Shown here: positions 1 through 64,000 of the stretch, piece by piece
Numbering within the stretch: position 1 is the stretch's first letter
Layout: every line of letters begins with the position of its first letter
Assembly (NCBI RefSeq): GCF_000003855.2
Contig: NW_003101645.1
Span: forward strand, 15,632 to 79,631
DNA: 64,000 nt
Reading direction: 5' to 3'
From: Blastomyces gilchristii SLH14081
Lineage: Eukaryota; Ascomycota; Eurotiomycetes; Onygenales; Ajellomycetaceae
The notes under the pieces: generated by a model
What the model was told of the DNA's origin: nothing
The model's input: only the letters and a program-made list of their open reading frames with translations
Database searches by the model: none
Program-made: the position numbers and the translations under genes

Positions 1-1193
1 AGCTTTAATTTTCATTGCTTTAATAGAAGATGATTTGAATGCTCTCAGAATTCTTCTCAAAGCTCTGTTTTATAGACTTTGAAACAGTTCAGTAAAGTTA
101 TCTTGATTGTTTCATTAAACTTGAACTTCATAATCAGCTACTGAGATAATACAGACTATGTATAACTATCTCATAGCCTGAAAAGATAGACCTCTCTCAG
201 TATTTGATAGTCTGATTATGCTATTCAGTAGTCTCTCTGTCTTGATAATTCTTTATTGAATATGATATTTAAAATTCATCTTGGAGTTTAACCATACTCC
301 TAGTCATTTGACATTCAAACTGGGTTTAATCTCTTTATTCAGAAGAGTTAGACTTAGTTCTTTCTCATTAAATCTGAAAAAAAAGTGAATTAACTCAGTT
401 TTATTCATATTAAATTGAATTAGATTGATATCTGCTCTAACAAAGATTTTCTTTACTGCTTTCTTAATCACTTTTAAATTCTCTTTGATTGTCTTTGAAC
501 TGTAGAGTAGATCAATATTATCTATATAACTTGAAGATCTCACTATTTTCATCTCTCTATTCTTGAATAAATATGCAGTGTATATTGCAAATAAAACAGA
601 TGAGATTGAAGATCCTTGTAATACTTCTATTTTTATCTCAGTTTTATCTTGTTTTCTTCCATCAAAGAATAGTTGTATAATTCTTTTAGACATGAAACAA
701 TCAACTCATTTTATTAGAGAAAGTGACAGTTTTAACATCTTCAAAGTTTGAATCATCTTAGACTTTGAAACATGATCAAATGCATCTTTTATGTCAATAA
801 AAACTGCAGTTGAGACTAGGCCTTCATACTTTGCTACTTGAATATCATGAATAACTGAGAGAACAGTGTCAATTGCAGAACATTGTTTTCTATCTCTCAT
901 TTGTTTCTTAAATAGAAGAGAATCACTAATAGAGCTTATAAAAGATAATCTAATAGCTATTATCTTTTCTAGAACTTTTTCTAAACAGTTCAACAGAGAT
1001 ATTACTCTATATGACTTAGAAACTGAAGCTTTTCTATTAGGTTTTGCCAGGATTACTTCAGTAGCTTCTCTTCAGCATTCAGAATGATAATCATTTCTTA
1101 AGAGATTGAAAAAGAGCTCAAAATATTCATTCTTCAAGTAGGAATATGTGTTTTGAATAATTAAATGATTAATTGAATCAGGCTCTGCAGCAA
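1..1193 (-). mobile_element. Decayed LINE (non-LTR retrotransposon) ORF2 fragment
   Basis: Read on the minus strand, this segment encodes pieces of a non-LTR reverse transcriptase. One piece has an 'SAIDTVLSVIHDI' block followed by 'FIDIKDAFDHVSK'. The next has the catalytic-loop region as SYIDNI, where intact elements carry a YxDD-type motif. It matches, in inverted orientation, about 55,900-57,080 of this window (same order of peptides, many substitutions), so the two are copies of one family. Stops and frameshifts interrupt it and both ends are missing: the left end runs off the window and the right end stops at the LTR-like repeat near 1,194. It cannot be autonomous. Base composition is extremely AT-rich with almost no CpG. 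Confidence 0.85.
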
Positions 1194-1484
1194 GGAAAAG
1201 AAAGAGAAAGTATGAGAATCAGTGATTAAAGTGAATATTTATATACATATGTGATGATGTATGCAGTGAAGCTTCAGGACGGAAGAATATATACATGTTC
1301 ATAGTGGCTGAGAATTGATGATCAAGAATGGCTGAGAATCGGAGTGTACGTGTTCATGGCGGCTGAGGATCAGTGATTGAGAATGGCTGAGAATCAGAGC
1401 ATACATGTTCAAGAATGAAGCAGTTGAAATCTGTGAAGTGTAATGAAATAGTCTATATGATTGATCGGGCGCAGCCCGCCACAG
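1194..1484 (-). repeat. LTR-like repeat, inverted relative to the copy at 3,128
   Basis: The reverse complement of this stretch aligns along its length with 3,128-about 3,420. Shared landmarks in order are a TGT-initial terminus, a 'cacttcacagatttcaact' block, several copies of 'gattctcagcca' type units, and a 'ctttctctttcttttcctt' pyrimidine block. This copy keeps several CpG sites (for example 'gggcgcagcccgcc' near 1,468-1,481) that are TpG or CpA in the other copy, so it has suffered fewer transitions. It abuts the LINE fragment at about 1,194, where LINE homology ends abruptly, consistent with insertion into the LINE. It is probably a solo LTR or an end of a Gypsy-family element; exact termini are uncertain. 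Confidence 0.65.
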
Positions 1485-3127
1485 AGAGTAAGATATACTA
1501 TTCAATGTAACAGATACTCACTGAATGAACTGAGAGCATCAGCTCTTGAATCTGAAGATATTAGTTAATCAAGATAAAACAGCTCATGACACTATATATA
1601 CTTTTCTGATTAGAACTGTCACTGATATCTCAACTTCTTCTGAATCTATATTAGATGAACTATGATATATAGCAGCTCAAATCAATGAACTTCTTCAAGT
1701 ATTCACTGAAGCAGTATGATAAGAAGCACTCTGATTTTTCTCAGAACTATATATAAGAACTGATATCTCAGAATATTCAATTAATAATAATAATACTCTA
1801 TAATTCTGTGAATAATACTGAGTCTCTCACTCTGAATTCTTATATATCTGAATAATACAAGAGATGTATAATTTGTATATAACTGATTATTCAGACTGTG
1901 AATAACTGTATAGAATAATCTTCTGAGAGTTCTACTGATCTGAGATATTAAATAGTATCAGATACTTTATCTGAAACTGTAACTATTATTCTTTCATTAT
2001 TTTATAAAAGAACTGTAGAAAAGATCTGCTGAAATCACTTAATATTTCTGATAAAATCTAGTGAGATATAATAATTAACTTTACTATTAATCTTTCTAAG
2101 AGTAAGAGTTATAAAAATATTCTAATTATTATGAATTAATTGAGTAAAGATATAATATTGAAATCTTATAATAAGATGAATACTGAATAAGTTACTGAAG
2201 TCTTCTTATAGAGTCTATTTTATTAAATATATAAATTACTGAAATCTATAGTATTAGATCAGAGCTGTCAATTCATGAGCACTCTCTGAACAAGAATCTG
2301 TTAAATTCTCAAGATTATATACTATCTATTAACTATCTATTACTCTAAGACTGATGATATATCAGAACAGATAATTCAGACTGTAAAGAATTATCTCTGT
2401 AAGTTCTGTAATCACTTATAAGATAATTAATATAATCTGCTTCTATATATAGAGATTACTATCAATGAATAAGATGCTGTTTCAACAGATATAAGTCTGT
2501 TCTTTCTTACACATAGTTATCACATAAAGATGTTAAATCTTTTAAAGATTATACAGTTTATACTGAACTTTTGCAGTTTAATTCAGATTACTGATAATAT
2601 AGTAATAAAGCTCTGAGATATCTATAACTGAGCAGAGGTCTTTATAATAACTGTGAAATAAGATCAAGAGAATTAAATTAATATTCACTGAGATTTCACT
2701 AAACAATATAAGATAGAAGACTTAATATAATTAAATCTTAAGAATATACAGATTATACATTCATCTTATACACTGAATTATCATTATATTAAGTATAAAG
2801 TGATAGAAGTTCTAGATAGTTATAACTACTATCTTGACACATTATCAGAGATTTATAATGTCTTTTATACAAGCTTACTCTGTTACACTGTCACTGACTT
2901 ATTCTCTTCTTAACTGACTTCTGACTGACAGCTATCAGATAGTATAGAAGAAGATAATGAGCTTGAGTGAGAGATTGAGAATATTCTTGATAAGAGACTC
3001 TGCAGCTGTAACTGATAATATCTTATGAAATGAATCAGCTATAATTAACTGATCTGAACTCTGAGTTCTGTATTATCTGAAACAGTGACTCTTGACTGAT
3101 GAGAACTGCTTCTGAAAGAGAGAAACT
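1485..3127 (+). mobile_element. Decayed Ty3/Gypsy chromovirus, 3' part of pol (integrase + chromodomain)
   Basis: Forward translation around 2,240-2,560 gives an integrase-like order: an SDxxxQF core (SDQSCQFMS), then ILKI, then YYSKTDDISEQIIQTVKNY, matching the Gypsy integrase pattern with the TDGQTER-type block eroded. Around 2,940-3,110 a chromodomain-like stretch follows (EEDNELE, then EIENILDKRL, then YLMK). A purine-rich tract (gaaagagagaaac) lies directly before the LTR at 3,128, as expected for a plus-strand 3' end. Many in-frame stops (mainly TGA and TAA) make it nonfunctional. The 5' part (1,485 to about 2,200) is too degraded to assign with confidence. No CpG is seen over long runs. 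Confidence 0.75.
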
Positions 3128-3483
3128 AATGTAGCAGACTGCATCTGATCAATTATATAGACTATTCTGTTACACTTCACAGATTTCAACTACTTCATTC
3201 TTGAATATGTACATCTCAATTCTCAGCCACTCTTGATTACTGATTCTCAGTCATGTATGCTCTGATTCTCAGCTACTCTTGATTGCTAATTCTCAGCTAT
3301 TATAAACATGTATAGATTCTTCTGTTCTGAAGCCTTATCATGTACACTATCATGTACATGTATAAATATCTACTTCAATTACTGATTCTCACACTTTCTC
3401 TTTCTTTTCCTTCTCTAATGTTTTTCTCTTTGTTATATAAGATCTATATATTATACTGATCTATTCAGCGTAGGCCTCTTACA
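3128..3483 (+). repeat. 3' LTR of the Gypsy chromovirus remnant
   Basis: It begins with TG directly after the polypurine tract and aligns inversely with 1,194-1,484 over its first 290 bases or so. The proposed end at 'ggcctcttaca' (CA terminus) is an inference from the TG...CA rule and could be off by tens of bases. Internal repeated 'gattctcag' units are visible. Confidence 0.6.
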
Positions 3484-3976
3484 TAGTAGTATTAATACAC
3501 TTAAGCTCTCTTTTCTTAATAACTCAAGTAGTTACAGAGATATCTTCAAGAAGACTGACAGTATATATTACTTATATCTTATAAGTATTAAACTAACTCA
3601 GATTAAGACAGAATTTCTGTTCATAAATATAGATAAAGTTATGAAATTCAGATAATATATTTCTCTTATAATTCAGAAAATCTTCAATCTTAATCTCTCT
3701 ATCTTCATAACAAATATAGAAGTGTAGAGACTGTGATAATAGTAGAGTAGTTAAAGAGACTCTATTAAAATATATAATAGATTCAGAAATCTCAGATTTC
3801 TACTGAAGTAGAGATATATATACACTAGAGAATAATATAAAGTTTCTCTTAGAGAGTGAGATCAGATCAGTCTCAGTATAAGTATATAAGACTATATTAA
3901 TCTATTAATAGAGCTTGACTGATTCAAACTTATAATCAGATCAAGTGATTCAAACTGTAATATAATAAAACTAAAG
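3484..3976. other. AT-rich mutated DNA, no recognisable gene
   Basis: CpG-depleted, stop-rich in all frames. I recognise no element family here; it is probably decayed transposon sequence continuing from the LTR. Confidence 0.6.
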
Positions 3977-3982
3977 TAGTAA

Positions 3983-4492
3983 CTAGACTGACCGCTGAAA
4001 TCATGAATTTCACATTTGATCTCATTTGATCTGATCTCATACATTTCTTGATATGAATCCTGCTGAGACTAGTCATTAAAAAAACATGCAAAGTAACTAT
4101 ATATCAGATCTTAAAATGAAATCATGACTTGAAAAAAATAAGAAAGTGATCTCATTTAATCTTATTTAGTCTCATTCTTAGCATAAAGTTACTATTTTTA
4201 GACATTTTAAGGTTTTTTTTAGACTATTTTTAATTTTTTAAAAAGTAATGCTTTTTGATAACACTTAAATAAGATTTAAAGTCATTTAAAGCAATAAAAA
4301 TAATTTAAATTGAGAAGTGAAAATCATGATCTCATTTGAAAAATGTGACAAGAGAGTAGACAGTAAGTCTCACTAAGACAGTATGAAACTACTATCTAAT
4401 ATTAAAACTGTGTAATGAGATCAGTTGAATTGATAATGAGACTATTAAAAAATCTGATCCTGGTTTCAGACATGATCACACGGTCAGTCTAG
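3983..4492. mobile_element. MITE-like element with 12-bp TIRs and TAGTAA target duplication
   Basis: The left terminus ctagactgaccg (3,983-3,994) is the exact reverse complement of the right terminus cggtcagtctag (4,481-4,492). Directly outside both ends stands the same hexamer, TAGTAA (3,977-3,982 and 4,493-4,498), a perfect target-site duplication. The 510-bp interior is AT-rich, has no coding capacity and carries repeats of a 'tgatctcattt' unit. This is the structure of a non-autonomous DNA transposon. A related, undecayed end lies at 5,057-5,143. The superfamily is not assigned; a 6-bp duplication does not by itself identify one. Confidence 0.8.
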
Positions 4493-4498
4493 TAGTAA

Positions 4499-4895
4499 CT
4501 AATTAATAGTGATATATAGATAGTTATCTAAGAAGCTGTATAAGTAAGCTTAACTATCTTACTTAAATAGTGAGCTCATGAGCTACAGAGTTATTATGAG
4601 AATATCATAGATATAGTACTTAGTATACTAAGAAGATTGTATGAGAAATGCAGTAACTCTTATATATATTATCAGTAGAAGAAAAATGAATCACTGACTT
4701 CTTTGATAAGAAGTCAGCATCTAGCTATTCTATATAGATAATGAGTGAATATCTCTCTTCTATTCTATGAGTGAGAATAGTCAGAGTGATACCTCAGCAG
4801 TGTCTCACTGTCATGAAAGAAGTAATCTGCTGATCTTGTATAGAAGTGAGATTCTTATATTCATCAATTGAATCTTCCTATATTGCATCTGAATG
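4499..4895. other. AT-rich mutated DNA up to the isochore boundary
   Basis: CpG-depleted sequence without a recognisable gene. The change to normal composition is abrupt at about 4,895, just before 'gggtgattggaaaccggttcg'. Confidence 0.6.
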
Positions 4896-5056
4896 ATGTC
4901 ATAGGGTGATTGGAAACCGGTTCGAACAGCCTGCGGGATGAATGGAATCATCCGCAGGGAAGCAATGAGCCGTGTGGAACCGCAACGGGGCCTTGGCGCG
5001 GCCGGGGGCGTGACAATTTTTCACACCATTTCTGAAAGAAATGATCCATTTTCAGA

Positions 5057-5143
5057 TTTTTTTGATGCTCGGTCCTGGTGGGACTTACGCCAAGAAATGT
5101 ATGAGATCAAATGTGAAATTCATGGTCCCGCCGGTCAGTCTAG
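5057..5143 (-). mobile_element. Undecayed end of the same MITE-like family
   Basis: The reverse complement starts with ctagactgaccg and continues with 'catgaatttcacatttgat', then 'ctcatacatttcttg', the same order as the left end of the element at 3,983. The older copy has an extra short 'tgatct' duplication and A/T where this one has C/G at many sites (for example its cctgctgagactag against cccaccaggaccgag here). Homology fades beyond about 90 bp, and I could not find the second terminus, so this is a truncated or divergent family member. Confidence 0.65.
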
Positions 5144-5220
5144 TCATGTGCATCTGTTTGAATTCATGAATGGGATTGAACAGCCAGCTCTGCAGCCTGT
5201 ACGGCTCTGATTAATCTGAT

Positions 5221-5400
5221 AATGATGATAGAGGTGATACAGGGTGAAAGAGAGTGATAGAGGTGATAGAGGTGGTCGGGGTGGTAAGAGAGGGGTAGAG
5301 AGATAGAAGTAGAGGGTGGAAGTGGTAGAGGGAGCTGCGGGGCGGTAGGGGCGGTGGTGGTGGTAGCGGGGGGTAGGGGGGGAAGAGGTAGAAGGGGCTG
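5221..5400 (+). repeat. Purine-rich G/A/T low-complexity tract
   Basis: About 180 bases built from degenerate gatagaggtg and ggtggt units, with almost no C on the plus strand. Open frames through it are composition artefacts giving Pro/Leu/Ser-rich peptides. Confidence 0.8.
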
Positions 5401-6205
5401 CGCAAACAGCAAAGCGAGCGTAAGCGAGCGTTTGATGCTTGTGATATGTGAGAGAGACTTACTGTAAATGATTTGAAACATCAAAAGCAGACAGAGATTT
5501 TGCAGAGAATTTGCTTTAAATATCTTCATAATTAGAGATTGAAAATCTTCCAAAATTGAGGAGATTGGCACATATGACTAGGTCTCTTCATCTTACAATT
5601 TATATGACAGTTTGACCCGGGGTTGTGGCGTGGTAGGGTAGGGGGTAAAATGGCCTAGAAACCAATGAAGCCACACTCCGAGTGTCCAAGCCCATCTGAT
5701 AGGCGTTCGGCGACTTCGCACAGCATCATCTTCCAGAGGATGAGAATGCGCGTCGTCGTTCGCAGGTAGATCATTACATTCGGCGTCGTTAGGACGGCGT
5801 GAGATGGCGCAAAAGCAGCGAGGTAACTAGCCAGGCGCCATCCCCGAAGCAGCAGTAGTCTTTTACCATAACGGGCATAGTGCACGGCCCAGAGAATCTA
5901 CAATTTCTTTACTCCGTAGGTCCAAGCTTGGATGAAGACAAGAAATAACGAAAACTGATGAATATCTATCTTTCAATAATAAAAGAAAATTCCCAAAAAA
6001 TCAATTTACATGCAAAACACTCAAAACACTGAAGAAATACAAATTTGTTCACATGCAGACAAAAGGAGGATAGTCAAGTTTCCAAAATCATACCCAACAT
6101 CCCCTGTACCTAATCAATCGCTCTAAGAGATTCCCATGTCAATCATCCCAAGCCTTCCACCTTTCCTGTCCTCTCAGCATTCGTTTCAATAGTGTATCTG
6201 TCTAT
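5401..6205. other. Intergenic region
   Basis: A 76-codon open frame on the minus strand at 5,655-5,885 is not recognisable and is probably chance or a gene relic. The rest is intergenic and includes the 3' flank of the cysteine-rich gene. Confidence 0.5.
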
Positions 6206-6792
6206 CTATGCCTTGGTGGTGAAGTCTGTCTCTCCGGGGAAGTTCCCGGCATCAAGGGCCTTTTCGCAAGTACAGGAGTCTGATTTTCACGAAGGGGCAC
6301 GCCATATGTTTTGGTTAGCAGAGCGAATTCTTCTACAAGGAAATGGCCTCGAGAGAAAGAAAACAAGAGTTAATGGAAGGGGAAAACCCCACCTGACGCT
6401 CTCTTCCCACACGGACACGCAGCGCTGAAATGCTGATGATTCTCTGATTCGGCACGCTCACACGTACATTGGCCAGCTGGACGGCTCCCTATTTTTTATT
6501 CCCACCCCCCCGGACGCGATTATGTTAGCTTTCAGATACGCACAGCTAAGCAAGTTTGAGATGACATGCAAAAGGGGAAGAGGGAAGATCCCAGATACGA
6601 AAATTGAAAGGGAGCGAACCAGGATTAGAACTTACGGCATGAGCACCTAGGGCCTGAGGTGTCGTTTTCAGTCTTTGCTTTTTCGCAGGTGCAATGCAGG
6701 GCTTGTTGCTTGCCGCAGGAGCATCTGGCTTGGGCGGCGCAGACGCACCCTTGCTTGGAGGCGTGGCAGCATGAGAGGGGTGGGATGGTCAT
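6206..6792 (-). CDS. Small cysteine-rich protein (CxC-repeat family), 3 exons
   Basis: Exons read on the minus strand are 6,636-6,792, 6,393-6,488 and 6,206-6,279. Introns are 147 and 113 nt, with GTAAGT...TAG and GTGGGG...CAG borders, and all phases match. The product is 108 residues with 16 cysteines, mostly as CxC pairs: CC at 8-9, then pairs at 16/18, 24/26, 34/36, 50/52, 60/62, 77/79 and 87/89. The units CSCGKQQALHCTCEKA, RPAGQCTCERA and SCTCEKA form an internal repeat. The C-terminus GETDFTTKA and the repeat resemble a conserved, uncharacterised ascomycete Cys-rich family that I recognise from memory. Metal binding is plausible from the CxC spacing but unproven. No signal peptide is visible. 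The start is the only in-frame ATG upstream of the first cysteine. Confidence 0.85.
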
Positions 6793-7730
6793 TGTTTATT
6801 TTTTGCTGGTTTGGTTCTGTTCGATATTTCACCTTGTGTGGTCTGGGCTGGTCTGGTGGTGGTGGAATTTGATGTTTCTGAGACCTGGGCAGGTAGGTGG
6901 TTGATAGAGAAGATGTAGATGTAGATGTACGGGGGATGGAGGATGGAGGTGATTAGGGTTCGTGCCTGAACCTTCTCAAATGGATTGGATGGATGAGATC
7001 AGATATTGAATATCGGATAACAGTAAGATGATAAAAGCGAATAAATCAAAATATCAAGTAGTTTTATACATATACCTGTACACCTCTTATATAGTTCTTC
7101 TCAGCGGCGGGACTCAACAATGAAGTCATCGATGCATTAACAACGCCTGAGCTCTGATTGGCCGCCGCCCGGCGCCATCCTGACCAGCAAAGCGTGTGGG
7201 GCCGCGGCCCACTCATTTTATTTTAACTTTCTGCCGCCCGAGAGGCAAGATCGGCCCTGTGTTGCCAATCGCCGCAACCTCTTTGGCTGGACGGGCGCTG
7301 GGCCAGACGTTTGAGCTCTACGCTGTATGTCATGTCATCTCATTCATGGTAATATCGTAAATGGTAACTATGGCTGTTGCCTTGGCGGAGTCAGATAATC
7401 GAACCACTCGGGATCGTACCACTCGTCATCGTGCCCCTCGGCGTTTTCTTATCAGATACTCATCAATGTTGCTGTACTGTACTATATTGACTAGGACGGG
7501 AGAATTTTTTGGAACGGAGGCAAACAGAAAAAAGAATTGACAATGTAAAATAGCAGAAGGCCGCCCGGGATTAAATGATTCCAAAACAAGAGAAGAGAGT
7601 GCAAAACATAACCACATATATGTCCCTACTGACCCAGTTAACTTCTTGCAGTCATTGTCATGGCACCATTAAACATTCAAGGCAAATACCCTCCCATCTT
7701 ACTTGTCTTGTCCTTGAGACAATACGGAGT

Positions 7731-7772
<42 letters not shown>

Positions 7773-8148
7773 GAAAGAAAAGAAAGAAAGAAAAAAAGAA
7801 AAAAAATTATCCGAACGTCTAGCGAACTAGAGTATAGAGGGATAATGAAATGGGATAGATGACAAAAAAGAAAGAAATCAATCTCCAGAAGAAATAATTT
7901 CCCGCGAAACAACATATAAGCGAAATAGGAATAGGGTTTCAGTCCAAGATCCTTTAAAACAGACAAACAAAAGGAGAAGAATATCGTATATACAAAATAT
8001 CAATACCCTCCCGATTTTATTGAGAACCACGAAATCTCCCCAAGTATGTATACTTGGGTAAGCTATACCTTATTTCATAGGCAATCCCTTGGGGAATTCC
8101 GCGTCGATGCTATTTGCCAGCCCGCATTCCTCTCCCCATCCATTCGAG
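6793..8148. other. Intergenic region with a 33-base poly-A run
   Basis: No gene is recognised. It holds the probable promoter of the Cys-rich gene and the 3' flank of the homeobox gene. An uninterrupted run of 33 adenines lies at 7,737-7,769, followed by a purine-rich stretch to about 7,807. Overlapping open frames here are low-complexity Lys or Phe runs. Confidence 0.6.
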
Positions 8149-9787
8149 CTAATATGGGATAAAGGATGCCGGGAGGCTTAGTGATGAAGAGTTGCGCTCG
8201 GGATAGGAAATGTCGAATGGGCCTATGCCAACGGTGGTGATGGTGGTGGTGGTGCTGAAAGGAGATAATTGGTCTTCGCGCAGGATATGCATGTCTGGTA
8301 GAGGAGCGGATTGTAGGCCATCATCGCCTTGTTTTCAGTATCCTGTGTCCAGGTGTAATTCGGGAGGGAGGCTGGTTGGAGCTGTGCGTAGCCGAAGGGT
8401 CATGAGGGTTTGGGTGGCTGGCCTGATTTATGTAGTTGGCTGTGGGCTGGTGTTATATATATATCGTAAGCCGATGCAATCCTATGCTTTGGTGGATTAG
8501 GTATTATTAGTACTTACGTGCATGGCTAACGTTGGTATCCATGAACGTCTGCGAGGTGATATTGTCATATGAGTGGGTATTACATGGCATATCCAACCCC
8601 ATGTAGGCGTGGGTAGATGATATGCTTGCTCGGGGAGGGGATCTCAATGATCCTGCCCTCTGTCTCGTCGTATCTTGTTGTTCCATAGCCTGGATGTGAT
8701 GATGAGAAGTTTGCGAAGTAGAATGGGAAAAACTACCAGGACTCGTGCACGGACTCATATATTGGAAGCTTGATGTTTGCGGGTTGGAAAATGATGGGCA
8801 ATGCGACGCGATATCGCCTCCTATTGTTATTGGCGGCATATCAAGTTCTGACCCAGAGGCTGACGCTGAAGCCGGTGAGGGGAAGTAGCTGTCGTAATTA
8901 GAGGAAGCGCTTAACGGAGATATCGCATAGTCTTCGTCACTTAGCCTGCCCACAATATCGACTATCAAAGGCGTAAGTATATCTTCCTCTCCCCCTTCCT
9001 GGTTGGCATTTAAGTAACTCCCAGGGGAAGCGAGGGTGTGGGAAGATTGGTGCCAACTCCCGTACGGCGAATGAATGCTTCGTGCGATGTCAAAGCCATC
9101 CGCTAAGGCCTTCGAGATCAACACCCGTTCTCGATCGTCGTTTGTTAGACGTTTTAGTTTGGCTCGCCTACCGGTTTCATAATAAGCAATGTAAATGGGC
9201 GAGATGGCAAATATGCTTAAAAGAGCAGTTAACCTACCGATTCTGGAACCAAACCTGCACCTGACGCGGACTTAGACCTGGGATCTCCTTCGACAAGCGC
9301 TCCCTATGAGCGGCATCCGGATGAGCTTGGCGAGCAAATTCGTTCATGAGAAATCGAGTCTGGTTATGCGAGAGTCTGTGGTAATTGGATTATGATTAGC
9401 CCATATCCGCAAAAACACTGACGGCTAGAAAATAACCTACCGGAAGCGTTTCATCTTCCCCTTTCCTGTCTGCCAGTCGGCTGGTACTTTTGCATGGCCA
9501 CCTCCACCAGGCTGGCGTTGTCCATTTCCCTCATGGCTCTCTCTCTCAAGTTGGTCGTCACATATGCCAATGGCTAATTCATTCTCACAGTCTCCTTCTT
9601 CAGCATCATTATCGTTGGTTTTAATGCTGTGGCTTTCGACAGGATTAGAGGTCAAGTAAGCTCCTGAAATCCAATTCGCGGAAGTCGATGGCATTGAAAA
9701 TTCAGAGTTGCCCTCCAGATATTCCGTTTCAGTTTCAGATAAGATTGTTTTTATATTTCTTATCTCATTCTGGGTCTCTGCTTCAAT

Positions 9788-9821
<34 letters not shown>

Positions 9822-9943
9822 AAATTTATTGTGGGATGACCTTTGATTTCACTAGCAGGAGCAACACTTAAATGCGCCCTGGGCTCCAATTCAAAACGCT
9901 TCCGGTCGATCGGGTCGATTTGGAGCAAATCGCGATCGTTCAT
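8149..9943 (-). CDS. Homeodomain transcription factor
   Basis: Four exons on the minus strand: 9,441-9,943, 9,238-9,375, 8,518-9,167 and 8,149-8,327 (introns 65, 70 and 190 nt). They join in frame to a 489-residue product. The homeodomain spans the first two introns, running from about KRFRLSHNQTRFLMNEF to SPRQVQVWFQNRRAKLKRL; the recognition helix WFQNRR is intact. It is followed by a Ser/Pro-rich region, as in fungal developmental homeobox regulators, so nuclear DNA binding is expected. Uncertain points: the ATG at 9,943 is the first in-frame one, but a 32-base T run (9,789-9,820) inside exon 1 encodes ten lysines and sets the frame, so the true N-terminus may differ. The last intron (strong GTAAGT donor at 8,517, weak AAG acceptor) is my best model; without it translation ends at 8,507 with HARKY. 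Confidence 0.8.
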
Positions 9944-10526
9944 AACAGTTGGGAATGGCCTAAAGTTTCGGGGCTGAGCGGCTGTCGGCCGGGTTCCAGT
10001 TGTTGATATTCCAACTAGCGTCAACCTGGCGCATGGAAATGGGAGACACGAGAGACGGCACGATGAACAACAATGTGTTACACTGTATATTTTTCGATGG
10101 GGTTCAGTTGCTAGACACTCATCCGCCTATTTCCAGAAGATTGGGGTCCGAAGGAGGTAGGTAAATAGAGCACAGGTATCAATGTCGTTCTTTTCATAAG
10201 GATTTTGAGGTTCACACAGTTGCATTGAGGCTGAAACAGCCTTTCCCCAGGATCTTTGAATTTAGGTGTTGAGGTTAGATAGTCCAATAGATTTGTCGCG
10301 AGGCATTTAACGCCGGTTTGATAACATGGGTGTCACAGTATAAGGTCTGACAGAAGATGTAATGTTTCCTCTCCTAAACTGGCCCCTGGTGATCTTGATA
10401 GTCTCCTTTTCAGCTCCTGTGCCGCGCGTCAAAAGGTTCAATGTAGGTGATACCGAGTAATTGTTTACAGAAGTGTGCCCTTATTTCACATTATAAAGGT
10501 CTCTGGAGTCCGAGGGCTCGAGGTAT

Positions 10527-10568
<42 letters not shown>

Positions 10569-13500
10569 GAAGAGGTCCAGCTTCAAAGAGCCTTAAACCA
10601 GGAAAAGAAATGGTCCGGGGTAAGCATGAATCTGGTCACAGTCTATGCTGGCAAGATTTTATGGGACGACACCAGGTGCGGGGAGGTATATAGTAAGCAA
10701 TTGAGGTAGTATCAAGGTATTCATACCGTGAAGGTATTCATCTCTAAGTAAAGAATGGCACAGTCTAGGCGAGATGTAGACGAAAGAAAGGTGAGAAAAG
10801 AGAAAAGAAGAAGACTCGGGAGAAAAAAAAAAAAAAAAAAGAAACTTGCAAATGTAGCAATAACATATATACTTTCCTTTTAAACCCAGTCGTAGTTTGC
10901 TACTTTGAACTGAAGTCGATATATGTGCCAATGCTGAAGGGGGGAATGGTTTGACACTCAAGGTCCCACGGGGAATAAAGAGAGCCAAGGAGGAGTGATG
11001 GCTAGGGATGATATACCTAGTCATGGCAGGATAGAGGATTAGCCCGGGAGGCTTAGCTGCAGCAGGAGGGAGAACTCGGGGCGGCAAGTTCTGTATATCA
11101 AACCGGGTTGTGGATTTTCCTTGACTGCGAAATGGCGGGATGTCTGCTCCAACCAATACCAGGCGTTTCGACGCCCGCACCCACTTCACTGGGTACTGTG
11201 GCAGAGAAGTAAACAAGCGCAGGAAGTTGTAGTGATGGCCATAGAAATACGTAATAGCAGTCTCGCGGTCTACCCCAAGTACGTTGAGGCCGGATTGTCG
11301 CAAATCAAAACGCATGGAGCTGGTTTCGGTTGACATAGGCCAGGGAACAAAAAGATGGAAAATCACCTTGGTTCCAGCGAAGATGAGTTGAAAGGGTTGT
11401 CCTCGGCCCATGCTGCACGGTTTGGTTGGGGAATGTCTGCTTCATCTGCTCACTCGGAGCCGTGGCATTAAACGGGATGGGGGCCTTGAATATTCCCCCA
11501 ACTGACAAAGAGTGTCGTTGTCCCTTTTGAGAAGAGTGTTTACGCCACCGTCGGCCGTCGGTGTATCCACTGTGACTTAGCAATTTTGCGGGCATAATAA
11601 CAGTGCACCCGAAATACCGTCACGTCCCAATGAAGCATGTCTCGAGGCCCGCTGGCGTCTCACCCTCGGCCTCTAGCCTAGCTTGGACACACTAGGCTAG
11701 CATGGAGTTGCCACATTGAGGAACAGAATGCGGTGGTGGGTGTCAGCATCTGCTTCGACAATTTTTAGTTGCATTGGGCATTGCCAATTTTCGACTGTCA
11801 AGGGGAGGGGCTGCTATCATTGTAAAACAAATACAAAACAAAATACAGGCAACAAAAATCAGTTTTTTTCTGATCGTATACCCGATGGTAGAACACAAAA
11901 AATTCCGGGCTCGGCCCTTCCGTCAGTAGCGATCAGGATCCACTACATCGGGGCACTGGGAAACACGGTTTGGATAAAATACTAACAATGGTACCACCAT
12001 GCTGGAGACCGAAAGCCAGAACAGTGCTAAAGCTGCCAGGTTGTCTTGCTGACAGCATGCATGCACACTTCATCTAGCTTAGCGTAAGAGCAGCTAGGCA
12101 TTGGGGTTGTCCAGGTTTATTTCCAGGTTTATTTCCAGGTTTATCCCCTGGAGTCGGAATTGTTGAGGTTGCAGCCAGAATAATGGTGGCACGAGCATGG
12201 AGCTCTGGCTTAGGAATTTCACAGGGACGAGAGACGTCCGGGGATACTCTGCTTCCTGTGGAATCAACTCAGACCGGCTATGTATAGGCTGGGGTAGGCC
12301 TGCAGAAATCCGTAATTCAAAACAGCTTGAGTCGACTCCAACTTTATCTCGAACTGTGCAAGAAACACCGAGGAAGCAATGCGGGATGCATAGTCCTCTG
12401 GGAAAATCCCATAAATCCCATGGATTGCTGTAACAACGTGTGCCTTTATAAGAGCTGACGCTGGTAACCAGGAACGGCCAATTAATGGGCAATCCCTGAT
12501 AGCAGACATAGGCGCACGCACTCGAGAGTCCACCACCGATCGAGGGATATGCTCGTGTTATGCCAGAGATGAGAACCCTGGAGGGGAGTCTGGGCAAGGG
12601 TCACCGGTGTCTACAGCTGATGGGCGATGGTATTGGAAGACGGATTATCTGAAACCGTGTGTAATGCAGTCGGGAAAGACTTTTTGGGCGATAAAAGAAG
12701 TAGAAGACGATTGCAGCCGTAGAAAAACCTCCTGAAATAATATCGCGGGGGCTTGCAGTGAAGACGCACACTTGGTGATTGGAGCCGCATGAAAAGATGC
12801 CAGGGGAAACGAATTGGAACAGGGCGGAACTGCTAAATTTCCAGAACAATATGCAGGCAGTGTTTGTCCGCCCCAGGCCCATGGGCGATAGGCACATCCC
12901 AGTCCTGAGAAACGAGATACGGGGCCTGACTCGACCCTGATGCTGTGCTGCCGTACTGCTGTACATGCAATGTACTGTACATACGTGTGGGCCCCAGGGT
13001 TGTTTGAGCCACAAATCTTCAAGAGGACTGTTTCGGCGCTCGGGGCAAACACACAAAAGGAGAAAGGAGAAAAAGGCAGAAATGCCACAAGGGAAACTCC
13101 TCTCGTGGAACAAAGTTGTTGTCTCCGGCGAGGATCAGCCGGAGTAGCGTTCAACGGAGACGAGGTTGCCCAGACATCGCCAACAGAGACCGCGAGGCCA
13201 AGGACAGGATTTTTTGCTGGGATGAAAGATCCGCGCCAGGGTCGAGAGGAGAGCGCTTCAAAACCGAAACGGGCCGTGATGGTGTCGGGCTCCATATAGT
13301 TGATAGTTGTAACTATTTCAATACCATTCTCCAATGACCAGGTAACGGCTCAGGCTTTTCAGGTTTCAACAACATAAATATTTAAGTACCCCTCCTCGAC
13401 TTAACCCCTTTTGTGATTTGCCGGCTCCTGCAGAAGTTTTTTGAACCGGGCACAATTGCAGCTAAGAAATGAAGACCAGACAGAACCACCTAGGCCTAGA

Positions 13501-14655
13501 CTTTGGCTTTTGTGTGAGCGCTTTTCCCCTCTTGCCTCTTGTTAAAGCGGAGAAAGCTATTTAAAGGGAACATTACCTGATTCCCCGCCGGATATATCAT
13601 TTCAACTTCGGACAAAGAGGAAGCAGAATGAAGCTCCATGAGAGACAGACAGGGGGGAGGGATGTATAGTGAAAAAGAAAGAAACAGATCTGTGTTTTGT
13701 TTTCGCCTTTCCACGTGGCTAAAACAATGAACCTGGGCATTCGTCTGCATACAGGTATATACATACATACATCTGCGTTGCAACTGTAGATCTAACTATT
13801 ATTGGAATTGTGGATGGCGAGTTGTTTAATTTTTAATTTTTAATTTTTTTAATTTTTTTTTTTTTAAACGGGAGGCGGTTAACTGTACTGGGTGGGTGGT
13901 AACAACTCCTCCACCGGATTTATGTTATGCCTTGTGAGATGTAGATGTATCGTTCTTACTGACATTGATCATTATATAGGCAAGTGATTCTTTATACCAT
14001 TCATGTCATATCATCCAGCAAAACATTCCCGAGCATCGCAAGCAACATTGGGACTTCTTTCGTTTTTAGATCTAATCTGCTTATTCCTTCCTACTCCCCG
14101 GCCCCTCCTCAAAACCAGTTTATTTCCACGGATCGTAAATTAACAATGGCATAACATGGCGTACCAGCATGCACCTGTTGCCCATTCTTCGAGGCTCGAC
14201 GCGGGAGTAGACCGTAGAGCTGCACTTTAACGGCGAAGGATGTTAATTGGGAGCCATGCTGTGGAGCTGCATCGGTCAGTTGCCTTATATACCACCCGCC
14301 TGTGCAGCTCGCATACCCCTCTGTCTCCGCTTGGATGTTGAGCTTCACCACTCTCCTCGGATACAGCAAGGGATCAGTGTGCCCTTTCGACATGACATGT
14401 TAAGGAAGAGAAGGGCGGAGCTAATCGTTTTCGAGAAGGTAGCGTTGACCCTGGGCTGTGAGGGTCTGGCGAACTCGTTTGCAAACTAACGAAAAGAAGC
14501 GTTCGCGGGGTAAGACAAATACCGAGCATGGGTTGTCGTCCTGTGCTCCCACGGAGGCCAGTTATTATGGGCAGTCCGTTCCGTTTCCCGCATCGAGCTC
14601 AATTTTGTAGTCACGAGGTATACTCCAATAACCCATCTACCTCCCATACAAACTC
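9944..14655. other. Long intergenic region upstream of the homeobox gene
   Basis: About 4.7 kb without a gene I can defend. It contains several overlapping open frames (minus strand 10,659-11,411, 12,094-12,597, 12,645-13,334, 14,109-14,393) with no motif, no coherent splice pattern and no family resemblance; some depend on non-ATG starts. It also holds three tandem copies of a 12-mer, ccaggtttattt type, near 12,113-12,147, A/T runs near 10,825 and 13,850, and the T/A hairpin at 10,526. Long upstream regions are common for fungal developmental regulators, so most of it may be promoter, 5' leader or noncoding RNA. Confidence 0.5.
10526..10565. repeat. Perfect T/A homopolymer inverted repeat
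   Basis: A run of 21 T is followed directly by a run of 19 A, an uninterrupted inverted repeat able to form a cruciform or, in RNA, a hairpin. It lies in the noncoding region upstream of the homeobox gene. Confidence 0.85.
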
Positions 14656-16994
14656 TTAGCCCTGCTGCGGAGCTGCTCCATCGGATGAAACCGGTGGCTG
14701 GTTTTCCTTTGCCTTCTCCCCTTTTACATCGCCCCTTTTGGAAGGTCCATCTTGACGATTAACGCCATTTTCCACTGCAGCTTTTTGTTTGTTTGATGCG
14801 CTTGACGCATCCTCAGACGCAGGAGGCGGCTCAAAAAGAACCTTGAGGTTATTTCCGTCCTCGATTTTGTCGAACAGTGCTAGTTTACTGCGAGAGGAAA
14901 GACGTAGGGTTCTCCAGGTCTTGCTTGCTCTTGCTTTGGTCGCCTCGTCCTTCTCTTCGCGCGACTGGGCCATGTCAATATTAAACTCATCGTCGGCAAT
15001 CCCGCGCATGTAAGAATCTAATGCTGGGGTAGTGAATCTTTATTGGGATAGGAGTTAGCGAACGGCTAGTTCTGTGATGGGGTCATGTTACGCTATTTAC
15101 CTGTCGGGGTGCTTAAGCCGGCCCACGCTATTGATATTCTTATCCTCCGTGAGGAAATTGAGATCCAGGGATCCTAACGGGGCGGATCGAAGTCGTTTGC
15201 TCGTCGATACCTTAGTCGCAGTAGCTTGCGTATCTAAATAATCTTGGATTGACACTGGGGTACGCTCGATCGGAGGACATGCTTCTGCCTTCCATCGAAC
15301 CCAATTTTTGTCTCTAGTGAGAACAGTGTCCACCATTCTGTAATAAAATTTCCCCTCTGAACCTTGTTGCAAATAGCTGGCAATGGAGGTTTTCATTTGT
15401 GACGCCCATTTTGCCTAGGAAATAGTCAGCACCTGGCATATTACTTTAGAAGAAGCAGTGCACAAGTTTACATCTTCGTCATTAAGAACGTAACTGTAGA
15501 GCACTGATTTGTTTGTTGAGTCCGCCAGCTTAGCCTTAGCTTTGGGCGTGAGCGAGAGGACAAAATCAAGAAGAATTAACGATTGCACGAGGATGTGTCT
15601 CCGGAACGCGACATCATTCACCTGGAATAAATCAGTATTTGGTTTGGTTGCAAAATGTCCATCACATGAAGCTAGATACCAACCTCTAATTCAAATAAAT
15701 CTCTACTCGTCAGGTACTTCGGGTTGAAGCTGTTCGTCATTTCCATGCCGTCACCTACACGCCTCCGCTTAAGGCCACGACGCGCATCTTCCGATCCTTT
15801 CGTCATCCGCGCCTCCATATCGGTGTTTACCTTCTGGAAGATGGAAAGGGATGCCTCTAGACCGGTTTTGAAGGCCGCAAAATTGGCCGGATCGAAAAGA
15901 GAGGTTGGCGAAGAGAAGTTGTTTTGCAAACTCCAAAAAATGGGGTATAGCTCATCCATAGACGGGGTTGAGCTAGGTTCTGGCTCCTGGGGTTTCTTTG
16001 TGGCCGGTTGCGAACTTTGCAGGCCTACATCAGCTGCTGGATGAGCTGCCTGTCGGTTGGATTCTTGCTCACTGGCCTGCGCCGATTCGGTTTTCGCATC
16101 GCCAGCGACTTCTTTCGCAGAAGCATCCACATCCATCGGAGTCACGCCACCGTCTTGAGCTTTGGGAAGCTTATCAAAAGTGGTCACATTCTCCGTATGA
16201 AATTCGCCTCTCAAATTGACAGAGCTACGGTCTCCTAGTGGGAAGCTCTGAAAGAGAAATATGAAAACCCTCCCGCAAAATACCGTATCTTCGGTGCGCG
16301 AAAGCCGGCGCAGGAGTTCATTGCACGATCGTAGGATAATCAAGCTCTTCTGCTTGAAATGTTTCTGTAGTCATAGTCCGTCAGCAGAGTTTCCCGATGG
16401 ATATTTAAGGAACCCGAAACCTACAGCAGTATTTCGTTCCCTCCTCGACTCCAGATAATCAAAGACCTTCCGACAGCCGTCGATGGTTTGACTGTCCAGC
16501 AGCTCCTCAATGAGCCAGAATAGCAGCCCGGGTTCACATTGTTCTACAGAGTATATCAGCGATTAAAATCTCAGATAATACCCCGCGCAGGGCGCTCACC
16601 GTTATCCGAAAATATCGATACAATATCTAGAAGGTTCCATATATGAATAAACGAAGGTTCATCGATCGAGGTGGTGGCCTACACCAAAAGAAAGGTTAGC
16701 ACGGTATGGTATAGCCCATCCAGCTGGCTGAGAAGGAGCGTGACAGACAAGAAGATCATAGAACTTTTTCCGAAAGGCAGTTTCAACCACTGCGAACTGA
16801 GCCTGTTGACTTTGCTCCTTCAGTCCACTATCTTGGTCTTGTTGTATTCGGCGTATCGCATCGCCCAGATCGGCATCAGTCAACGGAGGTTCAATGCTGC
16901 AGTCTTTCTTGATCTCCGCCGCCTTATCCAGAAGGTCCTGGACTAATTGCTGGTAGACCTTCACCGCCACGATATCTTCTACTGGCATGATCAT
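14656..16994 (-). CDS. THOC1: THO complex subunit 1 (Hpr1/THOC1 homologue)
   Basis: Seven exons on the minus strand: 16,749-16,994, 16,600-16,678, 16,425-16,543, 15,684-16,364, 15,472-15,621, 15,101-15,414 and 14,656-15,037. All phases close, giving 656 residues, close to the usual length of THOC1. Family landmarks are WNLLDIVSIFSDN and FDYLESRRERN in the N-terminal third, then ILRSCNELLRRLSR with FLFQSFPLGDRSSVNLRGEF, then WVRWKAEACPPIER, and a final TFTTPALDSYM-like acidic segment. A Ser/Ala/Gln-rich acidic insertion sits after GEFHTENVT. THO couples transcription elongation to mRNA packaging and export in the nucleus and limits R-loops. The first donor (GTCTGT) is weak but required by phase. 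A second ATG lies two codons downstream. It is divergent from the Aquarius gene. Confidence 0.93.
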
Positions 16995-17223
16995 TTGGAT
17001 AGAACGAGGGCGGCAATTAAATTACCTTGTGATTTGCCGTGTATCTGAAAGAGGTTGGTATAAATCTCTTTCTTGAAGCTATTTGGCGGCTTGACGTTGT
17101 TCCTTTGATGCTCTGGGGGTGACAAATCGTGCACGGACGTTTTCTGCACGTCTTGAAACCGCTTTTTTGTTTTGGCGGCGTCGGACTGTTGTCCTTGAAG
17201 CGCATTCCGTCAAGACGACAGCA
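16995..17223. promoter_or_regulatory. Divergent promoter shared by THOC1 and AQR
   Basis: Only about 230 bases separate the two start codons, so both transcription starts and 5' leaders must be packed here or overlap. The AQR reading frame stays open upstream of its first ATG to a GTG at 17,119, but no ATG is available there. No specific factor site is claimed. Confidence 0.6.
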
Positions 17224-20200
17224 ATGGGACTCCAGATGCGTCCAGCAATGGCGCAGAGCTTCGACACCCGCCCGACGGTGAATGACCTCCAGGAGGATAA
17301 CCGGTGGGTGAATCTGGCTAGGGCCCACTGGTTGAAGCTGTCGAAAGCTCCGAAGGCAAAGCCTGAGGTTATCAAGAATGATCTATGGGATGGACTGGTG
17401 TCGGAAAAGTTCGCTGTTCGTTCTCTTCTGATATTGGAAAATCTTCATGTGCTGGAAAAGTAGGTTATACTCTTTTGCTTGTTGCTGTTGTTCTTCTTCA
17501 GACAGAATCCCCCTGACAACAGTACTCTCTCTGCCCAGGTTCCTTTGGCCAACATACTCCGAAGATTCCTCCAACTACCATGTCCTGCTCATAGCCGTGA
17601 TTGCTGGAATTAAACAGAGGGAGCACTTGCCAATATGGGGTAAGGTTACCCTGAAGTCGCGTAGTTATATCACAGAGGCAAATACTGACTCCATCGCAGA
17701 GCATTTCATGGAGAGACCGACAGACTTCACGACCCTTTTCCGCCGTATCCTTGCTATGAACCTTGATACAACATTACCAACAAAGTCCAAGATCTATCTC
17801 CTATCATTCGTTATCAGCGCTTTTCAATCGCTGGAGAATGCGCTTATTCGCAAAGAATGCGCTCCGCTGGTTACGATATCGATTTGGCACAACCTTCACA
17901 ATGATGCTTCTAGGAACAAGCTCCTGGAACAAACGGATACTTTGAAACGGGGATGGCGAATAGCTGCGAAGCGGTATGAGAAGGCTGACGATGCTGGAAA
18001 GGCAAAGCTCCGATTTGATCGTTCTTGGTTATATTCGATGCTGCTCGATTTCCTTCAACGAATCAACATGGCTGATGGCAGCGATCCGGACAATGTACGA
18101 TATTGCGAGCGATTTATGGAGTTCCTTGTCGATCTGGACAGCCAGCTTCCCACGAGGCGATACTTCAATTCCCTCCTAAAGGATCTCAACCTCCTTGCAG
18201 TAATCCGAGTATCAAAGCTTTACAACGAGGAACCGAATGCGCTTTTCCGTGATTTCTACACTCTCCTCAGGCATTTCATCAACTTTGCGGTAGACGATCA
18301 GTCGGGCCAGCACCTTTCTCCTCAAGCTGTTTATGACGTTCACTGTAGGGAGTTGGCTCATCTTCAAAGAACAGCAATTAAGCATTTCAAAGACAAACTC
18401 ACCATTTTAGCATTATCAAACTACGGTTCGATCGAACAACGGCCTGAATTAGAGTCACACTTGTCCGCCTTGACTGATGAAGAATTAGAGACCCTTTGTT
18501 CCTACCTTGGTTTTAGAATAAGCTATCCTAAGCAATCCAATATTATTCCCGATCGCCAACTAATTCTTGAAATTATACTCTCGGCTTTCGAGCGCCATCG
18601 TTCATTCCAAGAGTCCGCATCACAGCTGGCCGTCATGCCCACGGAATCAAACTTGTACGACCCTGCTTTGATCCGCAATGAATCCTATGATGGCTCTCGG
18701 CCATTGGCCATTCCAAAATTAAATTTACAGTATTTGAGTCTTGGCGATTTCTTATGGCGATCGTTTTTGCTTTATCGTTCTGAGGCTTTTTTTGAGATCC
18801 GAAAGGACCTTGAATCAGTACTCAAGCGATTACAGCCACTCTTTCAGAGAAATACCGGGACTGTGTCATTTGAAGGGTTCTCAAGAATGGCAATACCAAT
18901 TGCAAAACCGGCGATCGTTGAAGTTGCACCAGCAAAAGTTGGATCAACTAACCCTGCATACGTCCGTGCCGAAATTGGACTGGACGTCAGCCGTCTCGGT
19001 GATAATGTTCGAAGAGAATGGGAATCGCTTCGGCCTGACGACGTCGTTTTCCTTCTTGCGTTGCAGCCTAAGAAATCGGTAAAGCAGATATTTAGCAACA
19101 GCCGGGATCCAAAAGATGAAGTGAGCTTGTTACATGTCCGCACTGCGGAAGTTGTACAAGTTCTCGACGAGCACGGACGATTTTTGAGGGAACCTCAAAC
19201 CGAGGAAACGAATGGATACAGGCCGCGGCCGCGACTTCGAAGATTACTTGTGAATATCGATGCAGCGTCGTATAAAGCCGACATGGAAACTCTTGCGAAA
19301 GGGAAACCCGACGTCTACACATCTATCAATGTAATTGTTAGGCGAAGCGCCAGAGAAAACAATTTTAAGCCAATTCTAGAAACCATGCAGTGCCTAACGG
19401 TCGCGGACACCAATCTGCCTCCGTGGATACAGGAGGTTTTCTTAGGCTACGGAGACCCGGCTAGCGCCAGATATACAGAACTGAGCAATAAAGTAAAATC
19501 TGTCGATTTCCGTGATACGTTCCTAAATTGGGACCACCTTGTCGAAAGTTTCCCAAACCAGACAATTGTACCAGATGACGGCGCGGCCTCTCGCTTTGAT
19601 CCACCATATGTCTTGGAGATGTTCGAGGAGAATCCCAGGGCGACAAGCTCGAACGCATCAAAGAAGAGACGACGAGATCAGGTTGAAGTTGCTGAGAAGA
19701 CCCCCAGCTCGATACGTGTTTCCTCATACCGTCCACCTAATCCAGGACCTTATCCGGTTGATGCTCCGAAACTCAACAAGATTCGATTTACACCAGCCCA
19801 GGTCGAGGCCATTGTGTCCGGTACCCAACCTGGCATGACTATTATTGTTGGACCCCCAGGAACAGGAAAAACTGACGTTGCAACTCAGATTATAAGCAAT
19901 ATTTACCATAACTTCCCCAATGAGCGGACATTACTCATCGCCCACAGTAACCAAGCCCTAAACCAACTTTTCCAAAAAATTATGGCCTTAGACATCGATC
20001 AACGCCATCTCTTGCGGTTGGGTCGAGGAGAGGAGGAGTTGAACACTGAGGAAAGCTATAGTAAATACGGTAGAGTGGATACTTTCCTGGAGAACCGTGG
20101 TAGCTACCTTGCCGAAGTAGATCGTCTGGCGGCTTCAATCGGAGTGGAGGGCGCTCATGGGAACTCTTGCGAGACGGCAGGCTATTTCAACACCGTATAC

Positions 20201-21724
20201 ATTCGACCGGCGTGGAAGAAATACTGGGATACAGTTCAGGCCGAAGACTGTCCTCGCGAAACCGTTATCGAAGCTTTCCCTTTCCATTCATTTTTCTCGA
20301 ATACCCCAAAACCGCTGTTTGATCCAAATTCGTCAAAAGAAGAGCTGCTCGACGTCGTTTCCGGATGTCAAAGGCATATGGACAAATTATTTTCCGAGCT
20401 TGAGGATATCCGTCCGTTCGAGATTCTCAGATTCCAGCGCGATAAAGCCAACTATCTTCTAGTAAAAGAGGCTCGAATAATTGCCATGACTTCGACCCAT
20501 GCGGCTATGAGGAGACAAGAAATTGCCAACCTTGGATTCCAATATGATAATGTTGTAATGGAGGAGGCAGCACAAGTCACAGAGATCGAAAGTTTTATCC
20601 CTTGTGCGCTACAGAACACTAAAAACGGGGAATTGCCATTGAAACGAGTAGTACTTTGCGGCGATCATCTCCAAAACTCCCCCATAATTCAGAACATGGC
20701 TTTCCGGCAATACGCGAACTTTGAGCAAACACTCTTCTTACGCCTTGTAAGGTTGGGTGTACCGACAATAAATCTAGATCAACAGGGTCGATCACGTCCG
20801 TCAATTGCAGAACTTTTCAGATGGAGATACCCACAACTACGAAATTTGCCGGCTGTAGAAACGAACGAAGAGTTCAAACTCGCCAATCCCGGCTTCAAAT
20901 TTGACTACCAATTTATCAACGTTCCAGATTATCAGGGAGTCGGCGAAAGAGAACCCTCAGCCCATTTCATTCAAAATCTTGGCGAGGCAGAGTATACTGT
21001 TGCTATATATCAGTATATGCGTCTCCTTGGCTATCCAGCATCGAAGATATCAATCCTGACAACGTATACGGGACAAAGAGCGTTGATCAAGGATGTTCTG
21101 AACCATCGATGCGCCAAGAACTCTCTATTCGGCTTACCAAAGATCGTAACGACGGTAGACAAGTATCAAGGGGAGCAAAACGACTGTAAGTTTAATTGCA
21201 TCCCCAAATAGAGTATCAAACTCTACAAAAGTTTTACGGTATTCGAAACTAATGTTTAATAAAAAACAAAAACAGACGTTATCCTCTCCCTCACACGCAC
21301 ACGAACCGTCGGCTACTTGCGTGATGTGCGCCGTCTTACCGTCGCCCTCTCCCGTGCCCGGTTAGGCCTCTACATCCTCGGCCGCCGCGAAGTCTTTGAA
21401 TCATGCTTCGAACTCAAACCAGCATTTGACATACTCCTCCAGAGGCCCGATAAGCTCATGCTTGTTCCCGGCGAGCTCTTCCCGACTTCAAGAACTCTAG
21501 CGGAAGATGCTGTCACTGGTACGCCAATGGAGGGAATGGAGCACCTGGGCCAGTATGTGTATGAGATGACCCAGGCGAAGATTAAGGCGTTAGCGGAGGA
21601 GGGGAAGGCAGCGGTCGCTCCTGTGGATGCCGATGAGGTTATGGCCACCATTGGTGAAGAAGGAAAGGATGAGGAGGCTGATGATGAAGAGCGTTTTGTA
21701 CAGCCGGAGAGTATTCTTGATTAA
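17224..21724 (+). CDS. AQR: Intron-binding spliceosomal helicase Aquarius (Cwf11 type)
   Basis: Exons are 17,224-17,459, 17,539-17,639, 17,700-21,185 and 21,276-21,724, with GT-AG introns of 79, 60 and 90 nt; the product is 1,423 residues, the usual family size. The N-terminal half is the helical ARMADILLO-like Aquarius domain (from FLWPTYSEDSSNYHVLL through LFRRILAMNLDT). The C-terminal half is a UPF1-like SF1 helicase with Walker A GPPGTGKT at about residue 830, Walker B-like EEAAQ at about 1,067, a QGRSRPSI block, and TVDKYQGEQND followed by VALSRAR. It binds introns in the activated spliceosome and helps resolve R-loops. ATGs at 17,236 and 17,248 are alternative starts; the last (MAQSFDTRPTV) fits my memory of homologues best. 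The C-terminal tail is acidic. Confidence 0.95.
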
Positions 21725-22416
21725 GATCTGAAAAAAAGCCTGGTTCCTTCTTGGAGGTTTTCCTCCTTTCTTTTTTGTTCACTTGGTTGTGACTGGGTAT
21801 CGTTGTAACAGGAGTTTTCGCTTCGTTTCTTTTTTATGATGGTTGAAATATATTTGCCTCTCCGTTTTTTTACCTGGAATCAATGCTGGGATAGGACTGG
21901 GCTCTATGAATTTACCGCTGAACTTAGCCTAATTTATTCCTGGCGTTTTCCGCGCCTACCACTTTTGACCTTTATGTATCTTGACTGTATGGTTATATTT
22001 ATACTGTTCCAGCATCTTACTCGGATGTTACGCAATGATTTTCACGCTTAAATGTCATTCCTCTAATATCTGGTTGAGCACCGGCTTGCCCCATTCCTTT
22101 CAAGGCCTGAAGTTATTGTTTAATTCGGAGTTTTAAGTGTAGAACTTCGTCGTATGTGCCATTTAACTTGGGTTTTCTAACAATGTCTTTCTCTATGTAC
22201 AGCACAGGGTTGCTATGATCTTATACAATCTATTTAATACAACGGGAAAGAGCTGTGTGCCGTTCGGACACTACTACAAGGCATTATGGGCTTTCTTTGA
22301 AGTAACTGTAATGAGCTACTGCCCCGGTCAGCTTCCAACTCGTCTAGTCCTATCTATCCACTACGGCCTTGGGGGAACTTATAACTTCAGACTTGGTAGC
22401 ATACGTCGCGGCTTTC
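21725..22416. other. Intergenic region between convergent AQR and thioesterase genes
   Basis: The 3' flanks of both genes; T-rich stretches follow the AQR stop. No gene is recognised. Confidence 0.6.
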
Positions 22417-23668
22417 TCAAGATTTCGCCTCCGCCCCATTTTCCGCCTTCAGTTGATCAACAATATTTTTCGGGTCCTTGTATGCAAGAGCAACGAACCT
22501 ATACCCTTGATGTTAGAATAAGGAGCCTTCTCCAAAGGGAAAATGGGAATCAAGGCAGCTATATTGTATGCTGAAAGCCGCATACTTACTTTGTATGGCT
22601 CCCCCGTGCGAAAATTTCATTCTGGGAATTGGTGAACTTTATCGATGTGAATGCAAGCGTTTTCCCGACTACGATTTTGTATTAAAGGGACGCGGTCATT
22701 ATTATATTAGTTCCATTCAGTATCCTTTGATAGAAAGAGGTAAAGAAGAAGGGGAGAAGGGGAAAGGAAACAAGTGGATAAAACCTTACACTTATCGCAT
22801 GTAACCTCCTAATTGCGGGTTTTGCATTAGTATCTTGAGCAGTCGACAAAGGGGTTCAGTCGACAAAGGGGTTCGGGAATATGATCGCCATCCAACTCAC
22901 TGCGAGAATCTTATCTCCAATTTTACCTCCGGAATTGAGATATGTCACTAGTAATTCAATTCGAGTCTAGTCAGAGAATGAATTTCTGGGAATGGGGAGT
23001 TCACGAACCATTAATGTCAGTTGAAACACCTGTAGAGAATAGTCCCCTCGAAGCAAGGGCTAGGGATCCTCCGAGATCGACTGCGGGATATAGCATCAGC
23101 AAAAGTTAAATTACATGGAAAATAAAATGAGGGTGTATTCCACATACCCATGCTAGCAATAGTGCCTCCATGAAGGATACCTAGGCGATTCTTGTATGGA
23201 AAAAAGGATAGTTTAGTTGGATTTCCCACCGCCGCTGCGGAGAAAATGAATACAAACCGTATGCTCTTTCTGAATATCTAGCTCGAAGTTCACAACACCA
23301 GGGCGTGCGGCTGTCACGCGGAGCTATTGATATGGTCAGTTCTCTCATCTAGAGTAGGACATGTATGGATGGAGTGATATGGATGGGGGCGGAACTCAAT
23401 TGCAGGCAACTGCAAAGGCCAATTGTCATGCATCTAATATCGGTATAGATACATACGTTATGCAGCAGCCTATAAGCAACGGCTCGTCGTCAACTATGCA
23501 TGTTCACTCTCAGGAAATGTCGTGAACAATGATGAATACCTCGGCTCTAAGCCAGATGTAGTCCGGAAGGACTGCCAGACCTGTAAAGTTGAATTAGCAG
23601 TTAAATTGAGAAGCAGAAGTTTAACGAAAGCAGATACTTACTGATTCAACAAATTTTAACGTTTTCAT
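22417..23668 (-). CDS. Hotdog-fold acyl-CoA thioesterase (PaaI/ACOT13-like), 10 exons
   Basis: Minus-strand exons are 23,642-23,668, 23,540-23,580, 23,457-23,469 (13 nt), 23,258-23,323, 23,148-23,190, 23,009-23,080, 22,901-22,947, 22,790-22,808 (19 nt), 22,590-22,668 and 22,417-22,498. Nine GT-AG introns of 61-133 nt separate them and every phase closes, giving 162 residues. The protein has the family signature: PGVVNFELDIQKEHT, then NRLGILHGGTIASMVDLGGSLA (hotdog helix and active-site loop with HGG), then TDINVTYLNSGGKIGD, DKFGKTLAFTSIKFTN and ARGSHTKFVAL. Such enzymes hydrolyse acyl-CoA thioesters; the substrate is not predictable here. No targeting peptide is obvious. It is divergent from TFB2. 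The micro-exon is needed to keep frame between the second and fourth exons. Confidence 0.9.
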
Positions 23669-23985
23669 ATTGCAATGATTAACCACCGAATAAATGATAT
23701 ATGCTGAAGGAATCGAGTTTGTTGTATCAAAGTTGTTCTAGGTTGTCAGAAGCGCAGTAGCCGGCGCTTAGCTAATCGATCGCGCGCTGGCCCCGTACGG
23801 ATACGATACTGCGTAATCACCTCACGTCTCTAGCTTCTGCTCTTCGCTCACTGGGGATGAATTAACTATTGTCTTGAGCTTCTTGAACCTCAACCTATCG
23901 CCTGGCTGGGATCGCTATGATAGATCGGTGACAACTATAGCACGGCGACTGCCCCAACAGCCTCCGTCTTGGAAAGAAAATAAAA
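23669..23985. promoter_or_regulatory. Divergent promoter between thioesterase and TFB2
   Basis: 317 bases separate the two ATGs. No coding potential; the region must hold both promoters. No specific site is claimed. Confidence 0.55.
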
Positions 23986-25584
23986 ATGGCTGTGTCATCT
24001 TCCCGATCGATGGACTACCTGGAAAGTTTGCCAGGAACTGTCTTCCGCAGACTCTACCAGCAGCCATCCACGGCTCTAGCAATCTTTCGGCGAATGTTGC
24101 CGCACCTGGGTAAATGCGCAACATGACTTCTTTCGATGGATGAATATTCAGATATGAGTTAGCTAATACCAAGTAGCAAAATGTTTCGTCATGGCGCTTC
24201 TCTACCTTAAGGATCCGCTGCCTGCCGCGGATCTAGAACTATGGGTGAAGCCAGAGAGTAAACGGTGAGCGAAAAGCTTGATTATATGTATCTATCCATT
24301 TTTAGGAATCGTGGGACTAATTACATGGGGCCTTGAAGCGAGAGAGACAACGCGCTATCGATCTTGGGCAGACTCCATATCCTGTCAAATACTACTACCT
24401 CGGATAATGTCAGGGCATATACTGTTACGGATCCCTTCGCATCATCGCTTCGACAGGCCCTTACAGGAGGGAATAAGCAGCAGTCCTTTGGAGTTCCGTC
24501 CCTAACCGCTGATGAAAACCCTATGACCGTTGCTCTACTAGACGACTATGCACGGAGTCAGTGGGAAGGCGTTCTGGGTTATATGGTTGGAACCAGCGCT
24601 CTGGGGGTACAGCAAGCAGTCACGCTAAGCAAGGGCGTAAAACAACTCCTCCAAGCCTGCCATCTCGTTGAAATCCGCGACCGAAGAGTCGAAATCACAA
24701 AGGACGGCTTCGCCTTCGTCCTTCAGGACCTCAACACCCAAGTCTGGCACATCTTAATTCTCTATGTTGAAAACGCGGAACAAATAGGCATGGACAGCGT
24801 CGAAGTCCTGTCTTTCCTCTTCGTCCTCAGCAGCCTCGAACTCGGCCAGTCATATGAAAAGAAACATCTCACATCGACCCAACTCAAGACCCTCGCAGAC
24901 CTCACTGATTTCGGCATTGTGTATCAGCATCCCCCCCACCAAGAAGCAACTCGATTCTACCCTACTCGCCTAGCCACAACCCTTACCTCCGACTCTATCA
25001 CCCTTGGCAGCTCCATCTCCAGCAGCCTCACCGCACCCAGCGGAGGGCCCGCCGCAGTCTCCAATGAGCCCGGAACAGGCTTCATAATTATAGAAACCAA
25101 CTACCGCCTATACGCCTATACATCCTCCCCCCTCCAAATATCCCTAATCTCTCTATTCACAACTCTAAAATATCGCTTCCCCAACCTCATCACGGGCAAA
25201 TTGACACGCCAATCCATCCGACGCGCCGTAGAAATGGGCATCACGGCGGACCAAATCATCTCCTACCTAACCACGCACGCCCACCCGCAAATGCGCAAAT
25301 ACCACGCGTCAAAATCCGGCGCGAACCCCGCCGGCGTTCCAGCCGTTCTCCCGCCTACAGTTGTTGACCAGATCCGTCTCTGGCAACTGGAGCGGGACCG
25401 GATAAAAGCCACGCCAGGCTTCCTGTTTAAGGACTTCGTTAGTCTGGCGGAGTTTGAGGGCCCGTGTAGATACGCCGAGGAGATTGGGGTGTTGTTGTGG
25501 AAGTCAGAGAAGAGGCGGATGTTCTTTGTCACGCGGCATGAGCAGGTTGCGGCGTATTTAAGGAGTAGGGCTGGAAGAACCTAG
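23986..25584 (+). CDS. TFB2: TFIIH core subunit Tfb2 (p52, TFIIH subunit 4)
   Basis: Exons are 23,986-24,109, 24,177-24,264 and 24,339-25,584 (introns 67 and 74 nt), 485 residues. The N-terminus MDYLESLPGTVFRRLYQQPS, the block FVMALLYLKDPLPAADLELWV, the segment LGRLHIL, and the late block ITADQIISYLTTHAHPQMR are characteristic of Tfb2. The C-terminal segment rich in charged residues (LWQLERDRIKATPGF) corresponds to the domain that pairs with Tfb5. Tfb2 anchors the XPB/Ssl2 helicase in TFIIH and is required for transcription initiation and nucleotide excision repair in the nucleus. The ATG chosen is six codons upstream of the first conserved residues; a second ATG (MDYLES) is eight codons in and also possible. 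Confidence 0.94.
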
Positions 25585-26187
25585 GTGATTTCCATACAGG
25601 TGGAGCTAAAAGATATCTTGAAGCTTTGATTGTTTTCTTTAACGGGGTAGGTTATGCCTTTTTGTTGCTTTTCTTTTTTTCCATTTTCGGCACAAGACAT
25701 CCTGCCCCCTTTTTTTGTCACAATATAGGAAAGGCGTTTGCGGGCATTATCCTAGAAGGATTTTATTTTGGGCTTTTCCTTCTTCGATATCCTAGAAAGC
25801 TCGGTTTTCGTCTTATTTCAATATCTACGTTTTCACATCCATGACATCGTTCTTCGAACCAAGCGGATTAGGGACATCCAATAACTCCTCCGTTCCATCC
25901 TAATTCGCGTGTATGAAGCCCCGACTTTACTAACGATTTTCGTTGCAATGCTAAAAGGAATAAAAGCAAAAGCAAAGCCCAATAGCACGAGATCCACTCC
26001 AATCTTTATTAACCCATGTCCCCTAGCTCTCATTGCGTTTCGGGTCCGAACCAAATATGCGAAATAAAAATCCTGAACATCACAAAGCATTTCGTGAATC
26101 GTCCAATGAGGGGTATTAGTTTGCAAAAGCAAAAATCAACAGAAATTTGGAAACCAAGAAAAAGAAACAAGAAACAAATCGCACCAC
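25585..26187. other. Intergenic region between convergent genes
   Basis: The 3' flanks of TFB2 and the unknown gene at 26,188; T-rich after the TFB2 stop. No gene is recognised. Confidence 0.6.
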
Positions 26188-28003
26188 TCAAGCCAAACTC
26201 TTCCGAACCGTCCTAAACATATTCATCAATCCAATCCCTCCGGCGCCGGCAATACCACCGCCTGTCAGAGTCCCACCCTCACTCCATTTCCGCTTCCTAT
26301 CAGCCACCTCCCTATCCGATATGAGCGTGCCATCACTTAGATCCGCCGTACTATCACGGTACCCCTGCTTACCTCCAGCAGCACGAGCATCAGCACCAAC
26401 ACCAGCATCACGCACGAACCACTTGGACCACCGATTACCAAAACATCTTGAATAGGCGTCTCGAAATTCCAGGAAGCTTACTCGTGCCTCAGCAGTTGAG
26501 CAGGCGTTTTCCAAAAAATCGAAAGCGCGCTTGGCCCGTTGGTCGTTCAGGGTTGCGGTGGAGGATGAAGTGATATAGTAGTATGCTAGTGCAGCTGAAC
26601 TGTCATATCCTGTGGCCGCGTCTGATTCCTCTTTGAATGAGTCTTCGTGGTGGAAGGCATTGACCAAGGTGGAGAAGCGACCTAACCAATACTGGCGTGG
26701 TTGGGCGGTGGTGACCTAGGGAATCAAGGGGTTCCGTTGTTAGCGCGATGCACAAGATTGAGCCATTACAATTCTAGGGGTACGAAAAGAGGTACCCGAC
26801 TTACGGTTTGGATGTCATCGCCATTATTAGGCGAGGGACACGGGGAGATGAGTTCCTCCATTGGGCGTTGCTCTCTCAAGTTCGTTGGCTGCTGTAAATC
26901 CGAGACACAAGCATCCTTTATCGCAGCATCTGGGGGGTTATTTCGACCTCTAAAGCTCCTTAAAGATGCTGTATCTTCACAATCATTAAAGATACTGTAC
27001 TTGCTACGAGCATTTCTCTGGTATCGATTAATGAAGCTTTCGGTGGGTGCAGAGTAGCCAGGAAGTTTAGAATATGATGCCAGGTTTATAGCTGTCAGAC
27101 TTTTTGGCAATGAGCGCCCTTTTGGGCCCAATAATGGCTGTTGCTTGGGAGAAAAACAATGCTGTGATCCGAAGGATCCAGCTGGCGGATTATTGGCTAT
27201 TTGTGCTATTTGTGCGTTTGCTGCATTTGTCGGTTTCTGCCGCATTCCCCCTATTTGCTTCTGCTGTTGATGTTGCTGCTCTGGGCCTGATTGTTCATGT
27301 GAAGCCCTCTTGTTTTTTGATCGTGATTGGTGGTGCGACAAAGATGATCCATGTCTTAGGCTACTAAAGGAAAGAAAAACGTGGTTGATTTCGGAAGCGG
27401 GAGCCCCGCGTTTGTATTTCTTCTAGGATATCTGTCTAGTTGGGGACTGGGCAATGGAATTCGTGACACCTGGGATTGCGCTCTTCCCTCTTTTAATGTC
27501 CCGCATTTGACACGCTGTTTTCCTCCGTTTGTCTGACGTAGTTCAGATGGGTTCTTATGCGAGATGCTTGGTTCCTCTGGTCCAGGTTGCTGGAGGTCCA
27601 TGCTCCCTGGCTTTCCGTTTAGACCCGGGCTATCCTTAACGGAACTGGTTACTCCCATCAATGTTTGGGTTTGATCCCTTGAATTTGCCCATGGTATCAA
27701 TGATGCCCTCCCCATGGTGTGTGTTACGGGTGCCATGGCCCCTTCAGATCGCAACTGTGAAACTCCTGGGCTGGGTGGACATGGGCTGCTCGTGAACGAC
27801 GTTGCAGGGGTCGTACCGTAACTTGAATCCCCGGCGTTTGTGTGACGTTGCCTGCGATGAAATGTATTCCTTGCGAAGGCTTGGAGGGATTTTGTTAGGG
27901 ACGACTTACGTCGACAATCCTGGGAAGCGCCGTTGTCTTTAGAATTGCGAGGACAGGCATATAGATGGGGGGAGGAGGAGGCAGGATATCGTGCCAGAGG
28001 CAT
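26188..28003 (-). CDS. Conserved fungal protein of unknown function
   Basis: Exons on the minus strand are 27,470-28,003, 26,805-27,422 and 26,188-26,715, with introns of 47 and 89 nt. Phases close to 559 residues. The first two-thirds is low complexity, rich in Ser, Pro, Gln and basic residues, with an RKSSLTKSLQAFARNTFHRR segment near the start. The folded part is C-terminal: RQYWLGRFSTLVNAFHHEDSF, then a helical stretch AKRAFDFLENACSTAEARVSFLEFRDAY, then a basic-acidic tail. This C-terminal pattern looks like a fungal domain of unknown function that I have seen in uncharacterised proteins; I assign no activity. No signal peptide or membrane segment. The first intron is short for the genome, so that junction is the least certain. 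Confidence 0.75.
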
Positions 28004-28481
28004 GTTTGTTTGGCTTAGGCGCAAGCACTCGAAGACCTTCAGGGTATGTATATATCTTGTTTACGTTAGATGTATGGGTGAGGAGGTTTGCTATCATCGG
28101 GATCTTTAGACAGGTCGTAAGACTTTAGGGAGAATAATAGGACTATAAACTCCAGAGAAAGAGATATGATATTGTTAGTTCAAATATAAACATTAAACAC
28201 AGAAATGTGGAATTGAAAGAAAAACAAAGTGTTAAGTGTTGTTGTGGACGTGAAAATGATAGAAGTCATGTTCCTCTGGTAGACGTCCCATATTACTGCT
28301 TTAGGAAGTATGTTTGGCTTCGTCTGACTTCCACCGTAGTTGGCATCCTTACACCACATAATACAGACAAAAAAAGAGCACTATTCACTGTGCTGTGCTC
28401 TTCAATAAAAGAGCCAGAGTGACAAACAGTCCTAACCTAAAATGGCACCCAAGATATAAGGGATGTGTGGAACTCCAACCC
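28004..28481. other. Intergenic region
   Basis: The upstream region of the unknown gene at 26,188 and the 3' flank of the PhzF-like gene. A small open frame at 28,207 has no recognisable content. Confidence 0.55.
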
Positions 28482-29477
28482 CTATTCCGCTCCGACGACG
28501 ATATCTCCCTCAGACACCTTCACGGCGCTACCACTCAATTGGATTTTATCGACCTCTTTACCCCCATCCTTTAACACAGCCTTCAGTCCAATATCACTCC
28601 TCCTCCCCATCTCCACCCCCTGAACAACATGGAACAACGTCTCCTTTTCGTTTCCACTCCCGGTCCCGCCTCCCTGCCCCGTAAGCACCAAGTAGGAGAC
28701 AAGCCCACTCGCAGCGCTCCCAGTCGCCGGATCCTCAGTAGTGTCAAAAAACATGCGGCTGCGAATCACATTTGTCTTCCGCACCTCATCCCATACGTCT
28801 TTCACAAAGAAATATACATGAAGGGGTATTCCCGCGTCCCAGCCAGGGTCAAAATAACCTCCCGCCTCCGTGCTTATCGCAGGGAAGCTACAATTTCCGC
28901 TGGCTACCGTTGCTGTAGCCAATGCTTCCAAATTGGGTAACTGGACATGTGCAGCTGTCATACCCTTAACAACCGAGACGATAGGGAAACCGTCTGCGTG
29001 CGCACTGCCGAGATATGGTTCCATAGATGGATGCAGTTTAAGCAGATCCGCCAGAGCAAATCTTCTCGAGTGGATATGCACGTTGTGCGGAATGAACGCA
29101 GAGACCATAGTGGGGTCCTCCGTGGATATGGAGACGTGGATATCTCCGGCCTTGGTGGTAATAGTTGATGGAGGAGCCTCATTACTATTACTTGACTTGG
29201 CGTGCTGCAGCAGCCATGATGTTGCGCCGATGGTCGGGTGGCCAGCAAATGGAATCTCTGCTAGCGTGGTGAAGATATCTATGGTGCGGGGCTGTTCGGG
29301 ACCCTTCGAGGGATGAACGAAGATGGTTTCGCTGAAGTTAAACTCGCGGGCAATTGCTTGTTTTTGAGTTTGAGTTATGGGAACGCTGTCGGAGAGGAAG
29401 ACTACAGCCAGGGGGTTACCAGCGAAGGGGGTTCTGGTGAACACATCAAGGGTAACGAAATGGAGGGATTGTGCCAT
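28482..29477 (-). CDS. PhzF-family isomerase/epimerase-like protein
   Basis: A single uninterrupted exon of 331 residues. The family fold is two related halves. The first has DVFTRTPFAGNPLAVV, the catalytic Glu of the FSET motif at about residue 50, and AEIPFAGHPTIGA; the second has the DPATGSAASGLVSYL loop. These match the PhzF/diaminopimelate-epimerase-like superfamily, cytosolic enzymes that isomerise small metabolites by proton transfer. PhzF itself acts in phenazine synthesis, but most fungal members have unknown substrates, and no biosynthetic cluster surrounds this gene. Lack of introns contrasts with its neighbours and may hint at a different history, although many fungal PhzF genes are compact. 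Confidence 0.92.
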   Translation of the reverse strand: MAQSLHFVTLDVFTRTPFAGNPLAVVFLSDSVPITQTQKQAIAREFNFSETIFVHPSKGPEQPRTIDIFTTLAEIPFAGHPTIGATSWLLQHAKSSNSNEAPPSTITTKAGDIHVSISTEDPTMVSAFIPHNVHIHSRRFALADLLKLHPSMEPYLGSAHADGFPIVSVVKGMTAAHVQLPNLEALATATVASGNCSFPAISTEAGGYFDPGWDAGIPLHVYFFVKDVWDEVRKTNVIRSRMFFDTTEDPATGSAASGLVSYLVLTGQGGGTGSGNEKETLFHVVQGVEMGRRSDIGLKAVLKDGGKEVDKIQLSGSAVKVSEGDIVVGAE

Positions 29478-30423
29478 TGTGAAAAGTTTGGGCTTATTTC
29501 TGGTTTAAGATGCTTGGAGGAATAAGTGTCAATCCGGATGTTATTGGAACAGTCCGTACTTGGGGTGGTCGACAGACGCAATATATCCCACCTGAGAGAA
29601 ATATATGTCCTTCACAAACAATATTTGGAGCGGGTAACTACTGAGTAACTAGTTATAATGTGGAGAGACGAATACCCCCGCGAAAAATGTTTAAAGTCGC
29701 TTAAATCCCCCCTTCTCGAACCTCGAAGTTTACCCTCAGTTAGAGATTTCACTATTTAAACAGATCGTACAATGATATGGAGTATAGCCATTGTGAGCCT
29801 ATGGAAATATTTTCCTACAGTAAAATCCGTCTAGCTAGATTTATATCAAAGGAGCGATTAGCGTCAAGAGAACTATGAAGCTGGGGTTATTTTTAGAGAG
29901 AACAAGCTAACTGGATAGATAGGATGCAACTTGTCTATCATAGGGCGTGCTAAATCGCTTTAGCAGGCAATTGCTAGTTACCACCGCTGCTCCGCTCTTT
30001 ATCCATCTATGACGCAGGGAAATGAAAATGATACAATAGATTTGACACGGCAAAACTTTGAGGCACTGGTGAATAAACTGCGGCTAATATACAGAGTAGG
30101 TTGCCGATTAATGTCATATATAAAACTGACAGCTCAGCCGTCCTCCTGCCTTTTCTCTACTAACGTCCAGAACAACAACAACTCTGCCCCTGAAAAAAAA
30201 AAAAAAAAAAGCTCACTCCTAATGACTACAAAAATTGCAGAGTACGTATAAACATTATCATGGTGGTTTACGAACACGCTAACAAAAGACAAAAATCCCC
30301 CTATTCCCGCGCCTACAATGACAGTGAAAAACGACAGCAAAACAAGAACCTGGTATCGCATTCGTAGAGACAAAAGATTCAAAGGTCAGAGACAGCGGCA
30401 GAGGAAAAACAGACGCCAACTAT
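29478..30423. other. Intergenic region upstream of the PhzF-like gene
   Basis: AT-leaning, no gene recognised. A stretch around 29,930-30,000 (ggcgtgctaaatcgctttagcaggc) has a short inverted repeat and may be a transposon relic. An 18-base A run lies near 30,192. Confidence 0.5.
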
Positions 30424-33400
30424 TTATTCCCCAACTTCCGACTCAGAATCACTATCAATAATGAACGCGCCAAGCATGCGCCGCTGTCGTGCAGGCATCT
30501 TGACCTGCTCCTCCTCTTCCCTTCCGTCACTCCCAACCCCTTTGTCTCCCCCAGTTTTGTCCTTGTCGGCCAAACTAGCGAAGTAAAACGGGTTATCAAA
30601 GTAATCATCATCATTCATGCCGAATATTGGATTGCGTTCGGTGGAAGTTGGCGGCGTGGTATTTTCGCTCCTTCGTTCAGGCTGAGCCATGGATATCGAC
30701 TCAGTCTCGGAGGATGATGATGGTGTTTCCTGAGTGGCCATCATGACGTCTTCGTCATCATCATCCTCAGGATTGTCAATGTTAATTGCGTTATCTTCGT
30801 CATCGCTATCTAACAGAGGATCGCTGCGCTGACGTTTATTGTTTTCGTCGCCATTAGCAGTACTTTTCCGTTTCCGTCCTTTGCTGGAAGATTTTTGGCC
30901 AGTTGCTTTATCACCCCCGGCTGTACCTGATAATAAAGCCTGCTTGATGCGTCTCGCCTGGTTTTTTCTCCTCTCCTCCTCTCGCGCGAAGAACTCCCTA
31001 TCGGCTTCCTCGTCCGACTCTTCATCGCTGGCATTGATATATAAACTGCTTTTGATCTTTCTTTGGCGCTCCAAGGCATTCGCCTGTCGTGCCAGACGAC
31101 GCGCTTCGAGCGCCGCCTCGTCCGGGCCATCACCATCCTCTTTGTTCTTTTTCCCTCGTCTAAGTCGCTTCTTTTTAAGCTCGTCTAGTGTGCCGGTCCG
31201 AATGCGAAGATTTGGCGGGAATAAGATACCATCAATATCGTCCTCCCCCTCTGAGTCGTTTCCAAAATCAACCTCACCCTGTGGTCTTCCATGGGACGGC
31301 ATCGTAGTGTCGACGTCCCGTTTTCGACGCAGTAAATCGCGAGGTTCCAGCCCGTCAAATTCAGTTGGCGGGTTTTCACTGTGTTTCTCAACTGATTTTT
31401 GGGTTTCTTCTAAAGTTTTGGCTGATAACGATGATGGGATTATCCACGAGGAATCCAGCGTGTCCTCAACACCCAGCCTCTCAAATCCAGCCAATGTCAT
31501 TAGGAGGCGGAGGCGTCCATTTTTGAACAAGGCAGTACGACACGCATCATCAAGGGGTATAACAGCTAACGAAAATTGTCAACATATATTTGATCGTGCG
31601 GAATCGATATCTTATACATACCTATTGAAGGTGGGCTGGGAGGATGCTCCCCGCCAGATTCGGTTTGCCTAGATTCTGCTTCAAGCTCCCAGCATCTCCT
31701 TTCATTTACTGCGGTATCAAGCGTTTTAACAAGCCATTGTACTAGGTTCTCCTTTCCTTCCAGGTGTAGTGCAGCTACAACAATCCCCAATCTAGAATCT
31801 AGGGTTGTGGCAGCACCGGGTTTCACCTCCAACTCAGCCGCTGGCTTTGAGTTAGACACTGTCTGTCTCTCGTGGCCATACTCCAGATAAAAGACAGTTG
31901 CGTTAATTTTGCTAAATAGCATTTCAGTGATAAGCTCTGGGCGTTGTTCTAATTTCTTAATGAGCTTTCTGATAACTCGTCGTGTGAGCTCTTCCCATTC
32001 AGCATACACCGACTTTGCCGAATCAAGACCCCCTGGACCCTTTATCATCCTGTAAAATAGCGAAATTATATCCACACGGAAGAGCAAGACGCTTAACTCT
32101 TGCTTGAAAGCCACACGGTAGAAAAATCGGTGTGCTCGTTTCAACTGCTCCTCGTTGAGCTCTCTGTAATGCGTAGTTAAAGCAAGGAATGTGTTGACAG
32201 ATTTTTGGGTGCAGAATTTGGCCGCAAAACGTCGAAAATCAAAAGATCTTTCAACTATCGTTCTAGTTGCATCTTCCATGGCCAAGTCTTCGGCTTCAGA
32301 CTCATCATGATTTTGAGTTTCGGGGTTTTCAGGATTGGCAACAGCTTCTTTACGTTGTTTCCGCCTAGCTCGTCGCCGGGATCGAATCTGCATATGTTCA
32401 TTCTGCTTCGAGTACTGTTCCAATAATCGAAGGAAGACATGGGCCAGTTCAGTGCAAGCATCCAAATACCAAAACCCTTGGCTTTCGTAGCCCCTCAATA
32501 TAGTCAATATCCTGTCATGCGTTGTTTCCTCATAGAATATTCTGCTCAAGATATTTTCTGCAATATCTTGATCTTCACTGATGTCAGAATGGAACATTTG
32601 CTGTACTGTTAGAAGGATTTGTGTGAAACACCGCATACTAGCGTTGAGGTCTTGCCAATCCTTGAAATCTAAACAGTTCTGCATATGTCTATTTAGAGCA
32701 ATAAAGGTTTCTTGGTTGAGGACGCTAGCAACAAGCTGAAAACTATCCGGTTCAATGTCCCTCGCAGGGTTTGGATTCTGCTGACGAAGTTCTTGTTGAC
32801 GGGTTCGACGAACCCTCTCGGCTTCGAGGAACCAGGAAATTACATAAAAGAATTGGCGAGGTGTGGACTCGGTAACGCGGTCGGCCTCGCGCTCAATGGC
32901 TTTGCGGAGATGTGAGAAGAGTGGGTTGAAACCAGAATCCAAAAACTCCTCAACAAATGTTCGTAAATTTTTGGTCGCCGATGGTGTTAAGGGGGAGGGG
33001 ACGTTAAAGTTATTAACCGACATATCAACACCTCCCCTTCTGTGTTTCGGCCTATTCCACTTCTTTGTTTTGTCCATTTTCAACATTGTCGTCCAATCGT
33101 CTTTTAGTACGTCCTGACCCGAAACGGTGGATACTTTTTCATCATCTCGTTTCACCCAGATCATGGTGCCAAATCGTCCGTGCCTTGTAGGGGCAGTTTT
33201 GGCGTATTCCCGCTTCAAATGTGATTCCTTGTCTAGGAGAGCCTCAAGATCATCCGTACCGGCAATGCTTCGTTGAGTATCATTCATGAACAGCTTCTCG
33301 ATATCGACACCCTTGACAATATGGAATAGAATCTCCAGAATAACGACGTCCTGGAAAACAAAATCTTCTCCCATATTGGAGCACATTGTTAATAGAAGGG

Positions 33401-34222
33401 CAAATACATCTTGTTCTTGAAAGGCGTTTATGGTGGCAGACTTTGATGCTTCTTCCTCATCGCCCTCTCTAGCTAGATGTGGAGAGGGTGTTATTATAGC
33501 AAGATTTCTGAATAGGTATAGCATTAACTTTAGAATCCCTTCGTCTCGCGAGGAACGGTCTGACCGAGGAGTTGTCATGCTTGGCAATGCAATACGGATA
33601 ATCGTTCGTAGAATGGCTGTGGTATCATTTCCAAGAATCCCGCGCTTATACAAAACCTGCGACTGCTGCAAGTATGGTGTATGTCTATGGTGGTTGACCG
33701 TCATCTGGCTGTGAATCTCGAGCGGCCATGTCAAGGGAACAAGCAATTCCACTAAAATGAAGCATATCAGCGGATGTCACTAAATTACGAAGTTTGGAAA
33801 AGGGAAGGGAAAGCGCAAATTGCTTACAGCATGCCAACGCAATTCGCGACTTGTGCTTTTCATCATGTATATCATCCCCCCAAAGTGTGAGAATGGGAAT
33901 CAAGTCTCGATTCACCAGGTTTGCTTCGGCCAAACACCTAGCCACGTCCATGCGGTTCGCTTTCTCGTCATAAAACTTCAGCCATCTTTTGATATCGCGC
34001 AAGCACGCGAGCGCATCGTCTCCTAAGACATATTTGCCTATATCACTACTCCCAGAGCCTCCAAGCTATTGTAATTTTATCAGCTTTCCATTAAATTTCA
34101 ATGATCAATGGGGTGGTTTGGAGGTTCTTCTAAGATAGACACACCGCAGTGATAAGGCTGTAGACATAAGCGCGGACTTCAGGATCCACCACCTGGACTG
34201 GCTGGACAGACTCTGACTCCAT
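30424..34222 (-). CDS. TOF1: Replication fork protection protein Tof1/Timeless
   Basis: Four exons on the minus strand: 34,145-34,222, 33,828-34,065, 31,622-33,751 and 30,424-31,565 (introns 79, 76 and 56 nt). They join to 1,195 residues, typical for Tof1/Swi1. The N-terminal Timeless domain is clear: [51 protein letters not shown] and [10 protein letters not shown]. The central part has helical repeats, and the C-terminal third is highly charged with acidic clusters ([20 protein letters not shown]) and Lys/Arg-rich nuclear localisation-like stretches. With Csm3/Tipin it forms the fork protection complex that stabilises stalled forks, supports the replication checkpoint and sister cohesion. 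It is divergent from HADH across 402 bases. Confidence 0.95.
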
Positions 34223-34624
34223 ATTATTTGGATGCTGTTGTTAATGGGGCATCAATGTCATATCTCGAGCACCATATTTCTGATTGTTGTCTTCCAGGCC
34301 GTTCTCCCTTCGTCATTGAATTTCAATATCCAATCGTTTCTCGCGTCATGGAAGACGCGTTCCTGACGCGCCGACTGACGAATCTCGGACCGGAATTTCT
34401 AGATAATCCTGTCCCCGAGAATAACCTAATTTATGCCGAAAACTACGTCACTTTGTCATGTGATTTCGCACATCCCCGAGAACGCCGAGGAACTCTGGTC
34501 GGGCCGAAATGAAATGGAGACGGCATATTTTATTTCCAGAGAGCCACATCCAACCAAGAAGCTATACAAAACACTTGTCATGCGGTGAACTGTTCTATCT
34601 CTGGTCTCATAGTCACCCGTCACA
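34223..34624. promoter_or_regulatory. Divergent promoter between TOF1 and HADH
   Basis: 402 bases between the two start codons. It contains two MluI-type ACGCGT hexamers or near matches ('gacgcgttcctgacgcgccg' around 34,354-34,373), which in yeasts are recognised by the G1/S factor MBF. An ACGCGT box would suit S-phase expression of TOF1, but this functional link is inference. Confidence 0.5.
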
Positions 34625-35725
34625 ATGTTCCGTGTTATTGTAGGACGGCGCATCGCCAATGGGGCCTCTTCAATGGCCAGATCCTTCAGCACAACCCCAA
34701 TTGCCCAGGCAGCGAGGGAAGTGAAGAAGGTGGGAGTTATCGGAGCTGGGCAGATGGTAAGCATTAAGCATTGAATATATTACATACATCGCGAACTGGA
34801 TACTGACATGCTGTGAAATAGGGTCTGGGAATCGCACTGGTTGCTGCCCAAAAGGCTGGCGTTCCCGTAACCCTTATTGATAACTCTCAAGAGTCTCTCG
34901 ATAAGGGTATGAAATTCGCAGGTAAGCTTCATGCAAATTGGAAACACACCCAGATAATTGCGGATTGGGACCTCTAACTCCGAAAACCCAATAGACAAAC
35001 TACTCGAGAAAGATGTCGCAAAAGAGCGCATTACCAAAGACCATGCCGCCCAAGTCCGCTCGATGCTTAAACCCAGCACCAACCTCTCCGACCTCTCCGA
35101 CGTAGACTTCGTTATAGAAGCCGTCCCCGAAATCCCAGCCCTTAAGGCATCCATCTTCTCCCAGCTGGCCAAAATCGCTCCCTCCCACGCCATTCTCGCC
35201 ACAAACACCTCCTCTATCTCCATCACTAAGATCGCCGCCGCGACCACCGAAAATCCCACCGACCTCTCCGCCTCCTCGCGCGTCATCTCCACCCACTTCA
35301 TGAACCCAGTCCCCGTCCAGAAGGGCGTGGAGATCATCACAGGCCTGCAAACGTCCCAAGACACCATCGACACGGCCATGGAGTTCGTCAAGCGCATGGG
35401 CAAGATTCCTGCCCGCTCCACTGATTCGCCAGGCTTCCTCGCGAATCGCATCCTCATGCCATATATCAATGAAGCCATCATGTGTCTCGAGAACGGCATT
35501 GGCACTAGGGAAGATATTGACAGCATCATGAAGTACGGAACCAATGTGCCCATGGGTCCACTGACGCTGGCTGATTTCATTGGTTTGGATACCTGCCTGG
35601 CTATTATGAATGTGCTGCATACCGAGACCGGTGATAGCAAGTATCGCCCTGCGGGATTACTGAAGAAGATGGTTGATGCTGGCTGGATGGGCAAGAAGAC
35701 CTCCAAGGGCTTTTACGACTATTAA
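34625..35725 (+). CDS. HADH: Mitochondrial 3-hydroxyacyl-CoA dehydrogenase
   Basis: Exons are 34,625-34,756, 34,822-34,921 and 34,995-35,725 (introns 65 and 73 nt), 320 residues. The first 30 or so residues are basic, Ser/Ala-rich and free of acids ([20 protein letters not shown]), a likely mitochondrial presequence. Then comes the Rossmann NAD motif [39 protein letters not shown] and [18 protein letters not shown] follow, all characteristic of 3-hydroxyacyl-/3-hydroxybutyryl-CoA dehydrogenases, ending in [11 protein letters not shown]. It oxidises L-3-hydroxyacyl-CoA with NAD in beta-oxidation or short-chain metabolism. The third exon has markedly C-ending codons, suggesting high expression. 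Confidence 0.94.
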
Positions 35726-36238
35726 TTGATTATTTCGTTTTGGGAAAATAGTGGATGGGCTCATGGTGGCAATGTTTCGACTTGAGTCAACGCAATGGGT
35801 TTGAAACCCAACCCCCTTGGAACACCTTTTTCTTTTAACCAGGTGCGTGTATAACATGTATATAGAAATAAAGGTATAAAATTTGTTATGTTATGTTATG
35901 TTTTCAAGTATTCGTGCATTATCCTTGTGTTACCGCAATCCACTCCTGGGGCTCCCTCCATTTCACCGGGGCCAGATAGATACAAGTCGCTCGCATTTTC
36001 GAAATATTTGGAGATCTATCCTTACTCCATTTCGCAAACCAAAATCAAAAAATTGACAATACATTCACCTTGCTATTATTCTGTTCAAAACACGTCCGGA
36101 TCCGGATACCCCTGTTTAGACATCAATTTGTCCAACACCATGAACTCTAAGGCAAAAATAACTAAAGAAAAAGAGAGACAAAAAGAAAGGCAAAACTAAT
36201 CTGCACCACCAACTATCCTTCAATATTTAATGTATTAG
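35726..36238. other. Intergenic region between convergent genes
   Basis: The 3' flanks of HADH and the unknown gene at 36,239; includes a tandem ttatg repeat near 35,885. No gene is recognised. Confidence 0.6.
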
Positions 36239-37701
36239 TCACTCCCAATACGCCCGATTGGCAACCATCTCACCACCAATCCCACAGTCACCATCACTGC
36301 CATTTCCACGACGATTCTTCACCTCCAATGTGTCCGCGATCCGGGCCAAGTTGCTTTCAATGGATCCCAAGACGGTTAACAATTTAGCACCTAGATTGAA
36401 AGAGGTAGCGTTCAAATCAGTGCTGGCTGCCTGGATATCTCCTCCTGTGGCATTTTCTTCCGTAGCTACCTTAATGGAAGGGGCGACTGTATTTGCTTCA
36501 GCAGTGGCAGTACGGAGCTTGCTCTCCATTTGAGCCGCAGGAGCTGGATCCTGGCCAAGCTCTAGAGGGGAGGGGGTTGGTGTAGGGAGTTTGAGGTCAT
36601 CGCCATCACCATCACCGTCACCATTGCTACCATCGCCTTTGGTTGTAAAATGAGCGAAGAGGGGAGGAGAGCTGGTGACTGTGGCTTTATCGGTCATGTT
36701 GGGCGGCATAATCAGCATTTTAGCTGTAGGCGACATCTTAAAATAAGGGGACGAGCCGGGTGGGGATTCAGTTTTCACTGCTCTGAAGGGAGAGGACAGT
36801 GTAGCCATCACCAAAGGTTTATCAGGGGTCTTGACACTTCCAGCCCCACCGCCAATGGCAGTTGGGGTAGGATCCGTTGCGCTGACGAGGGCTCCAACAG
36901 TTACTTTAGACCCAGAAACGCCCGAAACATAATGAGACGCACGAGGAGAAATTGCCATATCTGCACCAGCGATGTACGTTTCCATTTCTTCTTGGAATAT
37001 AGTGAACTCCTCGCTTAGACGCTTTTCCCGGCGGGAGACCTCATCAGGCCAGCCAAGTGCGCTCGGGGTCGTGATGATGGAGCTGGCGATTGTCTGGATT
37101 TTGGCCAGGCGAGGCCCGAGGCCCGAGGGCTTGAGGGATCTTTTTTGGAGAGTTTAGCAATCCTTTCTTTTTGTCATCTGTTTTTCATTTTTGTTGCAAA
37201 CACGTTTTATCTGGAGGGATAAAACAATATTCAGGGGAATTGGGAAGGATGTAATGTAAGAATGCTCACTCGAAAACCTACCTTCAAGCACGCCTTGTAC
37301 GTCGCATCGCAGTGGCGACATTTCGAGTTACATGGCCCAGGCCGGCATTTCATCTCTCTCGGATTCCGACATAATTCCTGGATACATTCAAAGCATGGTT
37401 CCCACGTCAGCGTAGGCATGACTGCGCGCTGCGCGGGTGGTGTGCATGTTGCTGCTGCAAGCTGGGCGTCGATATGACTAGTACCGTCAGGGCCAGATTT
37501 GCGTGGCATGTCCTTCTTTTGAGACGATGTGGAATAGATTTTCTCATCCAGCTGTATTCCCCGGTAGTATTCGCGGACGTCGTAGTTGATATCTGAAGCC
37601 CTACTGCTGCGTTCTGGCCACTTTCGGGGTCGTTGGTGGCCATGTTCTTGTTGCTGCCCCTCTTCTTCATCCGCTGCCTTTCTCTTGTTGGTAGCCTGCA
37701 T
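36239..37701 (-). CDS. Uncharacterised fungal protein with a Cys-rich region
   Basis: Two exons on the minus strand, 37,282-37,701 and 36,239-37,129, joined across a 152-nt intron, give 436 residues. The donor GTAGGT is good; the acceptor (CAAG) is chosen because it alone restores frame past an in-frame stop at 37,154. The N-terminus is basic with a nuclear localisation-like run (NKRKAADEEEG, RPRKWPERS). A cysteine cluster follows: PCFECIQELCRNPREMKC, then CNSKCRHCDATYKAC. It looks like a small zinc-binding or disulphide-free knuckle seen in many uncharacterised ascomycete proteins. The remainder is Ser/Thr/Pro-rich with an aspartate-glycine repeat (DGDGDGDD) and a short helical C-terminus. 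The function is unknown and the exon junction is moderately certain. Confidence 0.65.
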
Positions 37702-38611
37702 TTTATTTTGTACGACGTTCTTGGTTCTTAATATAACTATTAGTTAGCTCTGTATCTGTTTTTCATTCACTTAGGAGGAAGATCGAGATGCGACAAAATT
37801 ATATTTACCTTTCCGCAGACGTGACTCCAGTGTTGCACGCCGGCCACTGGAGCTAAGAGAGGGCTGTAGAGGGCGTTTTACCAAATAGGATGAGGACACT
37901 TGAAAGTGATGACAACCATTGAGTACAGACTTCGGTGTTTGATAGATATAAAACAGATTGATTTAGGGGTTAGCCTGTTTTACCCTTCATTTTTACAACC
38001 GCAAAAATATGAACCTTTGAAAAAGTCCAACAACATAGCTGGTAGAGAGAGGTGTATCAAATATGTCCTTTACCCCCATGATTATTTTACCGTGTTATTA
38101 TTTATTTCCGTTTTCGTTGTTGTGATTCCCCGTGTCATTCGCCGATACTCGCACGCACCTGAACCCCTTTTTCTATCTCCGCACATTTCATCACACTCAC
38201 AAAACTTTCAAGGCAACAGTTCTTTATAGAACTTCCAACATCAAAGAAATCCAGTCTCCCTCTACGTATGGTTTCAACGCTGGAAAAGGAGGAGGGAAAA
38301 GAAAGCACAATGCTGCAAAGACAACAACATAAGGCACACTGGAGAGCCAAATGATAAGAGTCAGTTGAATGTATAATAAAATGTCAACATCAAACTAAGA
38401 TGGATATCAGCCGCCTTCCGTCTGACTTATATAGACAGGAGGCAAGTCGAAGTACGTTTCTCATGTATCCAAATATTGAGATTTATAAAGAAGATTAACT
38501 TGACTCCGTAAATAATCAGACTCAATACAAATGCTGGAACAAGGTGAAACAAGGGAAGAAATAAAGATGAAACTTAAACTGCAAGAACCCAAACAGATGC
38601 TCACAGGGGAG

Positions 38612-38650
<39 letters not shown>

Positions 38651-38801
38651 AATCTAAAACAGTATCAATAGGCGCCCATCAGATCGCGAAAGACAAACGA
38701 GAAATATGAACGGCTGGAAACAAGAAGGAAGACGAAGCAAAAGAAAGATTTAAACCAGAAAATAAAAAAATAAAAAATACACACTCCAAAAGACAAGCCC
38801 A
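37702..38801. other. Intergenic region
   Basis: 1.1 kb with the promoter of the Cys-rich unknown and the 3' flank of the RBR ligase. Small open frames (37,900-38,230) have no recognisable content. It contains an (AT)n(GT)n microsatellite at about 38,612-38,650. Confidence 0.6.
38612..38650. repeat. (AT)n(GT)n microsatellite
   Basis: About 19 bases of alternating AT directly followed by about 20 bases of alternating GT, a compound dinucleotide repeat in the 3' flank of the RBR gene. Confidence 0.9.
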
Positions 38802-41175
38802 TCATCCCAACAGCGAATACGGCGACTGACCCGCCAGCCGCGAAAATCCCCGTTTCTTCTTCTGTATTGGAGGCTCCTGAACTGCCGCCGTGGCCCTCTC
38901 CGGTTTCACGGGGGCTACAACAGCAAGCTGAGGATGTGGCAGCTTCGGCTCCAGCTGAAGAGATGTTACAGGCACTGGTACTGGCGCAGGGACGAGTACG
39001 AGGGCGGGGCTAGATTGGGTTGGCGTAAGAACCGCTTCAATGTTCGCATCTCCAAACTCCGAGTCGGCAGGCAGCTCCACAGGATTCGGCACGACTTCCA
39101 CGGCGGGCAATTCCACGATATCCACGCCTGTGTCTATCAGTCTGGTTCTGTATTCGTCGAGCATCTTCCAGCGCTTCTCGACAGCCGCGGTAAACCAACT
39201 GCGATCGACGATGACCCTCTGCACCAGCTTGGAGACGGTGTCCTGCTCCGCTTCGCGGGTTGAGGTGTAGTCGCGTGCTAGTCCGGCTTCAAGGGCTTTT
39301 AGTTCGAGGTTGTTAGTTTTCTCTTGGGTAAGGATTGCTTGCTGATGGGCTTGTTCAAGGGTGCGCATTTCGCTCTCCTGGTCGGCTTTGAGTTTACCTA
39401 GGATGGCTTTCTCTCTGCTCTCGCGGTTGGCATTTCCTTTGAGATGGCGGAAGATGGTGAGGAAGGCCTCGTCTTCCTCTTCTTCGTGGCGGGTAGTGAT
39501 GCTGTCGACTTCTACCTTTTGCAAAGCTAGTAGTTGATCCATGCGTTGTTTTTGGTTTGTTCTTAGGCCCGTTAGGAGCCTTTCCTCTTGTTCCTTGACC
39601 TCTGACGAGCCCGCCATGGTCCTGATCTGGAGGTCATGCACAGCCTTTTCATGTCGTTTGATAAGTAGGGTCTGTTGAGACTCATTGACGTTTGATAGCG
39701 CAGTGCGTAAGCTCCATAGTCTATTGGCGATATAAAGCATCCGCTTAACTTCTTTATCGCGGAGCTCCTCTTCCTCCTTGCGGCGTTGCTCTTCTTCCCT
39801 CAGTTCTCTCTTCCTGGCTTCCTCGAGCTCCATGCGTTCGATCTGGGCAATCGCCTCTGCGATCTCAGCAGCCTCGGTTTGCATTTGTCGATCCCTCTCG
39901 AGCCGGCGTGTCTCGATATCACCTTGCCTACGACGTTGATCATCTTCCGTACATTCGCATGTCCGCCACCGAGCTCCACATGTGTAGCTGTAAAACAAAC
40001 GTGTCAGTCTCGGTAAGAAATACTACAAAGTAATATTGGGAAATTTGTCAAATGGTCATACCAGAACTCCGATCCACATTTACAAGTTATATGCCGACAA
40101 CCAGCAGTCAACTCAACTAGAGAATGGCAGTTGTAGCATCTTCTCCAGCCGCGATTTTCGGCTTCCTCCAGTGTAGCCTCCAATCCATGGTCTTGGGGAC
40201 AGTCATTAAGGTTTGCATGCGTTAGCCCTCGGCAGAGGGTACAAATCTCAACGCGGCAATATGGACAGCTCTTTTGAGTAGGCTTTTTGCCCTTTTTGAG
40301 TTTGTTCGGAGGTATCCATTTCGCACATGACGGTTCAGGGCAATATACTCGATTCGGTTCAGCAAGAGCGTATTCCTGCACTTTCAATTTGTATGCGTCT
40401 CTTCTAGTGTGGTCCAAATTATCAAGGATAATTCGCTGCGGTATCTCCTCAAGACAACATTTTGGAGGGAAGAGCCTTTCGGTGGCCATTGCGGTATTGA
40501 CGAGTTGCAAAAAGCATCCCAGGCAATATTTATGTTGGCAATTCAGGGTGATCAGATTCTTATCCAATATATCGTCAAAACAGCTCGAACATTCCCTAAA
40601 GAGAAACTTGTTGGTAATCGAGCCTCAAAGGTTATAAAGATGACATACTTGAATGTATTGCGCTCTCTTAATCTATCCCTAAGCCCCTTTGTAGGTTTCG
40701 GCGTCTTACTAGCGATCCAGCCTAAAGGGCGTTTGATAGACCCCGAGTCCATCGAGAGCTTCGAGGGCGATCGGCTGCCATCAGAGTTGTTCAACGATGA
40801 CAAACGAGATAGCTGGGAAGTCGAACCGTTTCGTGGTCTGTACTGTGAATCGGACATGAGCGACCGTCGATCCCCAGCCAGGTGCGCATCTGACCCGCCA
40901 TCACCAGAAGAAGGAGCCTTTTTCCTGTACAGATCAACAGCTAAAGACTGATGAACGATAGTTATGATATCTGGAGGGGTGGTGTCTAATGTGCCTTTGA
41001 GTTCCGCAGGAAATGGGTGCGCAAGCCAGTGAAGTGGTTGGAGCTGTTCTGCCTTCACGTCCAGCTCGCCCAGCCCCGCCAGCCGGGGCCATTCTAGTAG
41101 ACGGGAGCGCTTGTCGATCTTCCTTGAGGCGGGGATACGGCTGCTCTCTGTGGTGGAAGGGACGGGTGTCGTCAT
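38802..41175 (-). CDS. RBR (RING-IBR-RING) E3 ubiquitin ligase with long coiled coil
   Basis: Exons on the minus strand are 40,649-41,175, 40,062-40,595 and 38,802-39,987 (introns 53 and 74 nt), 748 residues. Residues 1-175 are a Ser-rich linker. The RBR module runs from about 178 to 365: RING1 opens with CSSC and has CQHKYCLGC, the IBR has CPEPSCAKW and CPYCRVEIC, and RING2 is CYNCHSLVELTAGCRHITC then CGSEFCYTC. By analogy with HHARI-type enzymes the thioester-forming cysteine is that of AGCRH, at about residue 342. A Glu/Arg/Lys-rich coiled coil follows (about 375-620), then a Pro/Val-rich tail. RBR ligases receive ubiquitin from an E2 on that cysteine before transfer. The specific target is unknown; the arrangement recalls fungal IBR proteins of unknown substrate. 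Confidence 0.93.
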
Positions 41176-43098
41176 GTCTAGTATGCGCTGAAATCCAGAC
41201 GGATTCAGAGAGAATAGATGAGGGATAATAGAATAAATCCTCGCAAGGGGGGGTGTTTATTTTAAATCATAGCCAGAAACGAGAGGAACCTGACCGGTAA
41301 CGGCGCGGATGTTTCCGTCAACTTTCTCAAGTTTGAGGCGCATAGGTCATACAATATATTTAAATAAGCTGCCAGCCGAAAAGGGCCAGGAGATCTGAAA
41401 ATTATTTGCTGAGGTGGCCGGCAAGAAAACAAACACAAGATGTACTGTGTAGGTAGGGGTGTAGTCATAACAAGCGGATGAAGAGAACTGATCTGCGTCT
41501 GCGGGGGCTGTTAAATACCAGGTCTTTGAGCACACAAAGAAACCGTGGCAGTTCAGGAGTTGAGCCGCATTGGGCCTTCTTCCTCTGGGCAGCCCTACTA
41601 CTGCTCAAAAAGAGCGTGCATGACAGGCATATGGCACCCGCCGGCAAAGGCCTATCTCGAGGAGTACGAGCAGAGTCAGCGAGAGAGAATGGTGGCTGTA
41701 GGGAGGTGAGGTCACTGAGGTGAGGGAGGGACCAGAAACTAGAGAGGATGCTGTGTGCTTGGGACAAGGCTTCGTTCAAGACAGCCCCAGCAAGGGCTCG
41801 TCTCATTATTATTCATTATTATTGTTGTCCAAGTCACGAACGGGCATCGATCGCAGCGATGGTTTAATCAATTAAATTGCTGCTTTCGGGGCAGTGCTCT
41901 TACTCCAAGGTTGTTAGGGTTAGAACGTGTATTCTGATGTATCCCGCCCACGTTTTCTGGCGGGCAGGAACATGTTGTGACTTTGTGTTCTATTTTAGGC
42001 AACAAGCTAACTAGCTTTAATCGCCAGATGAATGCCTTTAGTTATTGTATGTATCTTTGAATATCGCTCAACTAAACATCCATAGACCATTATTGGTTAA
42101 ATAACGGTAGTTATCCGTGTTGGTCTCTCCCCGCTAACTATGGAGTTTAGACCTCGTAGTTACTTTTAGGGGCTCCGCCAAAATGCATAACTAGTTAGTT
42201 AGTAACGTTAACTAGTAACTAACTATACAATGATCCTCTCGAACTTTGCCCCTCGCCGTCTGATAATGCTAAGAAGTCTGCGTGAGAACTAAATTAGGAT
42301 AAGAAGGGAAGTAGAGAAGAAGTATTGTTCTTCAGATCTAAAAGCAATCGTGGAGTACGGACGGCCGTCATTTTAATGTAGTCTCTCACGACCGTTATCA
42401 ATATTATATCCATACACATTACGGAGTACACATAGGTGGAATATACAGATATAACTATCTTACAATATGAGAGGCGAATTCCTTAAAGAGATATAGAAAC
42501 GTAGAAACGAACGCCAGCAGGAGGTGCCATCTCATCTCATTTCATGACTGTATCAAATCATCAAAAGCTCAACCGTCATCACTGTCGACACAATAACACT
42601 ACCCATTCCAATCATGACTCCCCGCGCACTTCTGTCCACATGCAGGCAGTTCAATGCCACTTGGGAAGCTGCCTCATCGCCCTCGACTGCGGAATACGAT
42701 TGGAGGTAAATGGGTTGTACCCGCGTCAATGAAGCGTCAATGGCCGCCTGACTCTCATCTACAGGAATCTCGTTGTATACTCGGAGGATACACCTGTCCC
42801 AATGAATATGCTCTTGTCCACGGTATGGTATGCTAATACATCGACCAGAGTGCGCCTAGGCACCAAATCTGGCTTAATGATAGTATTATTTATACGCTGA
42901 CCAATGATCAGCTTGCTGGGGCAGGCAAGGCTGTCCTTCAGACCAAGATTTCCTGCAGGCAGCTGAAGCGGCTAACTATCCGTAAATCAAAATGAAATTC
43001 TAGCACTTATATCCATATCTAGTGGATATACAAGTGTGACATAACTCTCTCCCTGTCATTTATTTGCTGTACCGATAACCTCCTCTTCTTGAGTTGGG
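41176..43098. other. Intergenic region upstream of the TPR-ankyrin-TIR-like gene
   Basis: 1.9 kb without a supported gene. Short open frames near 41,480-41,940 and 42,544-42,836 show no motif. An A/T-rich imperfect palindrome built of taactag/gttagtta units lies near 42,187-42,228. The ATG at 43,099 is preceded by a T/C-rich leader. Confidence 0.5.
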
Positions 43099-46023
43099 AT
43101 GACCAAAATAGAGGACGGAGCCCAGCCTATGCTGCTTCCCTCTGCCAATGGTGATGGTTCCACTCGCGCAGCAAGCGTTAATACTGATGACTACCTCAGT
43201 TTTGACGACGATAGCTTCTACATTCCGAGCTCAGAGCTCTTGCGAGTGCTTCAAGGGGTGGCAGTGGCGACAAAGACACCTGCAGTCAACGTTGACCCAA
43301 TTGCCCAGTGGATTTCATTATACGGAACTCAAAAAGACAACCCGACAGATTCTCTTTCCTTTGACGATTGGAATGAGGGCATTGTTACCAATTTCCTAAA
43401 AGAGGACGAGCTGCTACACATAGCCAACTTAACTCTCGGCGTCACATTTCTACGTGAAAAGTCTCGACGAGCCAGGGGGGAGGTTCCCCTCATCGATCTA
43501 GCGCTGGCATGGGATCTGATTCATGGAGCGCTTACTAGTCCACTCCTCGCCCGGCCTCTGGGTAGCGTATCGAGGAGCGCACAGGGTTTCCTGGCCGTTC
43601 CGCTCTGCAGCTTGGTGGAGGAAGGACACATTGTTGAGCTGTTTCGGCTCCACGTATGGCTGCCGGATGGGCAACGTGGAGATCCCGAATTTGCAATCCA
43701 TTCTCATCAGCCTTTCGCCCAGAGCTGGATACTAGCTGGTGAGGGAAAGAATCATTCATACAATGTCAAACCAGTTGCAACTTCTGCGGAGGGCACCCAC
43801 GCAGCGTATGAACTCTCCTGGAATGACGGGAGGAATACGGACAGAGCATATAAAACACATCAGGCATCATCCACCATTACGAACACACGAGTGTTGATGC
43901 ATGCCTCGCCAAAGGAAGTGGCAGTTCACCACCGTGACGCGACGTACACTATTCCAGAAGCCGCATTTCACAGCACAGAAGTATTGCCTGACGCATTCCA
44001 TGCTACACTTTTTTTCTTCGATTCTCACCGTGGATTCATGAAAGATGCTCGGGTGCTGGGTCCCAAGGATGTCGAATCAAAGACCCAGTTGCGTGATGCC
44101 TCTGGTGTTACTTCGACCGCTCTTGCAAACATGGTTAATGCTGTCCGCGAATGGGAGATGTTCATGGATCAGGGGCGACAACATGCACGGCGTGCTGAGT
44201 GGGAGCACGCGCTACGGGAGTTTAACAGCGCTCTTAACATGTGCCAATCTACAGAATACTTTTCAGGCTTGGCATCTTATCGGCATCTAGTACTAGGGGA
44301 GCTTGGGAACACCAACAGGCGGTTTGGGAGGTATGAGAAGGCCAAGGAAATGCTGGAACAGGCGGTTGAAGAAATGGGATCTAGCCTCCAGCGCGTAGAG
44401 TTCAGTGGTGAGCTAGGCGTGATATATCGGCATATGAATCGTCTTGAGGAAGCGAGGCATGCATTCCAGGTTCAATATGACACAGCAAAGCAGCTGCAGT
44501 TTGATCATGCGATGTGTCGTGCGGTCGGGAATTTAGGTATGATCAATTACCAACTTTCCCAGCAGAACGGTGACGAAGCACTGTTAGAGATGGCCATCGC
44601 TCAGCTTAATGAGCGCGTCCGCAGTGCTCGGCATATCAAAGAAACCATCCAGTCTCAATCATTTGACCTGAACATAAAATTGGAGTTGTCAAAAATTGCA
44701 ACGACTTGGGAGTCAATCGGCCTATCTCGCCTTTCACTCTGCTATGCGGCGAAAAGAGATGCCAAACAGGCCATTGCGACATCATTAGAGTCATTAAACC
44801 TCAGCAGCCGCTCAGAAGATTCAACGGTGGTCGCCATGTCTCGTTTTTTCTATGGCCGGGCGTTGCTTCTAGATCAACAACTTGACGAAGCTCTGAAGCA
44901 GTTTAATCCATGGATGACGTGCACACCTGCTATGGCACTGTGCAAAGAGCCCTCCGAAGAGCACCGTCAATATTTACGAGAACTGGTTGACGTGGGTGCG
45001 GACATGGACTTGGTCGACGAACAGGGATATACAGCATTGGATTACGCCGTTTTCAACGGCGATGTAGAAACTGAAGCTTTGGTACTGGAAGGGCTTCGCC
45101 GGAAGCTCGAAGGAGACGTAGAAAACGAACTTAACGAGCTCCAGGTGGAGGCGAGGATTCGGAAAGGTTACCGGGAGTTATTTCAAGAAAAGATGCGGCC
45201 TGCGCTCCTCAGCGGCGGAGGTTTGCAGTCATTACGGCATATGTACGCGAACGAGCTCGCAGCTGACGATGAGAAACGACGAATGTTCGATGGTCTCAAA
45301 TTCATGAGATTCCTGGACTTTTTAAAGTTTGGAAAACTCCCTCGATCAAGCGACAAATTGGCGCGGGAGTTCATGTCAAGACCTAATGGGAATGATCGAA
45401 TCGGTACAGCGGACTTTGTCATTTTCTTCTCATACAGATGGATCAATAGGGAACCAAACGCTTCTTCACCAGACGACATCGATAACATGCAATATCGTCG
45501 AATGATAGCCGCAGCCGAGCAGTTTCTCAAACTCCATCCCTCGGTGGAAATGGAGAAATTGGGGATCTGGGTAGTAAGTCAACCCAATCCGTCATCACAT
45601 CTTCCTTCAATTATTCACCCTCTCTAACTCTTTGCTTCCCTCTCCCCTGTGCAGGACCACGCCTGCATCGACCAAGAAAACCCTGCGCCGGGGGTCTCCG
45701 CCTTACCAATGATTCTCGTCCAATGTGACGCCGTAATCAGCCTCTTCGATGACCTTTACCACCACCGCGCCTGGTGTTCTGTAGAAGTGATGATGGTGCA
45801 GACGCTTCGAAAATCCTATGGTCAACATCTGTGGTATGAACAGGTGTTAGCACCGCAGTCACAGGGAGATGCTGACGATGCTGGCGAAAGTCGTAATGAG
45901 AAGTGGATTTTGCGAGAGGGACCGATTGAGTTGGAGATTGTCATGGCAGAAAAGCGATTGACTTTCGAGGAGGATCGGGCAAAAGTGTTGTTTTTGGAAA
46001 GGCAGAGTCGGTTGTTGGGATAA
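43099..46023 (+). CDS. TPR-ankyrin protein with C-terminal TIR-like domain
   Basis: Exons are 43,099-45,573 and 45,655-46,023, with an 81-nt intron (GTAAGT...GCAG, phase 0) inside the TIR-like domain; 947 residues. Residues about 60-330 form a beta-rich region with His pairs (HSHQPFAQSW at 201-210, AAFHSTEV around 291, ATLFFFD) suggestive of a cupin-type barrel. Residues about 350-600 are helical TPR-like repeats (EWEHALREFNSAL, GRYEKAKEMLEQAVEE, MNRLEEARHAF). One ankyrin-like unit follows (GADMDLVDEQGYTALDYAV). The C-terminus from 772 reads DFVIFFSYRW, then GIWVDHACIDQ, LVQCDAVISLFDDLYHHRAWCSVE. This is the beta-strand/active-site order of TIR-like folds, with WCSVE matching the WCxxE of TIR enzymes (Glu at about 869). 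It has no NB-ARC or NACHT module. Predicted soluble, it may be a sensor or signalling protein; NAD cleavage is only a hypothesis. Confidence 0.85.
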
Positions 46024-47053
46024 TGGCTTGACGTTTACTCGCATGATGTGACTGCTTGGTTGGCTTAGACCCGTCCAGCAGAGGAGTCGAGCCTCACCCC
46101 TTGCGTAGACGATTAGAAATAAAAAAGAATAGAAATAGAGCCAGGCAAGGTATACGAGAAACTTACTTGCCCACTTGTTTATCACCCAAAATGTATGTAC
46201 ATGTACTTGACCGGGTAATAGGAAGTAGATAAATGCGGCGGCTACCATAACAGGGGAATAATTGGAGAACCAAAAAACAAGTATCGGATGTGCTTGATAT
46301 TCATCTATCTGAATCCACCCGCCACAATTATCTTCAAAGGTAATCTTCTAGATAGTGTAAAATCTCCCCTAGGCACTCGAGAGAAGTCTCACAAATTTAA
46401 AGACTAGAACGCCATGTCCGCCTCGAAATCCCACATCCTGCGAGCTTAAACGGGAAGGAAAAGAAATCCCATTCATGATAATAAACGCTGCTTCACTGAC
46501 TAGACTCGCGCAACTGCCGCTGGCATATTAGCGATCATGCGATCAATCAGGAGCTTCCCTTTATCCCTCCTTGGTTCTAGGGATGAGCTCTCTCTCTCTC
46601 AATGGATATGGCCCCTAGCTTACAAGATATTGATGACATCTACCATAGCCGGGATTATCTCGATCCAACACCATCACCAAACAATTGGTGGGTCGTTTCA
46701 AAGGACACAACGCCTTCTCCAGTGTCCAGAGAAGCACTGGAGGTTCTCTGGTAGAGAAAATCCGAGCGCGCAAATATCATCAGATTTTCGACGTGGTGAC
46801 CCTGGTGTCTATCCGGAGGTGGGCGCACTGCCTATCACTCGCAGCCCAGGCGAAGTCGATGTCCCCTCCAATTGCAGTGCATATCGCGGGGATCAAATAG
46901 GAGCAATTCACCCATTTCCTGAGTAGTGGGCATGGTACATTTACTTCACGCCAACACCTCACACAAGGCCTGAGCCGCTCATAATTGGCCAAGAAGCGCT
47001 ACAAACAAAACGCCCGCCCGTATATAATTCCTGCTTGTGCACCAGCATGCGGC
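46024..47053. other. Intergenic region with one possible small ORF
   Basis: 1 kb between convergent genes. Apart from the 50-codon frame at 46,602-46,754 nothing looks coding. A tctctctctc stretch lies near 46,590. Confidence 0.5.
46602..46754 (+). CDS. Possible 50-residue ORF or gene relic
   Basis: It starts with ATG and reads MDMAPSLQDIDDIYHSRDYL, then a DPTPSPNNWWVVSKDTTPSP segment, ending at TAG. The biased, protein-like composition and short acidic-aromatic blocks suggest a real coding past, but I do not recognise a family, and no splice-consistent extension is evident. It may be the truncated start of a decayed gene. Confidence 0.25.
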   Translation: MDMAPSLQDIDDIYHSRDYLDPTPSPNNWWVVSKDTTPSPVSREALEVLW

Positions 47054-47410
47054 TTAGGTCCCGGAAAACCTCCTTCCCGCCCAGGCTGAGCCGTATTCCT
47101 GGTATTGTTGGCGGGTAATAGCAACTTCTTTTAATGCCTCCCTGTTGCTTGCAAATCTAGCCGCCCCCAGCCAAGTAGAACGTATTGCGCTAAAGTTATC
47201 ATTGCATGTTAGTAAAAAGAATATAGAATACATCATTATCGTCTCCAGCGAAAATGTAGCTAACTAAAATCTTGGTGCGGGAAGAATATATTGAGGTTAT
47301 AACTTACTCATCTGGCCGCTTGACGCGCACAACACATTCGGCTGAGGCAAGTTTGCGGAGCTCAGTTTCTCTGCGAAGATATACATGTTAGCCCCCGATA
47401 AACACTTTTT

Positions 47411-47450
<40 letters not shown>

Positions 47451-48766
47451 CCCCAATATATAATGGCGATCTCAACCAGTCTCGCAACTTACAGTCGTTC
47501 CATAAAGCCCGGAATCAATGAATTGCCGCCAACCACCATAATGTTTGCCCAAAATGCAGGATGTAGACCGGTTGGAAGCACGGATAGTGACTGCGTTACA
47601 ATTTCAGGAATCCCCATCTGTTTCATCCCAATGTCTCCAGGATTGAATAGTATTTCGGGGACAGTGAACCGCTCGTTTCCAAGCACCAAGACATCTTCCG
47701 CCATTGTACCCGAAGCGCCGGAGAGAAGTTCTTTCTTCTTCTTGGCCGCTGTAAGGCTTTCATGTGGGCGTACGAAACCCTTCTTGTGGGCATTTGGGTC
47801 AGGAAGAACGTAGTCCACAACGATCCCTTCTCCCGCGCCAGTCTCATGATCATCGGCCTTTCGCTTTCGGTTCCCTTTCCAGGTTCGTTCGATGTCTGCA
47901 GCGAAATCGTTGCTGACAAAACAGGCGGCTTCCTTGACCTCGTTTATTATGTGCGTCTCATCGAGCATGTTGTACTGCCGAATGGACACGAGCTCCTTGA
48001 GGAAATTCGTAAGATATTTCCCGCCAATCTCTAATCGTCTGATGCCTCGTTGCAGTGGGTATCCTTTGTAGACAGGAGTAACAGTCGTATGCGAATATCC
48101 GGAATCAATAACTAGAAGACATTCAACGGGAAAAATACTGGAGTTTGGGTCTGAGGTCACCGGGTCGCCGAATAGAGCATGGAGTTCATTCCAAGCATTG
48201 AGCGTTGGTCCTGTAGCAAGCAAACCATCTTTAGCAATTGGCAAACAAATATCACGGGCGTAAAAATGGAAGAGCTACCCACCAATGCATCTCAAATATC
48301 CTCCAAATCCCCACTCCTCCATAATAATCTCATCCGCATTCTTCTGCAACGCAGCCATCGCATTCGGGGCCTCCGTAAAAATCAAAGTCGTATTCTCCGG
48401 ATCTGCACATCGCAACTCCGGTTTCCGCGCCGTCCCGTCATCAAAAAAAGTATGGTCCCAGATTTCCTTCTCCGCTTCCCAGCTAACCACATAACCTTTC
48501 TCGACAGGGCGACGAAATGTGGCCTCATTCCAGTCCGAAATATGCGTTGACAGCTGGGCGCCGATGTAGACGCGTTTGTCGCGCGTTCTAGCCAGTGCAT
48601 TGGGGATCACCAGACATGAGTTTAGGGGAGGTTCAGCGCTCGGTTGGTCAGGCGCATAGCCAGCTTTCATGGTATATGCGCCATTGTCGATGATGAATGT
48701 TTTCGAGGGTAAGGGCGGCGGTGAGGGAGCGCGTTTCGCCGCGCGTGAGGGCTTTGCTGCTCCCAT
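47054..48766 (-). CDS. ARP6: Actin-related protein 6 (Arp6), SWR1 complex subunit
   Basis: Four exons on the minus strand: 48,283-48,766, 47,493-48,210, 47,308-47,370 and 47,054-47,189; introns of 72, 122 and 118 nt; 466 residues. It has the actin fold start TFIIDNGAYTMKAGYA, then YLRCIGPTLNAWNE at the first junction, LLVIDSGYSHTTVTPVYKGYPL (phosphate loop), IGGKYLTNFLKE, an insertion rich in Lys/Arg, then PEILFNPGDIGMKQMGI, WANIMVVGGNSLIPGF and a final STWLGA. These are Arp6 hallmarks. Arp6 is a nuclear subunit of the SWR1 remodeller that installs H2A.Z. The second intron carries a run of 39 T (47,412-47,450). A short Ser/Pro/basic N-terminal extension precedes the actin fold. Confidence 0.94.
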
Positions 48767-49457
48767 GCTATTCCCTATAGTATGTGGAGTGATGGTAAAT
48801 GTTTGGTTAACATATCATTACCACCCGCTGGCAGCTCTAAAGGTGCCGCTCATTGGCCTTGGAATGACAAGCTTCGCCGGTTGGAATAAACTAATAATAA
48901 CTTACAAGATCTGGACTGGAGCTGGGATTGTCTTGGCGGGACTCTTTCCGGATAGCTTAGCCCTAACCCTAAAACCATATCCCGCAGATATACAAGAGAG
49001 TCCGGATATTACCAGTGATGTTCTGCCACCTTCATTCTTTTCCAGCGCTTTCTGTTGTTTAACTGCCGTGCTGGAGTTACAATTTTGTCGCTGAACACCT
49101 ACCTAGTGATGTCACCAAAGCACTGAAGGATGAAACTTTCATCTTTAAATGCTATCAATCTCAATGATATCAGCCGCAGCCACCCTAGTTAATTCTAAAC
49201 CAGCTTTTCCGCACGAGTCAGTCCAGGCGGTTTCAACAGTTCAGCATGAATATGATAAATAGCTCCTGGTTTGCCTAGGATGCCCGGAATGGTTAGATAC
49301 ATTTTGACGAGCACATCGTTAACATGCCCTCGCTCCGACACAACTTCTTCCGCTTTCCCATGTCTCCAATATCAGATTTAGCAGCGTACCTTCTCAGGCC
49401 ATCTGTGGACTCTACAAGTAACTACAGTACATGTACTGTACAATAACAGCAACAACA
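48767..49457. other. Intergenic region
   Basis: The ARP6 promoter and flank of the hydrolase pseudogene. The last ordinary housekeeping gene ends here. A short ccctaaccctaaaacc string at 48,961 is only two telomere-like units. Confidence 0.5.
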
Positions 49458-50522
49458 ATGACTGATAGCTCAGACAATTGCTCTCAGGAGGCTCTCAAGG
49501 ACGAAGTTCCCAAACCACAATTCCACTTGGACCAAGAACAGTTCAGACACCCTGACCCTCCCAGATGCCCGAAAACTAGGTTATGCCCAATATGGCTCCC
49601 TGACATGGCGGCCTATCCTTTACCAACACGGCCTTCCAGGCTCTCGCATTGAGGCTGCTGTTTTTGATGAACTGGGTGAAAAATATGCAGTCCGTATCAT
49701 CGCCATAGACAGCCTGGTTGTGGTTGGAGTTCACCCCACCCAGATCGAACACTTCTCAATCATCCAAAAGACTTGGAATGCCTTGCAGAGCATCTCGGGC
49801 TGGATGAGTATTGTGTATTAGTACAAGGAAACATTTTGTTTTTACGAAATAGTCAAAATATTTGTTTTAATTTACTTAAATTTTATTTCTTTAAAACTAA
49901 CTCTAATGTATTAACAGAGGATATCAGGAGGTGGGCCATACGATACGCCCTTGCTTGCGCAATGGCGTTACCCCGCGAAAAACTCAAGTGCATTTCAATT
50001 GTCTGCAGTCTAGGGCCGCCCGCCTTACATCAGCATGAAAGGGGCTGATTTTGTCCACTGGCTTGGATTCACTTTTGGATGGTGCTCTGTCTGACTGATT
50101 TTTATCCAGTGGTTTTCCATCACGAACCAGCAGCACAGCTAGACCTGAGTGGTGAGAAGTGTCTTCAGCTCACGCAGCAGCTTGTGGCTAAAGCTGAGGC
50201 TACAGCCCATGAAAGTGACCTTAAAGTTTTTAAGGATGTGTATTTTCTCCATCTGTATTTATGATCAGCACAGGAAGATTATGCTCAGGGGTTTGATGGG
50301 GTTACTCAGGATGACAGGTTGGTGGCATCTGACTTTGGCTTTCGAATAGAGGATATCTGCCTCGACTTACCTGTACAGCTGTGGCATGGGAAGTATGATA
50401 GGTTTGTTCCCCTCAATCATGGCGAGTAAATAGCTGCGCGGTTAGGTGAGGGAACGCATCTACGAGTGGAAGATGAGGCACATGCGATATTGAAAGCATT
50501 GGTTCAGAGCCCATGGGACTTT
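49458..50522 (+). pseudogene. Alpha/beta hydrolase pseudogene
   Basis: In successive frames the sequence keeps the order of a fungal alpha/beta hydrolase. KLGYAQYGS and YQHGLPGSRIEAAVFDELG come first; after a one-base shift at 49,717 or so, GCGWSSPHPDRTLLNHPKDL; then an AT-rich 100-base stretch (49,818-49,917) with GT...AG borders that could be an old intron. The nucleophile-elbow remnant ISGGGPY follows at about 49,920. A four-base insertion precedes ALACAMALPREKLK. Later come HWLGFTFGW, several stops, and a C-terminal FGFRIEDI with LPVQLWHGKYDR. At least three frameshifts and multiple stops prevent expression. The N-terminal frame from the ATG at 49,458 also shifts near 49,545. Decay resembles ordinary indels plus some C-to-T changes. 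Confidence 0.8.
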
Positions 50523-50939
50523 GGATCAAATCCAAACTTATATTGTATATTACCAAACGGAAATCGCGTCTCAGTCTAGCCTGGTGGTCTAGATAGTTAA
50601 TTAAAACACCACTCCTCAAGATAGAGACGGTGAATTATCCCTCCTCGCCAAACGTTGTTTCATCCTTCGAGAAGCTGTTCAACGGTCAGATGCTCCTCAC
50701 ACTTTTCTTCTTTTTTTGCTCCAACTTTAGTTGGATTAATGGTTCTTGATTATTTCTTTCCGCCTCGGTTAACAGCTCCATACTTTCCTCTAGAGTGCTA
50801 ACTTTTCAAAGTGTCGTTCGCCAATAAAGTTCCAATAGAGGTCATGAAACCCGAAACTGGATCGAGTGATATGACAGAACCAGAAGAGTCCAGTCTCAAA
50901 GGACTCCTTCATATGTTCTGACTAAAGGTTTTCGGCCTT

Positions 50940-52010
50940 AGGCGCTTGAGTATTAGCCATCTGTTACTGTTCACACTCGCGGAGTGCGTCCAAGAAGATT
51001 TCATATTGAGGCAAGAAGTTAACCACAAGTCGCCAAACCGGCCGGCCAATCTTCTGGATGTGCCAGTAACAACCACCAGGGGGGGCAGTGCGCAAACTCG
51101 GCGGATGCCGCGTAGCGGAGCTCCCAGTCAATTTCTCCCTTAATATTGAGATCCTCGTCAACTATCACATTGAAAGTGCGGGAATCATCGTAGAACAGAG
51201 GGAAGGGCCCTTTGTCAGATGGTGAGCGGTATTCGCGTGCAATCTTCCGAAACAAACATTGTGCAACGTATTTTTCTTGCAGTCAGCTTCGTCAATGACT
51301 GCATCGTTGCGATGCGTTTTGAGATGTTTCAGATGATATAATGAAATATTCGNNNNNNNNNNNNNNNNNNNNNNNNNNNNNNNNNNNNNNNNNNNNNNNN
51401 NNNNNNNNNNNNNNNNNNNNNNNNNNNNNNNNNNNNNNNNNNNNNNNNNNNNNNNNNNNNNNNNNNNNNNNNNNNNNNNNNNNNNNNNNNNNNNNNNNNN
51501 NNNNNNNNNNNNNNNNNNNNNNNNNNNNNNNNNNNNNNNNNNNNNNNNNNNNNNNNNNNNNNNNNNNNNNNNNNNATTATACCTGGCGAGAACAATCCGA
51601 GCCATCTCACGATACGTCTTTTTGAGAGTGGACATCTTCAGGTCGTTTCTCAACATGGCTGGTTTATTTTCTTCTGCGGGCTTGCCATGAGATAATCCAC
51701 TAACAGTTTGTCCTCTACAAACTTCATAACCACGTAGGGTCCTATGTTAGAGGCGCCCGTTCCCAGAATTTTCGGAACAGGAATCGATGGCTGGTTGGCA
51801 GCAACGTATGTCATAGCTCGACCTCACCATGGACCTTTTCCCGACGAAGAAAAGACTTCCCCAGCATGTGGATGCGAACAATAACATCGGGCCCATGTTC
51901 TAATTTGACTCTGAAGCATCGGTTGTAGGAGCCATTCGAGAAATCGTTGGTCTCGATTGCAGATTGATTGCAGTGCTTCGTTGCTATCCTACAGACCAGT
52001 TGCTACGGCG
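50940..52010 (-). pseudogene. Aminoglycoside-phosphotransferase-like (APH) pseudogene, interrupted by a gap
   Basis: Read on the minus strand, the N-terminal lobe appears around 51,960-51,750 (NDFSNGSYNRCFRVKLEHG, then VIVRIHMLGKSFLRREKVHGEVE), with a frameshift after EVE and then YVAANQPSIPVPKILGTGAS and VVMKFVED. The C-terminal lobe follows at 51,255-50,950: GPFPLFYDDSRTFNVIVDED, then IKGEIDWELRYAA, the Brenner/DFG-like parts of the family with the usual H/D...N pattern altered (DDSRTFNV), and PPWWLLL. A stop follows GLATCG, with the remaining C-terminus (NFLPQYEIFLDAL) in another frame. The middle falls in the N gap 51,353-51,575. Frameshifts make it a pseudogene unless they are sequencing errors. 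Confidence 0.75.
51353..51575. other. Assembly gap (223 N)
   Basis: Unknown bases inside the APH-like pseudogene. Its true length and content cannot be judged. Confidence 0.99.
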
Positions 52011-52551
52011 CATGCATTTGCAAAACCCTATGTCAGCCGATAAAAAGAGCGTCATTTCTATCACATACTAGGCGGTCGGCGTCCATCTTGGCCACCGTAA
52101 CTCGACTGGAAAGATAGGCAAATAGTGTTAAAGAAGAAGATCGATCAAGTATTCAGGAGAAACAGAACCACCGCAAATTTTCAGTTATGGAGTGGGAACA
52201 CAAGCACAAGTCGAGGTATTTGTGTTGAGCTCCGCGTCCCGTCCCATCTGGCTGTAGTTTATTGGGGTTAGTTTCTTGCTGTACATTACAATAATAAATG
52301 GGCTTGAACACTGGCCCCGCAAAAAGGACATTTCTCCCGAAGTTCATTTAGATCCCGGTTAACGAAACGGAGAGCTTGCATAAGAGGAAACTTACTAGAT
52401 CTATGAGTGGATGTGCCTTTCTCCTGAATTATTGTAGCGGCATTTTGATATGACTGACCACTCGCATGGATTTGCCGAATCCGTGATAGATTCTTTGATA
52501 TTCAAGAAGAAACAATTTGGAGCTCGATACCACCTTACCGACTAGCCCCTT

Positions 52552-52598
<47 letters not shown>

Positions 52599-53159
52599 TC
52601 TTTGCTTTTTTTTTCGGTAAGTTTTGCGATCAGAAAAAGCACTCTTCAATCAGATCTTGGAGACGTCCCCCATGACGCCGTGGACAGAGGTAACTTATTA
52701 CTGTCTCCAGGTCGCGCGCTCGAACTCATAGCCTTGTAAGTTAAGCGATCTGTCTAGCGTGACGGGACCAACCTTATTTCCTTGCCAGTTCAAGGCTAGT
52801 AAAACTGAGCTTTCCATTAATTATATCTCCATGAATGTGCGTCAAGAAGCAAGTTTTTGATAGTGGGGTTTATACTGATATAACAATGATATGGCCGATG
52901 TCATACGTAGTATGCCTGAAGTCTGCAAGGTTATTGTCATAAAAAATAGTTTAAAAAATCAACAACAATACAAGCAGTGGTTGTTTTATCATTCTGCAGT
53001 CTTTGATATGAGCATCCTGCTAGACATATATCACCACTAACATCAGGACTACTACTTTATAAATGGCATATACATACCAGTAGACAAATATGTTCACTTC
53101 TTTGCACATTTGATGCTGTTTCCATCTATTTATTGTGTAATGGAGTTGTTGAAGCAATA
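52011..53159. other. Intergenic region with a TC microsatellite
   Basis: No supported gene. It becomes more AT-rich toward 53 kb. Small open frames have no motif. It contains a (TC)n tract at 52,556-52,592. Confidence 0.55.
52556..52592 (+). repeat. (TC)n microsatellite
   Basis: An uninterrupted CT dinucleotide repeat of roughly 37 bases followed by a T-rich tail. Confidence 0.9.
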
Positions 53160-53554
53160 ACATTATCTTTGCGATGTTCTCCAAGATCGCAGGATCAATG
53201 TAGAAGAAGTCTCAAGCAGTTATACTCCCACAATACTTAATTATAAACAGAACTAATCAATACATATCCGGCATTCCCCATACCAAGTCGTAGAAACCAT
53301 ATTCCTAGTACATGTAATGTACATGCACAATGTATGTGTGGAAGGTGTAAAGCTTGTGTGATTGAAAAGGTTGCTAGCTTGTGAAAAGTTATATGGTGGA
53401 AGGATTAGTAAGCCAGACCACATGACCTGACACCCCCACTCACCAGAGTAACTATACACGATGCTATATACAAAATTCGCCTTCAAATCAAGTACAGGTA
53501 CAAAAAATGACTGGAAAATGTGAAGTAATGAAAAACCAGTCATGATATACATCA
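53160..53554 (-). repeat. Probable 3' LTR of the Copia element
   Basis: On the minus strand a purine-rich tract (about 53,583-53,556, gaagatgaagggatagaggg) is followed by a TG start at 53,554, as expected for the polypurine tract and LTR of a Copia element oriented leftwards. The region still contains CpG (for example in gaaggcgaatt), unlike the adjacent pol. The distal LTR end near 53,160 is a guess. Confidence 0.5.
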
Positions 53555-53589
53555 TTTTTTATCCCTCTATCCCTTCATCTTCATAATCT

Positions 53590-54760
53590 CCTTTCAATAT
53601 GTATATTTCAACATTTCAAGTGATTTAGTAAGCTCATCTGCCGCATTCTCAGCAGATGAAACATATTGAATAGATATCTTATTCTTACAGATGAGATTCT
53701 GAAGAATGTGAAAACAGACCTCTATATGCTTCAAGCAGCATGAAATTGCTTCAGAAGAGAATAGCTCTATGACAGACTTATTATCAGTATAAATCATATA
53801 AGTCAGATCATTGACTGTGATGAGAATGAGATGATTATCAGTATTCAGATTATTGAGATGAGATGAGATGAATTCAGCATCTTCTAGAAGCTCTCAGAGA
53901 CAGACAAGCTCATATATAATCTCAGAGAATGCAATATATTCAGCCTCTGTTGATGACTTGAAGACCTCTGTTTATCAGCAGCTTCATCATGCAATGAGGC
54001 CATCTATCATGTAGATGATATAACTGGTGATTAAATGAAATTCTGAATCTCTACCAGCTCAATCAGTATCTGTGTATGCTATAGATTTAATTTCAGCATC
54101 TCTGTGATAGATTATACTCTCATTGATTGAACTCTGTAGATATCAGAGTGTATACTTGTATATAATCTGATTCTTTGATATAGACTGAGAGCTGAATTGT
54201 TCAAGAAATCCTGCAGTGAAGCTCATATCAGAATATGTATTAAATATCAGATATTGTAGAAATCTGATACTGAATTAATAGAATTGTAGTGTAAATTCTA
54301 CTGTGTATATAATCAGTTTCTTATTATCATTTATAAAATCAATATTCTTCTTTATAGAAGTGAATGTAAAGTGATAGTTATTTATTAAGAACTTCTTCAG
54401 AAGATTTCTTATAAAGAGAGATTAAGATAATATTAATAAAGTTAAATATTTATTAATCTTTATTCTCAGATAGTGATTGAAATTCTCTACATTCTTGATC
54501 TTATAATTAGCAGTAATTTCAGCTTTGACTCAGTTCAGATCTTTGATTTTCAGACTGTAGAGACAGATATTTTTTATATAGATAATTATATAGATCTGTC
54601 TTTCATTATAAATAAATAGTTCAGTATTATAAAGACTGATGCAGAAGTCTGAATATAATAGTATCTTTCACAGCTTCTTATATTATAAGAGTACTACTTG
54701 CTTAAGACTGTAGAGTCTCTGTATTAACTCATATATAAGATTATGTAAGAAATCCCACTT
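53590..54760 (-). mobile_element. Decayed Ty1/Copia pol (RT end and RNase H)
   Basis: Minus-strand translation gives the terminal RNase H: YTDNKSVIELFSSEAI, then LKHIEVCFHILQNLI and NAADELTKSLEMLK. Upstream of it is the KSSTEAEYIAFSEII motif that is diagnostic of Copia RNase H (SSTEAEY). The preceding WxSKxQ block is destroyed by stops. Further upstream (54,000-54,760) is stop-ridden RT sequence. The element is nonfunctional. Confidence 0.85.
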
Positions 54761-55329
54761 CTCGCGGATTCTTTACCTCTATTTCTATCTCTCACATAAT
54801 CAATAGAGCTAGCAGCCCTTGGCTACACACAACTATATAGACTGGAGTTCGCGAATACTATTCATAACTCAGCTTGAATACTATTATACATTTAACTTCT
54901 ATATTTTATCTTTCTACTGTGAATACTTCTAGTAGTTAACAGTATATATCATATTAAGCTACAAATATCTGAATAATTATCTGTAAGCACTTATTCTTAC
55001 ATTTCAAGCTCAGTCAGTCAGCAATTATCTGTTATAACTAAAAGAACTAGAAACTTGTATACTTCAATCCCTGTGAACTCTACTGCAGATACTCAGAAGC
55101 AGTCATCTGAATCATGAATAACCTCTATAAAAGAAGTCTCAGAGAACTTATTAATTACTTATAAAATATTATTCTCTGTATCTGTGACAGAGAAACTCTT
55201 CAAACTCATAAATAAATTAATCTCAGTGAAGAACATTCTTGAGTATCTCTTATAAGATTAAGCTATTTTTCTATAAGAAATACTTACTGTCTGTGACAGA
55301 ATGAGCTATATTGAAATTCTGGTCAAGAT
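54761..55329. other. AT-rich mutated DNA between transposon remnants
   Basis: Stop-rich, CpG-poor sequence. A short less-mutated patch around 54,770-54,860 (cttctcgcggattc, ggagttcgcgaata) may be the end of an LTR. No gene is recognised. Confidence 0.5.
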
Positions 55330-58300
55330 ATCTCAAATGAAATGCTTGAGAATAGAGTGAAGCTTATTACATCTATTATTCTAACAAGTGTTAGAGATAA
55401 TATTTCAAAAAGAAAATCTTCTGAGTATTCAAAACCTTGGTGAAATGAGAATATCTTATCTAAAAGAAAAGAATTAGCTACTGCTAGAAGAGATTGAAAG
55501 AATGATGTAATATCTGATTAAGAGTTCAAAACTGTCAGAAATGAATATTTTTCAGATATTAAAAGAGCTAAAACAGACTGCTGGAATAAATTTCTTGAAG
55601 AAGCACAAGAGAAGGAAGTTTTTAAAGCTTTTAACTATACTAAAACAAGAAGTGTAGCAAAACTTCCAGCCTTAGAATATGAGTTTCAGAATGAATCATA
55701 TACAGCAAACTCTTTTGAGAAAAAATGTCAAGCTTTCATAAGAATTCTCTTTCAGAACTCACCAGATTCAGATTCAGATTCAGAGAAAGAGAATATATCA
55801 CTTCTCAACTACATTAATGAAAATGACTGAGAATGACCTGATCTTACACAAGATGAATTAGAGTCAGCTATCTTCTCAAGTTCTGTTAAAACTGCTGCAG
55901 ATCCTGATTCAATTAATCACTTGATTATTCAAAATACATATTTCTACTTAAAGAATGAATATTTTGAGCTCTTTTTCAATCTCTTAAAAAATGAATATCA
56001 TTCTAAATACTGAAGAGAAGTCACTGAAGTGATTCTTGCAAAACCTAATAGAAAAACTTCAATTTCTAAGTCATATAGAGTAATATCTCTATTGAACTGT
56101 CTAGAAAAGGTTTTAGAAAAGATAATAGCTACTCAACTATCTTTTATAAGCTCTATAGATAATTCTCTTTTATTCAGTGAATAAATAAGAGATAGAAAAC
56201 AGTGTTCTGCAATTGATACTGTTCTCTCAGTTATTCATGATATTTAAATAGCAAAGTATGAGAGTCTGGTCTCAACTGCAGTTTTTATTGATATAAAAGA
56301 AGCATTTAATCATGTTTCAAAGTCAAAGTTAATTCAGATATTGAAGATATTAAAACTGTCACTTTCTCTAATAAAATGAGTTAACTATTTTATATCTAAA
56401 AGAATTATACAACTCTTCTTTGATGAAATGAAATAAGACAAGACTGAGATAAAAATAGAAGTATCACAGAAATCTTCAATCTCACTCATTTTATTTGCAA
56501 TATACACTGTATATCTATTCAAAAATAGAAATATGAGAATAGTGTGATCTCTGAGTTATATGAATGATATTGATCTAGTCTACAGCTTAAAAACTATCAA
56601 AGAGAATTTAAAAGTAATTGAAGAAGCTGCAAAGAAAATCTTTGTTAGAGCAGATATTAATTAAATTCAATTTAATATGAATAAAACTGAGTTAATTCAT
56701 TTCTTTTCTAGATTCAATGAGAAAGAACTATCTCTAACTCTTTTAAATAGAGAGATTAAACCCAGTGTAAATATCAAATAGTTAGAAGTATGATTAAACT
56801 TCAAGTTGAATTTTAAATATCACATTTAATAAAGAACTGTCAAGGCAGAAAGACTATTGAATAACATAATCAGACTATTAAATACAGAGAGAGGTCTATT
56901 CTTCCAGGCTATGAGACAGTTATATATAGCCTGTATTACATCAGTAGCTGATTATAAAGTTCAAGTTTGATGAAATAATCAAGAGAATTTCACTGAACTC
57001 TTTCAAAGTCTGTAAAACAGAGTCTTGAGAAGAATTCTGAAAGCATTCAAATCATCTTCTATTAAAGCAATGAAAATTGAAGCTTCAATTCCTTCTTCTG
57101 CTATTAAATTTGAAAAGGCCTGTATAAACTATACTCTGAGAGTTGTAAAGATGAGCTCAAATCATATAATCAGAGAAAGAGTCTCTTCTTCATTTTCATC
57201 AATTAACTCTGAAAATGAACTGGATTGAAATAGATTTCTTGATTGAAATGAAAATAATTCTTCAAAGAAAATATCTTCTCAACTGTACAGACTATACTCT
57301 CTGATTAAAAATCAATTTTCTTCTTTAAATATTGAAAAAGTTAATCATGAGAAGTTATTATTCTGAAGAGAAAAGCTTGAATCTCTTATAGACTTATAAA
57401 TAAGTGAACTATCAAAAGAGAAAGAATATAAACAGTATTTGAAGAGAATTTCTATAATCAATATAAAAGACTCTATTCTGATTTATTCAGATGACTCAAA
57501 AAATGAGAACTTGAATAAATTAGACACAGACATTGCTTATACTGAAGATAATATCAATTTTATCTCAGATTTCTGAAATCTAGGCTGTGAATGTGAAGTC
57601 TTTGATGCTGAACTATTTACAATAGTGAAAGCTTTCAAACTCATTGAAATAAAATCTTATAAAAGAGAAAATTGTTTGAAAGAGGTATAAATATTCTCTG
57701 ATAGTCAAGCTGCTTTAAAAAGACTTAGAAATAGTCAGATTTATAATGATCAAATGAATCTTCAACTGATCTTAAACTCTGTTTTAAAAATTCAAAAGAG
57801 AAGAATATCAAAGCTGATAATTCATCTGCACTGAGTTCCTGCTTATATGAATATTCATGATAATAAATTGACTGATTCAGCTGTAAAAAAGAGTGCAGAA
57901 TTAAGCAGATCTATTCAAAAAATTATGTTATGATCTTTTATAAAGAGAAAAATAAAAGAATCTTGTTTAGACAAGTGAAATGAAAGCTGACAGAAACAAA
58001 AGAAGAGTATATATTATTCAAGATTTGAAATAAAATCCAGGTGAAAATCTTGTTCAATTAAATGTAAAAAGAAAATATTCTCATCTATAATACAGCTGAA
58101 ACTAGGACATGGCTATTTTAAATCTTATATACAAAGATTTGATGATAGATTTAACTCAATAGAATGCTCATTCTGTAATACAAATAAGAATCCTGAGTAT
58201 ATTGTAATACACTGTGCATTATACAATAGTCTCAGAGCTAGATTGAAAGAGAAGTATGATCTAAATCAATTAAATATAAGATTCTTATTCTCAACTGAGA

Positions 58301-58802
58301 CAGGAATTAAATACTTAATAGACTTTCTATCAGAAACTCAAGCAGCTACAAGAAAATGACTAAATTCAGAATTATCTGAATATGAAGAGAAGAAAATCAA
58401 TCAGATATAGTCTGTTAAAACAGCTATACACTCTCTTTTAATAATTTATTTTGTTATAGTCTCTCTTTACTTTATCTTTGTCTTTATCTTTTTCTTTCAA
58501 TTTCTTTCTATCTATCTATTTAATGTGTCTATCTTTGAGACTGTGTTCTTTTTCTCTTTTCCTTTGTCATGATATTGTCAAATGATTTCAAAGTATTAAA
58601 AGATGTTAAAACACTGCAATTTGTAAACAGTTTTTATATTCTGGGCTGGAATTTTCTGATTTTGCATATCTGAAATTGATGAATGTATAATAGTTAACTT
58701 TACAGACATAGGAAAAACCCTGAGAACTAAAAGTTCTCAGGTAGATGTCATAGTCTCTGACTGCATACATCTATAATTGAAGAATAATAATAATAATAAT
58801 AA
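55330..58802 (+). mobile_element. Decayed LINE (Tad1/I-like) ORF2: RT and RNase H, with 3' AAT tail
   Basis: 5'-truncated: no endonuclease is seen. From 55,430 a linker with WxNEN is followed by RT blocks: VTEVILAKPNRK, YRVISLLNCLEKVLEKI, SAIDTVLSVIHDI, TAVFIDIKEAFNHV, and YMNDIDLVYS in place of the YxDD box. A C-terminal RNase H follows around 57,480-57,900: IYSDDS, DAELFTIVKAF, FSDSQAALKRL, and an HWVPAYMNIHDNKLTDSA block with W mutated to a stop. After the 3' region comes an (AAT)n tail at about 58,785-58,802, a normal LINE 3' end. Dozens of stops, many TGA at expected Trp positions. The same family as 1-1,193. Confidence 0.9.
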
Positions 58803-61195
58803 CTTACTGTCTGTAAATACTCTTAAACTGAGTTTCTAGATATAATCTTCAGAGACATCTATGAACTGAAAAAAAACTTTCTTAAACTGTGACTACTTAA
58901 GATTACTTATTGAATCACAATTTATAAAAGCTTTTATAAGTTTATATTTGAAATTGACTTATAAGTCTGACTATATAATATGAAAGATGAAGAAGCTGTC
59001 ATCTATATAATAACAGATCTCTATTACACTGAAGTCAAGAACTGACTGAATTATTTAGAGAATGATTATAAGAGATCTTACTAATCTATTCTTAAGATCT
59101 ATCTAAAGAATAAGTTAAGAGACTCTGTAAGCTGAACAGAGAACATCTGAGCTGCAATTATTAATATTAGAAAAAGAGATAAGAAATCTGATAAAGACTA
59201 CTCACAGTACTTTATAGAATTATGATATGAATTGAGATCTGTGAAAACAGGGCTCTGAAACAAGACCTGAATAATGATATTTATAAAGAGACTGAATAAA
59301 AATATACAGAACAAGCTCATTGAGTAAGACTCTAAGTTCTTAACTCTGAAGAAACTGATGACTCTTATTCATCACTTACAGATTACTGTAAGAGTCACAG
59401 ACTCATAGAGAGTAGATTATCAATCAGTCTTACAAGAATCAGAATAACAGAGAACAGATTTATCAGAAAAAGATAATAAGATATAGAGAGATTCATATCT
59501 GACTACTGAGTAGAGAGAGAGAGCTTCATAAGCTCTTATAAATAGAGTGTATAACAGAGAGACTAAGAAAAAGAGACTCTGCTTTATCTATTCTAAATCA
59601 GAACATCTCTGTGCAAACTGTTCAGATAAAGTAAAATAGAAATTTAAGAAGTTATGAATAGAGTCAGTAACAGTCTTCTTAAGAGTCTTGAAGCTGATAT
59701 CTGAATCTGTTACTCTCTCAATAAAAATGCTTACTTATAGAGAGAGACTGCATCATAGTGCTACTATTCTGCAAGTATGAAAAGTATTAATAAACTCAGA
59801 ATCTCAGGTCACTGTAGTGTCTCTAAAGCTCATAGAGTGAATGAGCTGAAAGATGAAAACTGAGAATCTGCTCTTATAATAAGCAGGATATAAGAACTCA
59901 GATCTGAGAACTGAGAGACTTATAGAAGTTATCTTTGAATTACAAGATCTCTCTGAAATCTGGAGAAGATTTGTAGAAACTGTGATTATCACAGATATTA
60001 CAGATAACATGTACTTAGAACTTGTATAACTTTAAAGACATAATCTGCACATAGCTGTTCATGAGTCAGGTTTATACTTTCAATCAGTGTTAACAGACTC
60101 ACTCACAGAGATAGAATCAGTTAATGCTGTAGAGTTAATTAGAGAAGACAAGCTTATCTATATAATAACTTTATAAGTGTCTGAGAATCTCACAGTCATG
60201 AAAACTGAGCTTCAGATATCAGAGAAATATCAAGATCTCACAGAGATATTCAGCTCAGTAAAGACAGCTGAGCTTTCTTCTCACTGTAAGAAGAATCTAA
60301 TAATAGATTTAATAGAAGAATAGAAACTCTTCTAAGAATCAATCTATAAGCTCTCTTATTATGAGATAGAGATCTTGTAGATCTATATAAAGAAGAATCT
60401 GAAGAATGACTTTATTCAATCTTCACAGGCCTCTGTAAGAGTCTCTGTGATATTTATAAAGAAGAAGAATAAAGATCTTAGATTATGTATAGACTACTGT
60501 GACCTGAACTTCAAGATAATAAAGAGTCACTATTTCCTATCTCTGATTGAGAATGTAATCAACTGTCTCACAGAAGCTGTCATATTCATATAACTGAATA
60601 TAATCAATGTATATATACAGCTGTGAATATAATCTGAGAATGAATAAAAGACTGTCTTTAGAACTGCACTGAAATTATTTGAATATCTAGTGATATCTTT
60701 TAATCTGACTAATACTCTCACAGCATTTCAGTCTTTCATTAATAAAACACTTTACATATATCTGAATGTCTTTGTGATAATATATCTGAATGATGTGATA
60801 ATGTACTCTATGAAGAAGAAAGAACACACTGAGTATATACAAAGTATGTTGAAGATTATAGATGAGATAGAACTGTATATTAAGTTTACAAAGTATAACT
60901 TCAGTGTCTGTCAGATTAATTTTCTAGAATATATAATTATCACAGATAATATTCAGATGAAATCTTCACAGATTGAGATTATTCTATTATAATCAGAGTT
61001 AACTAGTATTTATGAGATTCAGATCTTTCTAAGCTTTGTGAATTTCTATAGATGATTTATCTTTGTATTTATAAGAATCTTCTTGACTCTTACAGACATG
61101 CTGAAGAGTGAAAATAAGAAGAAGTTATTCTATGAATAGAGAATAAAAAGATTGTTGAGAAGAGAGAACTGTAAGAACTTTCTTATTTTAGAAGC
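58803..61195 (+). mobile_element. Decayed Ty3/Gypsy gag-pol (gag zinc knuckle to RT)
   Basis: A Gag region (59,000-59,640) ends in a remnant CCHC knuckle (CFIYSKSEHLCANC). Reverse transcriptase follows from about 60,400: a VIFIKKKNKDLRLCIDY block, YFLSLIENVINCL, then TVFRTALKLFEY with SFNLTNTLTAFQSFINKTL, and YLNDVIMYS where YLDDI(L/V)(I/V)YS is expected. The RNase H region is cut off near 61,195 by a GC-normal segment. Stops throughout. It is probably from the same chromovirus group as 1,485-3,483, though the segments do not overlap enough to prove it. Confidence 0.87.
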
Positions 61196-61670
61196 TCAGT
61201 CAATGATGTATCTGTGAACCAACCGCTCCACCACGAACTCGCTCGATTTTTCGAATAAGAACCCGCCGATAGATCCATCGAAAAGCCCTCGATCATACGA
61301 GCATTTTGACCCCATCGCCGACTGCATACCCCGTGTGGTGGTGGAGTTATCCAGCCAAACATGAACCAGACGTCGTTCGGAACTCCTGCGTGGGATTATC
61401 CCCCATTCTCCCCTACCACACCACAACCCCGGGCCAAATTGCCATACAAATTGTAAGGTGAAGAGACCTATCCGTATGCACCAATCTTCTCGATTTTGGA
61501 AGATCCCCGATCTGTAGTTGTGGAGATATCTGAGGAGTGATCTCCGCGAAAACCCTGTCCATCTTTGATGTTCCAAAACACCAACACCAAGTCCCACCCT
61601 TGTACCGCCCTTCCCAATCTGGCCCATCCCCGGCAGAAAAATACAAAAAGATACCTCAGTGATAATATCA
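61196..61670. other. GC-normal island inside the decayed Gypsy element
   Basis: About 470 bases with many CpG and CC dinucleotides, sharply bounded by mutated AT-rich DNA on both sides. A 165-codon open frame runs along the minus strand through it (61,196-61,693), with stretches such as FSRRSLLRYLHNYRSG and GSKCSYDRGLFDGS, but I recognise no family. The flanking bases show no obvious target duplication. It could be a recent insertion, a captured gene fragment, or an assembly join. Confidence 0.6.
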
Positions 61671-61992
61671 AGCACATAATCAACAGACAACAAGTCAACA
61701 GCACATCAATAACTATAAAATCAGTATACTTCAAGATCTGACTGAGCCTTTGATCCCTGCACAGTGAGATATATTAAATCTAGTTTTAATATCTCAATAT
61801 TCAATAGATTCTGCAAGAGATTGAGAACAGCAACACTAGATTTCTATTGAATTTAAGAATTAACTCTATATTGATATAATCATTGACAAAGTCTTCTATT
61901 TTGAGATATAAATAACCAGTTTCTCTACATCCCGCTGACAATATTTACATTATTATATAGAAACAGACTTTCTCTATAATATCAAGACTCTG
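61671..61992. other. AT-rich mutated DNA
   Basis: No gene. Short partial copies of the 118-bp tandem unit (atatcaagactctg) appear just before 61,993. Confidence 0.5.
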
Positions 61993-62230
61993 TAATATCA
62001 AGACTCTGAAGAGAGAAAGTCTTGATAGAGAGTATACAGTAGTGTATATCTTAGCAGTTTCTATCTCATTCTTCTACAGCAGTTAATGCAAAAAAAAAAA
62101 AAAAGATCTATAATATCAAGATCTCTGAAGAGAGAAAGTCTTGATAGAGAGTATACATTAGTGTATATCTTAGCAGTTTCTACCTCATTCTTCTACAGCA
62201 GTTAATGCAAAAAAAAAAAAAAAGATCTTA
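61993..62230. repeat. 118-bp tandem duplication with A15 spacer
   Basis: Two near-identical units, 61,993-62,110 and 62,111-about 62,229, each running from taatatcaag through 'gagagaaagtcttgataga' and 'cagcagttaatgc' to a run of 15 A and agatct. Only a few substitutions separate them. The array stops about 50 bases before the assembly gap. Confidence 0.9.
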
Positions 62231-62282
62231 GAAATAATTTTTTACTTCTCTTGAAAAAGTAAGGTGTTTTTCTCTGGATTTT

Positions 62283-62997
62283 NNNNNNNNNNNNNNNNNN
62301 NNNNNNNNNNNNNNNNNNNNNNNNNNNNNNNNNNNNNNNNNNNNNNNNNNNNNNNNNNNNNNNNNNNNNNNNNNNNNNNNNNNNNNNNNNNNNNNNNNNN
62401 NNNNNNNNNNNNNNNNNNNNNNNNNNNNNNNNNNNNNNNNNNNNNNNNNNNNNNNNNNNNNNNNNNNNNNNNNNNNNNNNNNNNNNNNNNNNNNNNNNNN
62501 NNNNNNNNNNNNNNNNNNNNNNNNNNNNNNNNNNNNNNNNNNNNNNNNNNNNNNNNNNNNNNNNNNNNNNNNNNNNNNNNNNNNNNNNNNNNNNNNNNNN
62601 NNNNNNNNNNNNNNNNNNNNNNNNNNNNNNNNNNNNNNNNNNNNNNNNNNNNNNNNNNNNNNNNNNNNNNNNNNNNNNNNNNNNNNNNNNNNNNNNNNNN
62701 NNNNNNNNNNNNNNNNNNNNNNNNNNNNNNNNNNNNNNNNNNNNNNNNNNNNNNNNNNNNNNNNNNNNNNNNNNNNNNNNNNNNNNNNNNNNNNNNNNNN
62801 NNNNNNNNNNNNNNNNNNNNNNNNNNNNNNNNNNNNNNNNNNNNNNNNNNNNNNNNNNNNNNNNNNNNNNNNNNNNNNNNNNNNNNNNNNNNNNNNNNNN
62901 NNNNNNNNNNNNNNNNNNNNNNNNNNNNNNNNNNNNNNNNNNNNNNNNNNNNNNNNNNNNNNNNNNNNNNNNNNNNNNNNNNNNNNNNNNNNNNNNN
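62283..62997. other. Assembly gap (715 N)
   Basis: Unknown bases. Any open frame drawn through this gap is an artefact. Confidence 0.99.
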
Positions 62998-63055
62998 CTT
63001 GAAATACAGAAACTTGAAAAAGTAAGTAAATTCTGAAAAGCAGTGTCTGAGTGAG

Positions 63056-64000
63056 ATGAATGAAGAAGTTCTGTTAATTCTTCATACTCAGGCTAGACAA
63101 CTACAGAAAGTGATCAAGTTCAAACTTGGAATTTCAAACACAGTTCAAAAAACTTTGAAAATTTCTAATACAATCACTGACTCTTCAGTTTGCTCTTCTT
63201 TCTTTTCTACTTCTTCTTCTTATTCTTCTTTAAATCAGAAGAAAACATATGCTCAAGCAGCTGAATCTGCTATCTTTAAATCTGCTATCTCTAAATCTGC
63301 TATCTTAAAACCTGCTCAAAATTCTGAGAAAACTGAGAAGAATACTGCTCATACTTCTAGTGATAGAAGAGTGAAGAAAAAAATGTAAAAAGAGAAAAAT
63401 CTTCAAATCTTCAGAAATAGAAGACTTATTCTCAAAGTCTCAAATCAGAACATATTGCAGAGAAATAAGCTAAACTCAAACCTCATTTTCAGAATTAGAA
63501 ATGAAATCAATCAACAGTTCTTTTCTTAGTTAATGACTGATATTGAAGTTCAAAAACTAGTTATAGCTTTAATTGAGTTATTCTTCTTTAAAATCTATAT
63601 CATTCTGACTACAATGCCTGAATTCAGTGCTGAATTCCTTATTCAGAATGAGAATCTCTGAAAATCAGCAGTAGAATCTTTGTTAAACACAATAATTCTA
63701 TCTGAGAGAGATGAAAAGTGAGATAAATTCATTCTTTATGATATTTCAGTTGAAATTTTTGACTGTGAAGAAGAAATACTCTTCTCAAAAATGAATTAGA
63801 AGAATATAACTCTATTCAAAACTGAGAAAGAAGCCTTGTTTATAATTCGTTCTTTATGATATGTCAGTTGAATTTTTGACTGTGAAGAAGAAATCCTACG
63901 TCTCAAAAAATGAATTAGGAAGAATATACTCTTATTCATCTGAGAAAGAAGCCTGTATACTAAATTCAATTGAGTTCAGATAAAGCAGAAGAAATGTCTC
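63056..64000 (+). mobile_element. LINE ORF1 (gag-like) fragment, probably Tad1-type
   Basis: From the ATG at 63,056, 110 codons are open: a helical start (VLLILHTQARQLQKVI), a Ser-rich stretch, then KKTYAQAAESA, the TYAxAA-type motif of Tad1-like ORF1 proteins, and a Lys-rich end. After a stop the same frame context continues with RNRRLILKV, then FRIRNEINQQFFS and VIALIELFFFKIYIILTTMPEF, matching the downstream RRM-like part of these ORF1 proteins with mutated codons. It may belong to the same family as the ORF2 copies. It runs off the window end. Confidence 0.75.
63729..63953 (+). repeat. Imperfect direct repeat with indels, about 110 bp
   Basis: 63,729-63,838 and 63,845-63,953 share ttctttatgatat, cagttgaa, tttttgactgtgaagaagaaat, and gagaaagaagcct blocks in order. 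The second copy differs mainly by single-base insertions and deletions rather than substitutions. Confidence 0.75.

What the first reader, a model, noticed from the sequence alone, without database searches (positions are those of the whole stretch)
43099..46023. Large TPR-ankyrin protein ending in a TIR-like domain
The C-terminal 175 residues follow the TIR order: DFVIFFSYRW strand, GIWVDHACIDQ, a hydrophobic strand ending DAVISLFDD, then Y-x-x-x-AWCSVE. In TIR NADases the glutamate of a WCxxE-like motif is catalytic. TIR domains are uncommon in fungi, and here one is combined with TPR and ankyrin-type repeats but no nucleotide-binding switch. The gene sits beside decayed accessory genes at an isochore edge. 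Together this suggests a nonself-recognition, cell-death or signalling protein that may be poorly described.
Basis: partly seen in the sequence, partly recalled or inferred. Interest (0 to 1): 0.78.

Follow-up and report, generated by a model that had tools for sequence, protein, structure and literature searches.

The report
Fungal cupin-TPR protein with TIR/HET tail
This gene, from a Blastomyces-like fungus, encodes a large and apparently undescribed fungal protein that joins a cupin-like front module and repeat domains to a compact relative of the TIR/HET immune-signalling domains, making it a good candidate for testing whether such fungal domains destroy NAD as plant and animal ones do.

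Summary
An 81-base intron (45574-45654) joins two exons into a 947-residue protein almost identical to BDCG_08696 of Blastomyces dermatitidis ER-3. Its last ~175 residues form an alpha/beta domain whose top five solved-structure matches are plant TIR domains (E 4.6e-3 to 2.0e-2, TM 0.35-0.40: supportive, not conclusive). The SYRW strand and WCxxE glutamate are nearly invariant where 167 homologues cover them. By sequence the domain is nearer to HET, the TIR-related domain common in fungi: 25 of 27 members hit Pfam HET, weakly; TIR models hardly at all. It keeps HET's motif order, with a shorter, nearly fixed spacing. HET's kinship to TIR and the shared glutamate are already in print. Front and back halves also occur as separate proteins, usually cut at the same point. 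One copy was found in the genome; near-identity to ER-3 and species-like branching argue against a polymorphic incompatibility locus, and the neighbours I could identify are housekeeping genes. Most likely a sensor-gated NAD-cleaving or signalling protein; the enzyme step is inferred.

The parts
43099..45573 (+). Exon 1 (codons 1-825)
   Evidence: Open frame with upstream in-frame stop at 43090; matches P0001, BDCG_08696
45574..45654 (+). 81-base intron, GTAAGT...TGTGCAG
   Evidence: Of three frame-keeping GT-AG choices, the one giving the conserved GIWVDHACIDQ; no transcript data
45655..46023 (+). Exon 2 (codons 826-947 and stop)
43567..44100 (+). N-terminal beta-sandwich, cupin-like (residues about 157-334); His201 and His203 at 43699-43707, His291 at 43969-43971
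   Evidence: AlphaFold2 strands at high confidence; HxH and PxxxxH patterns; PHROG 4784 E 1.1e-6; profile match to a Caulobacter phage ORF, E 9.8e-5, probability 58
44113..44904 (+). TPR helices (residues about 339-602)
   Evidence: Pfam TPR_12 1e-10; LGN and Rap TPR structures high in the fold search
44143..44157 (+). Boundary (about residues 349-353) near which stand-alone front-half and back-half homologues are cut
44959..45069 (+). Single ankyrin-type match (residues 621-657)
   Evidence: Ank_4 24.8 bits, cut-off 22.7; designed ankyrin proteins in the PDB sequence search
45409..46020 (+). C-terminal TIR/HET-like domain (residues 771-947), interrupted by the intron
   Evidence: AlphaFold2 model pLDDT 88.2, pTM 0.82; Foldseek top five plant TIRs; Pfam HET in 25 of 27 members
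45784..45786 (+). Codon of Glu869, candidate catalytic glutamate of WCxxE
   Evidence: 130 of 135 homologues with a residue there; 27 of 27 in A2

Best explanation
A fungal signalling protein with a sensor half and an effector half. Sensor half: an N-terminal helical segment plus a possibly metal-binding cupin-like beta-sandwich, followed by TPR and ankyrin-type repeats. Effector: a compact TIR/HET-superfamily domain at the C-terminus. Proposed working: a small molecule or protein bound by the cupin/TPR part releases the C-terminal domain to self-associate and cleave NAD+ (or a related nucleotide) through Glu869, giving growth arrest, cell death or a nucleotide signal. Shown here: gene structure (by frame, splice signals and homologues), domain order, conservation of the motif residues, predicted fold, and that the halves also occur apart. 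Inferred: metal binding, self-association, NAD cleavage, cell location and biological role.
Confidence: 0.45

Rival explanations
1. The C-terminal domain is a scaffold, not an enzyme: it assembles with other TIR/HET proteins, like MyD88-type adaptors, and the conserved glutamate is structural.
For: MyD88 TIR filaments are among the structural matches; the same genome has 8 HET loci as possible partners. Dyrka 2014 proposed such a role for HET (PMC4986451, section 16 read).
Against: Very strong conservation of R-x-W-C-x-x-E and of the loop before it looks more like an active site than a surface that need only self-associate; this is inference.
Confidence: 0.27
2. The effector domain is an N-glycosidase or deoxyribosyltransferase-like enzyme acting on another nucleotide, in metabolism rather than in death or immunity.
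Against: TIRs hold the top five Foldseek places at probability 0.99-1.00, while the first deoxyribosyltransferase is rank 37 at 0.77; the motif order is that of HET.
Confidence: 0.15
3. A heterokaryon-incompatibility (allorecognition) gene.
For: Relatedness to HET domains, which act in such reactions in Podospora and Neurospora (PMC10890737 and PMC12881547, passages).
Against: Only one inserted residue and one substitution against the ER-3 protein, one copy found, species-like branching in the seven Ajellomycetaceae sequences. Population data and repeat variability were not examined.
Confidence: 0.06

Closest known systems
HET domain proteins (Pfam PF06985)
   Same: SYxW strand, W-x-D-x-x-C-x-x-Q block and R-x-W-x-x-x-E block in the same order; SYxW to WxD spacing similar (42-52 in 7 HET domains of this genome; 46-48 in 94 of 108 homologues here)
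   Different: Block 2 to block 3 is 30 residues in 106 of the 108 homologues (of 167) that fit the three-motif pattern, against 48-96 in 7 HET domains; window domain 18.2 bits, below the Pfam cut-off 22.5; lies at the C-terminus
TIR domains of plants (RPS4, RPP1, RUN1), MyD88, TIR-APAZ
   Same: Predicted fold and order of elements; WCxxE glutamate after the third strand (place of the TIR glutamate recalled)
   Different: No TIR Pfam match for the window protein; WxDxxCxxQ block is HET-like; no nucleotide-binding domain
Fungal NOD-like receptors with HET or TIR-like N-termini
   Same: TIR/HET effector in the same protein as TPR or ankyrin repeats (PMC4986451, PMC9153377, PMC9815663, passages)
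   Different: No NACHT or NB-ARC domain, effector at the C-terminus, cupin-like module in front
Ankyrin repeat-TIR proteins of oomycetes
   Same: Ankyrin repeats with a TIR domain, called uncharacterized in PMC9153377 (passage)
   Different: Not compared by sequence here; the passage names no TPR or cupin part
PHROG 4784 phage proteins (unknown function)
   Same: Window N-terminal domain matches at E 1.1e-6, a Caulobacter phage CcrBL9 ORF at 5.8e-6; the ORF shares H-x-W, IHxH and PxGxFH patterns
   Different: Phage ORF has no TPR or TIR/HET part in its 247 residues; its best PHROG is another one (8027, 5.1e-6) over a cysteine-rich stretch

Membership tests
HET domain PF06985 | Score above Pfam's curated cut-off (22.5 bits) | tested here: not met
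   14.3 bits full length, 17.5-18.2 for the domain alone; 25 of 27 members match at E up to 10, best 6.5e-5
HET domain PF06985 | SYxW, WxDxxCIxQ and RxWxxQE blocks in order | tested here: met
   Same order in this family and 7 own-genome HET domains; Q of QE is V in the window protein
HET domain PF06985 | Long spacer between blocks 2 and 3, as in the HET domains of this genome | tested here: not met
   30 residues in 106 of 108 against 48-96 in 7
HET domain PF06985 | Profile kinship to HET domains beyond the motifs | tested here: inconclusive
   hhalign aligned only 14 columns, probability 49, E 1.7e-4; hmmsearch put 2 of 7 HET sequences clearly above 700 shuffles, 3 just above the best shuffle, 1 within the shuffled range, and 1 (L007) was not in the 20 rows printed
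TIR domain (PF01582, PF13676) | Sequence match to a TIR model | tested here: not met
   None for the window protein; TIR_2 in 2 of 27 (best 0.12), TIR in 1 of 27 (0.2)
TIR domain | TIR fold | tested here: met
TIR NADase | Glutamate of WCxxE | tested here: met
   Conserved in sequence; superposition on a solved active site could not be read out
TIR NADase | NAD cleavage | not testable with these tools
   Needs an assay
NOD-like receptor | NACHT or NB-ARC domain | tested here: not met
   No such Pfam match at E <= 10
TPR protein | TPR helices | tested here: met
Ankyrin repeat protein | Ankyrin repeat above cut-off | tested here: met
   Ank_4 24.8 bits against 22.7, one stretch only
Cupin superfamily | Motif 1 (HxH, then Glu, then Gly) and motif 2 (PxGxxH) in a beta-sandwich (motifs recalled) | tested here: inconclusive
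   HxH in 132 of 140 N-domains and P-x-[GA]-x-x-H in 94 of 140, but strict G only in 26 and Gln for the Glu in 127; strands in the model
Cupin superfamily | Match to a Pfam cupin model, or a structure match | tested here: inconclusive
   No cupin Pfam match in 18 members; domain not folded alone; L-ectoine synthase is rank 20 of the viral fold list, aligned region not shown

The most novel reading that the evidence does not exclude
This is a fungal counterpart of SARM1-type proteins: a conserved, non-polymorphic, metabolite- or metal-gated NAD-consuming switch in which a cupin (shared with phages) senses and TPR/ankyrin repeats relay, and whose compact domain is a living intermediate between TIR and HET, showing HET domains to be TIR-type enzymes with an insertion. 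Because the two halves also exist as separate proteins, it could act as a two-component sensor-effector pair.
Probability: 0.2. Interest if true: 0.78.

Novelty: new variant of a known kind. Interest (0 to 1): 0.5.

Why it matters
[quoted passage not shown] This family offers a compact HET/TIR-like domain with all three motif blocks at nearly fixed spacing, perhaps easier to express and to compare with TIR enzymes than HET domains with long spacers. It is found in Ascomycota, in Basidiomycota such as Pisolithus and in Umbelopsis, so a result would apply widely, and the cupin-like front half gives a first lead to a small-molecule or redox input outside the NLR architecture.

Tried and rejected
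NCBIfam and PADLOC gave no match for the C-terminal domain. PDB sequence search with the C-terminal profile gave only chance-level hits, likewise the N-terminal profile (plastid ribosomal protein L22) and N-domain scans of Pfam and NCBIfam. Full-length fold searches against the PDB were filled by TPR proteins. No prokaryotic contig encoding a relative of A2 or A4 and no viral contig encoding a relative of A4 was found at the sensitivity of those scans, so no transfer from bacteria is claimed. The N-domain against all phage records gave one chance-level hit. An A4 search and a Cupin_2 search of phage CcrBL9 found nothing. A first script for ORFs of 247 aa in that record missed the one wanted; a wider one printed 24 frames, from which I picked one by its IHxH and PxGxFH patterns. 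That this ORF (L027, GTG start) is UniProt A0A385EFJ3 is inferred from organism, length and motifs, not from an accession. Horizontal transfer to Boletales was considered: Pisolithus and Astraeus group with the long-branched Xylaria grammica (100/97) but the backbone is unresolved. The incompatibility-gene reading was considered and put last.

Selections: alignments used parts of what was held: A1 92 of 98 long homologues, A2 27 of 48 representatives, A4 18 of 35 representatives (24 printed), tree 51 proteins, all chosen by hand. The homologue lists themselves were capped at 120 of 302 and 120 of 134. The own-genome TIR search used PF01582 only.

Papers: PMC4986451 (passages, section 16 in full), PMC10890737, PMC12881547, PMC10197012, PMC9153377, PMC9815663, PMC4102429 (passages only); others were seen as listings. 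Absence of this architecture from print rests, in a library of open-licence PMC papers only. The cupin motif formula, that ectoine synthase is a cupin, the place of the catalytic glutamate in plant and SARM1 TIR domains, and fungal phylum and family names are recalled, not from a call.

Full report
What is there. The gene runs 43099-46023 on the + strand with one 81-base intron at 45574-45654 and encodes 947 residues. An in-frame stop lies at 43090, just before the start codon. Its protein is the counterpart of P0001, named BDCG_08696 of Blastomyces dermatitidis ER-3 by its source. It differs by one inserted residue near the start and one substitution, so homologue numbering (P0001) is one higher than window numbering. 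The genome behind the window is 74.8 Mb in 75 contigs. A protein search of it found the window locus in two pieces and one 79-residue match in the repeat region at E 0.58, so one copy.

Family. The protein search gave 302 homologues at E <= 1e-3 among 7995 scored candidates; 120 are listed, all but 6 covering at least 80% of the query. A search with residues 735-900 gave 134 at E <= 10, of which 120 are listed. Together 167 different listed proteins were aligned. They come from Ascomycota, from Basidiomycota (Pisolithus, Astraeus, Pilatotrama), from Umbelopsis, and from metagenomes. Several names from UniRef begin 'Heterokaryon incompatibilit' (for example P0018, P0034, P0055) and one 'TIR domain-conta' (P0149), so automatic annotation already sees part of this. 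A tree of 51 chosen proteins, 49 from named species and 2 from metagenomes, recovers the seven Ajellomycetaceae sequences as one group (100/100), with three Blastomyces together (100/100) and Emmonsia with Emergomyces (97/67). The backbone is unresolved (16 of 48 inner branches open).

TIR or HET. In Pfam the window domain hits only HET, at 18.2 bits against a cut-off of 22.5. Of 27 members 25 hit HET (best 6.5e-5), 6 hit the next family (best 0.016, presumably chance), 2 hit TIR_2 (best 0.12) and 1 hits TIR (0.2). The genome has nine HET matches at eight loci and none for PF01582. Seven HET domains from this genome share with our family the blocks SYxW, WxDxxCxxQ and RxWxxxE. In 108 of the 167 homologues the three blocks fit one strict pattern in order, and the gap between blocks two and three is exactly 30 residues in 106 of these. 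In the 7 HET domains it is 48 to 96. Two results weaken the HET link. hhalign aligned only 14 columns between the families, probability 49. In hmmsearch, of 7 HET sequences only two stood clearly above 700 shuffled ones, three were just above the best shuffle, one fell within the shuffled range and one was not in the 20 rows printed. The kinship of HET and TIR was published by Dyrka and co-workers (PMC4986451, section 16 read). The shared glutamate is mentioned in PMC9153377 and PMC9815663 (passages). Neither is new here; the compact form and its architecture are what my paper searches did not show.

The full-length model (92 sequences, pLDDT 89.4, pTM 0.81) shows helices 45-147 and then a run of strands from 166 to 332 before the TPR helices. 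No convincing Pfam, NCBIfam or PDB sequence match was found for 18 members. But the strands carry patterns like those of cupins. Among 140 homologues with this domain, HxH is present in 132 and P-x-[GA]-x-x-H in 94 (26 with a strict G). His292 is 134 of 140 and His302 131 of 139. Against a textbook cupin, the glutamate expected after HxH is a glutamine in 127 of 140. The best viral structure match of the whole model is an uncharacterised 247-residue protein of Caulobacter phage CcrBL9 (E 2.9e-5; the aligned region is not shown). Among 24 frames of that length in the phage record one has the patterns IHxH and PxGxFH. It matches the fungal profile over 128 columns at E 9.8e-5, probability 58. 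The window domain and this ORF both hit PHROG 4784, of unknown function, at 1.1e-6 and 5.8e-6. I read this as a cupin-type domain shared between fungi and phages.

Two separable halves. A search limited by length to short proteins gave 71 hits for the front module. Twenty-one are from Colletotrichum, and 18 of those 21 end their match at residue 350-355 of P0001. Conversely 24 of the 167 homologues lack the beta-sandwich, and 16 of these 24 begin their match at residue 340-360. Some species list both a full-length protein and a back half (Sordaria brevicollis, Rhizodiscina lignyota, Parachaetomium inaequale). In Xanthoria two consecutive locus numbers carry the front and the back half (P0184, P0142), which may be a split gene model. 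The repeated cut near one place supports two functional halves, though some cases may be annotation errors.

Surroundings. Of the window's 31 ORFs of at least 150 aa ten were scanned against Pfam; the matches were an Aquarius homologue (17447-21211), Timeless (31566-33752), an IBR-domain protein (40004-40567) and an actin-family gene in two pieces (47489-48766). The other five had no match. GC is near 0.50 over the gene, dips to 0.37 at 51-52 kb and stays below 0.40 from 53 kb. The AT-rich part at 54-57 kb holds a repeat with at least 39 other copies of 96-97% identity over 1.7 kb. The 1.1 kb upstream of the gene matched only itself. So this looks like a gene in a normal gene block, several kilobases from a repeat-rich isochore.

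How it probably works. The order sensor (cupin, TPR, ankyrin) then effector (TIR/HET) suggests input at the front and output at the tail. The conserved glutamate in WCxxE and the fold point to cleavage of a nucleotide N-glycosidic bond, most likely of NAD+; this is inference. An adaptor role without catalysis is the main rival. Near-identity to ER-3, one copy and species-like branching speak for a conserved signalling role rather than polymorphic nonself recognition, but no population data were available.

Verdict. The sequence reading of the first stage was accurate and its refutation tests (fold, conserved glutamate and SYRW strand) were passed, the fold one only moderately. Its claims of rarity, decayed surroundings and nonself recognition are not supported. 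I file it as a new variant of a known kind: a compact, C-terminal TIR/HET relative in an apparently undescribed cupin-TPR-ankyrin architecture, not as a formal member of Pfam HET or TIR.

Noticed in passing
P0168-P0238: Stand-alone front modules, mostly 307-335 aa, in many Colletotrichum species; three (P0175, P0180, P0185) are named catalase or peroxisomal catalase by their source, apparently wrongly.
   Followed up: partly
L027 (Caulobacter phage CcrBL9): A phage ORF related to the fungal cupin-like domain; both hit PHROG 4784 of unknown function.
   Followed up: partly
window 54001-57000: AT-rich stretch holding a high-copy repeat, at least 39 other copies at 96-97% identity over 1.7 kb in this genome.
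   Followed up: partly
P0115: A protein labelled Candidatus Bathyarchaeota archaeon is 53% identical to this fungal family: probably fungal contamination in an archaeal assembly.
   Followed up: no
P0014, P0015, P0017, P0020, P0031, P0103: Boletales sequences group with Xylaria grammica (100/97) among ascomycete sequences; possible transfer between phyla, but long branch and unresolved backbone.
   Followed up: partly
one search hit list: No Histoplasma, Paracoccidioides or Coccidioides among the named proteins of the 120 listed hits, though relatives in Emmonsia, Emergomyces and Helicocarpus are 71-79% identical: possible loss in those genera.
   Followed up: no
window 47412-47450: Run of 39 T next to the actin-family gene.
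   Followed up: no
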